Below are positions 1 to 64,000 of a DNA stretch of 64,000 nt, one piece after another. How positions within the stretch are numbered: the first letter of the stretch is position 1; every line of letters begins with the position of its first letter. A program made the position numbers and the translations under genes. The notes beneath the pieces were generated by a model. That model searched no databases and was not told the DNA's origin. It saw only the letters and a list, made by a program, of their open reading frames with translations. The DNA comes from Ectothiorhodospira sp. BSL-9. GTDB lineage: Bacteria; Pseudomonadota; Gammaproteobacteria; Ectothiorhodospirales; Ectothiorhodospiraceae. The DNA lies in NCBI RefSeq assembly GCF_001632845.1, contig NZ_CP011994.1:496001-560000 (forward strand), read 5' to 3'.

Positions 1-1
1 A

Positions 2-1081
2 ACCTACGACATGGGGAACCGGCCGCTGATCGATGAGCTGGCCGGGTGGTGCGAGGCGGGAGGATTTCGGGTGGAGGTCAGGCCTCTGGAGGGGGTGGCC
101 GACAAGGCCAACCTGGTGGCCAGCCTGGGCGAGGGGCCGGGCGGGCTGGTGCTGGCCGGGCACACCGACACCGTGCCCTGCGATCCCCATCTGTGGTCCC
201 AGGACCCCTTCCAGGGCATCATCCGTGATGATCGGCTCTACGGACTGGGCAGCTGTGACATGAAGAGTTTCCTCGCCCTGGCCCTGGAGGCGGCGGCAAG
301 CTTCGAGCCAAAGGATTTCCGACACCCGCTGGTAATCCTGGCCACCGCGGATGAAGAAAGCTCCATGCGCGGGGCCCGTGCCATCGCCGAAGCCGGGCAA
401 CCCCTGGGGCGACAGGCGTTGATCGGCGAGCCCACCAACCTGCGGCCCGTGCGCATGCACAAGGGCATCCTCATGGAGGGCATCCGGGTGAAGGGTCAGG
501 CCGGCCATTCCAGCGACCCCAGCCTGGGTAACAGTGCCCTGGAAGGCATGCATCGGGTGATGAGCGAGATCCTGGCCTGGCGGGATGAACTCCAGGCCCG
601 GCATCGCAACCCGCAGTTCCAGGTGGCGGTACCCACCCTGAACCTGGGTCACATCCATGGCGGTGACAACCCCAACCGCATCTGCGGCCAATGCGAGCTG
701 CATATCGACCTGCGCCCCCTGCCTGGCATGGAGCCCGGCGCGCTGCGCCAGACCCTGACCGAGCGTGTGGACAAGGCCCTGCAGGGTTCGGGTCTGGATT
801 ACGAGGTCTTCCGTCTGATTCCGGGCGTACCCCCCATGGAGACGCCCGCCGACAGTGAACTGGTGAGGGCCACCGAGGCCCTCACCGGCCATGCCGCCGA
901 GTCGGTGGCCTTCGGCACGGAAGGCCCCTTCCTGCGGCAGATGGATATGGACGTGGTGATCCTGGGCCCCGGCGACATCCGTCAGGCGCATCAACCGGAT
1001 GAATACCTGGCCCTGGACCGCATCGAACCGATGCTGAAGATCCTGCGCGGCCTGATCCAGCGATTCTGTATCAAGGCGTGA
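2..1081 (+). CDS. argE: Acetylornithine deacetylase (5' truncated by window edge)
   Basis: M20-family metallopeptidase that removes the acetyl group from N-acetylornithine in arginine synthesis. The reading frame is open to the window edge, and the first visible residues (TYD-MGNRPLIDELAGWCE) match the interior of ArgE helix 1, so the true start lies upstream; the ATG at position 11 is probably internal. Visible metal-site motifs are GHTDTVP, the LGSCDMK aspartate, the catalytic TADEES glutamates, and a C-terminal histidine in RQAHQPDEY. The dimerisation domain lies between LIGEPTNL and RPLPGM. It is followed by argA on the same strand, which supports the arginine assignment over succinyl-diaminopimelate desuccinylase. 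Confidence 0.93.
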   Translation, partial: TYDMGNRPLIDELAGWCEAGGFRVEVRPLEGVADKANLVASLGEGPGGLVLAGHTDTVPCDPHLWSQDPFQGIIRDDRLYGLGSCDMKSFLALALEAAASFEPKDFRHPLVILATADEESSMRGARAIAEAGQPLGRQALIGEPTNLRPVRMHKGILMEGIRVKGQAGHSSDPSLGNSALEGMHRVMSEILAWRDELQARHRNPQFQVAVPTLNLGHIHGGDNPNRICGQCELHIDLRPLPGMEPGALRQTLTERVDKALQGSGLDYEVFRLIPGVPPMETPADSELVRATEALTGHAAESVAFGTEGPFLRQMDMDVVILGPGDIRQAHQPDEYLALDRIEPMLKILRGLIQRFCIKA

Positions 1082-1202
1082 CTTCCAGCCAACAGCGCGG
1101 TGACTCACCCGGTGCCCATAGGCGGATCGCGCCAGCATTTGGCAGCGGGGCGGGCAATTGCTTATGATCGTGCCGCAAACGCACGCACCGCCTAAGGACC
1201 TG

Positions 1203-2558
1203 ATGGCCTTGAAGAAAAACCTCACATCCCCCCATGTCGCCTGGTTCAGGGACGCCGCCCCCTATATCAACGCTCACCGGGAACGCACCTTCGTCATCTG
1301 TTTTGGTGGCGAGGCGGCCCTGCAACCGGGCTTTGCTGCCCTGCTGCACGATATCGCCATCCTGCAGACCCTGGGGGTGCGACTGGTCCTGGTGCATGGG
1401 GCGCGTCCGCAGATCGAGGAGAGGCTGCGGGCCCGGGGGGCACAGATACAATACGTGAACGGTTTGCGGCTCACCGACGATTCCGCCCTGCAGGCGGTCA
1501 AGGAGGCGGCCGGCTCGCTGCGCGCAGAGATCGAGGCGCTGCTGTCCATGGGGCTGGCCAATACGCCCATGTCTGGCGTGCGGGTGCGGGTATCATCCGG
1601 AAACTTCGTCACGGCGCGCCCGCTGGGCGTGCGCGATGGCGTGGACTATCAGCACACGGGGGAAGTACGGCGGGTGGATACCGAGGGCATGAAACACCAC
1701 CTGCAGGCCGGGGACATGGTCCTGCTGCCCCCCATGGGCTATTCCCCCACTGGCGAGATCTTCAACCTCACTGCGGAGGACGTGGCCACCGCCGCCGCCG
1801 CCGCCCTGGGGGCTGACAAGCTCATCTTCTTCAGTGACACACCCGCCCTGCGCGACGGCAGCCGGCGCCCCATCACCCAGATGACCGCAGACCAGGCTCA
1901 GGCGCTGCTGGACGGGCGTCGTCGCCTGCCCGAGGAACTGGCCCTGCACCTGAAGTGCGCCATCAGCGCCTCGCGGCAATCGGTGGAGCGCGTTCACCTG
2001 GTGGATCGGCACCGGGACGGCGCCTTGCTCATGGAGCTCTACACCCGCGAGGGGGCCGGCACCCTGATCACCGGAGAGAGCTACGAACGCCTGCGCCAGG
2101 CCACCATCGAGGACGTGGGCGGCATCCTGGAACTCATTCAGCCGCTGGAGGTGGAAGGCATTCTGGTGCGGCGCTCCCGAGAGCAACTGGAACTGGAGAT
2201 CGAGCGCTTCACCGTGATCGAGCGGGACGGCATGATCCTGGCGTGCGCTGCCCTTTATCCGTCCACCGAAGAGGCCGTGGCGGAGGTGGCCTGTGTGGCC
2301 GTGCACCCGGAGCACCGGGGCGGCGGGCGTGCCGACATGCTGGTGGAACACCTGGAGCTTCAGGCCCGCAACCTGGGCATCACCCGGCTGTTCGTGCTCA
2401 CCACCCGCACCGCTCACTGGTTCCGGGAACGGGGGTTCGAGCCCGGGGAAATCCAGTCCCTGCCCATCAGCCGGCAGCAGATGTACAACATCCAGCGTAA
2501 TTCCAAGATCTTCATCAAGCCGCTGCAGCCCCGGCAGACGCGCCGCAAGCTCGCCTGA
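1203..2558 (+). CDS. argA: Amino-acid N-acetyltransferase (N-acetylglutamate synthase)
   Basis: Catalyses the first committed step of arginine synthesis, acetyl-CoA plus glutamate to N-acetylglutamate. About 451 aa, the two-domain length usual for classical ArgA. An N-terminal amino-acid-kinase fold (FVICFGGEA, LVLVHGARPQIEERL), the arginine-sensing part, is followed by a C-terminal GNAT domain with VAVHPEHRGGGRADMLVEHL, LFVLTTRTAHWFRERGF and an NSKIFIKPL tail. An upstream in-frame ATG at 1158 exists, but the ATG at 1203 has an AAGGA sequence four bases upstream and fits the E. coli N-terminus (PYINxHR) better. It sits 121 bp after argE with no other gene between. The product is probably feedback-inhibited by arginine, a family property not visible here. 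Confidence 0.93.
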   Translation: MALKKNLTSPHVAWFRDAAPYINAHRERTFVICFGGEAALQPGFAALLHDIAILQTLGVRLVLVHGARPQIEERLRARGAQIQYVNGLRLTDDSALQAVKEAAGSLRAEIEALLSMGLANTPMSGVRVRVSSGNFVTARPLGVRDGVDYQHTGEVRRVDTEGMKHHLQAGDMVLLPPMGYSPTGEIFNLTAEDVATAAAAALGADKLIFFSDTPALRDGSRRPITQMTADQAQALLDGRRRLPEELALHLKCAISASRQSVERVHLVDRHRDGALLMELYTREGAGTLITGESYERLRQATIEDVGGILELIQPLEVEGILVRRSREQLELEIERFTVIERDGMILACAALYPSTEEAVAEVACVAVHPEHRGGGRADMLVEHLELQARNLGITRLFVLTTRTAHWFRERGFEPGEIQSLPISRQQMYNIQRNSKIFIKPLQPRQTRRKLA

Positions 2559-2565
2559 GACAACC

Positions 2566-3228
2566 TCAGCGCTTGCGGGCCAGGGTGAGGCCGTCGCCGA
2601 TGGGCACCAGACTCACCGTCACGCCCGGGTCCTCGTGGGCCAGGGCGTTGAAGGCGCGAATGGCCTCGGTCTCCGGTTCGTGGTTGTTGGGATCGGCCAC
2701 CCGGCCAGCCCACAGGGTGTTGTCCAGGCAGACCACCCCACCCGGGCGCATCAGACGCAGGCAGCGCCGGTAATAGTTGACGTAATTGGCCTTGTCGGCG
2801 TCGATGAAGGCCAGGTCGAATCGGCCCGCCTGACCGTCTGCCAATAGCCCATCCAGGGTATCCAGAGCCGGCGCCAGACGCAGGTCAATGCGGTCGGCCA
2901 GCCCCGCCTCGGCCCAGTAGCGACGGGCGATGGCCGTCCATTCCTCGCTGATGTCGCAACACACCAGCTCACCATCCTCGGGCATGGCACCTGCCATCCA
3001 CAGGGCGCTGTAACCGGTGAAGGTACCGATCTCCAGGATACGCCGCGCGCCCAGCAGTTCCACCAGCAACCCCAGAAACTGGCCCTGCTCGGGCGCCACC
3101 TGCAGGTTGTGTTCGGGCATATGGGCGGTTTCCTCCCGCAGGCACCGATACAAGGCGGGCTCCCGCAGGGATACCGAGCGCATGTATGCCTGCAGGCGCT
3201 CATCCATGGGCGTGGTCAGGTTGGACAT
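2566..3228 (-). CDS. SAM-dependent O-methyltransferase, CCoAOMT-like
   Basis: A 220-aa class I methyltransferase of the caffeoyl-CoA/catechol O-methyltransferase family (COG4122 type). The SAM-binding glycine loop is ILEIGTFTGYSALWMAG at about residues 64-80, and the metal/substrate region is FIDADKANYVNYY with GGVVCLDNTLWAG near residues 140-170. Bacterial members are divalent-metal dependent and methylate small phenolic hydroxyls; the substrate here cannot be told from sequence. It converges tail to tail with argA (7-bp gap) and is divergent from cpdA across a 160-bp AT-richer gap that should hold both promoters. Confidence 0.85.
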   Translation of the reverse strand: MSNLTTPMDERLQAYMRSVSLREPALYRCLREETAHMPEHNLQVAPEQGQFLGLLVELLGARRILEIGTFTGYSALWMAGAMPEDGELVCCDISEEWTAIARRYWAEAGLADRIDLRLAPALDTLDGLLADGQAGRFDLAFIDADKANYVNYYRRCLRLMRPGGVVCLDNTLWAGRVADPNNHEPETEAIRAFNALAHEDPGVTVSLVPIGDGLTLARKR

Positions 3229-3389
3229 CAGGGGACTCCTTGGCGTGCTGTGTCGTCGGGCCGTGACGGTTCCGTCAGAGCTTTGTCAGAGAATTCGGTT
3301 ATACTCCGCCCATCCGGAGACAGGATGGTGTCTTTTTATACACTTTCTGTCTGGACAATGCCTTGTTCCAGCTCACGGAGGTAGTCATC

Positions 3390-4196
3390 ATGAGCGATAT
3401 GGGCGCGCACGTCTCACCACTGCGAATCCTTCAGATCACCGATCTCCACCTATGCCCGCAACCGGGAGATGTCATGGGGTCGGGCATCAACACCGATGAT
3501 AGCCTCCAGCGTGTGCTCGCGCAGGTCAAGCGACAGGAGCCACACCTGGACCGGGCGCTGGTGACCGGGGATCTGGTTCACGACCCGGTGCCCGAGGCCT
3601 ACCAGCGGGTGAGCCAACAGCTGAACGCCCTGCCCTGCCCGGTACACTGTCTGCCCGGCAACCATGATGATACAGACCTCATGGAGGATACCCTTGCGGG
3701 CAGCCACCTGCATTGCGGCAAGATTCTCAGCCAGGATGACTGGCTTATCGTCCTGCTCAACAGCGCGGTACCGGAGGAAAGTCACGGCCGACTGGAAGAC
3801 ACCGAGCTGGACCTGCTGGAGGAAAGCCTCTCCCGCCACCCGTCACGCCATGCACTGGTCTGCCTGCATCATCCGGTGGTCCCGGTGGGCACCCCCTGGA
3901 TGGACCGCATCGGCCTGCGCAATGCCGATGATTTCTGGGGTGTCATCGATCAGCACGACAAGGTGCGCGCCGTGATCTTTGGTCACGCCCATCAGGTAGT
4001 GGACCAGACCCGTAACGGCGTGCGTCTGCTGTGCGCGCCTTCCACCGGTGCGCAGTTTGCACCCGGGAGTCAGACCGTGCGCCTGGATGACCTGCCACCC
4101 GGTTACCGGCGTCTGGACCTGTTCCCCGATGGGCGCATCCACACCTGGGTGGAATACCTGCCACAGGCACCCGAATGGCGCCTGTGCGGTAGTTAA
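3390..4196 (+). CDS. cpdA: 3',5'-cyclic-AMP phosphodiesterase
   Basis: Calcineurin-like metallophosphoesterase of the CpdA/Icc type, which hydrolyses cAMP to AMP. About 268 aa, normal for the family. The full dimetal signature is present: D18-x-H20 in ITDLHL, GD at 60-61 (VTGDLVHD), GNHDD at 90-94, a later HHP (CLHHPVVP), and GHAH (IFGHAHQVVD). The N-terminus PLRILQITDLHL and the segment GVRLLCAPSTGAQF are typical of CpdA. The start was chosen at 3390 because GGAGG lies about ten bases upstream; an in-frame codon at 3363 has no comparable site. A TATACT hexamer at 3300-3305 is a plausible -10. It ends 3 bp before the convergent glgX stop. Confidence 0.88.
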   Translation: MSDMGAHVSPLRILQITDLHLCPQPGDVMGSGINTDDSLQRVLAQVKRQEPHLDRALVTGDLVHDPVPEAYQRVSQQLNALPCPVHCLPGNHDDTDLMEDTLAGSHLHCGKILSQDDWLIVLLNSAVPEESHGRLEDTELDLLEESLSRHPSRHALVCLHHPVVPVGTPWMDRIGLRNADDFWGVIDQHDKVRAVIFGHAHQVVDQTRNGVRLLCAPSTGAQFAPGSQTVRLDDLPPGYRRLDLFPDGRIHTWVEYLPQAPEWRLCGS

Positions 4197-4199
4197 GGC

Positions 4200-6362
<2,163 letters not shown>

Positions 6363-6542
6363 GCGGATAACCTTCTGCGCCTATGGGCGCCCATGGAAAA
6401 CACACGGCCGCTGGGGCCGCTTTTACTATGATCGCCCGACCATCACCCTATCGGTCAATGGCCACCGGGGCATTGGCTGAGGCTGCGGGCATGTAATAAT
6501 GACACGGCGCAAGAATCACCGCTCTGGAGAGCCCCGCCCCCC

Positions 6543-8293
<1,751 letters not shown>

Positions 8294-8387
8294 CCCCATC
8301 GCCCGGCTTGGGGCAAAACCCAATCCCCGCTAGACTTATGCCAAGGATTCAAGGCCAAACCGACCTTCTCGACAGGTACCCAACACC

Positions 8388-8912
8388 ATGCAACTGCCCA
8401 AACCACCCGTCCTGCTACCCCTCGGCGTCGCCCTGCGACTACTGCCCGACGCCGTTCACACCCGTCTCTTCTCGACCCTGGTCAACCACCTGCTCAAGGG
8501 GCAACCGGCCGCTGAAGAACTGGGCCCGCTGGAAGGCAAGCGCATCTGCCTATCGGTCACGGATCACCATGGGGGCATCTGCTTTCTGGTAAAGGAAGGC
8601 GGCGTCACCCCCTGGGACTGCAAGGCCGACGACGACTGGGACGTGCGCATCCGCGGCCGCCTGGAAGACTTCTGGCGCCTGGCCGCACGCGCCGAGGACC
8701 CGGACACTCTGTTCTTCAGCCGCCGCCTGGACCTGGAAGGCGAGACCGAGGCCGGCCTGTACCTGAAAAACCTCCTGGACACCGCTGAGCCCGACTGGGA
8801 AAGTCACATCCACGCGGTGCTGGGAGAGCGCGCGGGCACCAAGGCCGTGTGCATGCTCAATCAACTGGGCCTGGGCAAGCTGCTGCCGGGGGGGCTGCAC
8901 CCGAGCCAGTAG
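8388..8912 (+). CDS. ubiT: SCP2-domain ubiquinone biosynthesis accessory factor, UbiT-like
   Basis: A 174-aa single-domain SCP2 sterol-carrier-like protein. UbiT (YhbT) binds lipid intermediates and is needed for oxygen-independent ubiquinone synthesis with UbiU and UbiV. Seen here: LPLGVALRLLPDAVHTRLF, LLKGQPAAEELGPLEGKRICL, and LFFSRRLDLEGETEAGLYLKNLLD, the last a strong UbiT signature. ubiU and ubiV are not adjacent, so the link rests on sequence alone. It converges on rimO, with a long perfect palindrome filling the gap. Confidence 0.8.
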   Translation: MQLPKPPVLLPLGVALRLLPDAVHTRLFSTLVNHLLKGQPAAEELGPLEGKRICLSVTDHHGGICFLVKEGGVTPWDCKADDDWDVRIRGRLEDFWRLAARAEDPDTLFFSRRLDLEGETEAGLYLKNLLDTAEPDWESHIHAVLGERAGTKAVCMLNQLGLGKLLPGGLHPSQ

Positions 8913-8936
8913 TTGGCAGTGACTTGCAGGCCAAAG

Positions 8937-9002
8937 GGGGACGGACTCGGGCAAAAGGGGGACGGATTTAAATCCGTCCCCCTTTTGCCCGAGTCCGTCC
9001 CC
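8937..9002. repeat. 66-bp perfect palindrome, GGGGACGGA subfamily
   Basis: Positions 8937-8969 are the exact reverse complement of 8970-9002, centred on ATTTAAAT. Each arm holds two copies of GGGGACGGA separated by CTCGGGCAAAAG. It lies between the convergent ubiT and rimO genes and runs to the rimO stop codon. It belongs with the element at 42055-42110 and is related to the GGGGACAGACACC family. It may act as a bidirectional terminator or a REP-type mobile repeat; no T-tract clearly marks it as a classic terminator. Confidence 0.9.
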
Positions 9003-10330
9003 TATACCCGCCTCCCAAACAGATCATGCTCGGAGGCCTCTTCCACCTCCACCTGCACAAACTCCCCCACGGCCAGCCCCTGGCCATCCTCCACGAACAC
9101 CAGACCATCCACCTCCGGCGCATCCGCCGCCGAACGCGCAATCGCCGTCCCCTCGGCATCTATCTCATCCACCAGCACGGTCAACTTCTGCCCCACGCGA
9201 CGGGCCAGGCGCGCTTGACTGATCTCTGCCTGCACTTCCATGAAACGGGCCAGACGCTCCTCCTTCACCGCTTCTGGCACCGCATCGGGCAAGGCATTGG
9301 CCGGCGCGCCCTCCACTGCGGAGTAGGTAAAGCACCCCACCCGATCCAGCTGTGCCTCCTGGATGAACTCCAGCAACTGCTGAAAATCCGATTCCGTCTC
9401 CCCGGGGAAACCGACAATAAAGGTGCTGCGCAGGGTCAGATCCGGGCAGATCTCGCGCCAGCGATGAATCCGCTCCAGCACCCGCTCGGTGGCCGCCGGT
9501 CGTCGCATGGCCTTGAGCACCCGCGTGCTGCCATGCTGCAGGGGCACATCCAGATAGGGCAGGATGCGACCCTCGGCCATCAGCGGGATCAGATCATCCA
9601 CGTGGGGATAGGGATACACATAGTGCAGGCGTACCCACACCCCCAGGCTGCCCAGAGCCTCGGCCAGGTTCTGCACATGGGTACGCAACGGCTTGCCGCC
9701 CCAGAAGCCCGTACGGTATTTCACATCCACCCCATAGGCACTGGTGTCCTGGGAGATGACCAGCAACTCGCGCACACCGGCCTCCACCAAGCGCTCGGCC
9801 TCGGCCATCACCTCGCCCACGGGACGACTCACCAGATCGCCGCGAAAATGCGGAATCACGCAGAAACTGCAGCGGTGGTTGCAGCCTTCGGAGATCTTCA
9901 GATAGGCGTAGTGGCGCGGAGTCAGACGCACGCCCTGCGGCGGCACCAGGCTCTGATAGGGGTCGTGCGGCGCCGGCAGGTGCTCGTGCACCGCCCCCAT
10001 CACCGCCTCGAAGGCATGGGGCCCGGAGACCGCCAGCACCCCCGGGTGTGCAGCGCGCACCTTGTCCGCATCCGCCCCCAGGCAGCCGGTGACGATCACC
10101 CGCCCATTCTCCACCATGGCCTCGCCAATGGCCTCCAGAGACTCGGTCACCGCCGCATCAATGAAGCCGCAGGTGTTCACCACCACCAGGTCGGCGTCCT
10201 GATACGTGCCGGTGATGCCATAGCCCTCCGCCCGCAATCGGGTGAGGATGTGCTCGGAGTCCGACAGCGCCTTGGGGCAGCCCAGGCTGACGAAACCCAC
10301 CTGGGGCACCACCTCCTGCGGGCCGCTCAA
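9002..10330 (-). CDS. rimO: Ribosomal protein S12 methylthiotransferase
   Basis: Radical-SAM methylthiotransferase that modifies Asp88 (E. coli numbering) of ribosomal protein S12. 442 aa, normal length. The N-terminal UPF0004 domain carries three cluster cysteines ([10 protein letters not shown] at C18, VNTCGF, VTGCLG). The radical-SAM triad is CNHRCSFC in the [21 protein letters not shown] region near residue 150. The C-terminal TRAM domain ends in [14 protein letters not shown], typical of RimO rather than MiaB. The stop codon touches the palindrome at 8937-9002. Confidence 0.96.
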
Positions 10331-10372
10331 GAGGCACTCCGCGTGCGGATGTCCGCCGGAAAGCGCGGGTAT

Positions 10373-10381
10373 TTATGCACA
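10373..10381 (+). promoter_or_regulatory. DnaA box (TTATGCACA)
   Basis: Exact match to the consensus TTATNCACA in the rimO-rpmE gap. Nine-base matches also occur by chance, so its weight comes from the second perfect box 190 bp away. Confidence 0.4.
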
Positions 10382-10550
10382 CCGGGGATCATGGGCACCG
10401 CGGTGCATACACGCTTATCTCCCAGACCGCAACAGGTCGTGTTGAACAAATTTAACTCCAATAAAAACAGGTGGTTAAAAACATGTACAAAAAATGACCG
10501 ATTTGACTCGAGCCTTGTTGGCACGCGCCCTGGAGGCACTTTACCCCAAT

Positions 10551-10571
10551 TCATCCACATAGTTATCCACA
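10551..10571 (+). promoter_or_regulatory. Tandem DnaA boxes (TCATCCACA and TTATCCACA)
   Basis: TTATCCACA at 10563-10571 is the highest-affinity E. coli box sequence. TCATCCACA at 10551-10559 has one mismatch. The two sit 12 bp apart in the same orientation, about one helical turn, as in natural DnaA-binding clusters. Confidence 0.5.
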
Positions 10572-10704
10572 GCTTTTGTGGAAAAGCGGAGAAAATGAAG
10601 TGCCAGGGAGGATTTAGCGGCAAAGGCTCAAGCCCCGTTTGGAAAAAAACGGGTAAACTCAAGTAACAGATCTTCCGGGCTCATCGAGTGGCCTGGACCG
10701 GGCC

Positions 10705-10733
10705 TTGCTACCCGAAGCGGGGTCCAGTATATT
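10705..10733 (+). promoter_or_regulatory. Sigma-70 promoter for rpmE
   Basis: TTGCTA at 10705-10710 and TATATT at 10728-10733 are separated by exactly 17 bp. Transcription would start about 10740, giving a leader of about 35 nt before the rpmE ATG. Confidence 0.7.
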
Positions 10734-10775
10734 ACTCGTCTTTTTTCAGCGCTACAGGCTTTCGAGGGTGCTTGC

Positions 10776-10979
10776 ATGAAGCCGGAAATCCATCCTGATT
10801 ACCATGAAGTGAACGTGACCTGCAGTTGCGGGAATGCGTTCCAGACCCGCTCGACTCACAAAGGCGACGCCCTGAACGTGGAAGTCTGCTCTGCATGCCA
10901 TCCGTTCTACACCGGCAAGCAGAAGATTCTCGACACGGCCGGGCAGGTGGACAAGTTCCGCCGCCGCTACGGTATGTAA
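10776..10979 (+). CDS. rpmE: 50S ribosomal protein L31, zinc-binding form
   Basis: A 67-aa ribosomal protein of the large subunit. It starts MKPEIHPDY, and zinc ligands C16, C18, C38 and C41 (CSC and [13 protein letters not shown]) are all present, so this is the C+ (zinc-dependent) type rather than the zinc-free YkgM type. Length and ending ([10 protein letters not shown]) are normal. Its TAA stop overlaps a possible ATG of the next gene. Confidence 0.98.
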
Positions 10980-10996
10980 TGCCGGGGGCACGCCCC

Positions 10997-11797
10997 ATGG
11001 CAAGAAAGTTCGAATGGGGCACAAGGGCGCCGTGGGTCGGCGCCCTTGTTGCGTTGTGCCTGGGCACAGCCCAGGCGGCCGACCTGCCCGACAGCTGTGG
11101 TGGACCGCAGGGTCGCACCAGCCAGGGGCAGGTGGACCACGTCTTTGACGGCGACACCGTACGCCTGACCGATGGCACCCGGGTGCGCCTTATCGGCCTG
11201 GACACGCCCGAGATCTTCTGGCGCGAGCGGACCGCCGAGCCTTACGGCCACGAGGCCCGGGATGCTCTTGAGGCGTTACTGAGGGAGCACGATAACCAGG
11301 TGCTCCTGGTGCACGATGCGGAACGCAAGGACCGCTATCAACGCACCCTGGCCCACCTGTTCACACCCGACGGCCAGCCCATCACCGCCCTGTTGCTGCG
11401 CCAGGGCCTGGCCACGGCCCTGACCATCCCCCCCAACGACTGGCATGTGGACTGCTACCGGGACACCGAGGCGCTCGCCCGCGCCGAGGCCCTGAAGATC
11501 TGGTCGCTGGAACATCTGGAGGCCTTCGAGGCAGAGGAACTGCCCCGCGATGCCGAGGGGTTCCGGATCGTCACGGGGGAAGTGGTGCGCATCGGGCAAA
11601 GCCAGCGCGCCCACTGGATCAATCTTGAAGGCAATGTCGCCTTTCGCATCGACCGGGAAGACATGCAGTACTTCCCCGACCTGGATATAGACGCCCTGCG
11701 CGGCGAACAAGTGGAAGGCCGCGGCTTCGTCTACACCCATCGGGGCCAGCCCCGAATCCGCATCCGCCACCCGGCGGATCTGCGCATCATCGACTAA
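10997..11797 (+). CDS. Secreted thermonuclease-like (SNase) protein
   Basis: About 266 aa with a Sec signal peptide (basic start, hydrophobic ALVALCLGTAQA, likely cleavage after residue 27). The staphylococcal-nuclease fold follows: VFDGDTVRL, VRLIGLDTPEI with the catalytic Asp/Arg region, YGHEARDAL and RYQRTLAHLF. The C-terminal 100 residues form an extra beta-rich, OB-like region (GEVVRIGQSQRAHWINLEG) of unknown role. The protein is presumably periplasmic or extracellular. The start was placed at the ATG at 10997; an ATG at 10979 overlaps the rpmE stop and would add six residues. The substrate is assumed from the fold. Confidence 0.82.
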   Translation: MARKFEWGTRAPWVGALVALCLGTAQAADLPDSCGGPQGRTSQGQVDHVFDGDTVRLTDGTRVRLIGLDTPEIFWRERTAEPYGHEARDALEALLREHDNQVLLVHDAERKDRYQRTLAHLFTPDGQPITALLLRQGLATALTIPPNDWHVDCYRDTEALARAEALKIWSLEHLEAFEAEELPRDAEGFRIVTGEVVRIGQSQRAHWINLEGNVAFRIDREDMQYFPDLDIDALRGEQVEGRGFVYTHRGQPRIRIRHPADLRIID

Positions 11798-11868
11798 CCA
11801 AAAAGGGGACAGACACCTTTTCCGTGCGCGCCGCTGGCGCGCGGAAAAGGTGTCTGTCCCCTTTTTGG
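11798..11868. repeat. Palindromic GGGGACAGACACC element, copy 2
   Basis: A 71-bp inverted repeat. Outer arms CCAAAAAGGGGACAGACACC pair with their complement at 11849-11868, and inner arms GCGCGCC/GGCGCGC surround a GCT loop. It lies between the convergent thermonuclease and mdh genes, one base after the thermonuclease stop. On the plus strand the right arm ends in a T5 run, so it could terminate transcription. Confidence 0.9.
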
Positions 11869-11929
11869 TCCCGGCTCCCACGAAAGTGCTTTTCCATGGG
11901 AGCCGGCCTGCCGGCGAACGGCTTGCCTA

Positions 11930-12910
11930 TCAGGGCAGCAGGTGCGCCACGCCGTCACGCTCCTCGCGCAACTCCTGCTCCGTGACCTGCATGCGCTCGC
12001 GACTGAAATCATCGATCTCCAGCCCCTGCACGATGCTGTAGTCCCCGCCCTTGCAGGTGACCGGGAAGGAGTAGATCAGACCCTTCTCGATACCATAGCT
12101 GCCATCGGAAGGCACAGCCATGCTCACCCAGTCACCGTCCGGCGTACCCATCACCCAGTCGCGGATGTGATCCACGGCGGAGCTGCCGGCAGAGGCTGCA
12201 CTGGAAGCACCACGGGCCTTGATGATGGCGGCGCCACGCTGCTGCACGGTGGGAATGAAGTCCGACTCGTACCAGTCCCGCGGCACCAGACCAGAGGCGG
12301 CATCGCCCTTCACCATGGCCTGACTGATATCCGGATACTGGGTGGCAGAGTGGTTACCCCAGATGATCATTTTCTTGATGTCCGTGGTGGAAGCACCGGT
12401 CTTGCCCGCCAGCTGCGCCAGGGCACGGTTGTGATCCAGACGGGTCATGGCAGTGAAATTGCGCGGGTTCAGGTCCGGGGCATTGCGCTGGGCGATCAGG
12501 GAATTGGTATTGGCGGGGTTACCCACCACCAGCACCTTCACGTCACGACTGGCCACAGCGTTCAGCGCCTTGCCCTGCTCGGAGAAGATGGCCGCATTGG
12601 CCTCCAGCAGGTCCTTGCGCTCCATCCCCGGGCCACGTGGGCGAGCACCCACCAGCAGGGCCACGTCTGCCTTGTCAAAGGCCACTTCCGGCTTGTCGGA
12701 GGTGGTGATCCCCGCCACCAGCGGGAACGCGCAGTCTTCCAGTTCCATGACCACACCGCGCAGCGCGTCCATGGCCGGAGTGATTTCCAGCAACTGCAGG
12801 ATCACCGGCTGGTCCTTGCCCAGCATGTCGCCCGAGGCGATGCGGAACAGCAGGCTGTAGGAGATCTGGCCAGCAGCGCCGGTAACGGCGACGCGCATGG
12901 GGTTCTTCAT
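11930..12910 (-). CDS. mdh: Malate dehydrogenase
   Basis: NAD-dependent malate dehydrogenase of the TCA cycle, cytoplasmic, 326 aa. The N-terminal Rossmann loop is [17 protein letters not shown]. Substrate and catalytic residues are visible in [31 protein letters not shown] and the active-site histidine in [13 protein letters not shown]. These and the length fit the group of malate dehydrogenases shared by beta/gammaproteobacteria and Thermus rather than the E. coli Mdh or the LDH-like class. It ends in a divergent C-terminus ([12 protein letters not shown]). Confidence 0.95.
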
Positions 12911-13043
12911 GAAGCTACCTCCAGTAAGGTCTTTAATCCAGTAAGGTCATTAACATGGTGTCAATGCTCGGTTCCGGGCGCCGCACCCAGGGTCCAGCGG
13001 CTCGGAAACGGACAAAGGATACACCTCCACCCCTTGGTTTTCC

Positions 13044-13069
13044 GCATGACCCACGATCGTGGGTCATGC
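13044..13069. repeat. 26-bp perfect palindrome
   Basis: A perfect dyad centred on CGATCG, followed at 13072-13088 by a second near-palindrome (GGCCCATCGATGGGGCC) and then T6 on the plus strand. It lies between mdh and the DUF6489 gene, both on the minus strand, so the T-run is on the wrong strand for a terminator of those genes. Its function is unknown. Confidence 0.6.
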
Positions 13070-13087
13070 CCGGCCCATCGATGGGGC

Positions 13088-13342
13088 CTATTTTTTGTTG
13101 TCGTCCTTGCTGCCACTCTGGGTAAAGGCCTGCCAGAACAGCTTCTGCATGGCATCCATGTTAGCCACGCCGCTCTGCATCAGCGGCTGCATCATGGCCA
13201 GGGACTCATAACCCTGCTGCCCCTCACGCATGCGCTTGGCCACGTCCTCCATCATTTCCTTCTGAAGAGGGGCCACATCGGGCAGGCCTAGAAAGGCTCG
13301 GATTTCTTCGGGGGTGGCATCCACCTCCACATTGATCTTCAT
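13088..13342 (-). CDS. DUF6489 family small protein
   Basis: An 84-aa soluble protein starting MKINVEVDATPEEIRAFLGL, with a methionine-rich helical middle and a polar tail (GSKDDNKK). The opening motif is what I recall of the uncharacterised DUF6489 family, widespread in gammaproteobacteria, often found beside unrelated housekeeping genes and without known function. The start was chosen at 13342 because AAGGAG lies six bases upstream; a longer frame to 13522 has no initiation site and reads across the divergent promoter region. Confidence 0.75.
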   Translation of the reverse strand: MKINVEVDATPEEIRAFLGLPDVAPLQKEMMEDVAKRMREGQQGYESLAMMQPLMQSGVANMDAMQKLFWQAFTQSGSKDDNKK

Positions 13343-13512
13343 GGGAACTCCTTCGCCTGTCAGTTGTTGCAATGCTGTGACCGGGGAGGACAAAAGTAAA
13401 GCCACAGTGTGCCTTACCCCACCCCATGAACACACGTTACCAAAACCAGCCCGACCGCGCAGGTGTGCCGTCGGGATGGCCCTGCTGCATCGCGGCAGGT
13501 AGACTGCCACCG

Positions 13513-14391
13513 GTGAACACACCCACCTACCTGATTGACTCCAGCATCTTCGTCTTTCGCGCCTGGTTCGCCCTGCCCGAGACCATCACCTGCCGCGATG
13601 GCCACCCGGCCAACGCCGCCCACGGCTTCGTGCGCTTCGTGCACACCCTGCTGCAAAGCGAACGACCGGCCCGCATCGCCTTTGCATTCGATGAAAGCCG
13701 GGGCACCTCCTATCGCCATGCCCTCTACCCCGCCTACAAGGCCAACCGCCCACCGGCCCCCGAAGAACTCAAGCGCCAGTTCGGCTGGTGCCGGGAATTC
13801 GTGAGCGCCCTGGGCCTGGCCCACCTCTCCAGCCCCACCTTCGAAGCCGATGACCTCATTGGCACACTGGCCGCAAGGGAACGCCAGGAAGGTCGCGCGG
13901 TCGTACTGGTCACCGGCGACAAGGACCTCTCCCAGCTCGTCCATGAGGGCGACCTGTGGTGGGACCCGCACCGCAGTCAGCGGCTCGATCCCCGGGGCAT
14001 TGAAAAGCGCCTGGGAGTGCGCCCCGACCAGGTGGCGGACCAACTGGCCCTGGCCGGAGACAAGGTGGACAACATCCCGGGCATCCCCGGCGTGGGCATG
14101 GCCACGGCGGCCCGCCTGCTGCGCCGCACCGACACCCTGGAGGCCCTGCTGGAGGACATCCCGGCCATTGCCCACATGCCCATCCGGGGCGCCAAACGCC
14201 TCATGGGCCTGGTGGACACCCACCGCGACACGGTGCGACTGGCCCGTCAGCTCACGGGCATCCACTGCGAGGCCGGTCTGCCGGCAGGCCTGGACCTGGG
14301 GCGCGGGCGTCCGGATGGGGCTCGACTGGGGGATCTGATGGACCAACTGGCCCTGCCTCCGTCCCGGCGATTTGACTGGGACAGGATCTAG
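13513..14391 (+). CDS. 5'-3' exonuclease / flap endonuclease-like (ExoIX/Pol I N-domain family)
   Basis: About 292 aa with the 5'-nuclease fold. Acidic metal ligands are in YLIDSSIFVFRAWF, FAFDES, FEADDLIGTLA and VTGDKDLSQLV. The helical arch residues YKANRPPAPEEL and the H3TH region PDQVADQLALAGDKVDNIPGIPGVG are clear. It is free-standing, without a polymerase domain, so it is comparable to Xni/ExoIX or to stand-alone homologues of the Pol I 5' nuclease. The start is taken as GTG at 13513 because conserved sequence begins there; an upstream in-frame ATG at 13426 would add 29 unlike residues. Confidence 0.82.
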   Translation: MNTPTYLIDSSIFVFRAWFALPETITCRDGHPANAAHGFVRFVHTLLQSERPARIAFAFDESRGTSYRHALYPAYKANRPPAPEELKRQFGWCREFVSALGLAHLSSPTFEADDLIGTLAARERQEGRAVVLVTGDKDLSQLVHEGDLWWDPHRSQRLDPRGIEKRLGVRPDQVADQLALAGDKVDNIPGIPGVGMATAARLLRRTDTLEALLEDIPAIAHMPIRGAKRLMGLVDTHRDTVRLARQLTGIHCEAGLPAGLDLGRGRPDGARLGDLMDQLALPPSRRFDWDRI

Positions 14392-14448
14392 ACAGGCGCC
14401 CCTCGAGTTTTGGCAGAATACAGAGCCTCGTCGTCACGCGTGGAGACC

Positions 14449-15135
14449 ATGGACCTACACACCCATACCGCCAGCACCGGACAATGCACACGCCCCCTTC
14501 GCCGGGCAGTGGTGCTCGCCCTGCTGCTCACCCTGCTCTGGGCGGCCCCGGCCCACAGCCACCCCCATGCCTGGATCGACCTGCAGGTCAGCGCCGTCTT
14601 CAATGAGGATGGCCACATCACCCAGCTGCGCCAGGCCTGGCTCATGGACCCCTTCTACAGCACCTTCCTGCTGGACGACATGGCCCAGGACGCCAGCGGC
14701 GACACCCAGGAAGAACAGCTGGACAGCATCGCCCGGCAGATCATCAAGAACCTGAGCGATTATCATTACTTCACCGAGATCCACCATGGCGACACCGCCA
14801 TCCAGGACGCCAGGGCGGAAGATCCCCGACTGGTTCAGAAACAGCGTCGCCTGGAACTGAGCTTCACGCTCCGCTTCGAGCAACCGCTGGACCCCGCCGA
14901 TGCCCCCCTGAAGTATGCGGTGTTCGACCCCACCTACTTCATCGAGATCCTGCATGCCGAGAGTGGCGGCATCCACCTGGAGGGCGGCTCCGAGCGCTGC
15001 GACATGGACCTGCGCGTCCCCCGCCCCGACCCCGCCATGGTGGCCCGGGCCGCCATGCTGGACTACGACCAGCAGGGCGACCCCAACATGGGTAAACATT
15101 TTGCTGAACGGGTGACCATCGAATGTTCCCGCTGA
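14449..15135 (+). CDS. DUF1007 periplasmic protein
   Basis: About 228 aa with a signal peptide ending in LLWAAPAHS, followed at once by the family signature [11 protein letters not shown]1007 proteins are often encoded beside nickel/cobalt exporters of the NicO/RcnA family, as here, and the His-rich mature N-terminus suggests metal binding. The function is inferred from context. The stop overlaps the start of the NicO gene by 13 bp, implying translational coupling. The ATG at 14449 is preferred over a TTG at 14410. Confidence 0.78.
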
Positions 15136-16229
15136 TCATCCTCCTCATCGCCACCCTGCTCATCCCCGGACCTGCCACAGCCTCCCCACTCACCGGCGGC
15201 GCCCCGGCCCAGGAAAGCCAGCAGAGCCAGGAAACCCCGGCAGAGGCCACCCAGGCCGACAGCCTCCTGGACCGCTTCGTTGCCTGGACCATCACCCAGC
15301 AACGAGCCCTGCATCGCCAGCTGGCCGACGGCATGGAGACCCTGCAGGAAGCCCCCACTGCGGCCAATGCCGGCGCGCTGATCCTCATCAGCTTTCTCTA
15401 CGGCATCTTTCACGCCGCCGGCCCCGGGCATGGCAAGGCGGTGATCACCACCTATCTGCTCACCCACCGACAGCACCTGCGACGCGCACTCACGCTGTCC
15501 TTCGCCGCCGCCCTGATGCAGGGGCTTACCGCGGTGATCGCCGTGGCCACCGTCCTGTTCATCGTCGGGCGCACAGCGCGGGATGCCATGGGCCAGGCAC
15601 CGGCGCTGGAACAGGCCAGTTTCGCCCTGGTGGCCCTGCTGGGGGCCTGGCTCATGTTGCGGGCAGTCCGGCAGTTGATCCGCATCGCCCGGGAGCGACG
15701 CCGTCACCCCGTGCCCACACTTTCCCCCGCAGTAGGCGCCGCGCCGGTGTTCACGGCGGCGCCGTCTCAGCAGGGGGCGCCCGCCCCCCTCGCACCGTCC
15801 ATGAACGGCCATGCAGCCCATCACGAACACGGCGCCCATTGCGGCTGCGCCCATCACGTGGACCCGGGCCAGGCTGCCCGCGCCGACAGCGTCTGGGCCA
15901 TGGTGGCCACAGTGGCGGCCGTGGGTATCCGTCCCTGTACCGGGGCCATCCTGGTCCTGGTCGTGGCCCATATCATGGGCCTGTGGACCGCCGGCATCGC
16001 CGCCGTGATGGCCATGTCCGTGGGCACGGCCATTACCGTGTCCATCCTGGCCATCATGGCCGTGCAGGCCCGTACCCTGGCCACGCGACTCTCCGGCGGC
16101 CTGGGCATCAAAACGCAACTCGCCGCCCACGGTGTGGGCCTGCTGGGCGGGATGCTCATCCTGGGCATGGGACTGATCCTGTTCCTGGGCAGCTTCACCA
16201 CCCGCGTGCCACACCCCATGGGACTCTAG
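15123..16229 (+). CDS. Nickel/cobalt efflux transporter, NicO/RcnA family
   Basis: A 368-aa inner-membrane protein with a signal-like first helix and about six further membrane segments. The NicO signature [11 protein letters not shown] is at about residues 97-107, and [13 protein letters not shown] follows in the second half. A cytoplasmic or periplasmic loop near residues 225-250 is rich in His and Cys ([16 protein letters not shown]), the usual metal-sensing loop of RcnA-type exporters. It is paired with the DUF1007 gene. The direction of transport is assumed from the family. Confidence 0.85.
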
Positions 16230-16231
16230 CC

Positions 16232-16813
16232 ATGACCCGCTCCCGCAACCCCAGGGACTCGGGCAAGGAGCCGGCGCGTGTCATCCTGTTCAACAAGCCC
16301 TTCGACGTGCTCACCCAGTTCACCGACAAGGAGGGCCGCAAGACCCTGGCCGACTTCATCCCCGTGCCCGGGGTGTATGCCGCTGGCCGCCTGGATCGGG
16401 ACAGCGAGGGTCTGGTGGTGCTCACCGACAACGGCCAGCTTCAGGCGCGCATCAGCCACCCGGATCACGCCATGAGCAAGACCTACTGGGCCCAGGTGGA
16501 GGGCATCCCGGACGAGACCGCCCTGCGGGCCCTGTGCGACGGGGTAGAGTTGCGTGACGGCCTCACCCAACCCGCCCGCGCCCGGCTGATGGACGAACCC
16601 GCCAGTCTCTGGCCCCGTGACCCACCCATCCGCGAGCGCCGTCACATCCCCACCGCCTGGGTGGAACTCACCCTCTCGGAGGGCCGCAACCGCCAGGTGC
16701 GACGCATGACCGCCGCCGTCGGTCACCCCACCCTGCGACTGATCCGTTACCGTGTGGGGTCATGGACGCTGGATGGCCTGGAGCCGGGGGCATGGTATGC
16801 CCTGTACCTTTGA
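16232..16813 (+). CDS. rluE: 23S rRNA pseudouridine synthase, RluE-like
   Basis: A 193-aa RsuA/RluB/E/F-family pseudouridine synthase without an S4 domain, as in RluE (modifies U2457 of 23S rRNA). The catalytic aspartate is in [14 protein letters not shown] near residue 53. Also visible are KTYWAQVEG and the [16 protein letters not shown] motif. It begins 2 bp after the NicO stop. A longer frame runs upstream through the NicO gene, but the conserved sequence starts here. Confidence 0.9.
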
Positions 16814-16855
16814 TCCGGCATCACCCGTGGTATCGCAGGCATCCCAAGACACCGC

Positions 16856-16881
16856 CATTCGCGGCCAAGGGCCGCTTCCAC
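16856..16881 (+). repeat. Short palindromic repeat, CATTCGCGGCC family, copy A
   Basis: A 26-bp core with inverted arms GCGGCC/GGCCGC around AAG. It differs by one base from the copy inside ftsY. It lies in the gap between rluE and slt. Other copies are at 21773-21798, 23599-23624 and 28784-28809. Confidence 0.75.
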
Positions 16882-16964
16882 AGTGATCTCTGTTGCAGGA
16901 ACTTGCATCACGGTCTTAAAGTCAGTCATTGAAGTGAACCGGGCACCTACCCGGGAGGGATTTA

Positions 16965-19010
16965 TTGATGTCATCGATCCGACTGGCCGGCCTGCTTATT
17001 CCGGTCCTGCTCTTGCTGCCGGGAATGGCAACGGCCCTCACCTCCGGGACCACCGCCGAGCGCGCCGCCTTCGAGCGCGCCGAATCGGCCCTGAACCGCG
17101 GCGACCGCCAGGCCTTCCAGAGTGGCGTCAAGGCTCTCCAGGATTACCCCCTGCTGCCCTACCTGCTGCATGCTGATCTGAACAAACGTTTCTCGCAGCT
17201 TCGCCCCGACGAAGTGGAACAGTTCCTGGAGCGCTGGGGCGACACCCCTCCGGGGCGCCGTCTGCAGATCCGCTGGCTCACGCAACTGGCCCGGGATGAA
17301 GACTGGACAACCTATCGGGAACACTACCGTGAGGGGCTGGGCACCACCCTCACCTGCCACCATCACACGGCCCTGCTCAGGACAGGGCAGCGCCAACGCG
17401 CCCTGGAAGGCGTGGAAGACCTCTGGCTGGTGGGGCGATCACAGCCCGACGCCTGCGACCCCATCTTCAACGCCTGGCGCGACGCCGACCGCCTCACCCC
17501 TGAACTTGCCTGGGGCCGCTTCAGCCTGGCCATGGAAGCCGGCCAGCCCGGTCTGGCCCGGTATCTGCGCCGCTATATGCCGGAAGAAGACCGCACCTGG
17601 GCCAACCGCTGGATCTCCCTGCACGAGGACCCCAAACGCATCAGGGACATTGAGTGGCGGGCCGACACCCATCCCCGCGCCAGCGAAATCATCACCCACG
17701 CCTTCAATCGTCTGACCCGCCGTGATCCTCGAGAAGCGCTGGAAGTCTGGGAAAGCTCGGATTCCGACTGGGGACTGAGCCGCCAGGACGCCCTGGACAC
17801 CCAGCGCTTCATCGCCCTGCGGCTGGCCGTGCGGGAACGTCAGGATGCCCTGCCCCATCTGGCTTCCCTTTCCCATGCCGTGTTTGACGACACACTCCGG
17901 CAATGGCAGGCCCGCGCCGCCCTGGCGGGTCAGGACTGGGAGACCGTGGCCCGGACCATCACCCACATGTCGCCCGAGAGCCGGGACGAGGACGTATGGC
18001 GCTACTGGCATGCCCGTGCGCTGGAACAGATGGGCGACGACAGGAGTGCCCGCGCCCTGTACACGCAGGTGGCCGAGAGCCGCAACTTCTATGGCTTTCT
18101 CGCCGCCGACCGCATCAATGCCCCGTATCGCATCGGCCACCGCCCGCTGGACGTGGAATCCGGTCGTCTGCAGGACATCGCCCGGAACGACACCCTGCGT
18201 CGCGCCATGGAACTGCGCGCCCTGGGGCGCCATATCGACGCTCGCCGGGAGTGGTTCCACCTGCAGAACCAACTGGAAGGCGACGACCTGGCCGCCGCCG
18301 CCATCCTGGCCCGGGGCGAGGGCTGGCACGACCGGGCCATCTTTGCCGCGGCCCGGGCCCAGCGCTTTGACGACATCGACCTGCGCTTCCCCCTGGTGCA
18401 CACCCGGCTGATCACCGAAAAGGCCTCGGAGCAGGGCATCAACCCCGCCTGGGCCATGGCCGTGGCCCGCCAGGAAAGCGCCTTCATGGAAGATGCCCGC
18501 TCCCACGCCGGGGCCCTGGGCCTGATGCAGATCATGCCCGCCACCGGTCGCTCCATGGCCCCCAATGTGGGCCTGAGCATCGACCACAGCCTGCAACTAC
18601 TGGATCCCGGCATCAACGTGAGCATTGGCACCTACTACCTCAAGCGCAATCTTGAAGGGTTTGGTGGTCACCCCATGCTCTCCACCGCCGCCTACAACGC
18701 GGGTGCCGGCCGGGTGCGCAGCTGGTTGCCCGAAGAAGCCCTGCCCGCCGATGTGTGGGCCGAACTGATCCCCTTCCATGAGACCCGCGACTATGTGCGC
18801 CGGGTACTGGCCTATCAGGTGATCTACGAGGTGCGCATGGGCCTCAACCCCACCACACTGAGCAGCCTGCTGCCCCCGGTGACCCCCCGCTCGCAATTGA
18901 GTGAGTCCCAGATCCTGCACCAGACCCGCTGGTCCGGTAGCGACAACCTGAGCCAGCCGCTCACGGAGATCTGTGATGCGCCGGGGTACACCGAAAACCC
19001 CTGTTTGTGA
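16965..19010 (+). CDS. slt: Soluble lytic murein transglycosylase
   Basis: A 681-aa periplasmic enzyme that cleaves peptidoglycan to 1,6-anhydromuropeptides. Signal peptide MSSIRLAGLLIPVLLLLPGMATA. A long superhelical U/L region of about 440 residues is followed by the GH23 catalytic domain: catalytic Glu in VARQESAFMEDARS, then GALGLMQIMPAT and STAAYNAGAGRV. Length and layout match Slt70. Its products feed the recycling route that includes AmgK/MurU earlier in the window. The next gene starts within a few bases of its stop. Confidence 0.95.
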   Translation: MMSSIRLAGLLIPVLLLLPGMATALTSGTTAERAAFERAESALNRGDRQAFQSGVKALQDYPLLPYLLHADLNKRFSQLRPDEVEQFLERWGDTPPGRRLQIRWLTQLARDEDWTTYREHYREGLGTTLTCHHHTALLRTGQRQRALEGVEDLWLVGRSQPDACDPIFNAWRDADRLTPELAWGRFSLAMEAGQPGLARYLRRYMPEEDRTWANRWISLHEDPKRIRDIEWRADTHPRASEIITHAFNRLTRRDPREALEVWESSDSDWGLSRQDALDTQRFIALRLAVRERQDALPHLASLSHAVFDDTLRQWQARAALAGQDWETVARTITHMSPESRDEDVWRYWHARALEQMGDDRSARALYTQVAESRNFYGFLAADRINAPYRIGHRPLDVESGRLQDIARNDTLRRAMELRALGRHIDARREWFHLQNQLEGDDLAAAAILARGEGWHDRAIFAAARAQRFDDIDLRFPLVHTRLITEKASEQGINPAWAMAVARQESAFMEDARSHAGALGLMQIMPATGRSMAPNVGLSIDHSLQLLDPGINVSIGTYYLKRNLEGFGGHPMLSTAAYNAGAGRVRSWLPEEALPADVWAELIPFHETRDYVRRVLAYQVIYEVRMGLNPTTLSSLLPPVTPRSQLSESQILHQTRWSGSDNLSQPLTEICDAPGYTENPCL

Positions 19011-19018
19011 GGATACAA

Positions 19019-19903
19019 ATGACCCTCTGGCAGAACCTATCCAACCAGATCACTCAAGCCAGCGGCGAGAGCTTCACCCTCAAGAACTACCGCGGGGCCG
19101 GCGGCGGCTGCATCAACGAGGCGGCCGTGCTGGAAGGCAAGGACGGGCGCAGCTTCTTCGTCAAGCTCAACCGCCCGGAACTGGAGGACATGTTCGCCGC
19201 CGAGGCCGAAGGCCTGCACGCCCTGGGAGAACCCGGAGAGATCCGCGTCCCCACGCCCGTGTGCCATGGCATCACTGACGGACGCAGCTATCTCATCATG
19301 GAACACATCCCCCTGGGCGGGCCGCGCAACTCCCAGGCCTTCGGGGAGCAACTGGCCCGGTTGCACCAGCATATCCAGCCCCGCCATGGATGGCACCGGG
19401 ACAACACCATCGGCAGCACCCCGCAGATCAACACCTGGAGCGACGACTGGGTGCATTTCTGGCGTGAGCACCGCCTGGGCTATCAGTTGGGCCGTGCGCG
19501 CGACCAGGGCGCCGGTCGGACCCTGCTGGAAGCCGTGGAACAGTTGATGGCATCCCTGCCGGCCTTCTTCACGGACTATCGGCCACAAGCCTCGGTGCTG
19601 CACGGTGACCTGTGGGGCGGCAATCACGACTCGGACGCCCAGGGGAACCCGGTGATCTTCGATCCCGCGGTGTACTACGGGGACCGGGAGACGGACGTGG
19701 CCATGACGGAGTTATTCGGCGGTTGCGACCGGGATTTCTACGCAGCCTATGACGCCACGTGGCAACGGGACGCGGGCTATGGGGTGAGGAAGGATCTGTA
19801 CAACCTGTACCACCTGCTGAACCACTTCAATCTGTTCGGTGGGGGCTATGCGGGTCAGTCGGAGCGCTTGGCACGGCGGCTACTGGCGGAGGTTAAGGGA
19901 TAA
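19019..19903 (+). CDS. Fructosamine kinase family protein
   Basis: About 294 aa of the fructosamine-3-kinase/ketosamine-kinase family (YniA type), which phosphorylates sugar adducts on glycated proteins or small amines. Visible: GGGCINEAAVLEGKDGRSFFVKLN (ATP-binding lysine), MEHIPLGGPR, catalytic loop VLHGDLWGGNHDSD and metal site VIFDPAVYYGDRETDVAM. The ATG at 19019 has GAGGA upstream; a GTG at 19007 overlaps the slt stop. Its 3' end overlaps the convergent rsmD by 11 bp. Confidence 0.87.
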   Translation: MTLWQNLSNQITQASGESFTLKNYRGAGGGCINEAAVLEGKDGRSFFVKLNRPELEDMFAAEAEGLHALGEPGEIRVPTPVCHGITDGRSYLIMEHIPLGGPRNSQAFGEQLARLHQHIQPRHGWHRDNTIGSTPQINTWSDDWVHFWREHRLGYQLGRARDQGAGRTLLEAVEQLMASLPAFFTDYRPQASVLHGDLWGGNHDSDAQGNPVIFDPAVYYGDRETDVAMTELFGGCDRDFYAAYDATWQRDAGYGVRKDLYNLYHLLNHFNLFGGGYAGQSERLARRLLAEVKG

Positions 19904-20468
19904 GAACCAACACCCCCCTGACCTCCCCTGCCCGGGTCTCCCGCAGCACCTCCCAGCCAACGGGCAACACCAACTCCGACACATCCGACTCGTGCTCCAG
20001 ATACACCCGCGCACCCGGGCGCAATAGCCCAGGGCGCTCCAGGGCCTCGATGGACTCCACCAACAGCCCCGTGCGATAGGGAGGATCCAGAAACACCAGA
20101 TCAAACCCCTCATCGCACTGCCTGAGATACCCCAGCCCATCCCGCGCCTGCACCTGGATCTGCTCCGCGCCCAGGGTAGCCACCTGCTCACGCAGATGGG
20201 CCGCCAGCCGGGCATCCCGCTCCACCATCACCACCCGGGCGGCCCCTCGCGAGGCCGCCTCAAAGCCCAGGGCCCCTGAGCCGGCAAACAGATCCAGGCA
20301 ACGGGCCCCGGGCAATATCGGTTGCAGCCAGTTGAACAGGGTCTCGCGCACCCGGTCCGGCGTGGGCCTCAGACCGGGGGCATGGGGCACCGGCAGGCGG
20401 CGGCTGCGCCACTGCCCGCCGATGATCCGCAGCCGCCCGGGGGCCCCCCGGCGCGGCGCACCCCTCAA
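19893..20468 (-). CDS. rsmD: 16S rRNA (guanine966-N2)-methyltransferase
   Basis: A 191-aa SAM methyltransferase that modifies G966 of 16S rRNA. Starts RLRIIGGQWRSRRLPV and PTPDRVRETLFNWL, then the SAM motif CLDLFAGSGALGFEAASRGA and catalytic DLVFLDPPYRTG (DPPY), all diagnostic. The start is TTG at 20468, overlapping the TGA of the upstream M16 gene, so the two genes are translationally coupled. Position next to ftsY is a conserved proteobacterial arrangement. Confidence 0.93.
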   Translation of the reverse strand: MRGAPRRGAPGRLRIIGGQWRSRRLPVPHAPGLRPTPDRVRETLFNWLQPILPGARCLDLFAGSGALGFEAASRGAARVVMVERDARLAAHLREQVATLGAEQIQVQARDGLGYLRQCDEGFDLVFLDPPYRTGLLVESIEALERPGLLRPGARVYLEHESDVSELVLPVGWEVLRETRAGEVRGVLVLIP

Positions 20469-21760
20469 CCCTCGCCTCCAACAATCACCGTGACCAGGCG
20501 CTCCGGGTCCACCCGACGGGCAAAGGCCTCGTTCACCTGCTCGGGCGTCAGGGCCTCCACCTCATCGGTGAACGTGTCCAGAAAATCCAGGGGCAGACCA
20601 TAGAACCCCATCATGGCCACATGATCCAGGATGCCGGAGTTACTGGCCGTACGGAGCGGGAACCCGCCCACGATATTGCGCACGCTGGCGTTCAGCTCAT
20701 CCTCATCCAGGCCCTCGGCCACGAAGTCTTCCAGGGTGTCGCGTATCACGCCAATGGCCTCGTCCGCCTGGTCCACCTGGGTCTGCACACCCATGATGAA
20801 GGGCCCTGCCTGGGACATGGGCGAGAAGTGGCTGAACACGCTATAGGCCAGGCCCCGCTGGGTGCGCACCTCATCCACAAGGCGCGAGGTGAACCCGCTG
20901 CCACCCAGACGGTGGTTGCCCACATAGAGCGGGAAATAGTCCGCATCCCCCCGGGCCATCCCGGGTTGCCCCATGAACACATGCACCTGTTCGGAGGGGA
21001 AGGACACCCGCACCGTCTCGGCGGACTCCAGGGGCTCCACCTCCGGCAGGGCCGGGGCCGGTTCACCCTCGGGCAGGGCCGCGGCTACCCGCTCGGCCAC
21101 CGCCTCGGCCTGTTCCCGATCCAGCCCCCCCACCAGGGCCAGCACGCCATTGCGGGCCACGTAGTAGCGCTCATGGAAGGCCTTCAGGTCATCCGTGGTC
21201 ACGGACTCAAGCCCTTCCTGGGTGCCGATGGGCATGCCTGCATAGGGATGATCGCCGTACACCGTCTCGAAGAAGGTGCGCCGGGCAATCGCCCCCGGGT
21301 TCTGCTCCTGAGCCTGCAGGGCCACCAGGGCCTGACGCCGGGCCCGGTCCAGCCCGCGCTGCTCGAAACGGGGCTGACTCACGGTGGTCACGAAGGTCTC
21401 CACCGCCGTCTCCATCCAGTCTGCCTCGGTCAGGGTGCGCAGCGAGGCCGTGGCCATGTCCCGCTGCGAGTCGCTGCTGAACTGGGCACCCACGCCCTCG
21501 AAACGCTCAGCGATGGCATCCGCATCCCAGTCCGCAGCCCCATCGGAAAGCAGGCTGTTAGTGAGCCGCGCCAGGCCGGGTTGATCTCCATCCCGCGCAC
21601 TTCCCCCATGGAACACCAGGCGCATATCCACCATGGGCAGGGCCGGCGCGGGCACGAAATACACCTTCAACCCGTTGTCGGTCTCCCAGTGCTGGATGTC
21701 ACTCTCACCCGCCACGGCCCCCGCCGGGAGCCCAAGCACCAGTGCCAAGGCCACCACCAT
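20465..21760 (-). CDS. M16-family zinc peptidase homologue lacking the HxxEH motif
   Basis: About 431 aa with signal peptide MVVALALVLGLPAGAVA. It has the M16 fold, but where active members have HxxEH this protein reads FHGGSARDGD, so the zinc site is absent. Paired with the active M16 gene just upstream, it is probably the non-catalytic half of a heterodimer, as in other two-subunit periplasmic M16 proteases. The start at 21760 is preferred because GGAAAGG precedes it and a signal peptide begins there; a longer frame to 21859 would run through a palindromic repeat. Confidence 0.82.
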   Translation of the reverse strand: MVVALALVLGLPAGAVAGESDIQHWETDNGLKVYFVPAPALPMVDMRLVFHGGSARDGDQPGLARLTNSLLSDGAADWDADAIAERFEGVGAQFSSDSQRDMATASLRTLTEADWMETAVETFVTTVSQPRFEQRGLDRARRQALVALQAQEQNPGAIARRTFFETVYGDHPYAGMPIGTQEGLESVTTDDLKAFHERYYVARNGVLALVGGLDREQAEAVAERVAAALPEGEPAPALPEVEPLESAETVRVSFPSEQVHVFMGQPGMARGDADYFPLYVGNHRLGGSGFTSRLVDEVRTQRGLAYSVFSHFSPMSQAGPFIMGVQTQVDQADEAIGVIRDTLEDFVAEGLDEDELNASVRNIVGGFPLRTASNSGILDHVAMMGFYGLPLDFLDTFTDEVEALTPEQVNEAFARRVDPERLVTVIVGGEG

Positions 21761-21772
21761 GCCTTTCCACTC

Positions 21773-21798
21773 GTGGGAGCGGCCCTCGGCCGCGAATG
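21773..21798 (-). repeat. Short palindromic repeat, CATTCGCGGCC family, copy B
   Basis: 25 of 26 bases match the ftsY copy, in reverse orientation. It sits in the short gap between the two M16 genes, just upstream of the likely start of the second. Confidence 0.75.
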
Positions 21799-21855
21799 TC
21801 GAAGCCACAATCGATTCCCCCTTCACCATCAACAATCCAGTCATCATCTTCCACC

Positions 21856-23232
21856 TCACCGCAGATGCCCTTCGAAGTAGCCCGGCGGATCATCCGGATC
21901 GATGGGCTGTGGGTCCAGCCAGGCCACGGTGCGTTGATCCGGGTCGAAATAGCGCTGCGCCACCTCCTGTACCTGCTCGGCCGTGACCGCCCTCACCCGC
22001 TCGGCGAAACGCTCACCCTCCTCCCAGGACAACCCCACGCTCTCCAGCATGCCCAGTTGCATGGCCTGACCCTGGATGGAATCCCGGCGGTACACATCCC
22101 TTGCCACCACCTGGGCCTTCACCCGCTCCAGTTCCGACTCGCTGATGGGTTCGTCCTTGAGTCGCTCCAGGGCCTCGATCAGGGCCTGCTCCACCTCGTC
22201 CCGATCCGCATCGGCAGAGGGCGTGGCACGCACGGTGAACAGGTTGTCCAGACGCGAGAACGGCGTGTAGCTCACCCCGGCAGAGGCCACCAGTTCCCGC
22301 TCCCGCTCCAGTTCCCTGGGAATGCGGGCACTCTCGCCGCCATCCAGCACGCCGGCGGCCACCAGCAGGGCATAGGGCTCCCAGGACTCTTCAGCCGTGA
22401 GCAGTACCGGCACCTTGTAACCCATGAGCAACTGCGGCACCCGGGCCGGGGCCTTCACGGTAATGCGCCGCTCACCCAACTGGCGGGTCTCGGTGCGGGA
22501 TTTCACCTGGGGCAGGTCCCGGGCGGGGATGTCGCCGAAACGGGCCTTGGCCATCTCGTGCACCCGGTCGGGTTCCACATCCCCCACCACCACGAGGATG
22601 GCGTTATTGGGGGCATACCAACGGTCATACCAGTCGCGCAGGTCGGCCACGGTGTATTCGTCGATATCCACCATCCAGCCGATCACTGGAATGCCATAGG
22701 GGCTGTTGAGCCAGGCGGTGGCATTGAAGTGCTCCCGGGTCAGGGCATTGGGGTTGTCCTCGGTGCGCAGCCGGCGCTCCTCGCGCACCACCCGCATCTC
22801 CTGGATGAACTCATCCTCGGGCAGGGCCAGGTTCTGCATCCGGTCCGCCTCCAGTTCCAGGGCCCGGTCCAGGTGGTCGGCCGCAAGTTGCTGAAAGTAG
22901 GCGGTGTAGTCGCGACTGGTGAAGGCATTCTCGCGCCCCCCCAGTTCGGCGATGATGCGGGAGAACTCCCCGGCGGGGTAGTCCTCGGTGCCCTTGAACA
23001 TCATGTGCTCCAGGGCGTGGGAGATCCCGGTGATGCCTCCATGTTCATGACTCGAACCCACCCGATACCAGACCATGGATGACACCACGGGCGCCCGGGT
23101 GTCGGGGCGCACCAGCACCTTCATGCCGTTGTCCAGCTCATATTCAAAGACGTCGCTCCCTGACTCGGCCAGCGCGGGGCCATTGCCGAACAGGAGCAGT
23201 GCAAAGCAAAGCAGCAGGGCCTTCTGTTTCAT
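21856..23232 (-). CDS. M16-family zinc peptidase (catalytic)
   Basis: A 458-aa periplasmic zinc protease with signal peptide MKQKALLLCFALLLFGNGPALA. The inverted zinc motif H72-x-x-E75-H76 is in GISHALEHMMFKGT, with RENAFTSRDYTAYFQ and the distal glutamate region ELEADRMQNL following, as in active M16 enzymes. It is upstream of a non-catalytic paralogue, with a gap of about 95 bp if the second gene starts at 21760. The pair lies divergent to ftsY, a conserved neighbourhood. Substrates are unknown. Confidence 0.9.
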   Translation of the reverse strand: MKQKALLLCFALLLFGNGPALAESGSDVFEYELDNGMKVLVRPDTRAPVVSSMVWYRVGSSHEHGGITGISHALEHMMFKGTEDYPAGEFSRIIAELGGRENAFTSRDYTAYFQQLAADHLDRALELEADRMQNLALPEDEFIQEMRVVREERRLRTEDNPNALTREHFNATAWLNSPYGIPVIGWMVDIDEYTVADLRDWYDRWYAPNNAILVVVGDVEPDRVHEMAKARFGDIPARDLPQVKSRTETRQLGERRITVKAPARVPQLLMGYKVPVLLTAEESWEPYALLVAAGVLDGGESARIPRELERERELVASAGVSYTPFSRLDNLFTVRATPSADADRDEVEQALIEALERLKDEPISESELERVKAQVVARDVYRRDSIQGQAMQLGMLESVGLSWEEGERFAERVRAVTAEQVQEVAQRYFDPDQRTVAWLDPQPIDPDDPPGYFEGHLR

Positions 23233-23294
23233 TTCGGCAGACGTTCCTCAGTGGTAGGATGTGGCAACTCGATCACCATAGACCTTCTCAACCC

Positions 23295-24871
23295 ATGTTC
23301 GGTTTCCGAAAAAAGAAAAAGCCCGCAGAGCCCACCCAGGCTCCGAAGCCTTCCGAGGCCCCCAAGCCTTCCGAGGCAGGCGAGAGCTTCGAGGCCCTGG
23401 AGATCATCGAGGCCCCCGAGAGTATCAGGTCTCCCAGACGGGACAAGGCCGGTCCGGGAGCTAAGGATGCGCCCAGGCCGGAGCCGGAGTCCGCGAAGGC
23501 CGCCAAGCCCGAGGCCCAGCCACCCCAGCCCACAAAGGCTGCGGAAACCAGGCCGTCGACCGCGAAGGCCGAAGCCCCATCGTCCTCTGGTGCCTCTCCA
23601 TTCGCGGCCAAGGGCCGCTCCCACACGTCCCCACCCGACACCCCCCGGGAGCAACTCCCGCCCGCGAAGCCGGAACCCAACAAGGCCGCCGCACCCCAGT
23701 CCCAGCCCGCCAAGCCCCCCGAAGCGCCGCGGGAGCAGCCCCCGGCCACGAAGCCGGAGCCCAGCAAGGCCGCCACAGCCCAGGCCCAGCCCGCCCCCCC
23801 CCCGAAGCACGGCGGGAGCAGCCCCCGGCCGCGAAGCCGGAACTCAACAAGACTGCCTCCCCCCAGGCCCAGCCTCCTCAGCCCTCAAAGACCGAGGAAG
23901 CCAAGCCCGCCACCGGGGAAGAAGTCCCCACCAGCAAGTCCGGCCTCTTCTCTCGCCTGCGCAAGGGGCTGTCCAAGACATCCTCCACCCTCACCGAGGG
24001 CATGGCCGGACTGGTCATGGGCAAGAAGGCCATCGACGATGAACTACTGGAGGAACTGGAAACCCGCCTGCTGATGGCCGACGTGGGCATCGAGGCCACC
24101 GAAGAGATCCTGGACAACCTCACCACCCGGGTGGCCCGCAAGGAACTCAAAGATGCCGAGGCCCTGGTCAAGGCCCTTGAAGCCGCCATGGTGGACGTGC
24201 TCGAGCCGGTACAGGCGCCCCTGAAGATCGACCGTGACCACAAGCCCTACGTCATCCTGGTGCTGGGCATCAACGGCTCCGGCAAGACCACCACCATCGG
24301 CAAGCTTACCCACCGCCTGCGGTCCCAGGGCCTGTCGGTGATGCTGGCCGCTGGCGACACCTTCCGTGCCGCCGCCGTGGAACAGCTGCAGACCTGGGGC
24401 GAACGCAATCAGGCCCCGGTGATCTCCCAGGGCAAGGGCGCCGACTCCGCCTCGGTGATCTACGATGGCGTGCAGGCCGCCAAGGCCCGCGGCATGGACG
24501 TGCTCATCGCCGACACCGCCGGTCGGCTGCACACCCAGACCAATCTCATGGACGAACTCAAGAAGGTCAAACGGGTCATCCAGCGCCTGGAACCGGAAGC
24601 CCCCCACGAGATCCTGCTGGTGGTGGACGGCGGCACCGGCCAGAACGCCCTCAACCAGGCCCAGGACTTCGACCTGGCCATGGGTGTGACCGGCATTGCC
24701 GTCACCAAGCTGGACGGCACCGCCAAGGGCGGCATCCTGTTTGCCATGGCCCAGAAGGTGGGCATCCCGGTGCGCTTCATCGGCGTGGGGGAAAGCATCG
24801 AGGATCTGCGCGAGTTCGACGCCAAGGACTTTGCCCGGGCATTGCTGTCGGATGGCGCTCAGAAGGAGTGA
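23295..24871 (+). CDS. ftsY: Signal recognition particle receptor FtsY (frameshifted as read)
   Basis: Membrane-associated SRP receptor GTPase for co-translational targeting. Begins MFGFRKKKKPAEPTQ; an acidic/Pro-Ala-rich A domain with imperfect repeats (REQLPPAKPEP, REQPPATKPEP) follows. The NG domain has LGINGSGKTTTIGKL, AAGDTFRAAAVEQL, DTAGR and TKLDGTAKGG. The first part is in one frame and the NG domain in another. Frames switch at a C10 run (23794-23803); one extra C would restore a single 525-aa protein, and the repeat reads EARREQPPAAKPE after correction. An internal ATG at 24002 could start the NG domain alone. An in-frame palindromic repeat lies at 23575-23624. Followed by ftsE and ftsX. 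Confidence 0.92.
23575..23624 (+). repeat. 50-bp interspersed repeat inside ftsY, copy C
   Basis: Shares 44 of 50 bases with 28760-28809 inside ccoI. Its 3' half is the CATTCGCGGCC palindrome (23599-23624). Read in frame it encodes APSSSGASPFAAKGRSH in the disordered A domain of FtsY. Confidence 0.85.
23794..23803 (+). other. C10 homopolymer at the ftsY frameshift
   Basis: Ten consecutive C bases after a G. Eleven would keep the FtsY A domain and NG domain in one frame. Total length 23295-24871 is 1577 bases, one short of a multiple of three. Confidence 0.9.
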
Positions 24872-24898
24872 CGGCGCCCCCGGCGCCACCCCCAATCC

Positions 24899-25573
24899 AT
24901 GATCCACCTGAAGAACGTCACCAAGCGTTATCCCACCGGCCATGAGGCCCTGTCCCGCATCAATCTCAAGCTGGACAAGGGCGCCATGGCCTTTCTCACC
25001 GGCCACTCCGGAGCCGGCAAGAGCACCCTGCTCAAGCTGATCGCCCTGATCGAGCGGCCCACCCGCGGCCGGCTCATCGTCAACGATCAGGACCTGGCCG
25101 ACCTCGCTCCCCGGCAGGTGCCGTACTTCCGTCGCCAGATCGGCATCATTTTCCAGGATCACCACCTGCTGCACGATCGCAGCGTCTTCGACAACGTGGC
25201 CCTGCCGCTGGTGATCCAGGGCTACCGACAGCACGAGATCGCCCGCCGCGCCCGGGCCGCCCTGGACCGGGTTGGCCTGCTGCACAAGGAAGGCGCCGCG
25301 CCCATCACCCTCTCCAGCGGAGAGCAGCAGCGGGTGGGCATCGCCCGGGCCGTGGTGCATAAACCGGCCATCCTGCTGGCCGACGAACCCACCGGCAATC
25401 TGGACCCGGACCTGTCCCGGGAGATCATGGAGCTGTTCATCCGCTTCAACCAGGTGGGCACCACGGTGATGATCGCCAGCCACGACCTGGAACTCATCTC
25501 CAGCCTGGGCAAGCCCATGGTGAGACTGCATGAGGGGCGTTTGCAGCTGCAGCGCCAGCCGGAGCCCGCATGA
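24899..25573 (+). CDS. ftsE: Cell division ATP-binding protein FtsE
   Basis: A 224-aa ABC ATPase that, with FtsX, controls periplasmic amidase activation at the septum. Walker A GHSGAGKST at residues 35-43, Q-loop IIFQDHHLL, signature LSSGEQQRVGIARA and Walker B ILLADEPTGNLDP with the H-loop ASHDLEL. Starts MIHLKNVTKRYP. It lies 27 bp after ftsY and overlaps the ftsX start by 4 bp, the classic ftsYEX order. Confidence 0.97.
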   Translation: MIHLKNVTKRYPTGHEALSRINLKLDKGAMAFLTGHSGAGKSTLLKLIALIERPTRGRLIVNDQDLADLAPRQVPYFRRQIGIIFQDHHLLHDRSVFDNVALPLVIQGYRQHEIARRARAALDRVGLLHKEGAAPITLSSGEQQRVGIARAVVHKPAILLADEPTGNLDPDLSREIMELFIRFNQVGTTVMIASHDLELISSLGKPMVRLHEGRLQLQRQPEPA

Positions 25574-26529
25574 GGTCGCGCCGTCGTCTCAGCCGGCCCA
25601 CCATGCATGCCCGCTTCCAGGCCTACGGCATCAATCATCTGCGGGCCTTGGTGTTCAGCCTGGGCAAGCTCTACCGGGCCCCGTTCTCCAGCCTGCTCAC
25701 CCTGATGGTGATCGCCATTGCGCTCACCCTGCCCAGCATCCTGTATCTCATCCTGGCCAACCTGCAGCAGGTCACCCCCCAGTGGGATCGCAGCGCGCAG
25801 ATCTCCGTGTTCCTGGAGTCATCCGTGGCGGATGAGGACGTCCCGGCCCTGGCCACCCGTCTGGCCCAGCGATCCGACGTGGCCGCCACCGAAGGCATCA
25901 CCCGCGATCAGGCCCTGGAGGAATTCCGCGCCCACTCCGGTTTTGGCGACGCCGTGGATGCCCTGGGGGAGAATCCGCTGCCGGCCGTCATCCTGATCAC
26001 TCCGGCCCTGGACACCCAATCCCCGGCCAATCTGGAAGCCCTGGTGGCATCCCTGAACGAACTGGCCGAGGTGGACAGCGCCAGCCTGGACATGCAGTGG
26101 GTGCAGCGCCTGTACGCCATCATGGAAACCCTGGAACGCACCACCCTCATCCTGGCCCTGCTGCTGGGCCTGGGGGTGATCCTGGTGGTGGGCAACACCA
26201 TCCGTCTGGACATCCAGAGCCGTCGCGAGGAGATCGAGGTAGCCAAACTGGTGGGCGCCACCGACGCCTTCATCCGCCGCCCGTTCCTGTACGGCGGCCT
26301 CTGGCTGGGCCTGGGCGGCGCCCTCACCGCCCTGCTCATCGTTGCCATCACCCGCCTCCTCCTCACCCCCCCGGTCCAGGACCTGGCCGCCCTCTACGGC
26401 GGTCAGTTCGGCATCCGCGGCCTCACCGCCCCCGACACCCTCACCCTCCTCGCCACCGGCGCCATCCTCGGCCTGGCCGGCTCCTGGGTCACCGTAGGCC
26501 GCCACCTCCGCGACATCGAGCCCTCCTGA
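25570..26529 (+). CDS. ftsX: Cell division protein FtsX
   Basis: A 319-aa inner-membrane partner of FtsE. An N-terminal cytoplasmic stretch and a first membrane helix (LLTLMVIAIALTLPSILYLI) precede a large periplasmic domain (about residues 65-180). Three C-terminal helices follow (ILALLLGLGVILVVGNT, GGLWLGLGGALTALLIVA, LTLLATGAILGLAGS). The loop RLDIQSRREEIEVAKLVGAT is highly typical. The start overlaps the ftsE stop by 4 bp. Confidence 0.96.
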   Translation: MRSRRRLSRPTMHARFQAYGINHLRALVFSLGKLYRAPFSSLLTLMVIAIALTLPSILYLILANLQQVTPQWDRSAQISVFLESSVADEDVPALATRLAQRSDVAATEGITRDQALEEFRAHSGFGDAVDALGENPLPAVILITPALDTQSPANLEALVASLNELAEVDSASLDMQWVQRLYAIMETLERTTLILALLLGLGVILVVGNTIRLDIQSRREEIEVAKLVGATDAFIRRPFLYGGLWLGLGGALTALLIVAITRLLLTPPVQDLAALYGGQFGIRGLTAPDTLTLLATGAILGLAGSWVTVGRHLRDIEPS

Positions 26530-26536
26530 AGGGACA

Positions 26537-26607
26537 CAAAAAAGGGGACGGACACCTTTTCTGTGCGCGCCACTGGCGCGCGGAAAAGGTGTCCGTCCCC
26601 TTTTTTG
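26537..26607. repeat. Palindromic element, copy 3 (GGGGACGGACACC variant)
   Basis: A 71-bp inverted repeat just after the ftsX stop. Arms read GGGGACGGACACC instead of GGGGACAGACACC, with the change compensated on the other arm (GGTGTCCGTCCCC). Inner arms GCGCGCC/GGCGCGC surround ACT. A run of six T follows on the plus strand, so it could end ftsYEX transcription. Confidence 0.9.
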
Positions 26608-26628
26608 CGTCAGGAACTCCACTCCCCC

Positions 26629-26658
26629 TTAGCACTCCAACGAGCAGACTGCTAAAAT
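26629..26658 (+). promoter_or_regulatory. CIRCE-like HrcA operator overlapping the rpoH promoter
   Basis: TTAGCACTC (26629-26637), nine bases, then GACTGCTAA (26647-26655). The consensus CIRCE is TTAGCACTC-N9-GAGTGCTAA, so the left arm is perfect and the right arm has one mismatch. It covers a plausible sigma-70 promoter, TTAGCA at 26629-26634 and TAAAAT at 26653-26658 with 18 bp between, so HrcA binding would block RNA polymerase. Confidence 0.75.
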
Positions 26659-26694
26659 CACGACATTCCAGCAGGAATGGGGAGGACGCCAACG

Positions 26695-27552
26695 ATGAAC
26701 ACCGCGCTAGTCGCCACAAAAGACAATCTGGCCGTACCGGTCGGCAACCTGGAAAGCTACATTCAGGCGGTCGGCCAGTTGCACGTTCTGGAGGCCGATG
26801 ACGAGAAGGCCCTGGCCCGTCGCCTGCGCGACCACCAGGACCTGGAGGCTGCGCGTACCCTTGTGATGCACAACCTTCGGTTCGTGGTGCATATCGCGCG
26901 GGGCTATTCCGGTTACGGATTGGGCCTGGGCGATCTGATTCAGGAGGGCAACATCGGCCTCATGAAGGCGGTGAAGCGCTTTGATCCGGAGATGAACGTG
27001 CGCCTGATCTCCTTCGCCGTGCACTGGATCCGGGCCGAGATCCATGAATTCGTGCTGCGCAACTGGCGCATCGTCAAGGTGGCCACCACCAAGGCGCAGC
27101 GCAAGTTGTTCTTCAACCTGCGCAGCGCCAAGCAGCGCCTGGGCTGGTTCAATCAGAGTGAAGTGGAAACCGTGGCCCGGGACCTGGGCGTCACCCCCCG
27201 CGAGGTCATGGAGATGGAATCGCGCATGGCCGGCCAGGACATGAGCTTCGACCCGGAACCCCGGGACGAAGACACCCCCTACCTGCCCCCTTCGGAGTCC
27301 CTGACCGACCAGACCGACGATCCGGCCCAGGCTTTGGAACGCAGCGACTGGGACAGCTACCACCACACCCGCCTGCAGCAGGCCATGGAGGCCCTGGACG
27401 ACCGCAGCCGCCAGATCCTGGCCCGCCGCTGGCTGGCCGAAGACAAGGCCACCCTGCACGAACTGGCCGCCGAATACAGCGTATCCGCCGAACGCATCCG
27501 GCAGCTGGAAAACAACGCCATCGGCAAGCTACGCAAGGCGATGGCCGCGTAA
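26695..27552 (+). CDS. rpoH: RNA polymerase heat-shock sigma factor sigma-32
   Basis: A 285-aa sigma-70-family factor for heat-shock genes. Region 2 reads [41 protein letters not shown] and the -10 recognition helix [23 protein letters not shown]. The RpoH box [15 protein letters not shown], which sets it apart from other sigma factors, is intact. Region 4 ends in a helix-turn-helix ([20 protein letters not shown]). The start is the ATG at 26695 after GGGGAGGA; an ATG at 26677 overlaps that site. It is downstream of ftsYEX but has its own CIRCE-controlled promoter. Confidence 0.96.
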
Positions 27553-27558
27553 AGGCAC

Positions 27559-27655
27559 AAAAAGGGGAGCAAAAAGGGGACAGACACCTTTTCCAGGCGC
27601 GCCATCGGCGCGCGGAAAAGGTGTCTGTCCCCTTTTTGCTGTCCCCTTTTTGCTC
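27559..27655. repeat. Extended palindromic element, copy 4
   Basis: The usual element (inner arms GCGCGCC/GGCGCGC around ATC) carries an extra outer repeat on both sides: AAAAAGGGGAGC before it and GCTGTCCCCTTTTTGCTCC after it. It lies between rpoH and the convergent small ORF at the end of the cco locus. Confidence 0.88.
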
Positions 27656-27811
27656 CTATCCCAGCAGGATCACCGAGAAAAAGCTGAGCCAGGCCAGGAT
27701 GACCAGGGCTACCACAAAGGTCATGGCGCCGTTCTCGAAACTGAACATGGGGTGCCGGAGCACCGGTAGTCGGCGAACCGCCGCGATCCACTCATTCAAC
27801 CTGTCGATCAT
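27656..27811 (-). CDS. 51-aa single-span membrane protein coupled to ccoS
   Basis: A small frame starting MIDRLNEWIAAVRRLPVL and ending in a hydrophobic helix (MTFVVALVILAWLSFFSVILLG). Its ATG overlaps the ccoS stop (TGATG), and GAGGAGG lies about seven bases upstream, so it looks translated as the last gene of the cco operon. The N-terminus is amphipathic and basic; the protein ends within the helix. I do not recognise the family. Small single-helix subunits (for example CcoM) occur in some cbb3 oxidases, which makes an oxidase role possible but unproven. Confidence 0.6.
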   Translation of the reverse strand: MIDRLNEWIAAVRRLPVLRHPMFSFENGAMTFVVALVILAWLSFFSVILLG

Positions 27812-28008
27812 CACCTGTCCTCCTCGTGCTGTTCTCGCGATGCCGGATCCCGACGCGGGATCCTGGGATCATCGTCATCCATGAGGATCCGGTGGGCCGG
27901 ACCCTCCATGTCGTCGTACTGCCCGGCGCGCACCGTCCACAGGAAGGCTGCCAGGATCACTGCCATGAAGATGATCCCCAAGGGGATCAGCAGATACAGA
28001 ATGTTCAT
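27811..28008 (-). CDS. ccoS: cbb3 oxidase assembly protein CcoS
   Basis: A 65-aa protein with one N-terminal membrane helix (ILYLLIPLGIIFMAVILAAFLW) and the characteristic GQYDDMEGPAHRIL segment with an acidic tail. It is needed for cofactor insertion into cbb3 oxidase. The start overlaps the ccoI stop by 4 bp and its stop overlaps the 51-codon ORF. Confidence 0.93.
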   Translation of the reverse strand: MNILYLLIPLGIIFMAVILAAFLWTVRAGQYDDMEGPAHRILMDDDDPRIPRRDPASREQHEEDR

Positions 28009-30500
28009 GTGCCGTCACTCCCGCCCGTCAGGCCCTGGTCACGCAACCGCAGGGCATTCACCACCACCAGCAGCGAACTCAGGGACATCCCCAGCGCCGC
28101 AATCCAGGGGGTGATCAGCCCCACCGCTGCCACGGGCAATGCAATGGAATTGTAGCCAATGGCCCAGCCGATGTTCTGGCGGATCACCCTGCTCGTCTCC
28201 CGGGCCTTGTCCAGGCCCGCCGGCAGGACCGCCAGCTGATCCCGGTAGAGGATCATGTCGGCACTGGCCTGTGCCAGCTGCGTGCCCCCGGCCATAGCCA
28301 CCGATACCGTGGCCCGGGAGAGCACCGGCGCGTCATTGACCCCGTCACCCACCATGGCCACACGGGCACCCTCCGCCTCCAGGGCCTCCAGCGCTTCCAG
28401 CTTGTCGGCGGGCGTGAGCCCCCCCCGAGCATCGTCGATACCCAGTTCCCGGGCCAGACGTCTCACGGTAACCGGGTCATCACCCGAGAAGACATGCAGA
28501 TTCAGGCCGCGTTCCTTCAGGGCCTGCACGGTGAACAAGGCATCCGGGCGCAGCCGGTCCTCCAGGGTGAACAGGGCCAGGGGGCCGGACTCGTCACCCA
28601 GGGCGATGACGGTGCCGTGGTGGGCGTGTTGGCGGGCCATGTCAAGAAGGTGGCCCCCTGCCTCGCCGCTGACCAGTTCGGCCACAAAGCGGGGACTGCC
28701 AAGGCGGACCCGTCTGCCATGGACCCAGCCCTCCACACCCAGACCCGGGAACGTCCGGGGCCCATCATCCTCCGGTGCCTCCCCCTTCGCGGCCAGGGGC
28801 CGCTCCCACGCACGTTCGCCTTCCGCCGCTTCCACCAACGCCCGCGCCACCGGATGTCCCGACCCCACCTCCAGCGCCGCCGCCATTTGCACACAACCGC
28901 TGCGATCCAACGACCCCAGCACCTCCACATCCCGAACACTCAGCCGCCCCTCGGTCAGGGTGCCCGTCTTGTCGAACACCATGTCGGTCACACTGGCCAG
29001 CCCCTCCAGGGCCTCACCCCGGGCCGTCAGCAACCCCCGACCAGTCAACGCCCCTGTCGCCGCCGTGATCGCTGCCGGCGTGGCCAGGGCCAGGGCGCAG
29101 GGGCAGCTCACCACCAGCATGGCCACCATCACCCAGAAGGCCCGGGCCGGGTCGATCCACCACCACCACACCAGGCCCACCAGGGCCGTCAGCACCAGCA
29201 CCGTCCCCACGAACCAGCCCGTGCCCCGCTCGGCCATCACCGCCAGGCGGGGCTTCTGGGTCTGGGCGCGGTCCAGCAGGCGCTGGATGGCCGAGAGCAC
29301 CGTGTCGGCGCCCACCTGCTCCACCCGCATCACCAGTGGGCTTTCCACATTCACCGTGCCCCCGGTCAACCCATCACCCCTGCCCCGCGCCCGGGGCAGG
29401 CTCTCCCCCGTCAGCAGGGATTCATCCACGCTGGAACGCCCGGACTCCACCACCCCATCGGCGGGCACCGGCTCCCCGGGGCGTATGCGCACCCGATCCC
29501 CCGGAGAGAGCTCCGTCACCGGCACCTGCTCCTCGCCCGTGTCGGTCAGGCGCGTGGCCACCGCCGGCAACAACCGCCCCAGGGCCTCCGTGGCCTGACC
29601 GGCCCGCTGGCGCGCCGCCATCTCCAGGTAACGCCCGGTGAGCAGGAAGAAGACAAACATGGTCACCGACTCGAAATACACATGCTCATGGCTGCCGGTG
29701 ACCGTGGCCCACACACTGGCCAGATAGGTGGAACCGATGGCCAGGGCCACCGGCACATCCATCCCCAAGCGACGCTGGCGCACATCCCGCCAGGCCGAGG
29801 TGAAGAAGCCGGCGCCGGCATACACCACCACCGGCGTGGCAATGAACAGGGCCACCCAGCGCAGGAAGTGCATCATGTCTTCCTGACCCGCCGCGCCATG
29901 CCCCAGCCACAGGGCCACGGCGATCATCATCACCTGCATCATGCCCAGCCCCGCCACCGCCAGGCGCCTCAGGGCCCGGTCCCGCTCCCGCTTGAACGAG
30001 GCCTCCTGACGCCCCGGGTCAAAGGGATGGGCCCGGTAACCGATCTCATGGACGGCCTGAAGGATTCGGCTAAGCTGAACCCGGCTGGTGTCCCAGCGCA
30101 CCCGCGCCCGATGCGTGGAATAGTTCACCGAGAAGTCCAGCACCCCGGGCAGGGCCTTCACGTGGCGCTCGCTCAACCACACACAGGCGGCACAGGTAAT
30201 GCCCTCCAGCATCAGCGAGGCTTCGCGCACATCTCCCTCGGCCACATGCACAAAGCTGCGCTGCACCTGCTCGGTGTCGTAAAGATCCAGACCGGCCAGG
30301 GGCGCCAGCGGGTCCGGCGGGCCGTCGGGGGTCTCGGTGCGATGCCGGTAATAATCCTCCAGACCGGCCTCGACGATGGCCCCGGCCACCGCCAGGCAAC
30401 CCGGACAACAAAAGGCCCGCTCCTCCCCCAGCACCACCCGACGAAATGCGCTGCCCCGGGGGACCGGCAGGCCGCAGTGGTAACAAGCTTCCCGGGTCAC
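28005..30500 (-). CDS. ccoI: Copper-translocating P1B-type ATPase for cbb3 oxidase assembly
   Basis: An 831-aa inner-membrane Cu(I) ATPase of the CcoI/FixI type that supplies copper for CuB. The N-terminal Cys cluster (CYHCGLP, FCCPGC) is typical of FixI. A heavy-metal domain has GITCAACVW, the ion-channel motif is CPCALALATPAA, the phosphorylation site DKTGTLT and the hinge GDGVNDAP. In the nucleotide-binding domain, near residues 564-581, a segment WERPLAAKGEAPEDDG is encoded by a palindromic repeat and is absent from family members as I know them. Overlaps ccoH and ccoS by 4 bp each. Confidence 0.93.
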   Translation of the reverse strand: MTREACYHCGLPVPRGSAFRRVVLGEERAFCCPGCLAVAGAIVEAGLEDYYRHRTETPDGPPDPLAPLAGLDLYDTEQVQRSFVHVAEGDVREASLMLEGITCAACVWLSERHVKALPGVLDFSVNYSTHRARVRWDTSRVQLSRILQAVHEIGYRAHPFDPGRQEASFKRERDRALRRLAVAGLGMMQVMMIAVALWLGHGAAGQEDMMHFLRWVALFIATPVVVYAGAGFFTSAWRDVRQRRLGMDVPVALAIGSTYLASVWATVTGSHEHVYFESVTMFVFFLLTGRYLEMAARQRAGQATEALGRLLPAVATRLTDTGEEQVPVTELSPGDRVRIRPGEPVPADGVVESGRSSVDESLLTGESLPRARGRGDGLTGGTVNVESPLVMRVEQVGADTVLSAIQRLLDRAQTQKPRLAVMAERGTGWFVGTVLVLTALVGLVWWWWIDPARAFWVMVAMLVVSCPCALALATPAAITAATGALTGRGLLTARGEALEGLASVTDMVFDKTGTLTEGRLSVRDVEVLGSLDRSGCVQMAAALEVGSGHPVARALVEAAEGERAWERPLAAKGEAPEDDGPRTFPGLGVEGWVHGRRVRLGSPRFVAELVSGEAGGHLLDMARQHAHHGTVIALGDESGPLALFTLEDRLRPDALFTVQALKERGLNLHVFSGDDPVTVRRLARELGIDDARGGLTPADKLEALEALEAEGARVAMVGDGVNDAPVLSRATVSVAMAGGTQLAQASADMILYRDQLAVLPAGLDKARETSRVIRQNIGWAIGYNSIALPVAAVGLITPWIAALGMSLSSLLVVVNALRLRDQGLTGGSDGT
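28760..28809 (+). repeat. 50-bp interspersed repeat inside ccoI, copy D
   Basis: 44 of 50 bases match the ftsY copy at 23575-23624, but the host gene reads it from the other strand. It encodes WERPLAAKGEAPEDDG in an N-domain loop of the copper ATPase. The 26-bp palindromic core is 28784-28809. Confidence 0.85.
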
Positions 30501-31321
30501 CCTTCCCTCACGGAAGTGACGCCCCGCTGCTCATGCAGCTCCTCACCACGGTACACCTGCAGGAGTAGATCCCAGCGACCCGGGGCCGGGAAGCGCAACT
30601 GCGTCTGATACAGGCCCGGCCCCACCTCATGCATCTCGAACACCTGATCCATGCGCTCATCGGATGGCCGCATGAACTCCCCCACGATCTGCGCCCGGCG
30701 CACCGGCTCACCCTCCCGGTCGGTCACCTTCACCTGGAAGGTGCTGGCCTCATCCAGCCGGGGTGCCTCCAGCCAACCCTGACGCACCTGCCAGCCCCGC
30801 TCGGCCTGCACCTTGGCCTGCTGCATGTATTCCTGAGCCAGGGCCTGGTTCTTGTGGGAGATATGGGCAGCGGTCCCCGGGAAGAAGGAGGTCACGTGCT
30901 CAGCGCCGCTGCGCGGCTCCGGCAGGATGCGCCCCACCAGGTTACTGGGCATCCCCTGGTGGGCCACGGTCACCAGGATGCCGTTGACCGTGGCGATGAC
31001 CAGGAAAAAGCCGATGATGGTCGCCGGCGCCCAGTGCACCTGCAGTCGCCCCACCTTCTCACCCCGACCCGCCTGGCCCTCGATCTGGTTCATGATGATG
31101 CCCAGGCCGTAGGGGGTGATCACATAGAAGGCCAGATGGATGGCAAACACATCCGCCCCGGGCCAGAAGACCACCGAGATGGGGATGAACACCAGCATGG
31201 TGAACACCAGCACCGTCAGGGATGTCTGGTAGGCCCGCAGTCGGGTAAAGCGGTAGAGCACGAAGAACAGGATGATCCCGGCGAGTACGCCCAGGCCAAG
31301 AGTGAGAACGAGTGGATCCAT
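30497..31321 (-). CDS. ccoH: FixH-family protein with extended membrane N-terminus
   Basis: A 274-aa protein. The C-terminal half is a standard FixH/CcoH: a membrane helix (TIIGFFLVIATVNGILVTVA) then a periplasmic beta domain (FQVKVTDREGEPVRRAQIVGEF, GRWDLLLQVYRGEELHEQR). Before it are about 110 residues with three probable membrane helices, so it is longer than the roughly 170-aa CcoH of Rhodobacter or Pseudomonas. It stabilises early cbb3 assembly intermediates in known systems. Lies between ccoG and ccoI. Confidence 0.85.
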   Translation of the reverse strand: MDPLVLTLGLGVLAGIILFFVLYRFTRLRAYQTSLTVLVFTMLVFIPISVVFWPGADVFAIHLAFYVITPYGLGIIMNQIEGQAGRGEKVGRLQVHWAPATIIGFFLVIATVNGILVTVAHQGMPSNLVGRILPEPRSGAEHVTSFFPGTAAHISHKNQALAQEYMQQAKVQAERGWQVRQGWLEAPRLDEASTFQVKVTDREGEPVRRAQIVGEFMRPSDERMDQVFEMHEVGPGLYQTQLRFPAPGRWDLLLQVYRGEELHEQRGVTSVREG

Positions 31322-31349
31322 GATGGCGTTTACCTGCAGAAAAGTTGTT

Positions 31350-32744
31350 TCATCTCAAAATGAACTGCGACTCCACCCGCACCACATCCATCCCCTCCGG
31401 CTCCACCGGCACCAGCTCGAACGCAACCCCCTGCTGGCGTGGCGCTCCTGCCGGCACGTCGTAACGCACCCTGGCCAGCAACGTGGTGCGCTGCTCCGGC
31501 ATCAGGCTGAGCTGATCGATGCGGCCCGTATCCAGCTCCGCCCCGTCCAGCCCGGTGAGCCTCAACTCCAGCACCACCGGATGCTGGGCCTTGTTGTGCA
31601 CCCGAATCTCATAACTGTTCTGGATGGAGCCATCCGATAGCTGCACGAACAGCGGCTGGCGCACCTGGCTCACCGAGGCATCCAGCGGCGTCTGATGCGC
31701 GATGCCCCACACCAGCAACACCGTGATCAATACCAGCGGCGCTGCATATCCGAGGGTCTTGGGCTTGAAGTACCGGGTGCGCCGCCCCTCAAGGGCATTC
31801 TCCGAGGTATAGCGCACCAGCCCCCGGGGCCATTTCATACCATCCATCACCGTGTCGCAGGCATCCACGCACAGGGCACAGTGGATGCACTGGTACTGCA
31901 GCCCGTCACGGATATCGATGCCCACCGGGCACACCTGCACGCAATAGCCACAATCGATGCAGTCACCCACCCCCTTGACCTCACGCTCATCGCGCGTGCG
32001 CAGGCCCCGCACCGGCCTGGACCGACCCTGAGCCCCCTCCCCCCGGTCGGCATCGTAGGACACGATCAGGGTGTCCTTATCAAACATCACACTCTGAAAG
32101 CGGGCATACGGGCACATGTAAGTGCACACCTGCTCGCGCAGCAGGCCGGCCAGCAGGTAGGTGGTGACGGTGAGAAACCCAGTGGTGGCATAGGCCGCAA
32201 ACGCCGCCTGCCCGGTGAAGAAGGCCACCACCAGGTCCGGGGCATTGGCCCAGTACAAGGTAAAGGTGAGCCCGGTGGCAAAGGCCACCAACAGCCACAG
32301 CCCATGGGTGGCCCCCTTGAGCGCCGTGGCCCGGGGGCCGCCCTGTTCGGCCAGTCGCATGCGCGCCGCCCGATCCCCCTGCAGCCAGCGCTCGATGAGC
32401 ATGAACACGTCGGTCCACAGGGTCTGAAAGCAGAAATAGCCGCAGAACACCCGTCCCGCGATGCCCGTCACCATGAACAGCAGCAAGGCCAGGATGATCA
32501 GCAGTGCCGCCAGCCAGAAGATGTCCTGGGGGTGCACCAGCAGGTCAAAGAGGTAGAAACGGCGTCCGGGAATATCGAACAGCACCGCCTGGTTGGCCGC
32601 GTGCTCACGCTCCCAGCGCAGCCAGGGGAGCAGGAAGTACACCCCGTAGGCCAGGGCGAGCACGCCCCATTTCAGGTTGCGGAAACGCCCCTTGACGGCC
32701 CGGGGGTAGATGGGAATACGGGCCTGGTACTGACTATCGGGCAT
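31350..32744 (-). CDS. ccoG: cbb3 oxidase accessory protein CcoG (RdxA/FixG)
   Basis: A 464-aa membrane iron-sulfur protein; studied homologues act as cupric reductases in cbb3 assembly. Several membrane helices in the first half include GYFCFQTLWTDVFMLIE. Two 4Fe-4S motifs are CIDCGYCVQVCPVGIDI and CIHCALCVDACDTVMDGM near residues 245-295. After a later helix, a C-terminal Ig-like FixG domain runs to the end. It follows ccoP by 5 bp. Confidence 0.94.
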   Translation of the reverse strand: MPDSQYQARIPIYPRAVKGRFRNLKWGVLALAYGVYFLLPWLRWEREHAANQAVLFDIPGRRFYLFDLLVHPQDIFWLAALLIILALLLFMVTGIAGRVFCGYFCFQTLWTDVFMLIERWLQGDRAARMRLAEQGGPRATALKGATHGLWLLVAFATGLTFTLYWANAPDLVVAFFTGQAAFAAYATTGFLTVTTYLLAGLLREQVCTYMCPYARFQSVMFDKDTLIVSYDADRGEGAQGRSRPVRGLRTRDEREVKGVGDCIDCGYCVQVCPVGIDIRDGLQYQCIHCALCVDACDTVMDGMKWPRGLVRYTSENALEGRRTRYFKPKTLGYAAPLVLITVLLVWGIAHQTPLDASVSQVRQPLFVQLSDGSIQNSYEIRVHNKAQHPVVLELRLTGLDGAELDTGRIDQLSLMPEQRTTLLARVRYDVPAGAPRQQGVAFELVPVEPEGMDVVRVESQFILR

Positions 32745-32749
32745 GCGCG

Positions 32750-33685
32750 CTACTGACCACCCCCGAACTGGTGCACATAGGTGGCCAGCACCTTGATCTC
32801 GGCATCGGAGAGACGATCACCAAAGGCCGGCATCTCCTGGCGCACCCCCTCGTAAACCAACTGACTGATCAGGGCACGGCGGGCCGCATCATCCTCGGCG
32901 CCACGCACATCAATGTTCTGCCAGATATCGTTGGTCAGATCCGGCGCGCCCTGGGAGCGCAAGCCGGTGCCATCGGGCCGATGGCAGGCGTGGCAGCCCC
33001 CCTCGTGGCCCTGGTAGATCTCCCCGCCCCGGGCGATCTTCTCGGCATCCCCCTCATACCCCGCCAGACTCAGCACATAGGCCGCCACAGCGTCCCGCTG
33101 CTGCTCATCCAGCGTGTCCCGGTAATCGGGCATGAACCCCAGTCGCCCGTGGGAAATCGTCTGGGCAATGGTTTCCACATCCCCGCCCCAGTGCCAGTTA
33201 TCGTCGGCCAGGTTGGGATACACACCCATGAGCCCCGCCCCGCCGGTCTGATGGCAGGCGGCGCAAAAGTCACCGAACATCCCCCGGCCATAGGAGTTCA
33301 CGAAGGCCAGCTTGTTGGTATCGCCGAGCACCTCGTCCAGGGTGCTATCGTCAATCACCTGCAAGAACTCACGCTGGCGCACCGCAGAATCACTGGTCTG
33401 CATGTCCCGCACCAGCAGGGCACGGCTGTTCCAGTGGGTGCTTCGCTCCTCGCCGTCCACCTCAAAGGTGATCGTGCTCAATCCCTTGGTAAAGGTGTCG
33501 GCCACCGGCCAGGCCGGATACAGCAGCCAGTAGATCAGGGAGAACACCACCGTGGCGTAAAAGCCCCACAGCCACCAGCGGGGCAACGGGTTGTCGTACT
33601 CGCGCAGGTCGTCGTCCCAGGTGTGGCCGGTGGTCGGCACGCCCTGGCCGGGGCGGTCTTCAGGTTTTTGTCCGGATTCGCTCAT
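32750..33685 (-). CDS. ccoP: cbb3 oxidase diheme cytochrome c subunit CcoP
   Basis: 311 aa. An N-terminal membrane helix (WWLWGFYATVVFSLIYWLLYP) anchors two cytochrome c domains with heme motifs CAACHQTGGAG and CHACHRPDGTG. Methionine ligands are available in each domain. It delivers electrons to CcoO. The first residues overlap the ccoQ stop by 4 bp. Confidence 0.96.
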   Translation of the reverse strand: MSESGQKPEDRPGQGVPTTGHTWDDDLREYDNPLPRWWLWGFYATVVFSLIYWLLYPAWPVADTFTKGLSTITFEVDGEERSTHWNSRALLVRDMQTSDSAVRQREFLQVIDDSTLDEVLGDTNKLAFVNSYGRGMFGDFCAACHQTGGAGLMGVYPNLADDNWHWGGDVETIAQTISHGRLGFMPDYRDTLDEQQRDAVAAYVLSLAGYEGDAEKIARGGEIYQGHEGGCHACHRPDGTGLRSQGAPDLTNDIWQNIDVRGAEDDAARRALISQLVYEGVRQEMPAFGDRLSDAEIKVLATYVHQFGGGQ

Positions 33686-33888
33686 GGCCGGTCCTTCCTG
33701 TCCTGGTCGGGTTCTTGAGGCGTGTCCTCATCGTCAAGGGGAATGTAACGATAGGATTCAAGACGCTCCGAACGACTGCGACTGGAAAACAGATAGATGA
33801 GGATGCCCACGAAGGTGCTGAAGAACAGCAACAGCGCCACAATCTTGCTGTTGCCCAGGTCCGTGATCCAAAGCCAGAGATCCGCCAC
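33682..33888 (-). CDS. ccoQ: cbb3 oxidase subunit CcoQ
   Basis: A 68-aa protein with one membrane helix (IVALLLFFSTFVGILIYLF) and a polar C-terminus containing YRYIPLDDED, typical of CcoQ. It stabilises the CcoNO-CcoP interaction in known systems. Located between ccoO and ccoP with a 4-bp overlap into ccoP. Confidence 0.92.
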   Translation of the reverse strand: MADLWLWITDLGNSKIVALLLFFSTFVGILIYLFSSRSRSERLESYRYIPLDDEDTPQEPDQDRKDRP

Positions 33889-33900
33889 GTCAACACCCCA

Positions 33901-34641
33901 TCATCGAAATTCGACGAAGTAACCCTCGTCGTACTGACTGAAATCCACCAACGTGCCCAGCATCTGCAGATAGGCCACCATGGCATCCATCTCCGTGATC
34001 CGCGACGGATCGCCATCATAGTTGCCCCGGCGCGCCTGGGCCTCCAGGTTCTCCCGGGCATCATCAATGTGCAGCATGCGCGCGGTCTGTTCGCCAAAGC
34101 GCTCCACGTTGGCCTCGAATTCCTCCTCATTGATGGAATACGGCACGCCCACGCGCCTCAGGGCCCGCATGCGCTGCTCGATGTCGTCGTAGGCCAGGTC
34201 CCGACGGGCCAGCCAGGGATAACCCGGCATGATGGACTCGGGCACCACCGATTTCGGGTCGATCAGGTGGCGCACATGCCACTCGTTGGAATACTTGCCG
34301 CCCACCCGGGCCAGGTCCGGCCCCGTACGCTTGGAACCCCACTGGAAGGGATGGTCATACATGGACTCCGCCGCCAGGGAATAGTGCCCATAACGCAGCA
34401 TTTCGTCCCGGAAGGGCCGCACCATCTGGGAATGGCAGTTGTAGCACCCCTCGCGCACATAGATATCCCGCCCCCGCTGCTCCAGCGGCGTGTAGGGGCG
34501 CACCCCGTCCACCTCCTCCACCGTGTCGTCGATGTAAAACAGGGGGACGATTTCCACCAGGCCGCCGATACTGATCACGATCAGGGTGAGGATGACCAGC
34601 AGGCCTGCATTGGTCTCGATGGTTTCGTGCTTCATCTTCAT
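33901..34641 (-). CDS. ccoO: cbb3 oxidase monoheme cytochrome c subunit CcoO
   Basis: 246 aa. N-terminal membrane helix ([22 protein letters not shown]), one heme motif [12 protein letters not shown], and [16 protein letters not shown] followed by the methionine ligand region [14 protein letters not shown]. The order N-O-Q-P is canonical. Confidence 0.97.
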
Positions 34642-34661
34642 GGCTGCTTATGGCTCCCTGA

Positions 34662-36155
34662 TCAGGCTCGGGCAGTGGCTGCAGCGCCACCCGCAGTCCG
34701 TGACTCCGCTGCCTTCAACGCGCGATGCGCGGGCATGACGGTCTTGTAGATGTTGAAGGCCATCAGCAACATCCCGGCCAGGAACAAGCCACCGCCCATG
34801 GCACGCACCACATAGGGCTGATGCAGGAACACCACCGTCTCGATAAAGGTGTAGGACAGGTTGCCGAACTCATCAAAGGCCCGCAGCATCAGGCCCTGAC
34901 CGATACCCGCCACCCACATGGCGACGATGTAGAGCACGATGCCGATGGTGGCCAGGAAGAAGTGCACATACACCAGGCGAATGCTGTAGAGCTTGGTGTC
35001 CCACAGGCGCGGGATCAGGTGATACAGGGAGCCGAAGGTGATCATGGCCACCCAGCCCAGGGCCCCGGAATGCACATGCCCCACCGTCCAGTCTGTGTAA
35101 TGGGACAGGGCATTCACGCTCTTGAGGGACATCATCGGCCCCTCGAAGGTGGCCATGCCATAAAAGGACAGGGAGGTGATCATGAACAGCATGATCGGGT
35201 CGGTGCGCAGCTTGTCCCACGCCCCCGAGAGGGTCATCACCCCGTTGATCATGCCGCCCCAGGAGGGCAGCAGCAACAGGATGGAGAAGGTGGCCGACAG
35301 GGTGGTCACCCAGTCCGGCAGGGCCGTCCAGTGCAGATGGTGCGCCCCCACCCACATGTACAGGAACACCAGCGCCCAGAAGTGCACGATGGACAGCCGG
35401 TAGGAATAGATGGGCCGACCCGCCTGCTTGGGCACGAAGTAATACATCATCCCCAGGAAGGCCGCAGTGAGGAAGAAGCCCACGGCGTTATGGCCGTACC
35501 ACCACTGGGTCATGGCGTCCTGCACCCCCGAGAACAGGGAGTAGGACTCCAGGCTGAACAGGCTCACCGGCACTGCCAGGTTATTGAAGATATGCAGGAT
35601 GGCCGTGGCCAGGATGAAGGCCATGAAGAACCAGTTGGCCACATAGATATGCGGCTGGGTGCGGCGCAGCAGGGTCATCAGGTAGACCAGGAAATAGGCC
35701 ACCCAGACCACGGTGATGAGGATGTCGATCTGCCAGGTGAACTCGGCGTATTCCCGCCCCTGGGTGAAGCCCGCCATGTAGGTGATCGCCCCCAGGAACA
35801 CCGCCGCATTCCATCCCCAGAAGGTGAACTCCGCCAATCGGGTACCGAACAGTCGCGTCTGGCAGGTGCGTTGCACCACGTAATACGAGGTGGCAAACAG
35901 GGCGTTGCCGCCAAAACCGAAGATCACCAGGGTGGTATGCACCGGCCGGAAGCGCCCGAAACTGATCTGGGCGATATCGAAGTTCAGGAACGGGAACGCC
36001 AGCTGCGCGGCGATATACACCCCCACGCCCATCCCCAGCACGCCCCAGACCAGCGACATGATGGCGAACTTCTTGACGATGGCGTAGTTGTACTGCTCGG
36101 AGGGGGCAACCGGCGCGCTTGGCCGTGCTGCATCTGCGGTGCTCGACTGGGCCAT
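34662..36155 (-). CDS. ccoN: cbb3 oxidase catalytic subunit CcoN
   Basis: 497-aa heme-copper oxidase subunit of the C family with twelve membrane helices. It holds heme b and the heme b3-CuB site. CuB ligands are in [11 protein letters not shown] and [13 protein letters not shown]; the heme ligands are in [11 protein letters not shown]. High oxygen affinity is a family property. The N-terminus is preceded by a 150-bp gap with the likely operon promoter and a near-palindrome at 36181-36201. The operon runs ccoNOQP, ccoG, ccoH, ccoI, ccoS and the small ORF, all on the minus strand. Confidence 0.97.
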
Positions 36156-36180
36156 GATCTGGTCTCTTATGAATTCCCTT

Positions 36181-36201
36181 GGAAAAGGTATAGACCTTTC
36201 C
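36181..36201. promoter_or_regulatory. Near-palindrome upstream of ccoN
   Basis: GGAAAAGGT-N4-ACCTTTCC, a dyad with one unpaired A, 26 bp upstream of the ccoN start codon. It may be a regulator site or a leader hairpin. No convincing FNR/ANR box was found. Confidence 0.3.
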
Positions 36202-36309
36202 GTGGAAAATTGCGACCGCTCAAGGCCGCCGGCAAAACCTGACTTTAATCCAAGGAATTAATGAAAGCGAACAAGCGGAATTGATGGGGGTAAAAGCTGA
36301 GGTGATGCA

Positions 36310-36380
36310 CAAAAAAGGGGACAGACACCTTTTCCGGGCGCGCCGTTGGCGCGCGGAAAAGGTGTCTGTCCCCTTTTTTG
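36310..36380. repeat. Palindromic GGGGACAGACACC element, copy 5
   Basis: A 71-bp inverted repeat with A6/T6 ends and inner arms GCGCGCC/GGCGCGC around GTT. It lies between the ccoN promoter region and the 3' end of bioC. Confidence 0.9.
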
Positions 36381-36382
36381 CC

Positions 36383-37243
36383 TCACCCCGCCCGAATCGG
36401 AATCATCCCCTCCGGCAATCCGCTCGGCGCTGGCGCATCCGGCACCCAGGCATGGCCGTACACCACCTCATAACTGGCCGGCAACAGCCCCTCCTGCCGG
36501 TATTCCTCATAGGCCTTCTCCAGCGCCCGCAACCGGCCCGGCGAGGTCAGCCCCCGCCCTCGCCCCGACAACGCATTGGTCGCCCCGATCGCCTTCAGAT
36601 CCCGCATCAAGCCCCGCACATCCGGATACGTCACCGTCATCCGCTCCACATCCATCACCGGATCGGCAAAACCCGCCCGCACCAGGGCATCGCCAATATC
36701 GTGCATGTCCATGAAGGCATTCACGTGAGCGCGACCATCCACCGCCTCCCAGGCCCGACGCAGCTCCACCAGCGTGTCCGGCCCCAACGTGGTGAACATC
36801 AACAGCCCCTGGGGCGAGAGCACGCGCCGACACTCCGCCAGGGCCCGATCCAGATCATTGCACCACTGCACCGTCAGGCTGGAGAAGATCAGGTCAAAAC
36901 TGGCATCCGCGAAGGGCAGGGATTCCACATCGGCACACACCAGCCCCGGCCTGCGCCACCAGCCGGCCCCCTTGGCCGTGAGTCGCAACATGGCCGGCGA
37001 CAGATCCAGGGCCACCACCCGACTGCCCTTGTACAACCGCCGCAACCCGTGCGCCCCCTGTCCGGTCCCCGCCCCGGCATCCAGCACCCGCAACGGATTC
37101 AGCTTCACCCACTGCAAACGCTCCAGCAGCCGCGAACACACTTCCCGCTGCAGCACCGCCGCCTCGTCATACGAGGCCGCCGCCTGGTCGAAGGTGGCAC
37201 GCACCCGCCGTTTGTCCAGGCGATAGGGTGAGGCATCAGTCAT
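36383..37243 (-). CDS. bioC: Malonyl-ACP O-methyltransferase
   Basis: About 286-aa SAM methyltransferase that caps malonyl-ACP so fatty-acid synthesis can build pimelate for biotin. Starts MTDASPYRLDKRRVRATFDQAA, typical of BioC; SAM loop VLDAGAGTGQGAHGL, then LSPAMLRLT and FDLIFSSLTVQWC. The start is taken at 37243, overlapping the bioH stop by 8 bp; an upstream start at 37300 would run further into bioH. Paired with bioH, which supports the biotin role. Confidence 0.92.
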   Translation of the reverse strand: MTDASPYRLDKRRVRATFDQAAASYDEAAVLQREVCSRLLERLQWVKLNPLRVLDAGAGTGQGAHGLRRLYKGSRVVALDLSPAMLRLTAKGAGWWRRPGLVCADVESLPFADASFDLIFSSLTVQWCNDLDRALAECRRVLSPQGLLMFTTLGPDTLVELRRAWEAVDGRAHVNAFMDMHDIGDALVRAGFADPVMDVERMTVTYPDVRGLMRDLKAIGATNALSGRGRGLTSPGRLRALEKAYEEYRQEGLLPASYEVVYGHAWVPDAPAPSGLPEGMIPIRAG

Positions 37244-38072
37244 GCAAAAGGCTCCGCAGGGTCTCTTCAAAGGCTTGGGGCCGGGACAGGAACGGCGCAT
37301 GTCCGGCCCGCTCGATCACGGGGGTCTTCATTCCGGGCCGCAGGGCCCGCAGCTGCTCACCCACGCCCGAGGGCACCAGGGTGTCATATTCGCCCAGGAT
37401 GGCATGCACCGGGCAGTCCAGGGCCGCCAGCTCGTCGCGCAGATCGCACCGACGCAGCCACTCCAGTCCCTCGTGAAGCGCCTGCTCCGCTGGCGGGCTG
37501 TCCAGCAACCGGGCGCGCAGACCCCGCAGGGCGTCCTGGGCATTATCCAGCCCATGAAACTGCAGGGCCAGAAAGCGGTTCAACGTGGAGCGGTAGTTGG
37601 CCGCCAGCCCCTGGGCAAAGGCATCCAGCACTGGCGCCCGCATGGCATGGGGCCAACCCTCACCCTGCACAAACCGGGGCGTGCCGGCCACCAGAATGAC
37701 CTTTCCCACCCGGTCGGGATGACGCGTCGCCGCGCGAATGGCCACCAGGGCGCCCAGGGACCAGCCGATCAAGGTGAGAGCGCCGGAATCGTGGGAATCC
37801 GTCAACGGGGCTGTCGTGGCCACCACCCGATCGGCCACATCATCCAGCTCTCCAAGACATCCCTCCCCGGCCAATCGCCCATGCCCGGGCAGGTCCACCG
37901 CCAGCACCTGAGCATCGCCCTCCAGCGCCGGCACCAGATCATCCCACACCCCGGCGTTAAGCCCCCAGCCATGGATCAGCGTAAAAAGGGGACAGACACC
38001 TTTTCCAGGCGCGCCATCGGCGCGCGGAAAAGGTGTCTGTCCCCTTTTTCCTTTTAGAACTCCCGCCTGCAT
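37236..38072 (-). CDS. bioH: Pimeloyl-ACP methyl ester carboxylesterase with repeat-derived N-terminus
   Basis: Alpha/beta hydrolase that demethylates pimeloyl-ACP methyl ester. Oxyanion loop LIHGWGLNAGVWDDL, nucleophile elbow IGWSLGALVAIRAA, acid in ILGEYDTLVPSG and histidine in ERAGHAPFLSRP: the triad is complete. Normal BioH begins with a short strand of about 15 residues before LIHGWG. Here that segment is replaced by KGKRGQTPFPRADGAP and GKGVCPLF, encoded by a palindromic repeat (37983-38049). The only clear start is the ATG at 38072. Whether the protein folds normally is open. Confidence 0.85.
   Translation of the reverse strand: MQAGVLKGKRGQTPFPRADGAPGKGVCPLFTLIHGWGLNAGVWDDLVPALEGDAQVLAVDLPGHGRLAGEGCLGELDDVADRVVATTAPLTDSHDSGALTLIGWSLGALVAIRAATRHPDRVGKVILVAGTPRFVQGEGWPHAMRAPVLDAFAQGLAANYRSTLNRFLALQFHGLDNAQDALRGLRARLLDSPPAEQALHEGLEWLRRCDLRDELAALDCPVHAILGEYDTLVPSGVGEQLRALRPGMKTPVIERAGHAPFLSRPQAFEETLRSLLHD
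37983..38049. repeat. Palindromic GGGGACAGACACC element inside bioH, copy 6
   Basis: A 67-bp inverted repeat with inner arms GCGCGCC/GGCGCGC around ATC, wholly inside the 5' end of bioH. It contains no stop codon in any of the six frames. Confidence 0.9.
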
Positions 38073-38136
38073 CGGTTATGATCCCCCCACATCCAGATCG
38101 CCCACCGGATCCCGGCCGCAAGGATACCGTTTCATC

Positions 38137-38727
38137 ATGATCATCCAGATTATCCTGATCATCGCCGCCTACCTGATCGGCTCATTATCAACTGCCATCA
38201 TCACCTGCAAGCTCCTGGGCCTGCCCGACCCCCGCACCCAGGGCTCGGGCAACCCCGGCGCCACCAACGTGCTGCGCTCCGGCGGCAAAAAGGCCGCCAT
38301 CATCACCCTGACGGGCGATCTGCTCAAGGGCTTGATACCGGTACTGATCGCCCAGGCATTCGGCCTATCCGGTCTGGCGCTGGCCCTTGTGGCCCTGGCC
38401 GCCTTCCTGGGGCACCTGTTCCCGGCCTACCACGGCTTCAAGGGCGGCAAGGGTGTGGCCACCGGCCTGGGCGTGCTGCTGGGCCTGCACTGGGCCGTAG
38501 GCGTCGCAGCCCTGGTCACCTGGCTGCTCGCCGCCGGCATCAGCCGCATCTCCTCCATGGGCGCCCTGGTAGCCGCCACCCTCACCCCCATCTGGATCGC
38601 CATCATCCTGGGAGACTTCTGGCTCACCATGACCGGCTGCATCATGATGATCCTGCTGTACTGGCGTCACTGGAGCAACATCCAGCGCATCCTGGCAGGG
38701 ACGGAGCCAAAAATCGGGCAGAAGTAG
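38137..38727 (+). CDS. plsY: Acyl-phosphate glycerol-3-phosphate acyltransferase
   Basis: 196-aa inner-membrane enzyme that starts phospholipid synthesis by acylating glycerol-3-phosphate. Conserved motifs: YLIGSLSTAI, GSGNPGATNVLR, GDLLKG and AFLGHLFPAYHGFKGGKGVATGLGVLLG. Five hydrophobic segments are visible. It is divergent from bioH; an AAGGA site lies about 13 bp upstream of the ATG. Confidence 0.95.
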   Translation: MIIQIILIIAAYLIGSLSTAIITCKLLGLPDPRTQGSGNPGATNVLRSGGKKAAIITLTGDLLKGLIPVLIAQAFGLSGLALALVALAAFLGHLFPAYHGFKGGKGVATGLGVLLGLHWAVGVAALVTWLLAAGISRISSMGALVAATLTPIWIAIILGDFWLTMTGCIMMILLYWRHWSNIQRILAGTEPKIGQK

Positions 38728-38736
38728 CGTAAAAAG

Positions 38737-38775
38737 GCCGCCGTAAAAAGGGGACAGACACCTTTTTACGGCGGC
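38737..38775. repeat. Hybrid palindromic repeat, copy 7
   Basis: Only one GGGGACAGACACC unit is present, but it sits inside a different dyad: GCCGCCGTAAAAAGG pairs with CCTTTTTACGGCGGC across a GGACAGACA loop. It lies between the convergent plsY and tsaD genes and has a T5 run, so it may serve as a terminator. Confidence 0.8.
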
Positions 38776-38787
38776 GGGCACTCTCCT

Positions 38788-39831
38788 TCAACGCAGCTCC
38801 TCGATCGACCATCTCGCCCGGGCCTCGATCTCCGGCCCGGCGGACTCCCCCGCGGCCAGCCGCAAGGCACCCGCCAGGGCGATCATGGCGCCGTTATCGG
38901 TGCAGAACTCGATGCGCGGATAAAACACCGCTCCGCCTTCCGCCTCGGCCATCGAAGCCAACGCCGCCCGCAACCGCCGGTTGGCGCCCACGCCGCCGGC
39001 CACCACCAGACGACGCACCCCCGTCTCCCGCAGCGCGCGCCGACACTTGATCATCAGCGTATCCACCACCGCATCCTCGAAGGCACGGGACACATCCGCC
39101 GCCAGGGCATCGTCCGGCGGTGTATCCCGGAACGTGGTCAAGGCATGCGTCTTCAACCCGGAGAAACTGAAATCCAGCCCCGGCCGATCCGTCATGGGTC
39201 GCGGGAACCGGAACCGACCCGGATCCCCCTGCTGCGCCAGTCGCGCCAGCGCCGGGCCGCCGGGATAGCCCAGACCCAGCAGCTTGGCCGTCTTGTCGAA
39301 GGCCTCGCCGGCGGCATCGTCCAGGCTCTCCCCCAGGATGCGATACCGCCCCACCCCCTGCACATCCACCAGCATCGTATGGCCGCCGGACACCAGCAGC
39401 GCCACGAACGGAAACTCAGGCGCCGGATCCTCCAGCAGCGGCGCCAGCAGATGCCCCTCCATATGATGCACCCCCACCGCCGGCACGCCCCAGGCCCAGG
39501 CCAGACTGCGCCCCACCGACGCCCCCACCAGCAACGCCCCCAACAACCCCGGCCCAGCGGTGTAGGCCACCCCGTCCACCTGGGACGCGCTCACCCCCGC
39601 CTCGTCCATCACCTGACGCAGCAACGGCAGCACCCGCCGCACGTGATCCCGCGATGCCAGCTCCGGCACCACGCCGCCATACTCGGCATGCATGGCCACC
39701 TGACTGTGCAGCGCATGGGCCAAAAGCCCCCGACGGGTATGGAACAAGGCCACCCCGGTTTCGTCGCAGGAGGTCTCGATGCCCAGCACGCAAAGATCCC
39801 GGGCGGGGGCGGATTCGGTGGATAAAATCAT
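38788..39831 (-). CDS. tsaD: tRNA N6-threonylcarbamoyladenosine synthase subunit TsaD
   Basis: 347-aa ASKHA-fold protein of the t6A pathway for ANN-decoding tRNAs. [16 protein letters not shown] at the N-terminus, the metal motif [12 protein letters not shown], and [10 protein letters not shown] and [13 protein letters not shown] follow. The start is the ATG at 39831; an upstream in-frame codon at 39870 would overlap the rpsU promoter. It is divergent from rpsU, a common arrangement. Confidence 0.96.
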
Positions 39832-39847
39832 TTTATTGTTAAGGGCT

Positions 39848-39876
39848 TTGGATTTTGACGGGAAGGCCACTATAAT
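39848..39876 (+). promoter_or_regulatory. Probable rpsU promoter
   Basis: A perfect TATAAT at 39871-39876 with a weak -35 (TTGGAT, 39848-39853) 17 bp upstream. The start would lie about 70 bp before the rpsU ATG. Confidence 0.5.
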
Positions 39877-39952
39877 GCTGGATTCTCCGCCGGAGGTGGA
39901 GAGGCTTTGCCCTGAACCCGATACTGGAACCGAACAACGGTAATGTGACCCT

Positions 39953-40168
39953 ATGCCTCATGTACGAGTAAAAGAGAACGAACCCTTTGAGGTGGCCCTG
40001 CGCCGCTTCAAGCGTACCTGCGAAAAAGCCGGCGTGCTCACGGAAGTCCGTCGCCGCGAGTTTTACGAAAAACCGACCGAAGTGCGCAAGCGCAAGGCTG
40101 CTGCCGCGGTCAAGCGTCAGATGAAGCGTCTGTCCAAGGAAATCGGTCGTCGCGAACGCCTGTACTAA
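39953..40168 (+). CDS. rpsU: 30S ribosomal protein S21
   Basis: 71 aa, [20 protein letters not shown] and a basic C-terminus RRERLY, full family length. In most relatives it heads the macromolecular synthesis operon with dnaG and rpoD. Here yqeY follows, but dnaG and rpoD do not. A hairpin lies 22 bp after the stop. Confidence 0.98.
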
Positions 40169-40189
40169 GGCCATCCGCACAGATTCCAG

Positions 40190-40218
40190 CCCCGCGCCCG
40201 CCTCCCGTTGGCGCGGGG
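40190..40218 (+). terminator. Hairpin after rpsU
   Basis: CCCCGCGCC at 40190-40198 pairs with GGCGCGGGG at 40210-40218. No T-tract follows, so it may be an attenuator or RNA stability element rather than a full terminator. Confidence 0.45.
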
Positions 40219-40331
40219 TGCCATGACCTGGTCAATGCATCCCTCAGTAGGGCCTCGCCCCTGACCTATTCCCGGTCGTGCGGTCGCCAGCCGGCGAACA
40301 GGTCCAGCGCCGGCCCAGGTAACCGACACCC

Positions 40332-40787
40332 ATGACCCAAGCCGCCCCCCTCAAGACCCGCCTCACCGAAGACACCAAGGCCGCCATGCGCAGCGGCGAC
40401 AAGCCCCGTCTGGGCACCTTGCGACTCATCCAGGCCGCCATCAAGCAACTGGAAGTGGACACCCGCGCGGAACTGGACGACGCCCAGATCCTGGCCGCCC
40501 TGGACAAGATGGTGAAGCAGCGCCGCGAATCCATCAGCCAGTACCAGAACGCCAACCGGGAAGACCTGGCCGCAAAGGAACAGGCCGAACTGGACATCAT
40601 CCAGACCTACCTGCCTCAGCAACTCTCCGAAGACGAGATCCGCGACCACATCGAAGCCGCCATCGCCGACACCGGCGCCGAGTCCCCACGGGACATGGGC
40701 AAGGTGATGGGCGTGCTCAAGCCCAAGCTGCAAGGGCGCGCCGACATGGGGGCCGTGAGTGGACTGGTGAAGGCCAGGCTTTCCTGA
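40332..40787 (+). CDS. GatB/YqeY domain-containing protein
   Basis: 151 aa of the YqeY family, a free-standing homologue of the GatB tail that binds tRNA in amidotransferases. Its cellular role is unclear. Visible: LKTRLTEDTKAAMRSGDKPRLGTLRL, QRRESISQYQNANREDLAAKEQ and the C-terminal ADMGAVSGLVKARL. It is commonly next to rpsU, as here. Confidence 0.92.
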   Translation: MTQAAPLKTRLTEDTKAAMRSGDKPRLGTLRLIQAAIKQLEVDTRAELDDAQILAALDKMVKQRRESISQYQNANREDLAAKEQAELDIIQTYLPQQLSEDEIRDHIEAAIADTGAESPRDMGKVMGVLKPKLQGRADMGAVSGLVKARLS

Positions 40788-40793
40788 GCCCGA

Positions 40794-40862
40794 GTAAAAG
40801 GGGACAGACACCTTTTATGAGCGCGCCGTTGGCGCGCGGAAAAGGTGTCTGTCCCCTTTTAC
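40794..40862. repeat. Palindromic GGGGACAGACACC element, copy 8
   Basis: A 69-bp inverted repeat with GTAAAAGGGG ends and inner arms GCGCGCC/GGCGCGC around GTT. It begins 6 bp after the yqeY stop, in the gap to hemE. Confidence 0.9.
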
Positions 40863-40940
40863 CGCTTTTACCGCCCTACCGCCCTTGACCCACGTCGTCA
40901 TTCAGTCCCGCATCCATATACTCATGCGGCCAACCCTTCG

Positions 40941-40946
40941 TATAAT
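40941..40946 (+). promoter_or_regulatory. -10 element before hemE
   Basis: TATAAT 32 bp before the hemE ATG. No good -35 hexamer is visible at the right spacing. Confidence 0.35.
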
Positions 40947-40977
40947 CGGAGGTTTAACCCCACTGCATTGAGAACTC

Positions 40978-42042
40978 ATGAGCCAACTGAAAAACGACCG
41001 CTTCCTCCGGGCCCTGATGCGCCAGCCGGTGGACACCACCCCCATCTGGATCATGCGCCAGGCGGGCCGCTACCTGCCGGAATACCGCGAAACCCGCGCC
41101 CGCGCCGGTAGCTTCATGGACCTGTGCCAAAACCCGGAGCTGGCCTGCGAAGTGACCATGCAGCCGCTGGATCGCTTCCCGCTGGATGCCGCCATCCTGT
41201 TCTCCGACATCCTCACCATCCCCGACGCCATGGGCCTGGGCCTGTACTTCGCCGAAGGCGAAGGCCCGCGCTTCGAGCGGCCGGTGCAGGACGCCAAGGC
41301 CATCCGCGCCCTGGGCGTGCCCGACCCGGAAGACAAGCTGCGCTATGTGATGGACGCCGTGCGCCTGATCCGCAAGGAACTGGACGGCCGCGTGCCGCTC
41401 ATCGGCTTCTCCGGCAGCCCCTGGACCCTGGCCACCTACATGGTGGAAGGCAGCTCCTCCAAGGACTTCGCCCTCCTCAAGGGCATGCTGTTCGACGACC
41501 CGGACACCCTGCACCACCTGCTGGGCGTGCTGGCCGATACCGTCATTGAATACCTGAACGCCCAGATCGCCGCTGGCGCCCAGGCCGTGATGGTCTTCGA
41601 CACCTGGGGCGGCGCCCTCAGCCCCGAGAACTACCGCAAGTTCTCCCTGCAGTACATGCAGCGCATCGTCAACGGCCTCACCCGTGAAGCCGACGGCCGC
41701 CGCGTGCCCGTGGTGCTGTTCACCAAGGGCGGTGCTCAATGGCTGGAAGACATGGCCGACACCGGCTGCGACGCCCTGGGCCTGGACTGGACAGTGGAAA
41801 TCAGCGAAGCCCGCCAGCGCGTCGGCGACCGCGTGGCCCTGCAGGGCAACATGGACCCGTCCGTGCTGTACGCCTCCCCCGACAAGGTTCGGGAAGAAAC
41901 CAAGAAGATCCTGGCTGGTTTCGGCAAGGGCAGTGGCCACGTGTTCAACCTGGGCCACGGCATCCATCCCAAGATCAACCCCGAGCACGTTGCCGCCATG
42001 GTGGAAACGGTGCATGAGGAAGGTCGGAAGTACCACGACTAA
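40978..42042 (+). CDS. hemE: Uroporphyrinogen decarboxylase
   Basis: 354-aa enzyme of heme synthesis that converts uroporphyrinogen III to coproporphyrinogen III. Signature [20 protein letters not shown] near residues 20-40, [13 protein letters not shown] and [16 protein letters not shown] follow; the catalytic Asp lies in [12 protein letters not shown]. Ends with [19 protein letters not shown], as usual. Confidence 0.97.
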
Positions 42043-42054
42043 ATAATTATCGTG

Positions 42055-42110
42055 GCGGGGACGGATTTTTGGCTTAATGGGGACGGATTTTAATCCGTCC
42101 CCATTAAGCC
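42055..42110. repeat. Palindrome of the GGGGACGGA subfamily, copy 9
   Basis: 42071-42089 is the exact complement of 42092-42110 (GGCTTAATGGGGACGGATT arms, TT centre). An extra direct GGGGACGGATTTTT unit precedes it. It lies at the hemE 3' end, convergent with the next gene, and resembles 8937-9002. Confidence 0.88.
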
Positions 42111-42119
42111 GCGTCCTCA

Positions 42120-42716
42120 TCAGGCTTCACCCAACAACCGCTCCACCTCCCTCACCCCAGCCCGCCGCATGGGGCGCCCATCCACCGGGCTCGGTGGCGG
42201 CTGACGAATGCCGTCCACGGGGAACACCACCGCATCCACATCCACCCCCTCGGCACCAAACTCGATGCACGGGTAGAACACATGCCCCTGCGCACCCCGC
42301 AGCCGACGCTCGTCACTTCGCCAGGTGACCCCTCTATCCTGTAGATAAAAGATCACCTCCTCCACGCTGTCGGCAAACACATGCAGCGTGAGTTCGTCGC
42401 GCCCGTTCACAATCCCCGCCAGCACCGGCCCCACCAGGCGCGGATTGAAAGGCTCCAGCAACTGCATGGCCTGCACGGCCATCCGCCGCAGGTGCGTGAG
42501 CCGCTGCCGGGACTCATCATCCTCAAACAACCGCTGACGCTCGAACACCGCCTCCTCGATCTCGGTGTTACGGGGCAGATTGCGGGTTTGCCCGGCGCCC
42601 AGACGGTCGGCCGCCTTGCGCTTGGCCAGACGGTAATCCACCACGCCCTCATCCAGGATGATGCGCGCAGCCTCTTCGGCGATCATCTGCCGTACACGGA
42701 TATCGTTGATGGACAT
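42120..42716 (-). CDS. Conserved hypothetical protein
   Basis: A 198-aa soluble protein I do not recognise with certainty. It opens with a helical segment (IRVRQMIAEEAARIILDEGVVDYRLAKRKAADRL), contains LFEDDESRQRLTHLRRMAVQAM, then a mixed alpha/beta half (VFADSVEEVIFYLQDRGVTWRSDERRLR, FYPCIEFGAEGVDVDAVVFP). The second half could be a degenerate nucleotidyltransferase fold, but no catalytic GS-DxD motif is present. No signal peptide or membrane segment. It is bounded by palindromic repeats on both sides, upstream of mrcA on the same strand. Confidence 0.75.
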   Translation of the reverse strand: MSINDIRVRQMIAEEAARIILDEGVVDYRLAKRKAADRLGAGQTRNLPRNTEIEEAVFERQRLFEDDESRQRLTHLRRMAVQAMQLLEPFNPRLVGPVLAGIVNGRDELTLHVFADSVEEVIFYLQDRGVTWRSDERRLRGAQGHVFYPCIEFGAEGVDVDAVVFPVDGIRQPPPSPVDGRPMRRAGVREVERLLGEA

Positions 42717-42734
42717 CGTCGGGCCTCCTGGAGT

Positions 42735-42797
42735 CCGGAAAAGGGGACAGACACCTTTTCCGCCAAAGGCGAAAAAGGTGTCTGTCCCCTTTTCCGG
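42735..42797. repeat. Palindromic GGGGACAGACACC element, copy 10 (short centre)
   Basis: CCGGAAAAGGGGACAGACACC arms with a shorter centre CGCCAAAGGCG in place of the GCGCGCC/GGCGCGC stem. A further CCCCTTTTCCG unit follows. It lies between the conserved hypothetical gene and the mrcA stop. Confidence 0.88.
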
Positions 42798-42810
42798 TCC
42801 CCTTTTCCGC

Positions 42811-45255
42811 TCAAAAAATCTGATCCGGCGTCATATCATCCCGCCTTGGCGTGGAGCCCGAACGCTCCTCCACCCCAAGATGAGGCAACTGATCCTGGGT
42901 GAAGGTTTCAAAGATCGCCCGCTGCGTGCGATGGTCAACCCGCTTCCCGGTGTCCGCATCAATACGCACCGTGACCATGCCCCGAGGCTCCTCCGGCAAC
43001 CGCTCCGGGCGCCCCTCCAGGGCCTTGCCCATGAAATCCACCCACACCGGCAGGGCCGCAGAAGCCCCCGTCTCCCGACGCCCCAGGGAGGAATAGTCAT
43101 CAAACCCCACCCACACCGACGTGACCAGATCGCCGTTGAAGCCACTGAACCAGGCATCCCGCAGATCATTCGTCGTGCCCGTCTTGCCCGCCAGATCATC
43201 CCGACCCAGGGCCGTGGCCCGGCGACCCGTGCCGCTGGTGATCACATCCTGCAGCATGCTCACCATCTGATAGGCATTGGTGGCCGACAGCGTACGCTCG
43301 GCCGGCACGAACTCGGGCGTTCCGGAGGCCGACCCATCCAGGGCCGCCCCCTCCACCGCCACCAGATCCCCATCCGGATGCGCCGGCACCTGGCAAGGCG
43401 GCGGGCACACCCGGCGCGGCACCGTGCGGAACACCACCTCACCATAGGGATCCTCGATACGATCCAGGAACCACGGGTCCACCCGATACCCGCCATTGGC
43501 AAACACCGCAAAGCCCCGGGTCAGCTCCAGCGGCGTCACCGAACCACTGCCCAGGGCCAGGGATAACCCCGACGGATGCCGCGAGCGCTCAAACCCGAAA
43601 TGCCCCAGGAAATCCAGCGTAGGCTCCACCCCCACCTCGTCCAGCAACCGGACGGACACCAGGTTACGGGAGTGGGCCAGGGCCTCCCGCAAGCGCGTGG
43701 GGCCATAGAACCGCCCTGAGTAATTCCGTGGGCGCCAGTCCCCATCCAGGGAAATGTCAGCCACCACCACCGGCGCATCATTAAACACCGAGGCCGGCGA
43801 ATGCCCATGGGCCAGACCCGCCGAATAGATGAACGGCTTGAAGGCCGACCCCGGCTGACGCTCGGCCCGCACCGCCCGATTGAAGTTGCTGCGGAAAAAG
43901 TCGTAACCACCCACCAGGGCACGCACCGCCCCATCTTCCGGGTCCAGGGCCACAATGGCCCCCTCCACCGCCGGCACCTGGGCCAGCGACCAGCCCTCGC
44001 CGCCTTCGCCCCGCATCACCCGGATCACATGCCCCGGGCTCACCACCTGCGACACCCGCTGCGGCGCATTGCCCACCCGCGAGGCATCGATATAGGGCCG
44101 CGCCCACTCCATGGCCGCCAGGTTCAGCTCGATCTCCTCACCCTGCCCCATGTACACCGTGGCGCTGTCGCTGCTCACCTGGGTGACCAAACCAGCCCAG
44201 AGCCCACCCCCGGCACGAGGATAGCCGGCCAGCAGGCGGTCCCGGGCAGCCTCATCCGGGTAGTCATCCAGATCCACCTCGGCCTCAGGCCCCCGATAAC
44301 CATGGCGCCGATCATAGGTCAGCAAGCCCATCCGCAGCGCCCGGATGGCCTCCTCCTGCATGTCCCGATCCAGGGTGGTGTACACCCGATAACCGTCCTC
44401 ATAGGCCGACTCCCCGTACCGGGCCACCATCTCCATGCGCACCATCTCGGCCACGTGCCCCGCGCTCACCTCCACCACCGCCGAATGCAACCGGGCAGTG
44501 ATGGGCGCCTCCCGGGCCACCTGGAAGTCCTCGGTGGAGATATAGCCCAGATCATGCATGCGCCCCAGCACATAATTGCGCCGAGCCATGGCACGACGCG
44601 GATTGGTCACGGGATTGGCCGCCGAAGGCGCCTGGGGCAGGCCCGCGATCATGGCGATCTGCGGCAGCGTGAGCTCATCCAGCGTCTTGCCGTAATAGAT
44701 CTGCGCGGCAGCGCCCACACCATAAGCCCGCTGCCCCATGAAGATCTTGTTCAGATAAAGCTCCAGGATCTCATCCTTGGAAAGCTCCCGCTCGATGCGC
44801 ATGGCCACGAAGATCTCCGTGATCTTGCGCGTGTAAGTCTTGTCCCTATCAAGGAAAAAGTTGCGCGCCACCTGCATGGTGATGGTGCTGCCACCCTGGG
44901 TTTTCTCCCGGGTGGAGATCAGGTTCACGGCAGCCCGGGTCAGGCCGACCACATCCACCCCCGGGTGCTCCTCAAAGCGCTCATCCTCAGCGGCCAGAAA
45001 GGCCAGACGCATGAGCTCCGGCACCTCATCCACCGCCACCGGCTCGCGGCGCTGCTCGCCGTACTCGGCCATCAGCTCGCCATCACGGGTGAACACCCGC
45101 AGCGGCACCTGCAACTGCACATCCCGCAGGCTATCCACCTCCGGCATCTGGGGTGCCACATAAAGATACGCCCCCGCCACCACGAACACGCCCAGGGTGA
45201 GCGCAGCCAGGGCAGCGGAGAGAAAAACGCGCAGGGATACAAGGAAAAATTTCAT
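42811..45255 (-). CDS. mrcA: Penicillin-binding protein 1A
   Basis: 814-aa bifunctional class A PBP for peptidoglycan polymerisation and cross-linking. Membrane anchor VSLRVFLSAALAALTLGVFVVAGAYLYV at the N-terminus. The GT51 domain has the catalytic glutamate in AAEDERFEEHPGVD, with GGSTITMQVARN and RKITEIFVAMRIERELSKDEILELYLN. The transpeptidase domain has SAFK in RQPGSAFKPFIY, SRN, and KTGTTND. An OB-like insert of about 100 residues lies between, as in PBP1a. Divergent from pilM, which is the usual gammaproteobacterial arrangement. Confidence 0.96.
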   Translation of the reverse strand: MKFFLVSLRVFLSAALAALTLGVFVVAGAYLYVAPQMPEVDSLRDVQLQVPLRVFTRDGELMAEYGEQRREPVAVDEVPELMRLAFLAAEDERFEEHPGVDVVGLTRAAVNLISTREKTQGGSTITMQVARNFFLDRDKTYTRKITEIFVAMRIERELSKDEILELYLNKIFMGQRAYGVGAAAQIYYGKTLDELTLPQIAMIAGLPQAPSAANPVTNPRRAMARRNYVLGRMHDLGYISTEDFQVAREAPITARLHSAVVEVSAGHVAEMVRMEMVARYGESAYEDGYRVYTTLDRDMQEEAIRALRMGLLTYDRRHGYRGPEAEVDLDDYPDEAARDRLLAGYPRAGGGLWAGLVTQVSSDSATVYMGQGEEIELNLAAMEWARPYIDASRVGNAPQRVSQVVSPGHVIRVMRGEGGEGWSLAQVPAVEGAIVALDPEDGAVRALVGGYDFFRSNFNRAVRAERQPGSAFKPFIYSAGLAHGHSPASVFNDAPVVVADISLDGDWRPRNYSGRFYGPTRLREALAHSRNLVSVRLLDEVGVEPTLDFLGHFGFERSRHPSGLSLALGSGSVTPLELTRGFAVFANGGYRVDPWFLDRIEDPYGEVVFRTVPRRVCPPPCQVPAHPDGDLVAVEGAALDGSASGTPEFVPAERTLSATNAYQMVSMLQDVITSGTGRRATALGRDDLAGKTGTTNDLRDAWFSGFNGDLVTSVWVGFDDYSSLGRRETGASAALPVWVDFMGKALEGRPERLPEEPRGMVTVRIDADTGKRVDHRTQRAIFETFTQDQLPHLGVEERSGSTPRRDDMTPDQIF

Positions 45256-45441
45256 GAAAAAGGTCCGTCATTGGCATCGGACGGCAGGTCATCCGCCTAA
45301 AACCACCGCCCCTCGGGCACTTACCGAAGGGGGTCGCGTTTTGCAGAAGACTACGGTAGTAATTACCGGGAGTTGGGACTAGTATTTATGAAAAAATATA
45401 AGCTATCCAACCCTCGAGCCGCAATGAGATAAGGGGTTACC

Positions 45442-46503
45442 GTGTTAGGACTCGGCCGCAAAACCCCCGCGCTGATAGGCATCGACATCAGCTCCACCTC
45501 CGTGAAACTGGTGGAACTGGCGGGCTCGCCCGGCAAGCTCCGGGTGGAAGCCTACGCCGTGGAACCACTCCCCGGCAGCGCGGTGGTGGAAAAGAACATA
45601 CAGGAAGTGGAAGCCGTAGGCGAAGCCATCCGCAAGGCCTACAAGCGAACCGGCAGCAAGACGCGCCTTTGCGCGCTGGCCGTGCCGTCATCCGCCGTGA
45701 TCACCAAAACCATCAACATGCCGGCCAACCTCAAGCCGGATGAGATGGAAGGCCAGATCCAGATCGAGGCCGACCAGTACATCCCCTACGCCCTGGAAGA
45801 AGTGAACCTGGATTTCGAGGTCATCGGCCCCACCCCCAAGAACCCCGAAACCGTCGAGGTGCTGCTCTCCGCCTCCCGCAGCGAAAACGTGGACATGCGT
45901 GTCACTGCCGCCGAGATCGGTGGCCTCACCCCCAAGGTGATGGACGTGGAAGCCTACGCCATCGAGCACAGCTACCCGCTGGTCACCGAGCAGATCCCCG
46001 ACCTGGACACCGAACTCCCCGTGGCCGTGGTGGATGTGGGCGCCACCATGACATCCATCAACATCTTCCTCAATGACAGGCTCATCTACACCCGTGAGCA
46101 GTCCTTCGGCGGCAAGCAACTCACCGAAGAGATCATGCGCCGCTACGGCCTCTCCTACGAAGAGGCCGGCCAGGCCAAGAAGGAAGGCGGCCTGCCCGAC
46201 AACTACGTACCCGAGGTCCTGGAACCCTTCAAGGAAACCATGGCCCAGCAGGTGAACCGCTTCCTGCAGTTCTTCTTCGCCGCCAGCCCCCATGATCGGG
46301 TCTCGCACATCCTGCTGGCCGGTGGCTGTGCCGCCATCCCCGGGGTGGACGAAGTCATCGAAGGCCGGGTGAACACCCCCACCAGCATTGCCAACCCCTT
46401 CGGACGCATGGCGCTGCACACCCGCATCAACCCGCAACGCCTGGGCAACGACGCCCCCGCCCTCATGATCGCCGCCGGGCTCGCCTTGAGGAGCTTCGAC
46501 TGA
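45442..46503 (+). CDS. pilM: Type IV pilus inner-membrane platform protein PilM
   Basis: 353-aa actin-like (FtsA-fold) cytoplasmic ATP-binding protein of the pilus alignment complex. LIGIDISSTSVKLVEL at the N-terminus and VAVVDVGATMTSINIF in the middle are phosphate loops; QSFGGKQLTEEIMRRYGLSYEEA is typical. GTG start with AAGGGG upstream. The stop overlaps pilN by one base. Confidence 0.96.
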   Translation: MLGLGRKTPALIGIDISSTSVKLVELAGSPGKLRVEAYAVEPLPGSAVVEKNIQEVEAVGEAIRKAYKRTGSKTRLCALAVPSSAVITKTINMPANLKPDEMEGQIQIEADQYIPYALEEVNLDFEVIGPTPKNPETVEVLLSASRSENVDMRVTAAEIGGLTPKVMDVEAYAIEHSYPLVTEQIPDLDTELPVAVVDVGATMTSINIFLNDRLIYTREQSFGGKQLTEEIMRRYGLSYEEAGQAKKEGGLPDNYVPEVLEPFKETMAQQVNRFLQFFFAASPHDRVSHILLAGGCAAIPGVDEVIEGRVNTPTSIANPFGRMALHTRINPQRLGNDAPALMIAAGLALRSFD

Positions 46504-47075
46504 TGTCCCACATCAACCTACTCCCCTGGCGCGAGCAACGGCGCAGCGAGCAGCAAAAGGAATTCACCGTCATCGCCGCCCTGGTGGCCCTGGGTTGCCT
46601 GATCATCGTCTTTGTCACCCACGTGGCCATCAACGGTCAGATCCAGGCCCAGGAACAGCGCAACAACTTCCTGCAAAACGAGATTCGCATCCTGGACCGA
46701 CAGATCCGCGAGATTCAGGAACTGGAATCCACCCGTCAGGCCCTGGTGGACCGCATGGAAATCATCCAGGAACTCCAGGCCAGCCGCCCCCTGGCCGTGC
46801 GCCTGTTCGACGAACTGGTGAACACCCTGCCCCAGGGCATTTACCTCACCGGCATCACCCAGCGCGACATGGCCCTGGAAATCACCGGCCGGGCCGAATC
46901 CAACGCCCGGGTATCCGCCTTCATGCGCAACCTGGAAGGCTCCCCCTGGTTCAACGACCCCGTGCTCCAGGTCATCGAAACCCGTGAACAGAACGGTGTA
47001 CGCCTGAGCGACTTCCGCCTCACCGTGAGCCAGCGCGACCCCGGCCCGGACAATGACGAGGAGGCCTCGCAATGA
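46503..47075 (+). CDS. pilN: Type IV pilus assembly protein PilN
   Basis: 190-aa protein with the N-terminal motif INLLPWREQRR that binds PilM, then one membrane helix (FTVIAALVALGCLIIVFVTHVAI), a coiled coil and a periplasmic ferredoxin-like domain. Overlaps pilM and pilO. Confidence 0.95.
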   Translation: MSHINLLPWREQRRSEQQKEFTVIAALVALGCLIIVFVTHVAINGQIQAQEQRNNFLQNEIRILDRQIREIQELESTRQALVDRMEIIQELQASRPLAVRLFDELVNTLPQGIYLTGITQRDMALEITGRAESNARVSAFMRNLEGSPWFNDPVLQVIETREQNGVRLSDFRLTVSQRDPGPDNDEEASQ

Positions 47076-47683
47076 AACTGGGCAGCCTGGATCTCAAGGA
47101 CCTCAACGAACTCAACAATGTCGACCTGAAAACCGTAGGCACCGCGCCCCTGGCGGTGCGCGTATTCCTGCTGGTGATCGTGGCCGCCGCCATCCTGGGC
47201 CTGGGCTACTGGTTCGACACCAAAAACCAGCTGGAGCGACTGGAACGCGTCCAGGCGCAGGAGAGCCAGCTGCGACAACAGTTCGAGACCCGCCAGCGCC
47301 GCGCCGCCCTGCTGGACGATTACCGGGCGCAGCTGGAGGAGATGCAACGCAGCTTCGGCACCATGCTGCGGCAGCTGCCCAGCCGCACCGAGATCCCCAA
47401 CCTCCTGGTGGACGTCTCCCAGACCGGCCTCTCCGCCGGCCTGGAGATCGACCTGTTCCGTCCCGAGAACGAACGCCGCCGTGGCTTTTACGCCGAGAAA
47501 CCCATCCGGCTGCGCATGAAGGGCGATTATGAACAGGTGGCCGAGTTCACCAGCGGCGTCGCGGCCCTGCCCCGGATCGTGACCATCCACGACATCACGC
47601 TGCGCCCGGATGGAGACACCTCACGGCTGACCATGGAAGCCACCGCCAAGACCTACCGGTACCTGGATGATGTCGATAACTGA
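47072..47683 (+). CDS. pilO: Type IV pilus assembly protein PilO
   Basis: 203-aa partner of PilN: short cytoplasmic start, membrane helix (VRVFLLVIVAAAILGLGYWF), coiled coil (QLERLERVQAQESQLRQQFE) and a periplasmic domain with QTGLSAGLEIDLFRP. Overlaps pilN by 4 bp and pilP by about 15 bp. Confidence 0.95.
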   Translation: MKLGSLDLKDLNELNNVDLKTVGTAPLAVRVFLLVIVAAAILGLGYWFDTKNQLERLERVQAQESQLRQQFETRQRRAALLDDYRAQLEEMQRSFGTMLRQLPSRTEIPNLLVDVSQTGLSAGLEIDLFRPENERRRGFYAEKPIRLRMKGDYEQVAEFTSGVAALPRIVTIHDITLRPDGDTSRLTMEATAKTYRYLDDVDN

Positions 47684-48241
47684 TCCCGCACACCGCACGC
47701 CCGACCACCCCCGGGCCAGGCGCCTTCGCCCGGGCTGGCTGCTTGCTGCCCTGGCAACCGCCCTGTTGATGGCCGGCTGCGGCGGCGACATCTCCGACCT
47801 GGAACGCTACGTGGAGCGCACCAAACAGCGCCCCGGCGGCGAGATCGAACCCATCCCGGAAATCCCCCCCAGGAAACCTTCATCTACCCGGGCCACGAGC
47901 GTGATCCCTTCGACCGCTCCGTGATCGCCGTCCGGGTAACCGAGGACGTGGGCCCGGAAAGCGATGTCACCATCGACCCCGACCGCCCCCCGGAATTCCT
48001 GGAACAGTACCCCCTGGACAGCCTGCGCATGGTGGGCACCATGGAGCAGGACAACGTGCAATGGGCCCTGATCCGCACCCCGGAACGCAACATCCAGCGC
48101 GTGCGTGAAGGCAACTACATGGGCCAGAATCACGGACGCATCGACCAGATCACGGACACGCGCATCGCAATCACCGAGATCGTGCCCGACGGCTTCGGCG
48201 GCTACCAGGAGCGGGAAAGCTCCGTCGCGCTCACAGAATAA
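47667..48241 (+). CDS. pilP: Type IV pilus lipoprotein PilP (frameshifted as read)
   Basis: Inner-membrane lipoprotein linking PilNO to PilQ. Signal with lipobox LLMAGC, then DLERYVERTKQRPGGEIEPIPEI. The frame then breaks at a C7 run (47864-47870); adding one C continues as QETFIYPGHERDPFDRSVIAVR, matching PilP, into the C-terminal HM-crescent domain (LDSLRMVGTMEQDNVQWALI). Total length of 575 bases is one short of a multiple of three. Most likely a sequencing error; if real, PilP would lose its PilQ-binding domain. Confidence 0.9.
47864..47870 (+). other. C7 homopolymer at the pilP frameshift
   Basis: Seven C bases where eight restore one reading frame for PilP. Same direction of error as the C run in ftsY. 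Confidence 0.88.
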
Positions 48242-48260
48242 GGTAACGAGGACACACCCC

Positions 48261-50384
48261 ATGACACTGGCGACCCAGCGACGCTCCATGCCCCGGATAT
48301 CCGGCGCCGGGACTCTCCACCGGCGCATCACGGCCTTCCTGGCCCTGTGCCTGCTCATCCTGTGGGGGCACGCGGCCGCCGCCAGCCCCGACCGCGCGCT
48401 GGAGGAGATCATCTACAACGCCCTGCCCGGCGACCGCCTGCAGGTGATCATGCGCTTCTCCGAACCGCCGCCGGCCCCCGAGAGCTTCACCATCGACAAC
48501 CCGGCCCGTCTGGCCCTGGACTTCCCCAACACCCGCTCCGCCCTGCCGGAACGCCGCCAGGAGATCAACGTGGGCCTCACCCAGTCGGTGAACACCGTCG
48601 AGGCCCGGGACCGCACCCGCGTGGTCTTCAACCTGGTACGCATGATGGGTTACGACACCCGGGTGGACGGCAACAACCTGGTGGTCACCCTCACCCCCGC
48701 CGCTACCCAGGCCGCCGCCCCCTCCCAACCCAGGCCGCTCAGCGCCGAACAGCGCCGCGCCGCGCCCCCCAGTGACCGGGAAATCGCCAACGTGGACTTC
48801 CGCCGCGGCCCCGAAGGTGAAGGCCGGGTGATCATCCGCCTTACCGACCCCCGCACCCCTGTGGATGTACGTCAGCGCGATGGCCGTATCGAACTGAGTT
48901 TCGCCCGCACCGCCCTGCCCGAGGAACTGGAACGCCGCCTGGACGTGACCGACTTCGCCACCCCGGTGCAAACCATCGACGCCGTGGGCGAGAGCGACCG
49001 GGTACGCATCACCGTGGCTGCCCATGGTGAATACGACGCCATGTCCTACCAGACCGACAGCGAGTTCACCCTGGAGGTCAAACCCCTCTCCCGCGAAGAG
49101 CGCGAAGCCCTGGAGCGGGAGCGCTTCCAGTACACCGGTGAGCGCCTGTCGCTGAACTTCCAGGACATCGAAGTGCGCTCCGTGCTGCAGCTCATTGCCG
49201 ACTTCACCGACCTGAACGTGGTAGTGAGCGACACCGTGGGCGGCAACATCACCCTGCGCCTGCGCAACGTGCCCTGGGACCAGGCCCTGGACATCATCCT
49301 GCAAACCCGCGGCCTGGACATGCGCGAGAGCGGTAATGTGCTGTATGTGGCCCCGGCAGACGAGATCGCCGCCCGCGAACGCCAGCAGATGGAAGCCCAG
49401 CGCCAAACCGCCGAACTGGCACCGCTACGGGCCGAGTTCATCCAGGTGAACTACGCACGGGCTGAGGATGTGGCCAACATCATCCGCAGTGATGGGATCA
49501 GCTTCCTCTCCGAGCGGGGCAGCCTCAAGGTGGACTCACGCACCAACACCCTGCTGGTACAGGACACCGCCGCCAAGTTGCAGGAGATCCGCGGCCTGAT
49601 CACCAGCCTCGATGTGCCCGTGCAGCAGGTACTGATCGAAACCCGCATCGTGGTCGCCACGGATGACTTCGCCCGGGACCTGGGCGTGCGCTTCGGTGTA
49701 ACCGGTCGTGACACGACAGGGCGCACCCAAACAGGTGTGAGCGGCAACCTCTCCGGTGCTGCCGATGCCCGCGCAGGCACCATCCCCACCCTCACCGACC
49801 GCCTGAACGTCAACCTCCCCATCACTTCTACCGGGGCTGGCAGCATCGGCGTGTCGATCCTGCGGCCCGACGTGCTGCTCGACCTGGAACTCACCGCCCT
49901 GCAGGTGGAAGGCCGGGGTGAAATCATCTCGACCCCGCGCGTGATCACCGCCAACGGCCAGACCGCCATCATCAAGCAGGGCGAGAGCATCCCCTACCAG
50001 GAGGCCACCGCATCCGGCGCCACCAGCGTGCAGTTTGTGGACGCCGTGCTCTCCACGGAAGTCACCCCACAGATCACGCCCAACGGCAACATCATCCTGA
50101 ACATCAAGGTGAACCGCGACAACCCAGGCGCCCGAGAGGTGCTCGGCACGCCCTCCATCGAGACCCGCGAAGTGGAAACCCAGGTGTTCGTGCGCAATGG
50201 CGAAACCGTGGTGCTCGGCGGCATCTACGAGATCAGCACCCTGGAGCAGCTCATCAAGACCCCGTTCCTGGGCGACCTGCCCATCATCGGGGCCCTGTTC
50301 AGACAACGCTCCCACACGGAAACCAAGGCGGAACTGCTGGTGTTTGTGACGCCGAAGATTGTGGAAGAGGCGGTGATGAACTGA
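48261..50384 (+). CDS. pilQ: Type IV pilus secretin PilQ
   Basis: About 707-aa outer-membrane secretin. Signal peptide near ITAFLALCLLILWGHAAAA, two AMIN domains (residues about 45-130 and 170-270), an STN/N0 domain (RLSLNFQDIEVRSVLQLIADF), N1, and the secretin core with VQQVLIETRIVVATDDFARDLG and QVFVRNGETVVLGGIYE; VFVTPKIV at the end. ATG at 48261 chosen; upstream in-frame sequence lies inside pilP. Not followed by aroK-aroB as it usually is. Confidence 0.96.
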   Translation: MTLATQRRSMPRISGAGTLHRRITAFLALCLLILWGHAAAASPDRALEEIIYNALPGDRLQVIMRFSEPPPAPESFTIDNPARLALDFPNTRSALPERRQEINVGLTQSVNTVEARDRTRVVFNLVRMMGYDTRVDGNNLVVTLTPAATQAAAPSQPRPLSAEQRRAAPPSDREIANVDFRRGPEGEGRVIIRLTDPRTPVDVRQRDGRIELSFARTALPEELERRLDVTDFATPVQTIDAVGESDRVRITVAAHGEYDAMSYQTDSEFTLEVKPLSREEREALERERFQYTGERLSLNFQDIEVRSVLQLIADFTDLNVVVSDTVGGNITLRLRNVPWDQALDIILQTRGLDMRESGNVLYVAPADEIAARERQQMEAQRQTAELAPLRAEFIQVNYARAEDVANIIRSDGISFLSERGSLKVDSRTNTLLVQDTAAKLQEIRGLITSLDVPVQQVLIETRIVVATDDFARDLGVRFGVTGRDTTGRTQTGVSGNLSGAADARAGTIPTLTDRLNVNLPITSTGAGSIGVSILRPDVLLDLELTALQVEGRGEIISTPRVITANGQTAIIKQGESIPYQEATASGATSVQFVDAVLSTEVTPQITPNGNIILNIKVNRDNPGAREVLGTPSIETREVETQVFVRNGETVVLGGIYEISTLEQLIKTPFLGDLPIIGALFRQRSHTETKAELLVFVTPKIVEEAVMN

Positions 50385-50472
50385 TGCAATTCGACACGGC
50401 AATTCCCCGGTCACTGATCGAACAGTATTTGCAAAGGCATAAGACATCCCCCTTTTGGAAGGGATACATCAA

Positions 50473-52488
50473 ATGAAACGACTTTCATTATTCCAGGCAA
50501 CGTGTTCAGCCGCTTTGCTTGCGTCCTTACTGACCATCGCCGGATGCGGCGGTGATGACAATGGCTTCACCTCCAATGGCGACACGACCGACCCGGGCGA
50601 TGACCCGGTAGCCGTGGCAGAGGCCCACAGCATCCAGGCATTCGCCGACAAGATCGAAGTCAATGCCGATGGCTCGGATGTGGCCAACATTGAGGTTCTC
50701 GTTAAGGACAGGGGTAATAGAGGCCTCGGTGGCGTACCCGTCACCCTGAGTGTCGAGCCGGACGGCTCCGATGGGTCTGATGGCTACAACCTGATTGTGG
50801 ATGGATCCGAAACCAACCAGTCGGGGGAACTGACGGCCCGACTGGGTAGCGGTCAGACCATTCGCGCAGGTAACGCCATCGTGACCGCCACTGTGGATGG
50901 GCGCGACCTCAGCAGCACATTGGGCTTCACGTTCGTGGGCCCTACCATTGAAACCAACCCCACGAGCGTCTCCATCAACCAGGACGAGACGGAGACCATT
51001 GTGGTCACCGCCCTCTCCGGTACTAACCCGGCCAATAACCAGCCCATCTGCATTGAGGCCCCTGATTTCGTTGAAGTGATCGAAAACAATCAGATCACCA
51101 GCAGACCCGGTTGTCCTACATCGGTAACCACCGACGGCGATGGAAAGGCCGAATTCACTATTCGGATCTCCGAACCCGGCGAGGGTCTGATCCGTCTTTC
51201 CGGGCTGGGCCTAACCCGCGATATCCCGGTGGAAGGCGTATTTTCCGGGATCCGTTTCCTGGAACCCGATTCAGACACCCTGGTGAGGCTCGGGGAGTCA
51301 GTGACTGCGCGCGTGGAGACACCGGACTTTAGCGGCAACGTCTTGCTGGCTACCACGTCGGGCAGGTTTGCCAACGGGCAATCCACCACCACCCTGACGG
51401 CAGGCCAGGCAGAAAATGGCGTTGTACTCAGCGAATTTCAGACAGGCCGGGTTACCCTGTCCGCCACCAAGGCCGGCAGCAACGAGCGTGATACCACCAG
51501 CTTCCTTGTGTTTGATGATTCTGCTCTGGACGCCGAGAAAACGAACATCTCCCTGCAAGCCACTCCCGCAACCCTGAGCGTCGGTGACGACAATCACGCC
51601 ACACTCACTGCCACCCTGACCCGCGAAGGCTCTGGCGATGGCAACAACCTCCCCATTCCTAATGAGCTCGTGAGCTTCACCATCGTGGGTGACAGCTTGG
51701 GGGCTTCCCTCTCAGCACCGGCCTCCTTCACCGGAGAGGAAGGCACCACCAGCACACGATTCGTCGCCGGTGGAACTCCGTCGTCGGCAGGTGGCGTTTC
51801 CGTGAGGGCGTGCATTGCCTCCATCAACTTGTGCGATGAGGCTCAAGTGACGATCACGGACAAACCGGGCTCCATCAGCATCGGTCTGGCCAACGTGATT
51901 GGTACCACCAATGATGATACGGCGTATCAACTTCCGATCTCTGTCATCGCTACCGATGTGAATGGCGGGGCGCTGAGCAACGTCACCATCTCTCTGCGGG
52001 TGTGGCCAGTGCGCTATCGTACGGGGTTCCGGAGTATTGATGGCGGTCTGATTCCCGTTGACGTTATCCCAAATGAAGACGTCAACCGAAACGTGACCCG
52101 CGACCTGGGAGACCGGTGGTCGAACCCCCCTCGGAACAACATCGAAAACGGCTTGGCGCCGATTCGGCAAAAATGTGAACCATCCACTGGTAGTGAGCCC
52201 GGCGATACAATCCAGAACTCCACTGAAGCCTTCAACGCAGGCTGCAAGTTGCTCCCGGAGTCCACTGCCGCCGGATCGGTTCCCGCAACGGTCACCACGG
52301 ATGAAAACGGCCTCGCGACCTTCAACCTAACCTATCTGAAAGATCGTGCGAACGTCATCGAAGCGGAAATCATCGCGACGGCCCAGGTCCAAAGTACCGA
52401 GATCCAGAGCTCTCGCACCTTCTTCCTACCTAGAGAAGAAGAGGATGACAACCTGCCTCACTCCCCATATAACGTGTATTTCGAATAA
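50473..52488 (+). CDS. Lipoprotein with repeated Ig-like domains
   Basis: 671 aa. Lipoprotein signal ends LLTIAGC with the lipid cysteine at residue 25, then an acidic linker. Several bacterial Ig-like (Big_1/invasin-type) domains follow: IEVLVKDRGNRGLGGVPVTLSV, TSVSINQDETETIVVTA and ISLQATPATLSVGDDNHATLTATL, with last-domain sequence VSFTIVGDSLGASLS. The C-terminal 170 residues contain four cysteines and look less regular. GC content appears lower than in neighbouring genes. Likely surface or periplasm exposed. It follows pilQ by 88 bp on the same strand, so a link to pilus function is possible but not shown. Confidence 0.8.
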   Translation: MKRLSLFQATCSAALLASLLTIAGCGGDDNGFTSNGDTTDPGDDPVAVAEAHSIQAFADKIEVNADGSDVANIEVLVKDRGNRGLGGVPVTLSVEPDGSDGSDGYNLIVDGSETNQSGELTARLGSGQTIRAGNAIVTATVDGRDLSSTLGFTFVGPTIETNPTSVSINQDETETIVVTALSGTNPANNQPICIEAPDFVEVIENNQITSRPGCPTSVTTDGDGKAEFTIRISEPGEGLIRLSGLGLTRDIPVEGVFSGIRFLEPDSDTLVRLGESVTARVETPDFSGNVLLATTSGRFANGQSTTTLTAGQAENGVVLSEFQTGRVTLSATKAGSNERDTTSFLVFDDSALDAEKTNISLQATPATLSVGDDNHATLTATLTREGSGDGNNLPIPNELVSFTIVGDSLGASLSAPASFTGEEGTTSTRFVAGGTPSSAGGVSVRACIASINLCDEAQVTITDKPGSISIGLANVIGTTNDDTAYQLPISVIATDVNGGALSNVTISLRVWPVRYRTGFRSIDGGLIPVDVIPNEDVNRNVTRDLGDRWSNPPRNNIENGLAPIRQKCEPSTGSEPGDTIQNSTEAFNAGCKLLPESTAAGSVPATVTTDENGLATFNLTYLKDRANVIEAEIIATAQVQSTEIQSSRTFFLPREEEDDNLPHSPYNVYFE

Positions 52489-52754
52489 GGCAAGAGTGTT
52501 TGGGTGACCAACACGTGAGGGTGAACCGAGGTTCCCCCTCACGTGAATGGTCGAGGGCAAGCCTCGATGTAGAGATGAGTTAGCGGAAAAGGTGCAGTAA
52601 GACGGGAGCGCCGAGCAAGCGTGGTGGTCAGTGAATATTCCACTCAATACACACGCGCGTCGGTGATGGGAAAAGCTAAGGTGGGATTAGTGGCGAGACA
52701 GCTAACAGGGCTGGGCAACACGGGCGGGGCCAATGGCGAGTAAAAACCCCGGCC
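52489..52754. other. Intergenic region with one hairpin
   Basis: No credible gene. An inverted repeat ACGTGAGGG/CCCTCACGT at 52513-52544 lies between the convergent lipoprotein gene and the minor pilin cluster. It has no T-run but could end transcription. Confidence 0.5.
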
Positions 52755-53063
52755 TCACGATCCATTCTCACGAGGCACTATGCTGTACACCTCTTCCCCC
52801 ACAAACTGCAGCGTGACTTGGCTTCCAACCAGTCCGGCCGTCTCTCCCCTATCACTGCTGGGAGTGAGCACACTTTCCATCGTGACGTAGCGCCGCCCAT
52901 CCACAATCACGTAATGATGACGCGCGTCCCAGGCATCCAGCGTGCCGGAAATCTCGCGTTCTATCGGAACTGCGGCACCACTTGGCAAGCTCCATAAGGT
53001 GGCCAAAACTGCCGACACGATCCCTACCCGAATTCTGCTGCTAAAGGCTGTTGCAACTCTCAT
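52755..53063 (-). CDS. Small exported protein, PilY2-like
   Basis: 102 aa with a signal peptide ending SLPSGAA. The mature part, EREISGTLDAWDARHHYVIVDGRRY then LVGSQVTLQFVGEEVYSIV, forms a small beta-rich domain. Position at the end of a fimT-pilV-pilW-pilX-pilY1-pilE cluster and size suggest PilY2, which lies near pilY1 in Pseudomonas, but sequence similarity is weak by eye. Confidence 0.5.
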   Translation of the reverse strand: MRVATAFSSRIRVGIVSAVLATLWSLPSGAAVPIEREISGTLDAWDARHHYVIVDGRRYVTMESVLTPSSDRGETAGLVGSQVTLQFVGEEVYSIVPRENGS

Positions 53064-53096
53064 GGTCTTACTCGCGAATAGGTGAGTCAGGACCCG

Positions 53097-53480
53097 CTAC
53101 CAACATGCATCACCGGAAGGGGTTCGCTCACCTTGATGATTGATCGTCAGCGTGCTGCAACTACCTGATGTCACACGCCCTTTTTGGCCCGTCGCCGTCA
53201 ACGTATAAGTGCTTGCATCGGCGTTAATGGCCAGTGTGTAGAAACCCTCGGGTGACTCACCCGGAAGGTTGGGACAGCCGTCATAGCTCAATTGAGCGGT
53301 ATAGCATCGCTCCATTTGTTGCGCCAGCATGAGCAGGGCAGACTTGCCGTCGGATACCTGCGCGCGTTCCACATAGCGTGTATAGGCTGGATAAGCAATG
53401 CTGGCAAGAATACCGATAATCACCACCACGATCATTACCTCGATCAGGGTGAACCCTTTTGCGTCTCTAACTTTTTGCAT
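53097..53480 (-). CDS. pilE: Minor type IV pilin PilE
   Basis: 127 aa. Prepilin peptidase site KG|FTLIEV with glutamate at +5, hydrophobic helix [18 protein letters not shown], then [26 protein letters not shown] and a C-terminal disulfide pair (SGSCSTL, DACW). A minor pilin by its place beside pilY1. AGGAA lies 11 bases before the ATG. Confidence 0.88.
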
Positions 53481-53551
53481 CGAATGCTGTTCCTATTGGT
53501 TTCTGCCATAACCTTCGCCAGGACCAAGGGCTTCCCTGCCTCTTGCCGGAC

Positions 53552-56500
53552 TCAACGAAGTTGCTGCCAGGATTGCCGGCCTGGCAGATCGTCTGCGGGT
53601 CCTCTTAACGGTTTTTCTTCCGGATCACCGGAATAAACCAACTCCGTAGCTCCGTCGAGTATCGTGGTGGTTGTTTCACCCGTACTGAATTCCACACCAC
53701 TGGGCATCCAGTCGTGCCCCTCAAACAGGTCCTCACCATCCTCGTCAACGAATACGGGGTCGAGATAACGCCCCCCAGAAAATAGGTCAATATCCATCAG
53801 GAATCCTCTCCGACCCGTGCCGCAGGGGTCATCGTCAGGAATCATGGTGGTGAAGCGTATGCGGGTTTGCTGCACCGTGCGAGGGAAGGTAGGCCCACTG
53901 ATGACGCGCTCTCCTGTCACCATGTTCAGGTCGATGTACCAACCCCGGTGGTTATTGGCCAGCGTATAGTCAGAGAGCTTGCGAAGCGTGTAGGACTGCC
54001 CATCCAAAGTGTAGCCACCCTGTTCTTCGATAACCTGCTGCCTCAACTGGCTCCGACCAGAGACGTTGGATCCGGAATCAACGATGCCATAAAGCGTTTG
54101 CACCTGATTCCCGATGCTACCGCCATCTTCTTGGCGAAAGTAGCTGCCGGTTCCGAAGGCAACGATCAAATCGTCCCCATTTTCGGCAACAGCAATAGCA
54201 GGTGCCGATGTGATGGGTTGAGGGGTATTGCCACTATCCCTTGCTGTGAACAGTTTTCCGACAGACCACTTGCTAGAGTCGTCGTCGGAAATATCGAACC
54301 GCCACAGGTTGCCCAGTAGATCCCCGGCATACACATAGGACGCATTGACGTCCTGATCAGGCCAGTCAGTCCATCGCGGTGCGGCAAGCCCATTAGGACT
54401 GCCGCTACTGCCCTCACCGGTATCCATCTTCGCAATCAGGCTGCCATCGGCCAGGTCCACCACGAATAGCACGGCCTTATGACCGCTGCTATTGTAGCCA
54501 TTGCCAAAAATCGCCGCCCAAGTGCCATCAGCAAGCCTGGTCACTTGTGGTTTACCGACATTGAAACCCAGATCATCATCGCTAAACTCCCAAAGCACCT
54601 TACCCGCGCCAAAGCTGCTGGGGTCCGTCACATCCAGCGCGAAGACCGTGCGACCACCAGCACCCATGGTGCCAACCAGCACCGAGCGCCATTGCCCCCC
54701 GATCTGTGCTTCTTCGATAACGGGTGTGCCGTCCACGAAATACCGATGACTGTAATCCGGATCCATCAGGCGCGATAAGGGTGCGAATGCGTTGCCGGGT
54801 TCCGGGTTGAGCAACTCTCCGGGGATGAAGGCGAAAACCTCTTCGCCGTCGTCGGCATTGAACGCATGCAGCATGCCGTCGTTGGCCCCCAGATAGATGA
54901 TGCGATCTCGATCGCGATAGGACGGCGCGCCCAACAGTCTGGCAAACCCTTCATACCGCTCGCCCACAAACTGTGGATTGGAGTTAACTATATCCCCTAG
55001 CAGACGCGCACTCCCGGAGGCAGACCGACTCCTGAACGAGTCGTGGGCATCATCCTCTCCACGCAACCAGGCCACACGCTCGGAGCCCAGGCCATCTACA
55101 CCCACGGGAGATCGGTTGAGGGCTGCTTGCTGGGTAGACGTGAGATTGGCGAAGCTGAAGCCAAACGCCGAGCCGGCGCCGTTCGTGGTCACGATATTCC
55201 GCGTTGCCGGACGACCGGGGGCACGAAGTTGCTCCTCTGCATCCCAGAATGGGATGCTGGCCGGTGTGCCATCCTCCTGAATATACCGTGCCTCCAGGCT
55301 GCCGGACCAATCACCTGACCGGAAACCGGTGTTGTACAGCAGCGTATCTTCCTGTAGCACTGCAGAGCTCGCCGCCGCCGAGGTGGCAGACTCCTCCACA
55401 CGACCTACGATATCCTCCAGCACCTGGGCCAGTTCCTCGGCAAAGTCTTCCGCGTTATCCACGCTGAAGAAACCCCCGCGACTATTGACGGCGGCATGGA
55501 GCAGGTCGTCAATCCGTGGACCACAGGCCGAGGCATTGGGGCTATCACCGCAATTGAGATAGTTCCACTGAGGATCGGGCCAGTTGATTGGTTGAGGTGC
55601 TGGTTGAGTACCGTCGGGATTGTTGTACTTGTATTCTTGATACTGTCTGAGAGCCGCAAAGGCGTGTTCCGGGTCAATGGTACCCTGAACACCCAGCCCC
55701 ACACCGTAGGTCACCATATGTTGCCAGAACGCCTCGTTACGGACCGACGTGGGCACCCGGTTTTCAAGGTCAGGTCTTAAATCGCGCTTCCAGTAATACA
55801 TGGCCACATCGGCCAGGTTGTGGGAATGGTTATCCTGAAACGGGTCTTCAGGGTTGTAGGTATAGTCGGCTCCGTCGGGATTGGTGTTGGTGGTGTTGCC
55901 CGATGTGCTGCCATCGGTATTGGCGCGTCGCGCCGAACCGGCAGCCCCATACCCCAAACTGGCATGGTTACCAGTGGTATACCCATCGGTCATCAGGATG
56001 GTGAAGCTCTGCCGGCATGCCAAGTCAGCACCGCCCTGTGCACCCGGCGTGCTGCTCCATGGACCGCGGCTGTCAGTGCGCGAAAAGTATTCCCCAGCCC
56101 CCTCCAGCGCCCTGCGAAGCGGCGTGCCTTCGGTGGGGATGGCGCGATGATACAGTTCGTGGAAGAAATCATCCTTTTGGCTACCGGTGAAGTTTCGAAC
56201 ACCCCGGATCACGGTACGCCCAGCCACCCCATCCAGATTGGAAGTAGAGGTACGGTTGTGGTTGATGGACCCGTAGCCAACACGCATGCCCCCATCAAAT
56301 TCGCTGAAGGCCCGGCCGATACCGGCACGGGAAGCAAAAATGCGATTGCGATGGTAGGTGTACCAGTTGGCAAAGTTCTGGATTTCCTCCTCGTAGGTGC
56401 AGGTACCCGCTGCGCAGTCCGAACGATCTTCCCGCCCCTCTCCGGTGAACGGGGCGTTGTCCGGGCGTATTTCAGTACGCTGGTAGCTGCTTTCCAGTTC

Positions 56501-57115
56501 GGGGTTTGTATCATCGACCAAGTAGTAGTAAGTCGCGGGGAAAAAAGTAACCGTTTCATTGGTTATGGTTCCATTGTCATTCCACCACCGGCCGGTCCAA
56601 CTGTTGTCGACGGTCAGATTGCGTGTGCCGTATCCATCGAACAAGGGTCGGTTGGGTGCTGCTTCACGAGGTGCAGCAGCCATTTCCGAACCATCTGCAT
56701 TCACCCAGGGCCTGTAGGTGACGGCAGGGTTGTAATACATGGGATTGATCTGATGGGAACGCGCTTGGGCAGCCAGATTACCCGTGAATCGTACTGTGCG
56801 CGGCGTGTTGTGATAGTCACCGCCACCATGCAGGTTGTTGATCCTCGGAAACACCCATTTCATCAATGAATTGATGCCTCCATTGAAAAATTTATAGGTA
56901 AACTCATCCGGTATCGTCTCCCACATCATCGAACCGGAGTCGTCGATGACGAAGAGGATATTGGGTTCCACGCTGGTGGTGACGAATAGCGGACTGTTGG
57001 CAATATTGACGCTGGCCATCACTGGTGTGGCGGAGAAAATCACCAGACTGAAGCCCAGCCATGCGGCCAATAGCCTGTGTCTCAGCGTGCGATATGACGG
57101 GTCCGGGAGTTTCAT
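53552..57115 (-). CDS. pilY1: Type IV pilus tip adhesin/assembly factor PilY1
   Basis: 1187 aa, a normal PilY1 size. Signal peptide, then a von Willebrand-like start (PNILFVIDDSGSMMWE) with a MIDAS DxSxS motif. The C-terminal half is a beta-propeller (RVAWLRGEDD, IYLGANDGMLHAFNADDGEEVF, GTMGAGGRTVFALDVTDP). Calcium-type loops such as DWPDQDVNASYVYAGD are visible. PilY1 promotes pilus extension and acts in adhesion and mechanosensing in Pseudomonas. The gene is flanked by pilX and pilE on the minus strand. Confidence 0.93.
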   Translation of the reverse strand: MKLPDPSYRTLRHRLLAAWLGFSLVIFSATPVMASVNIANSPLFVTTSVEPNILFVIDDSGSMMWETIPDEFTYKFFNGGINSLMKWVFPRINNLHGGGDYHNTPRTVRFTGNLAAQARSHQINPMYYNPAVTYRPWVNADGSEMAAAPREAAPNRPLFDGYGTRNLTVDNSWTGRWWNDNGTITNETVTFFPATYYYLVDDTNPELESSYQRTEIRPDNAPFTGEGREDRSDCAAGTCTYEEEIQNFANWYTYHRNRIFASRAGIGRAFSEFDGGMRVGYGSINHNRTSTSNLDGVAGRTVIRGVRNFTGSQKDDFFHELYHRAIPTEGTPLRRALEGAGEYFSRTDSRGPWSSTPGAQGGADLACRQSFTILMTDGYTTGNHASLGYGAAGSARRANTDGSTSGNTTNTNPDGADYTYNPEDPFQDNHSHNLADVAMYYWKRDLRPDLENRVPTSVRNEAFWQHMVTYGVGLGVQGTIDPEHAFAALRQYQEYKYNNPDGTQPAPQPINWPDPQWNYLNCGDSPNASACGPRIDDLLHAAVNSRGGFFSVDNAEDFAEELAQVLEDIVGRVEESATSAAASSAVLQEDTLLYNTGFRSGDWSGSLEARYIQEDGTPASIPFWDAEEQLRAPGRPATRNIVTTNGAGSAFGFSFANLTSTQQAALNRSPVGVDGLGSERVAWLRGEDDAHDSFRSRSASGSARLLGDIVNSNPQFVGERYEGFARLLGAPSYRDRDRIIYLGANDGMLHAFNADDGEEVFAFIPGELLNPEPGNAFAPLSRLMDPDYSHRYFVDGTPVIEEAQIGGQWRSVLVGTMGAGGRTVFALDVTDPSSFGAGKVLWEFSDDDLGFNVGKPQVTRLADGTWAAIFGNGYNSSGHKAVLFVVDLADGSLIAKMDTGEGSSGSPNGLAAPRWTDWPDQDVNASYVYAGDLLGNLWRFDISDDDSSKWSVGKLFTARDSGNTPQPITSAPAIAVAENGDDLIVAFGTGSYFRQEDGGSIGNQVQTLYGIVDSGSNVSGRSQLRQQVIEEQGGYTLDGQSYTLRKLSDYTLANNHRGWYIDLNMVTGERVISGPTFPRTVQQTRIRFTTMIPDDDPCGTGRRGFLMDIDLFSGGRYLDPVFVDEDGEDLFEGHDWMPSGVEFSTGETTTTILDGATELVYSGDPEEKPLRGPADDLPGRQSWQQLR

Positions 57116-57182
57116 GACAGACTCCTTACGAAATCACGGGCATTGTTGGCTGGGTGACGCCCCCAGATGCGAAATACCGGGC

Positions 57183-57677
57183 TCATGGTCGACAGGGGAG
57201 CGCGCAGTGGCTTTGCAGCACAACCACAGCCGCCGCCGTTCCACCTTGGCCACGGCTGATGATGGGGTAAATGCCGCGAACCCCGGCACTTGGGTCCGCC
57301 GGATTGACCCGCACCAGTCGTGGAGCGGAGACGTGGAACACGGGATTTTCGGAAAGATCATCAGACAGCACCGCATTGCCTGTGGACGGGGGGCTTTCAC
57401 CATCCCAATCGGCCGGGTTGGTCAGTGTTGCCGTGACATCCGCCGAGAGCACATTATTGCCATCATCCAGCCAGGCCTCACCCTCCCGGAGGGCAGCTTC
57501 CGCAGCTTCGAAGGCCAGGTAGCCATCACGCAGGTTGCCAGCCATGCGCTCCTGCATGGTCGTGCTTTGCATGGCAGTGACGCCGATCATGGTAACGAGC
57601 AGCAGAAAGACCAGCGCGATGATCAGGGCGCTGCCGGTCTGGGCGTTGGCCATGCCCTGACGGGGCGGGTATGTCAT
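57183..57677 (-). CDS. pilX: Minor pilin PilX
   Basis: About 164 aa. Starts MTYPPRQGMANAQTG with cleavage before SALIIALVFLLLVTMIGVTAM; like other PilX/GspK proteins it lacks Glu at +5. The following QSTTMQERMAGNLRDGYLAFEAAEAALREGE is diagnostic of PilX. The start at 57677 has GAGG upstream and sits 10 bp after the pilW stop. Confidence 0.88.
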   Translation of the reverse strand: MTYPPRQGMANAQTGSALIIALVFLLLVTMIGVTAMQSTTMQERMAGNLRDGYLAFEAAEAALREGEAWLDDGNNVLSADVTATLTNPADWDGESPPSTGNAVLSDDLSENPVFHVSAPRLVRVNPADPSAGVRGIYPIISRGQGGTAAAVVVLQSHCALPCRP

Positions 57678-57687
57678 GACGAGTACC

Positions 57688-58746
57688 TCATGGCAGGCGG
57701 TTTCGTATGCCGACGGTAGTGGTGAACACCTGGTAGAAGCGTCTGTCACCTGGGGTGACATTGTTGCCATTGAAGGCAACCGTCATCGGCGCGTCGACCA
57801 TGAAATCCCGGTTGCTTTGCAGTAGCAGACTCACTCGGATGGCCAGCACCCGTTGCCAGTTGGTGACCTGATTGGCCGTCTGGAATACGTTGATTTCACG
57901 GTTTCCGTTTGTGTCCACGCCATAAGTGATCTGCATGTCACGGACGCCTTCCACCAGCTCTTCAGTCTGAACCTGATCCAGCCCCTCGTGATGGCTCACC
58001 CTCATCAGTGCCGGTGCCCCTGTGGAACCCGTGCCGATGTAATAGAGGTGACTGCGTAGCAGGAAGATTTCCATGTCATCTTGATAAGAATCGCTGAAAT
58101 GGTTTTGCCCCGGGTTCTTATTTCCAGGGTTGCCTGCAGCGCCTCTGGTTAGCGTGCTTGCATTCAAGTTCGCACGGTTCTGGAATATATCGCAGTTCGA
58201 GGCATTGGTAACAAAGACAATGGCGCCTTGAGGGACGGTACTGGATTGAGTCAGGTTGATGGTGTTGGCATGAGCTGGGGTATTTCCACTTGCTGTCACC
58301 CCGGAAATCCGTGCTGCATGTTTAATCAGAAGAACATCGGTGCCTGCTTGGTAGTCTGCCGGTGCCGGACCTGCAGTGTTGTTCCAGCCATTGATAGCGT
58401 TCTCCAGATCGAACAGCAAGTAATCGGCATCGTTGGGCTCAAGGTCCAGCAAATTGTTTACCTGCTGACGGCATCCACCGCGAAAGCCTGCCTGGCGTAG
58501 ATCCCAAGTCAGTTGATCGATGGCAAATCTCCCATTTTCCTGTACTCGCGATGCCGCCTCATTGAGGCGGTAGGTCTGGCTGGAACCTGTGAAGATATGA
58601 ATCATGCCCGCGGTCAGAATCAGGCTCAGGGTGATGGCCACCATCATTTCCACCAGCGTGAGGCCGCGCTGGTGGAAACATTGGGTAAGGTGAGCAGACG
58701 CTGGCTGATTCCTTCTCCGCTGAGATGACTGCTGAGCGTCTTGCAT
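57688..58746 (-). CDS. pilW: Minor pilin PilW
   Basis: About 352 aa. The processing site is RG|LTLVEMMVAITLSLILTAGMIHIF, then SSQTYRLNEAASRVQENGRFAIDQLTWDLRQAG, typical of PilW. The long prepilin leader of about 27 residues is unusual. ATG at 58746 was preferred; a GTG at 58758 is possible. Confidence 0.88.
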   Translation of the reverse strand: MQDAQQSSQRRRNQPASAHLTQCFHQRGLTLVEMMVAITLSLILTAGMIHIFTGSSQTYRLNEAASRVQENGRFAIDQLTWDLRQAGFRGGCRQQVNNLLDLEPNDADYLLFDLENAINGWNNTAGPAPADYQAGTDVLLIKHAARISGVTASGNTPAHANTINLTQSSTVPQGAIVFVTNASNCDIFQNRANLNASTLTRGAAGNPGNKNPGQNHFSDSYQDDMEIFLLRSHLYYIGTGSTGAPALMRVSHHEGLDQVQTEELVEGVRDMQITYGVDTNGNREINVFQTANQVTNWQRVLAIRVSLLLQSNRDFMVDAPMTVAFNGNNVTPGDRRFYQVFTTTVGIRNRLP

Positions 58747-58773
58747 AGTTGATTTCACCGCAAGTTGATGGGG

Positions 58774-59169
58774 TTAGAATCGGGCGGTAAAGCTGAAACC
58801 CATGAGATCATCGCCGCACTCCGCCGGGACATTGGGGGCATTGGCCTCAAGCCTGCGCTCTTCCCAACAGATAACGACGGTGACAGTTCCATTGTTCAGG
58901 TTCACCGTGGGCTGGGCGTCGGCCGGGACGGGAAGCGCCTCGTTGACACGCTGGACCCAGTCATTCAAATCGGTCGCGTCAACTCCGCCGCGTGCCCGCA
59001 CCGTATCGGACATTTCATAAGCAAGATGTGTGGCCTGGCTGCGTAAGTAGGCATTTTGATTGAGCTGGACGGACACCGCCTGTATCCCTGCCACCCCCAG
59101 CAGGCCAATGGAGATCACCAATATGGCGATCAACACCTCAATCAATGAAACACCGGTTTGATACTTCAT
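58774..59169 (-). CDS. pilV: Minor pilin PilV
   Basis: About 131 aa. Starts MKYQTG|VSLIEVLIAILVISIGLLGVAG; SVQLNQNAYLRSQATHLAYEMSD matches PilV family sequences. Ends in CGDDLMGFSFTARF, with a cysteine pair (VICWEE, AECGDD). The ATG overlaps the fimT stop (TGATG). Confidence 0.88.
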   Translation of the reverse strand: MKYQTGVSLIEVLIAILVISIGLLGVAGIQAVSVQLNQNAYLRSQATHLAYEMSDTVRARGGVDATDLNDWVQRVNEALPVPADAQPTVNLNNGTVTVVICWEERRLEANAPNVPAECGDDLMGFSFTARF

Positions 59170-59651
59170 CAGCAATCTCCCTGAGTGACGCTGACACGAC
59201 CGGTATTGATGATTTCGAGCGTGCGACTACGGCCCGTGGTGCCGGCGGCACAGCCCGAGGGTTTGATGATTAGGGTCACCGTGCCAGCCGGCGATTCCTT
59301 GACACCCCGACCATTAAAGACGATCGGCTGACCACCTGAGACACCGACTGCCATATTCGACATGCCAGGATAAGCCCTCAGCCGATCATCACCATCACAG
59401 GCATTGCCCAGATGAACACACCAGCCGCTGGCGAAATCATCGCCAGTGGAGGCTGCGACGGTGACCGGCACTCCACGCCTGATGGCTTCGCTGCGTGCCA
59501 GATTGAAGGCTGACACCAGCTCATTGGTTTGTGTGACCACCCGGTTAGTCTGAATGAGGTTCATGAAACCGGGCACGGCAATGGTGGCCAGTATGGCCGC
59601 CACCGCTAGGGTGATCATCAATTCGACGAGTGTGAATCCGCGAGTCTTCAT
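59169..59651 (-). CDS. fimT: Minor pilin FimT/GspH-like
   Basis: 160 aa. RG|FTLVELMITLAVAAILATIAVPGF, then QTNRVVTQTNELVSAFNLARSEAIRRGVPVTV, diagnostic of the FimT/FimU (GspH) group. The soluble domain holds two likely disulfides. It heads the first minor-pilin cluster. Confidence 0.9.
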   Translation of the reverse strand: MKTRGFTLVELMITLAVAAILATIAVPGFMNLIQTNRVVTQTNELVSAFNLARSEAIRRGVPVTVAASTGDDFASGWCVHLGNACDGDDRLRAYPGMSNMAVGVSGGQPIVFNGRGVKESPAGTVTLIIKPSGCAAGTTGRSRTLEIINTGRVSVTQGDC

Positions 59652-59943
59652 TCCTGGAGTCTAGACCTATGGATTGACCTGCGTCTTGTGTGACTGGATT
59701 AACGGGAGGTTTGGTGGAATAGTCGGTGAGGAGTGATAGGCCCCATATGGACCCGTAGGACACCCAAATTGAGGCGCAGCAAGCCGGGAGGCTCTCAGTG
59801 CCCGCTTTACCCTGCTCGGGCACAATCGAACAAGCCGGGACATCCCCCCCGAACCGCATGGAATCGCCTACTCAAGAAAGGCCATGCCCTCCAACCAACC
59901 CACCCTCATCCACCGTGAAAATGGGGACAGACACCTTTTCCCA
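59652..59943. other. Intergenic region before fimT
   Basis: No credible gene. Probably holds the fimT operon promoter on the minus strand; none is convincing by eye. A half copy of the palindromic family lies at its right end. Confidence 0.45.
59917..59943 (+). repeat. Half copy of the GGGGACAGACACC element, copy 11
   Basis: A single arm (GGGGACAGACACCTTTTCC) without the opposite arm. It lies at the 3' end of the Sel1 gene and looks like a decayed copy. Confidence 0.7.
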
Positions 59944-60408
59944 CTAACCCACTTCCCCCCCCAACACCTCCACCTGCCGCCGCGATATCACATGCCCCCG
60001 GGCCGCGGCCCGGGTGATCCATGACAGCCCCAGGGTTTCATCCACCTCCACACCCTCGCCCGCCACATGGCAACGCCCCAGCCAGTGCATGGCGTCCGGG
60101 TCTTCCCGGGTGGCGGCCTGTTCCAGCCAGTGGATGGCCCGTTCCGGCTGACCCGCCTGCAGGAGCATTAAACCCAACTCGCCTTGCGCCATGGGGTCGC
60201 CATTGTCCGCCCGGCGGATGAGGTCCATGTCCTCTTCATTCAGTGGGATACCGATATCATCCAGCAGACCTTCCAGGGGGACCTGGGTGCGGCCCAGGGG
60301 TTCGTCCTTGTTCTTCTTGGCGATGGCCCCTGCGGCGATGCGGCGCCACAGGGTGCGTCGGCTCAGGCCGGTGAGGAAGATGGCGGTTTTCAGGGTGACC
60401 AGGTGCAT
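59944..60408 (-). CDS. HTH/excisionase-like plus Sel1-repeat protein
   Basis: 154 aa. The first 50 residues (HLVTLKTAIFLTGLSRRTLWRRIAAGAI) resemble a MerR/excisionase-type winged helix. The rest holds Sel1/TPR-like repeats (DPMAQGELGLMLLQAGQPERAIHWLEQAA, DPDAMHWLGRCHVAGEGVEV). It lies 4 bp after the second minor-pilin cluster, on the same strand. The function is unknown; a DNA-binding or partner-binding regulator is plausible. Confidence 0.7.
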   Translation of the reverse strand: MHLVTLKTAIFLTGLSRRTLWRRIAAGAIAKKNKDEPLGRTQVPLEGLLDDIGIPLNEEDMDLIRRADNGDPMAQGELGLMLLQAGQPERAIHWLEQAATREDPDAMHWLGRCHVAGEGVEVDETLGLSWITRAAARGHVISRRQVEVLGGEVG

Positions 60409-60412
60409 GGTG

Positions 60413-61624
60413 TCAGGTGTCCGTGTTCACGACCTCTTTCCAGGTTACCACCCTGGGGGCGGCCAGCGGACTGCCCCACAGGCCGTGTTCGCGCAGGTTT
60501 TCCAGGGCCTCGGAGCTGTACTTGAGGCTGAAGTTGCCGCCCAGGTCGGCATCCACGGCATCTTCATTACCGGTGAGGGAGATGATGGAGCCGAACACAT
60601 TGGCCGTGCCCGACCCCGAGGACAGCCGCGCGCCATCGCGCAGGATGATCAGCCCCTCGAAGGTCATGGTGCCGTTGGCGGGGAATATCTCAATGTCACC
60701 GGAGACGATGAGCACACCGGCCCCGTGGGTGTTGCCGCTCAACCGGATGCTACCGGTGCCGGTCACATGGTTGACAGTTGGTGCACTGCGGCTCCCCAGA
60801 AACTGGGAGACGTCCACGGTGTTGCCGGTGTTCACGTCGATCTGGCCCGTATCCGACCGGGAGACGAGTGTATCGGCGTAGGCTTGCCAGTCTGATACGG
60901 TCACGCCGGCTTCTGAGGCGTTCTGGTCGGTTTGACGCACGGGCGGGTCGCCCTGGATCTGGTCGGGGCGGTTGTTGCCATCCTGGTTGCCGGTGCCTAT
61001 CGCGTCTGAACCATCGTTGCCGATCAGGTAGATGCCGGCCTTGTCGCCATCCCGGTTGTCCACCATTTCACCATTGCAACCTGATCCGGAGCAGGAGGCG
61101 CTGCTGGGGAGCCGCCAGTCGCGGCCGTCGTAGTAAACCGTTTTTGATGCGTTGGAGCCGGTGCGTGTCTGGCAGCTGGGCCCGTAGCAGGTGTAGGCCG
61201 ACTCCGGTGAAGGCCCGCCCAGCCCGCGATCCAGCGTGGCTTCCAGAACCCGTTCGGTCCCCGTGGCCGCCACCCAGCCACGCACCCGGACGGTGGCCGT
61301 GCCGCCGATATAGGTGAGGGATTCCAGTTGCCAGGCCACTTGCTGATCATTCCCCAGGTAGCGTTGCTGGGTGCCGATCGCTTCCAGGCTCTCGTTGCGC
61401 TGCCCCCAGTGGGCGAAAGTGGGATCGCGCAGATCCTGAATCACCTGGCTCAGACCGGTTTCAGCGGCCATGAAGGCCTCGGTGGTCTGCTTCTGGTTGC
61501 CGGCGATGCGTTCCTGGATGAAGCTGCCGTTCATGCCCACCACACCGATCAGGGTGGCCATGGACAGGATGATCAGGCTCACGATGAGGACGGTGCCGCG
61601 TTGGGTGTTCTTTGGGGCGTTCAT
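60413..61624 (-). CDS. Large PilX-like minor pilin with beta-rich C-terminus
   Basis: 403 aa. N-terminus RGTVLIVSLIILSMATLIGVVGM, then SFIQERIAGNQKQTTEAFMAAETGLSQV, is clearly PilX. From residue 190 on it has a beta-rich part (SIRLSGNTHGAGVLIVSGDIEIF, FEGLIILRDGARLSSGSGTANVFGSI) that suggests a right-handed beta-helix or bactofilin-like stack. More than twice the size of the other PilX in this window. Cysteines (CYGPSCQ, CSGSGC) may form disulfides. May be a tip-exposed adhesive pilin, by inference. Confidence 0.82.
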   Translation of the reverse strand: MNAPKNTQRGTVLIVSLIILSMATLIGVVGMNGSFIQERIAGNQKQTTEAFMAAETGLSQVIQDLRDPTFAHWGQRNESLEAIGTQQRYLGNDQQVAWQLESLTYIGGTATVRVRGWVAATGTERVLEATLDRGLGGPSPESAYTCYGPSCQTRTGSNASKTVYYDGRDWRLPSSASCSGSGCNGEMVDNRDGDKAGIYLIGNDGSDAIGTGNQDGNNRPDQIQGDPPVRQTDQNASEAGVTVSDWQAYADTLVSRSDTGQIDVNTGNTVDVSQFLGSRSAPTVNHVTGTGSIRLSGNTHGAGVLIVSGDIEIFPANGTMTFEGLIILRDGARLSSGSGTANVFGSIISLTGNEDAVDADLGGNFSLKYSSEALENLREHGLWGSPLAAPRVVTWKEVVNTDT

Positions 61625-61662
61625 GGAAGGCTCCTGGCCGCCGCTTCCGTGCGGCTGACCGG

Positions 61663-62226
61663 TTATGGGTTCGGCAGATTACTGAGGATGGGGCCGCGCA
61701 GGGCCACGTGGAATGTGAGGGAGTGGTGGCGCGGCGGGCCGCCTTCGCTGGCTTGGCTGGTGAAGGTGAGGGTGATTTTTGCGCCGATGGGGTTGGTGCC
61801 CGATGGAAGCGGGTCTGGTTGTGGATCAAATCGCAAGACCGAACCCGGCCTCATGCCTTGAACCAGGATCGGGTCCGTGTCGTCACCCGCCGGCCCACAC
61901 CGCAGCGAATCGCCGTCCACGTGGTAGATCACTTCGCTGCCTGACCCGCTCACGCCGCAAACCGCGGCGTCGCGATGCCGGATTACGCTGATACCCTCGG
62001 GGCTGGTGGTCTCGGCGATGGCGTCGGCTCCGCGGATGTCCCTCACCATGAAATCAACGGCAAAGCCGATGTTGTCCTGCAATGCGCTGAAGCGCTGGGT
62101 TTCCCGGTAGGCGACCTGGTTGCCCAGGAATACATGGATCACCCCGGCGGTGAGGATCAGGCCGATGACCAGGGCCACCATGAGTTCGACGAGGGAGAGG
62201 CCTTTTTGTTGTTTGGCGTGTTTCAT
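61663..62226 (-). CDS. Minor pilin PilW (second cluster)
   Basis: 187 aa, about half the length of the other PilW. KG|LSLVELMVALVIGLILTAGVIHVF, then FSALQDNIGFAVDFMVRDIRGAD, typical of PilW. The ATG overlaps the pilV stop (TGATG). Confidence 0.88.
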   Translation of the reverse strand: MKHAKQQKGLSLVELMVALVIGLILTAGVIHVFLGNQVAYRETQRFSALQDNIGFAVDFMVRDIRGADAIAETTSPEGISVIRHRDAAVCGVSGSGSEVIYHVDGDSLRCGPAGDDTDPILVQGMRPGSVLRFDPQPDPLPSGTNPIGAKITLTFTSQASEGGPPRHHSLTFHVALRGPILSNLPNP

Positions 62227-62717
62227 CAGGAATTCCCGTTCGTAATGTTCACGGGCAAGCGCACACGGTAGTCAAATCGGGTCTCATCCTCCTGGTTTTG
62301 ACCCTGTTCCTGGAAACGCCCTTCTGCCCAGCGGACGCTGATCACGCACACATTGTCGTTTTCGCAGGTGATGTTGGCGTCGCTCATCCCGGGGAGAGAC
62401 ACGGCATGGTTGCCGTCCTCGTCCGTGCCGGCCTGATGCATCCAGTCGTCTCGCCAGTCATCCCTGACCGACTCCACATCGGCCTCGGTGAGTGCTCCGC
62501 CCTCCTCTGCCAGTTTGATCCACAGCCGCTCCCCCGCATCCGTGGCGATCACGCTGGCCACGGTGCGCTGATAGGCGGAGTGAGAGCTCTGCATCCCCAG
62601 CAACTGCAACCCGGCCAGCCCCAGCAGGCCTACAGACAGGACGAGCAGGGCAACCAGGGCCTCGATGAGGGAGAAGCCGGATTGGGGTGGTCGGGTTGTG
62701 TGGGGTGTGTCGGTCAT
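62226..62717 (-). CDS. Type IV pilus modification protein PilV (second cluster)
   Basis: 163 aa. SG|FSLIEALVALLVLSVGLLGLAGLQLLGMQSSHSAYQRTVA is diagnostic of PilV. Heads the second cluster pilV-pilW-pilX on the minus strand, without fimT or pilY1. Confidence 0.9.
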   Translation of the reverse strand: MTDTPHTTRPPQSGFSLIEALVALLVLSVGLLGLAGLQLLGMQSSHSAYQRTVASVIATDAGERLWIKLAEEGGALTEADVESVRDDWRDDWMHQAGTDEDGNHAVSLPGMSDANITCENDNVCVISVRWAEGRFQEQGQNQEDETRFDYRVRLPVNITNGNS

Positions 62718-62902
62718 GGCGTAGGCGTCCTCTCATTACTATGACCGATGATACGCCTCGGCATTACCAGTGGGCCGCCGGGTGGTGGGATTTGGGGGAT
62801 GGATCACAGGGAGCAGTCATGTGTGCCAGGGGCGTGCTGGACGGGGGGAGCCTGGCGCTGCAACTCATCGGTAAAAGCCTACCGCTCACATTCACCTGGG
62901 CT

Positions 62903-62928
62903 CCCCTCTCCCGCGAGCGGGAGAGGGG
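62903..62928. repeat. REP-like palindrome CCCCTCTCCCGC/GCGGGAGAGGGG
   Basis: A 26-bp dyad with a GA centre, followed by GCTGGGGGTGAGGGT-type sequence that matches a REP seen in many proteobacterial genomes. Unrelated in sequence to the other two families in this window. Confidence 0.75.
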
Positions 62929-63093
62929 CTGGGGGTGAGGGTGCGGCTTGGTGGGGGCGTTGGCACGGGGTTGGTCGGCTTCCTGGGCTGGTGGCATGGG
63001 TTTATCAGTGCCACCCCTTTGCTCAGCCTGTGCCAGTGGAGCCTGCTGGATCACGAAACACCCGCTCATCCCGGATAAGGAACCGCTTATGGG

Positions 63094-63110
63094 TTGGCCC
63101 GGGATCTGCA
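63094..63110 (+). promoter_or_regulatory. Sigma-54-type promoter for the pilin gene
   Basis: TTGGCCCG-N4-CTGCA with GG at 63096-63097 and GC at 63108-63109, ten bases apart as sigma-54 requires. pilA is driven by sigma-54 and PilSR in Pseudomonas. Transcription would start about 63121, giving a leader of about 67 nt. Confidence 0.6.
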
Positions 63111-63187
63111 ATATCTCTGGTGCGTAAGGCCGAAGTAGCTGGCCTTGGACCGATGGAATGACTTTTTTATAGACGAGGTGTTTCGTG

Positions 63188-63604
63188 ATGCAGAGACAAC
63201 AAGGTTTTACTTTGATTGAACTGATGATCGTGGTGGCGATTATTGGGATTTTGGCGGCGATTGCGCTGCCGGCTTATCAAAACTATACGGTTCGCGCTCA
63301 AGTCTCCGAGATCATTCTTGCGGCTTCCGCAGGACGAACTGATATTTCCGAATATGTATCAGTGGAAGGCGAACTTCCACCGGCCACCTACACAGTGGAA
63401 ACACAGCAATCGACAAAGGTGGCAAGCTCAACATGGGATGGTACTGATGTAATTGTTACCGCGGCTACTGGCATACATGACGACGTAGACGGGGAAACAA
63501 TTAACTTGCGTCCTAACGTAACGGGCAATACTGCGAACTGGACCTGTGGTGGCTCAATCCCCGCTAGATTCCGTCCAGCGAGCTGTAGAGACTTCGATAT
63601 CTAG
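63188..63604 (+). CDS. pilA: Type IV pilin (probable major pilin)
   Basis: 138 aa. [33 protein letters not shown], a perfect prepilin start with Glu at +5, then [22 protein letters not shown]-terminal cysteine pair ([13 protein letters not shown]) forms the usual D-loop. Own sigma-54-type promoter and a strong terminator mark it as a single, highly expressed gene, hence probably the main pilin rather than PilE at 53097. AT content is higher than in nearby genes. Confidence 0.9.
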
Positions 63605-63615
63605 AAACGGCGGGT

Positions 63616-63632
63616 AAGGACAGGCACTTTTC
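63616..63632 (+). repeat. Degenerate element arm, copy 12a
   Basis: AAGGACAGGCACTTTTC resembles the arm GGGGACAGACACCTTTTCC with a few changes and no partner arm. Confidence 0.4.
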
Positions 63633-63667
63633 TTGACCTGACTCTTGCCTAGACGGAAACACCCTGA

Positions 63668-63695
63668 CCCCGGCCTCGTGCCGGGGTTTCTTTTT
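63668..63695 (+). terminator. Rho-independent terminator of the pilin gene
   Basis: CCCCGGC and GCCGGGG form a 7-bp stem with a CTCGT loop, followed by TTTCTTTTT. It starts 64 bases after the stop codon. Confidence 0.85.
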
Positions 63696-63720
63696 GGGAC
63701 GATGGGGACGATGAGCTTTT

Positions 63721-63755
63721 AGGAGCAAGGAGCAAGGGAGAGCAAGGAGCAAGGG
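63721..63755 (+). repeat. Short GGAGCAAGG direct repeats
   Basis: Overlapping copies of AGGAGCAAGG and AGCAAGGG in tandem, ending in a degenerate palindrome arm. Confidence 0.55.
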
Positions 63756-63771
63756 ACAGGCACTTCTGACC
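63751..63771 (+). repeat. Degenerate element arm, copy 12b
   Basis: GGGACAGGCACTTCT resembles the arm of the palindromic family, next to the GGAGCAAGG repeats. Confidence 0.35.
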
Positions 63772-64000
63772 ATCCCAGTCAGCCTTTCGCCCCCTACCGC
63801 TTATGTTCAACGCCCACCCGCCCCATTGACCGTCATTTCCTCGCCTGGGAATCGCCCTCCGGCCTCGGGCTCCCCCGACATCTTCCTCAAAGCACGAACG
63901 GCACCCACAAGCCAGCCTCGGCACAGCACCGCAGCCTGTTAGAAACCGTTCAGCAAAGCCCCTCAGGCCGCTGATCGTCGTCGCTGCTGACGATACACGG

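Follow-up and report, generated by a model that had tools for sequence, protein, structure and literature searches.

Textbook control of rpoH comes from Escherichia coli, which lacks HrcA. In Ectothiorhodospira sp. BSL-9, a sequence resembling CIRCE, the HrcA operator, lies directly before rpoH, and an earlier note had proposed that it places this heat-shock sigma factor gene under HrcA repression. The question raised by this locus is whether the site is a real HrcA operator and, if so, which promoters of rpoH it would control. We analyzed it in the 64-kb stretch of DNA that holds the gene (the window), in the whole genome, and across related genomes.

The predicted operator, TTAGCACTC-CAACGAGCA-GACTGCTAA, occupies positions 26629..26655 (no strand assigned). 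Compared with CIRCE (TTAGCACTC-N9-GAGTGCTAA), one of the 18 arm bases is off, a G-to-C change at base 3 of the right arm (26649), in agreement with the one-base departure described earlier. With up to three mismatches allowed, the rpoH site is the single match in the window, where 0.01 would be expected. It ends 39 bases before the rpoH ATG and runs into a sigma70-like extended -10, TGCTAAAAT; when the site is taken to end at 26658, it comprises the operator plus AAT, which completes the sigma70-like promoter. Its position at the promoter of a heat-shock gene, rpoH, is that of a CIRCE element. The gene itself (26695..27552, + strand) encodes a sigma32 of 285 aa (TIGR02392, 404.5 bits for a cut-off of 323.1) and closes the order ftsY-ftsE-ftsX-rpoH, all in one direction (ftsY, 24002-24871; ftsE, 24899-25573; ftsX, 25570-26529). 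Counted from the putative sigma70-like start, the 5′ untranslated region would be short, about 30 nt (26665..26694, + strand), with a Shine-Dalgarno sequence, GGGAGG, at 26680-26685 and the ATG at 26695.

The BSL-9 genome (3.55 Mb, a single contig) was searched for the repressor and for other operators. The gene whose absence the earlier note had named as decisive against its proposal, hrcA, is present in one copy (PF01628, 229.7 bits; 352 aa if read from ATG), upstream of grpE and dnaK. At three mismatches or fewer, CIRCE occurs at three sites genome-wide, at hrcA, groES, and rpoH, while a control pattern gave none. The further sites that had been suggested for checking were thus found at groES and just before hrcA, the first gene of hrcA-grpE-dnaK, and both are classical HrcA targets. 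The groES promoter reads TTGACA-N16-TATCAT, with the operator beginning at the last base of the -10; that of hrcA reads TTGACA-N16-TAACAT, with the operator beginning a few bases past the -10.

At rpoH, CIRCE is present in 10/10 genomes of the genus. The genus alignment is invariant at 9/9 left-arm bases, 7/9 right-arm bases, one A of an upstream GGAAC block, and the ATG; the right arm contains GACTGC in five genomes and GAGTGC in four, and G007 differs at another base. In a survey of the class (143 genomes, nearly one per family), CIRCE followed by the -10 tail (at most one mismatch) was found in 71/143 genomes and the control in 0/143. An ordinary promoter could resemble CIRCE by chance, as the mismatch taken alone would suggest, but we regard this as practically negligible: the expectation in the window is very low, the controls are empty in the genome as in the class, and conservation throughout the genus refutes it.

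To relate the site to its repressor, we used the class genomes with an rpoH gene (131/143 at E 1e-60; the other 12 have none at this threshold) and those with hrcA (101/143). The DNA upstream of rpoH was examined in 130 of them, G122 being left out for its partial rpoH, and a site was counted at three mismatches or fewer. It was found in 86/92 hrcA-bearing genomes vs 9/38 without detected hrcA (Fisher 2e-15, kinship ignored). For genomes at least 90% complete, with G183 corrected, the figures are 79/85 and 4/30. A second model recovered partial hrcA genes in G183 and G065 and a divergent one in G037; the count tables are given as first computed, and G183 and L060 (G065) were treated as hrcA-present in trees. 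A set of 80 named public loci, which may share species with the class set, gave the site in 39/46 loci with hrcA and 3/32 without (78 usable; L064 and L078, with too little DNA ahead of the gene, were not counted). The site is found there in many beta-proteobacteria and in one Geobacteraceae genome, and the set's enteric, Vibrio, and Shewanella loci have neither hrcA nor the site.

On the RpoH tree, from which G148 was left out, hrcA changes at least 22 times. The whole best tree, many of whose branches are weak, gave 22 independent pairs, with a median of 14 concordant and 0 opposite; its supported branches gave 4 independent pairs only, which is not significant. Exceptions run both ways. Four genomes at least 97% complete (G105, G164, G216, and G223) carry the site with no hrcA found by two models, and 6/92 hrcA-bearing class genomes lack the site, although two of the six, G126 and G201, retain a right arm and the -10 within it. 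The link between HrcA and rpoH put forward earlier thus appears supported by the presence of hrcA, by the classical sites, and by a co-occurrence in the class that has exceptions in both directions.

Several loci seen during these searches are worth recording. Pseudoalteromonas luteoviolacea (L032 and L279) has a divergent HrcA beside grpE, 25% identical to BSL-9 HrcA and, at 117.5 bits, under the TIGR00331 cut-off, together with an rpoH carrying a perfect CIRCE. No hrcA was found for the Idiomarina, Glaciecola, Colwellia, and Shewanella loci of the named set. G121 has two rpoH copies (L188 and L195), one with CIRCE and one without; the second copy, which has no site, stands outside the 130-genome counts.

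The arms of the operator also read as promoter elements. The left arm forms a sigma70-like -35, TTAGCA (26629..26634, + strand, 4/6), and the first six bases of the extended -10, TGCTAAAAT (26650..26658, + strand), belong to the right arm. Together, TTAGCA-N18-TAAAAT with TG before the -10 scores 9/12, and one such match was found in 26000-28200, where 0.3 would be expected, in line with the claim that the site spans the predicted rpoH -35 to -10. As a comparison, we used groES sites, taken from 30 loci of the 139 genomes with groES, 28 of which have a site. Base 6 of TAANNT, the third base past the right arm, is T in 85/95 class rpoH sites vs 3/28 groES sites (Fisher 5e-15), and TGNTAANNT is complete in 76/95 rpoH sites. 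An embedded TTGACA-N18-TATAAT scoring at least 9/12 is present in 50/95 rpoH sites vs 1/28 groES sites. Moreover, A3-to-G, which turns TTAGCA into TTGGCA, a better -35, occurs in 26/95 left arms, and the mirror change, which would spoil TAANNT, in 2/95 right arms. Most of the 28 groES sites show the classical layout by eye, although their automatic promoter scores ranged unevenly from 3 to 11 of 12, the scored DNA having ended at the operator. Read in this way, the operator at rpoH coincides with the predicted promoter, its right arm being the -10, whereas at groES it lies downstream of the -10.

Two other promoter types were considered at rpoH. For the left-arm sequence TTGGCAC, a sigma54 promoter was rejected by eye, and the best match to a sigma32 promoter (9/13) falls inside a repeat hairpin and is unconvincing.

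Another possibility is that the G-to-C change has broken HrcA binding, leaving the promoter alone under conservation. The changes are indeed unevenly placed: base 3 of the right arm is altered in 10/95 class rpoH sites, its left partner in 1/95, and the same right-arm base of groES sites in 0/28, and the hrcA-bearing G126 and G201 keep only the right arm. We nevertheless consider such decay quite improbable, since the other 17 arm bases are intact in BSL-9 and the nine left-arm bases do not vary in the genus. Of the bases kept, A3 and G4 depart from the sigma70 -35 consensus and C7 is part of neither promoter motif; among class genomes that have hrcA, G4 is conserved in 86/86 and C7 in 85/86. 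In three further families (G214, G219, and G228), the arms are perfect except for this one change. The altered right half-site may tune the affinity of HrcA.

The same change recurs at rpoH in G001, G004, G005, G006, and other families. A possible tie between this variant and the other operators of the same genome was sought in 13 genomes and led to no conclusion, as 8 had additional CIRCE-like sites, most of which retain the G, and 5 had one match only; the groES site of G226 has the change in its left arm. In L041 (Lysobacteraceae), L028 (Luteimonas), L008 (Xanthomonas pisi), and G101, the rpoH operator shifts to TTAGCAGTC-N9-GACTGCTAA or decays, and the specificity of HrcA may have changed to match.

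A second promoter, absent from the earlier note, appears to share operator bases. A candidate sigmaE(ECF02)-type -35, GGAACTC (26613..26619, + strand, 6/7 to GGAACTT), starts 16 bases before the operator and is followed, after N16, by a candidate -10, TCCAA (26636..26640, + strand, matching TCNNA), made of the last two left-arm bases and the first three spacer bases. In the class, a GGAACTT-like element (at least 6/7) lies within 40 nt upstream of 55/95 rpoH sites, for a shuffled mean of 5.3 and maximum of 11, and in most cases it starts 16 (or 17) bases ahead of the operator. With 5/7 or better accepted, it is found at -17 to -15 in 61/95 class, 25/42 named, and 2/28 groES sites, and other offsets average less than one site each. 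The spacer bases behave similarly, with T at position 10 in 64/95 rpoH vs 3/28 groES sites and A at position 12 in 68/95 vs 6/28. A12, which completes TCNNA, covaries with the -35, being present in 56/61 sites with the fused -35 vs 12/34 without it (Fisher 9e-9). We read the GGAACTT-like element and CIRCE positions 8-12 (TCTAA, TCTCA, TCCAA, etc.) as the putative -35 and -10 of a sigmaE (ECF02) promoter with an N16 spacing.

The fused sigmaE -35 is missing in 34/95 class and 17/42 named sites. Ten of these 34 class sites have a GGAACTT-like element (at least 6/7) elsewhere within 60 nt, followed by TCNNA at N15-17 in 10/10 cases and lying upstream of the operator in 8/10. A sigmaE-like promoter upstream of rpoH (at least 6/7, N15-17, TCNNA) was found in 46/86 class genomes with hrcA and the site, 7/9 with the site but no detected hrcA, 2/7 rows with hrcA only (including the second G121 rpoH), and 3/29 with neither; shuffled upstream regions gave 3/131. 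From the 34 named loci without detected hrcA, 25 were drawn, of which 15 carry GGAACTT (at least 6/7)-N15-17-TCNNA upstream of rpoH, and 11 of these 15 are enteric. Kluyvera and Lelliottia, for example, have GGAACTT-N16-TCTGA. The sigmaE promoter rpoHP3 of E. coli has this geometry.

It could be argued that the HrcA operator covers a sigma70 promoter only and that the GGAACTT-like element serves another factor or is a remnant. The sigmaE elements of the window are imperfect (GGAACTC for the -35, and TCCAA vs TCTGA for the -10), and both the 34 class sites without a -35 at the fused place and the low count among class genomes with neither hrcA nor the site point the same way. We find this explanation unlikely, however, in view of the fixed offset of the element in two sets and its rarity at groES, of the covariation of -35 and -10, and of the rpoHP3-like element in 15/25 named loci without detected hrcA, 11 of these 15 being enteric.

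From these comparisons, we consider it quite probable that an HrcA operator is merged here with both a sigma70-type and a sigmaE-type promoter of rpoH, such that HrcA would shut both. What we observed is the presence, position, and genome context of the site, its co-occurrence with hrcA, the bases common to the operator and the two promoter motifs, and the covariation of the sigmaE -35 and -10; we infer that HrcA binds, that the two promoters are used, and that binding keeps out the two polymerases. The altered right half-site and the poor match (4/6) of the -35 formed by the left arm were counted against this fusion.

Active HrcA bound at 26629-26655 would cover the sigma70-type promoter, whose -35-like element is the left arm and whose extended -10 lies in the right arm, and would also mask the sigmaE-type -10, keeping rpoH transcription low. 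The activity of HrcA depends on GroE, and GroEL stabilizes the repressor. Upon heat or misfolding of cytoplasmic proteins, HrcA would become inactive and rpoH would be freed together with groESL and hrcA-grpE-dnaK, to be transcribed by RNA polymerase with sigma70 or, under envelope stress, with sigmaE. The level of RpoH in E. coli is set mainly by proteolysis and translation; the level here may likewise depend mainly on these, a further point against the fusion.

A broader reading, towards which we lean slightly, is that many hrcA-bearing gamma- and beta-proteobacteria start rpoH from an element of about 46 bases with three inputs, probably ancestral, from which the enterics would have lost HrcA and the operator while keeping rpoHP3. 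In this element, the left arm and spacer would provide the sigmaE -10 and the right arm the sigma70 extended -10, and a single repressor, informed on cytoplasmic folding, would gate the housekeeping and envelope-stress inputs to rpoH. Confidence in this reading was lowered because the sigmaE-like promoter is found in just 3/29 class genomes with neither hrcA nor the site; as judged from these genomes, it is not kept in general.

A link between HrcA and rpoH is not new in kind, because CIRCE upstream of rpoH was predicted in Geobacter sulfurreducens in 2004 (PMC545781, Table 8). There, the same operator stands at the same gene, with other sites at hrcA-grpE-dnaK-dnaJ and groESL, but the organism is a delta-proteobacterium and the site, at -51, is perfect; neither a promoter architecture nor a sigmaE element is described in the part of that paper dealing with these sites (PMC545781). 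The classical HrcA/CIRCE system of the groESL and hrcA operons has the same repressor and operator, and both targets exist in BSL-9. It differs in that its operator follows the -10 and, at groES and hrcA, would lie over the transcript start, whereas at BSL-9 rpoH the operator coincides with the predicted promoter and repression would act by occlusion. HrcA sites at rpoH may also, reportedly, be listed by Permina and Gelfand in 2003.

For the sigmaE side, the nearest relatives are the sigmaE-dependent rpoH promoters of E. coli (rpoH P3) and Bordetella bronchiseptica (fam); the former is named, and in vitro transcription from the DNA upstream of rpoH (fam) by B. bronchiseptica SigE is reported, in PMC3490749. 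A GGAACTT-like element, N15-17, and TCNNA lie upstream of rpoH as they do here, and such an element was seen in 15/25 named loci without detected hrcA. There it stands alone, whereas the BSL-9 -10 is embedded in CIRCE. In the Bordetella parapertussis genome (L071), CIRCE is present at rpoH and the fused -35 is missing; the Bordetella SigE result therefore says nothing about the fused form. Among the literature matches listed (titles and abstract openings, with subscription journals mostly outside), none dealt with the merging of this operator and a sigmaE promoter at rpoH, and we therefore take the architecture of operator and sigmaE promoter as the new part.

If the fusion acts as proposed, gamma-proteobacteria with hrcA would normally have rpoH under HrcA repression (86/92 surveyed), and in most of them the operator at rpoH would also gate sigmaE. 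This would place the two classical heat-shock systems in series, and envelope stress could raise sigma32 only if the cytoplasmic folding state permits. In many gamma- and beta-proteobacteria, one short stretch of DNA could in this way connect three stress circuits, and the fused site suggests, in concrete terms, where the E. coli arrangement could have come from.

The DNA around the gene was also examined for RNA elements. An Rfam search of 26400-27700 found no RNA thermometer family; its matches all fell below gathering scores, and these sub-threshold matches were mostly microRNA models on palindromic repeats. The first 96 nt (26665-26760) fold no better than shuffles (z 0.77). Both tests are weak, and the E. 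coli rpoH RNA thermometer is longer than the 96-nt stretch folded here. No similar plasmid record was found.

Between ftsX and the rpoH promoter lies a terminator-like hairpin with a T-run (26549..26595, + strand), which is a copy of a genome-wide palindromic repeat. The repeat consists of AAAAGGTGTCYGTCCCCTTTT arms enclosing a loop; one copy lies on either side of rpoH (26540-26604 and 27572-27636), where it may act as a terminator after ftsX and after rpoH. The repeat occurs at seven other places in the window (16 arms at two mismatches or fewer), and its cores gave 43 + 39 matches genome-wide (at most one mismatch) for 0 in the control.

Finally, a doubled arrangement was seen in one class genome (G099:C61:202564-202625), where two adjacent CIRCE-like sites precede rpoH and the upstream one also carries an AAAT tail.
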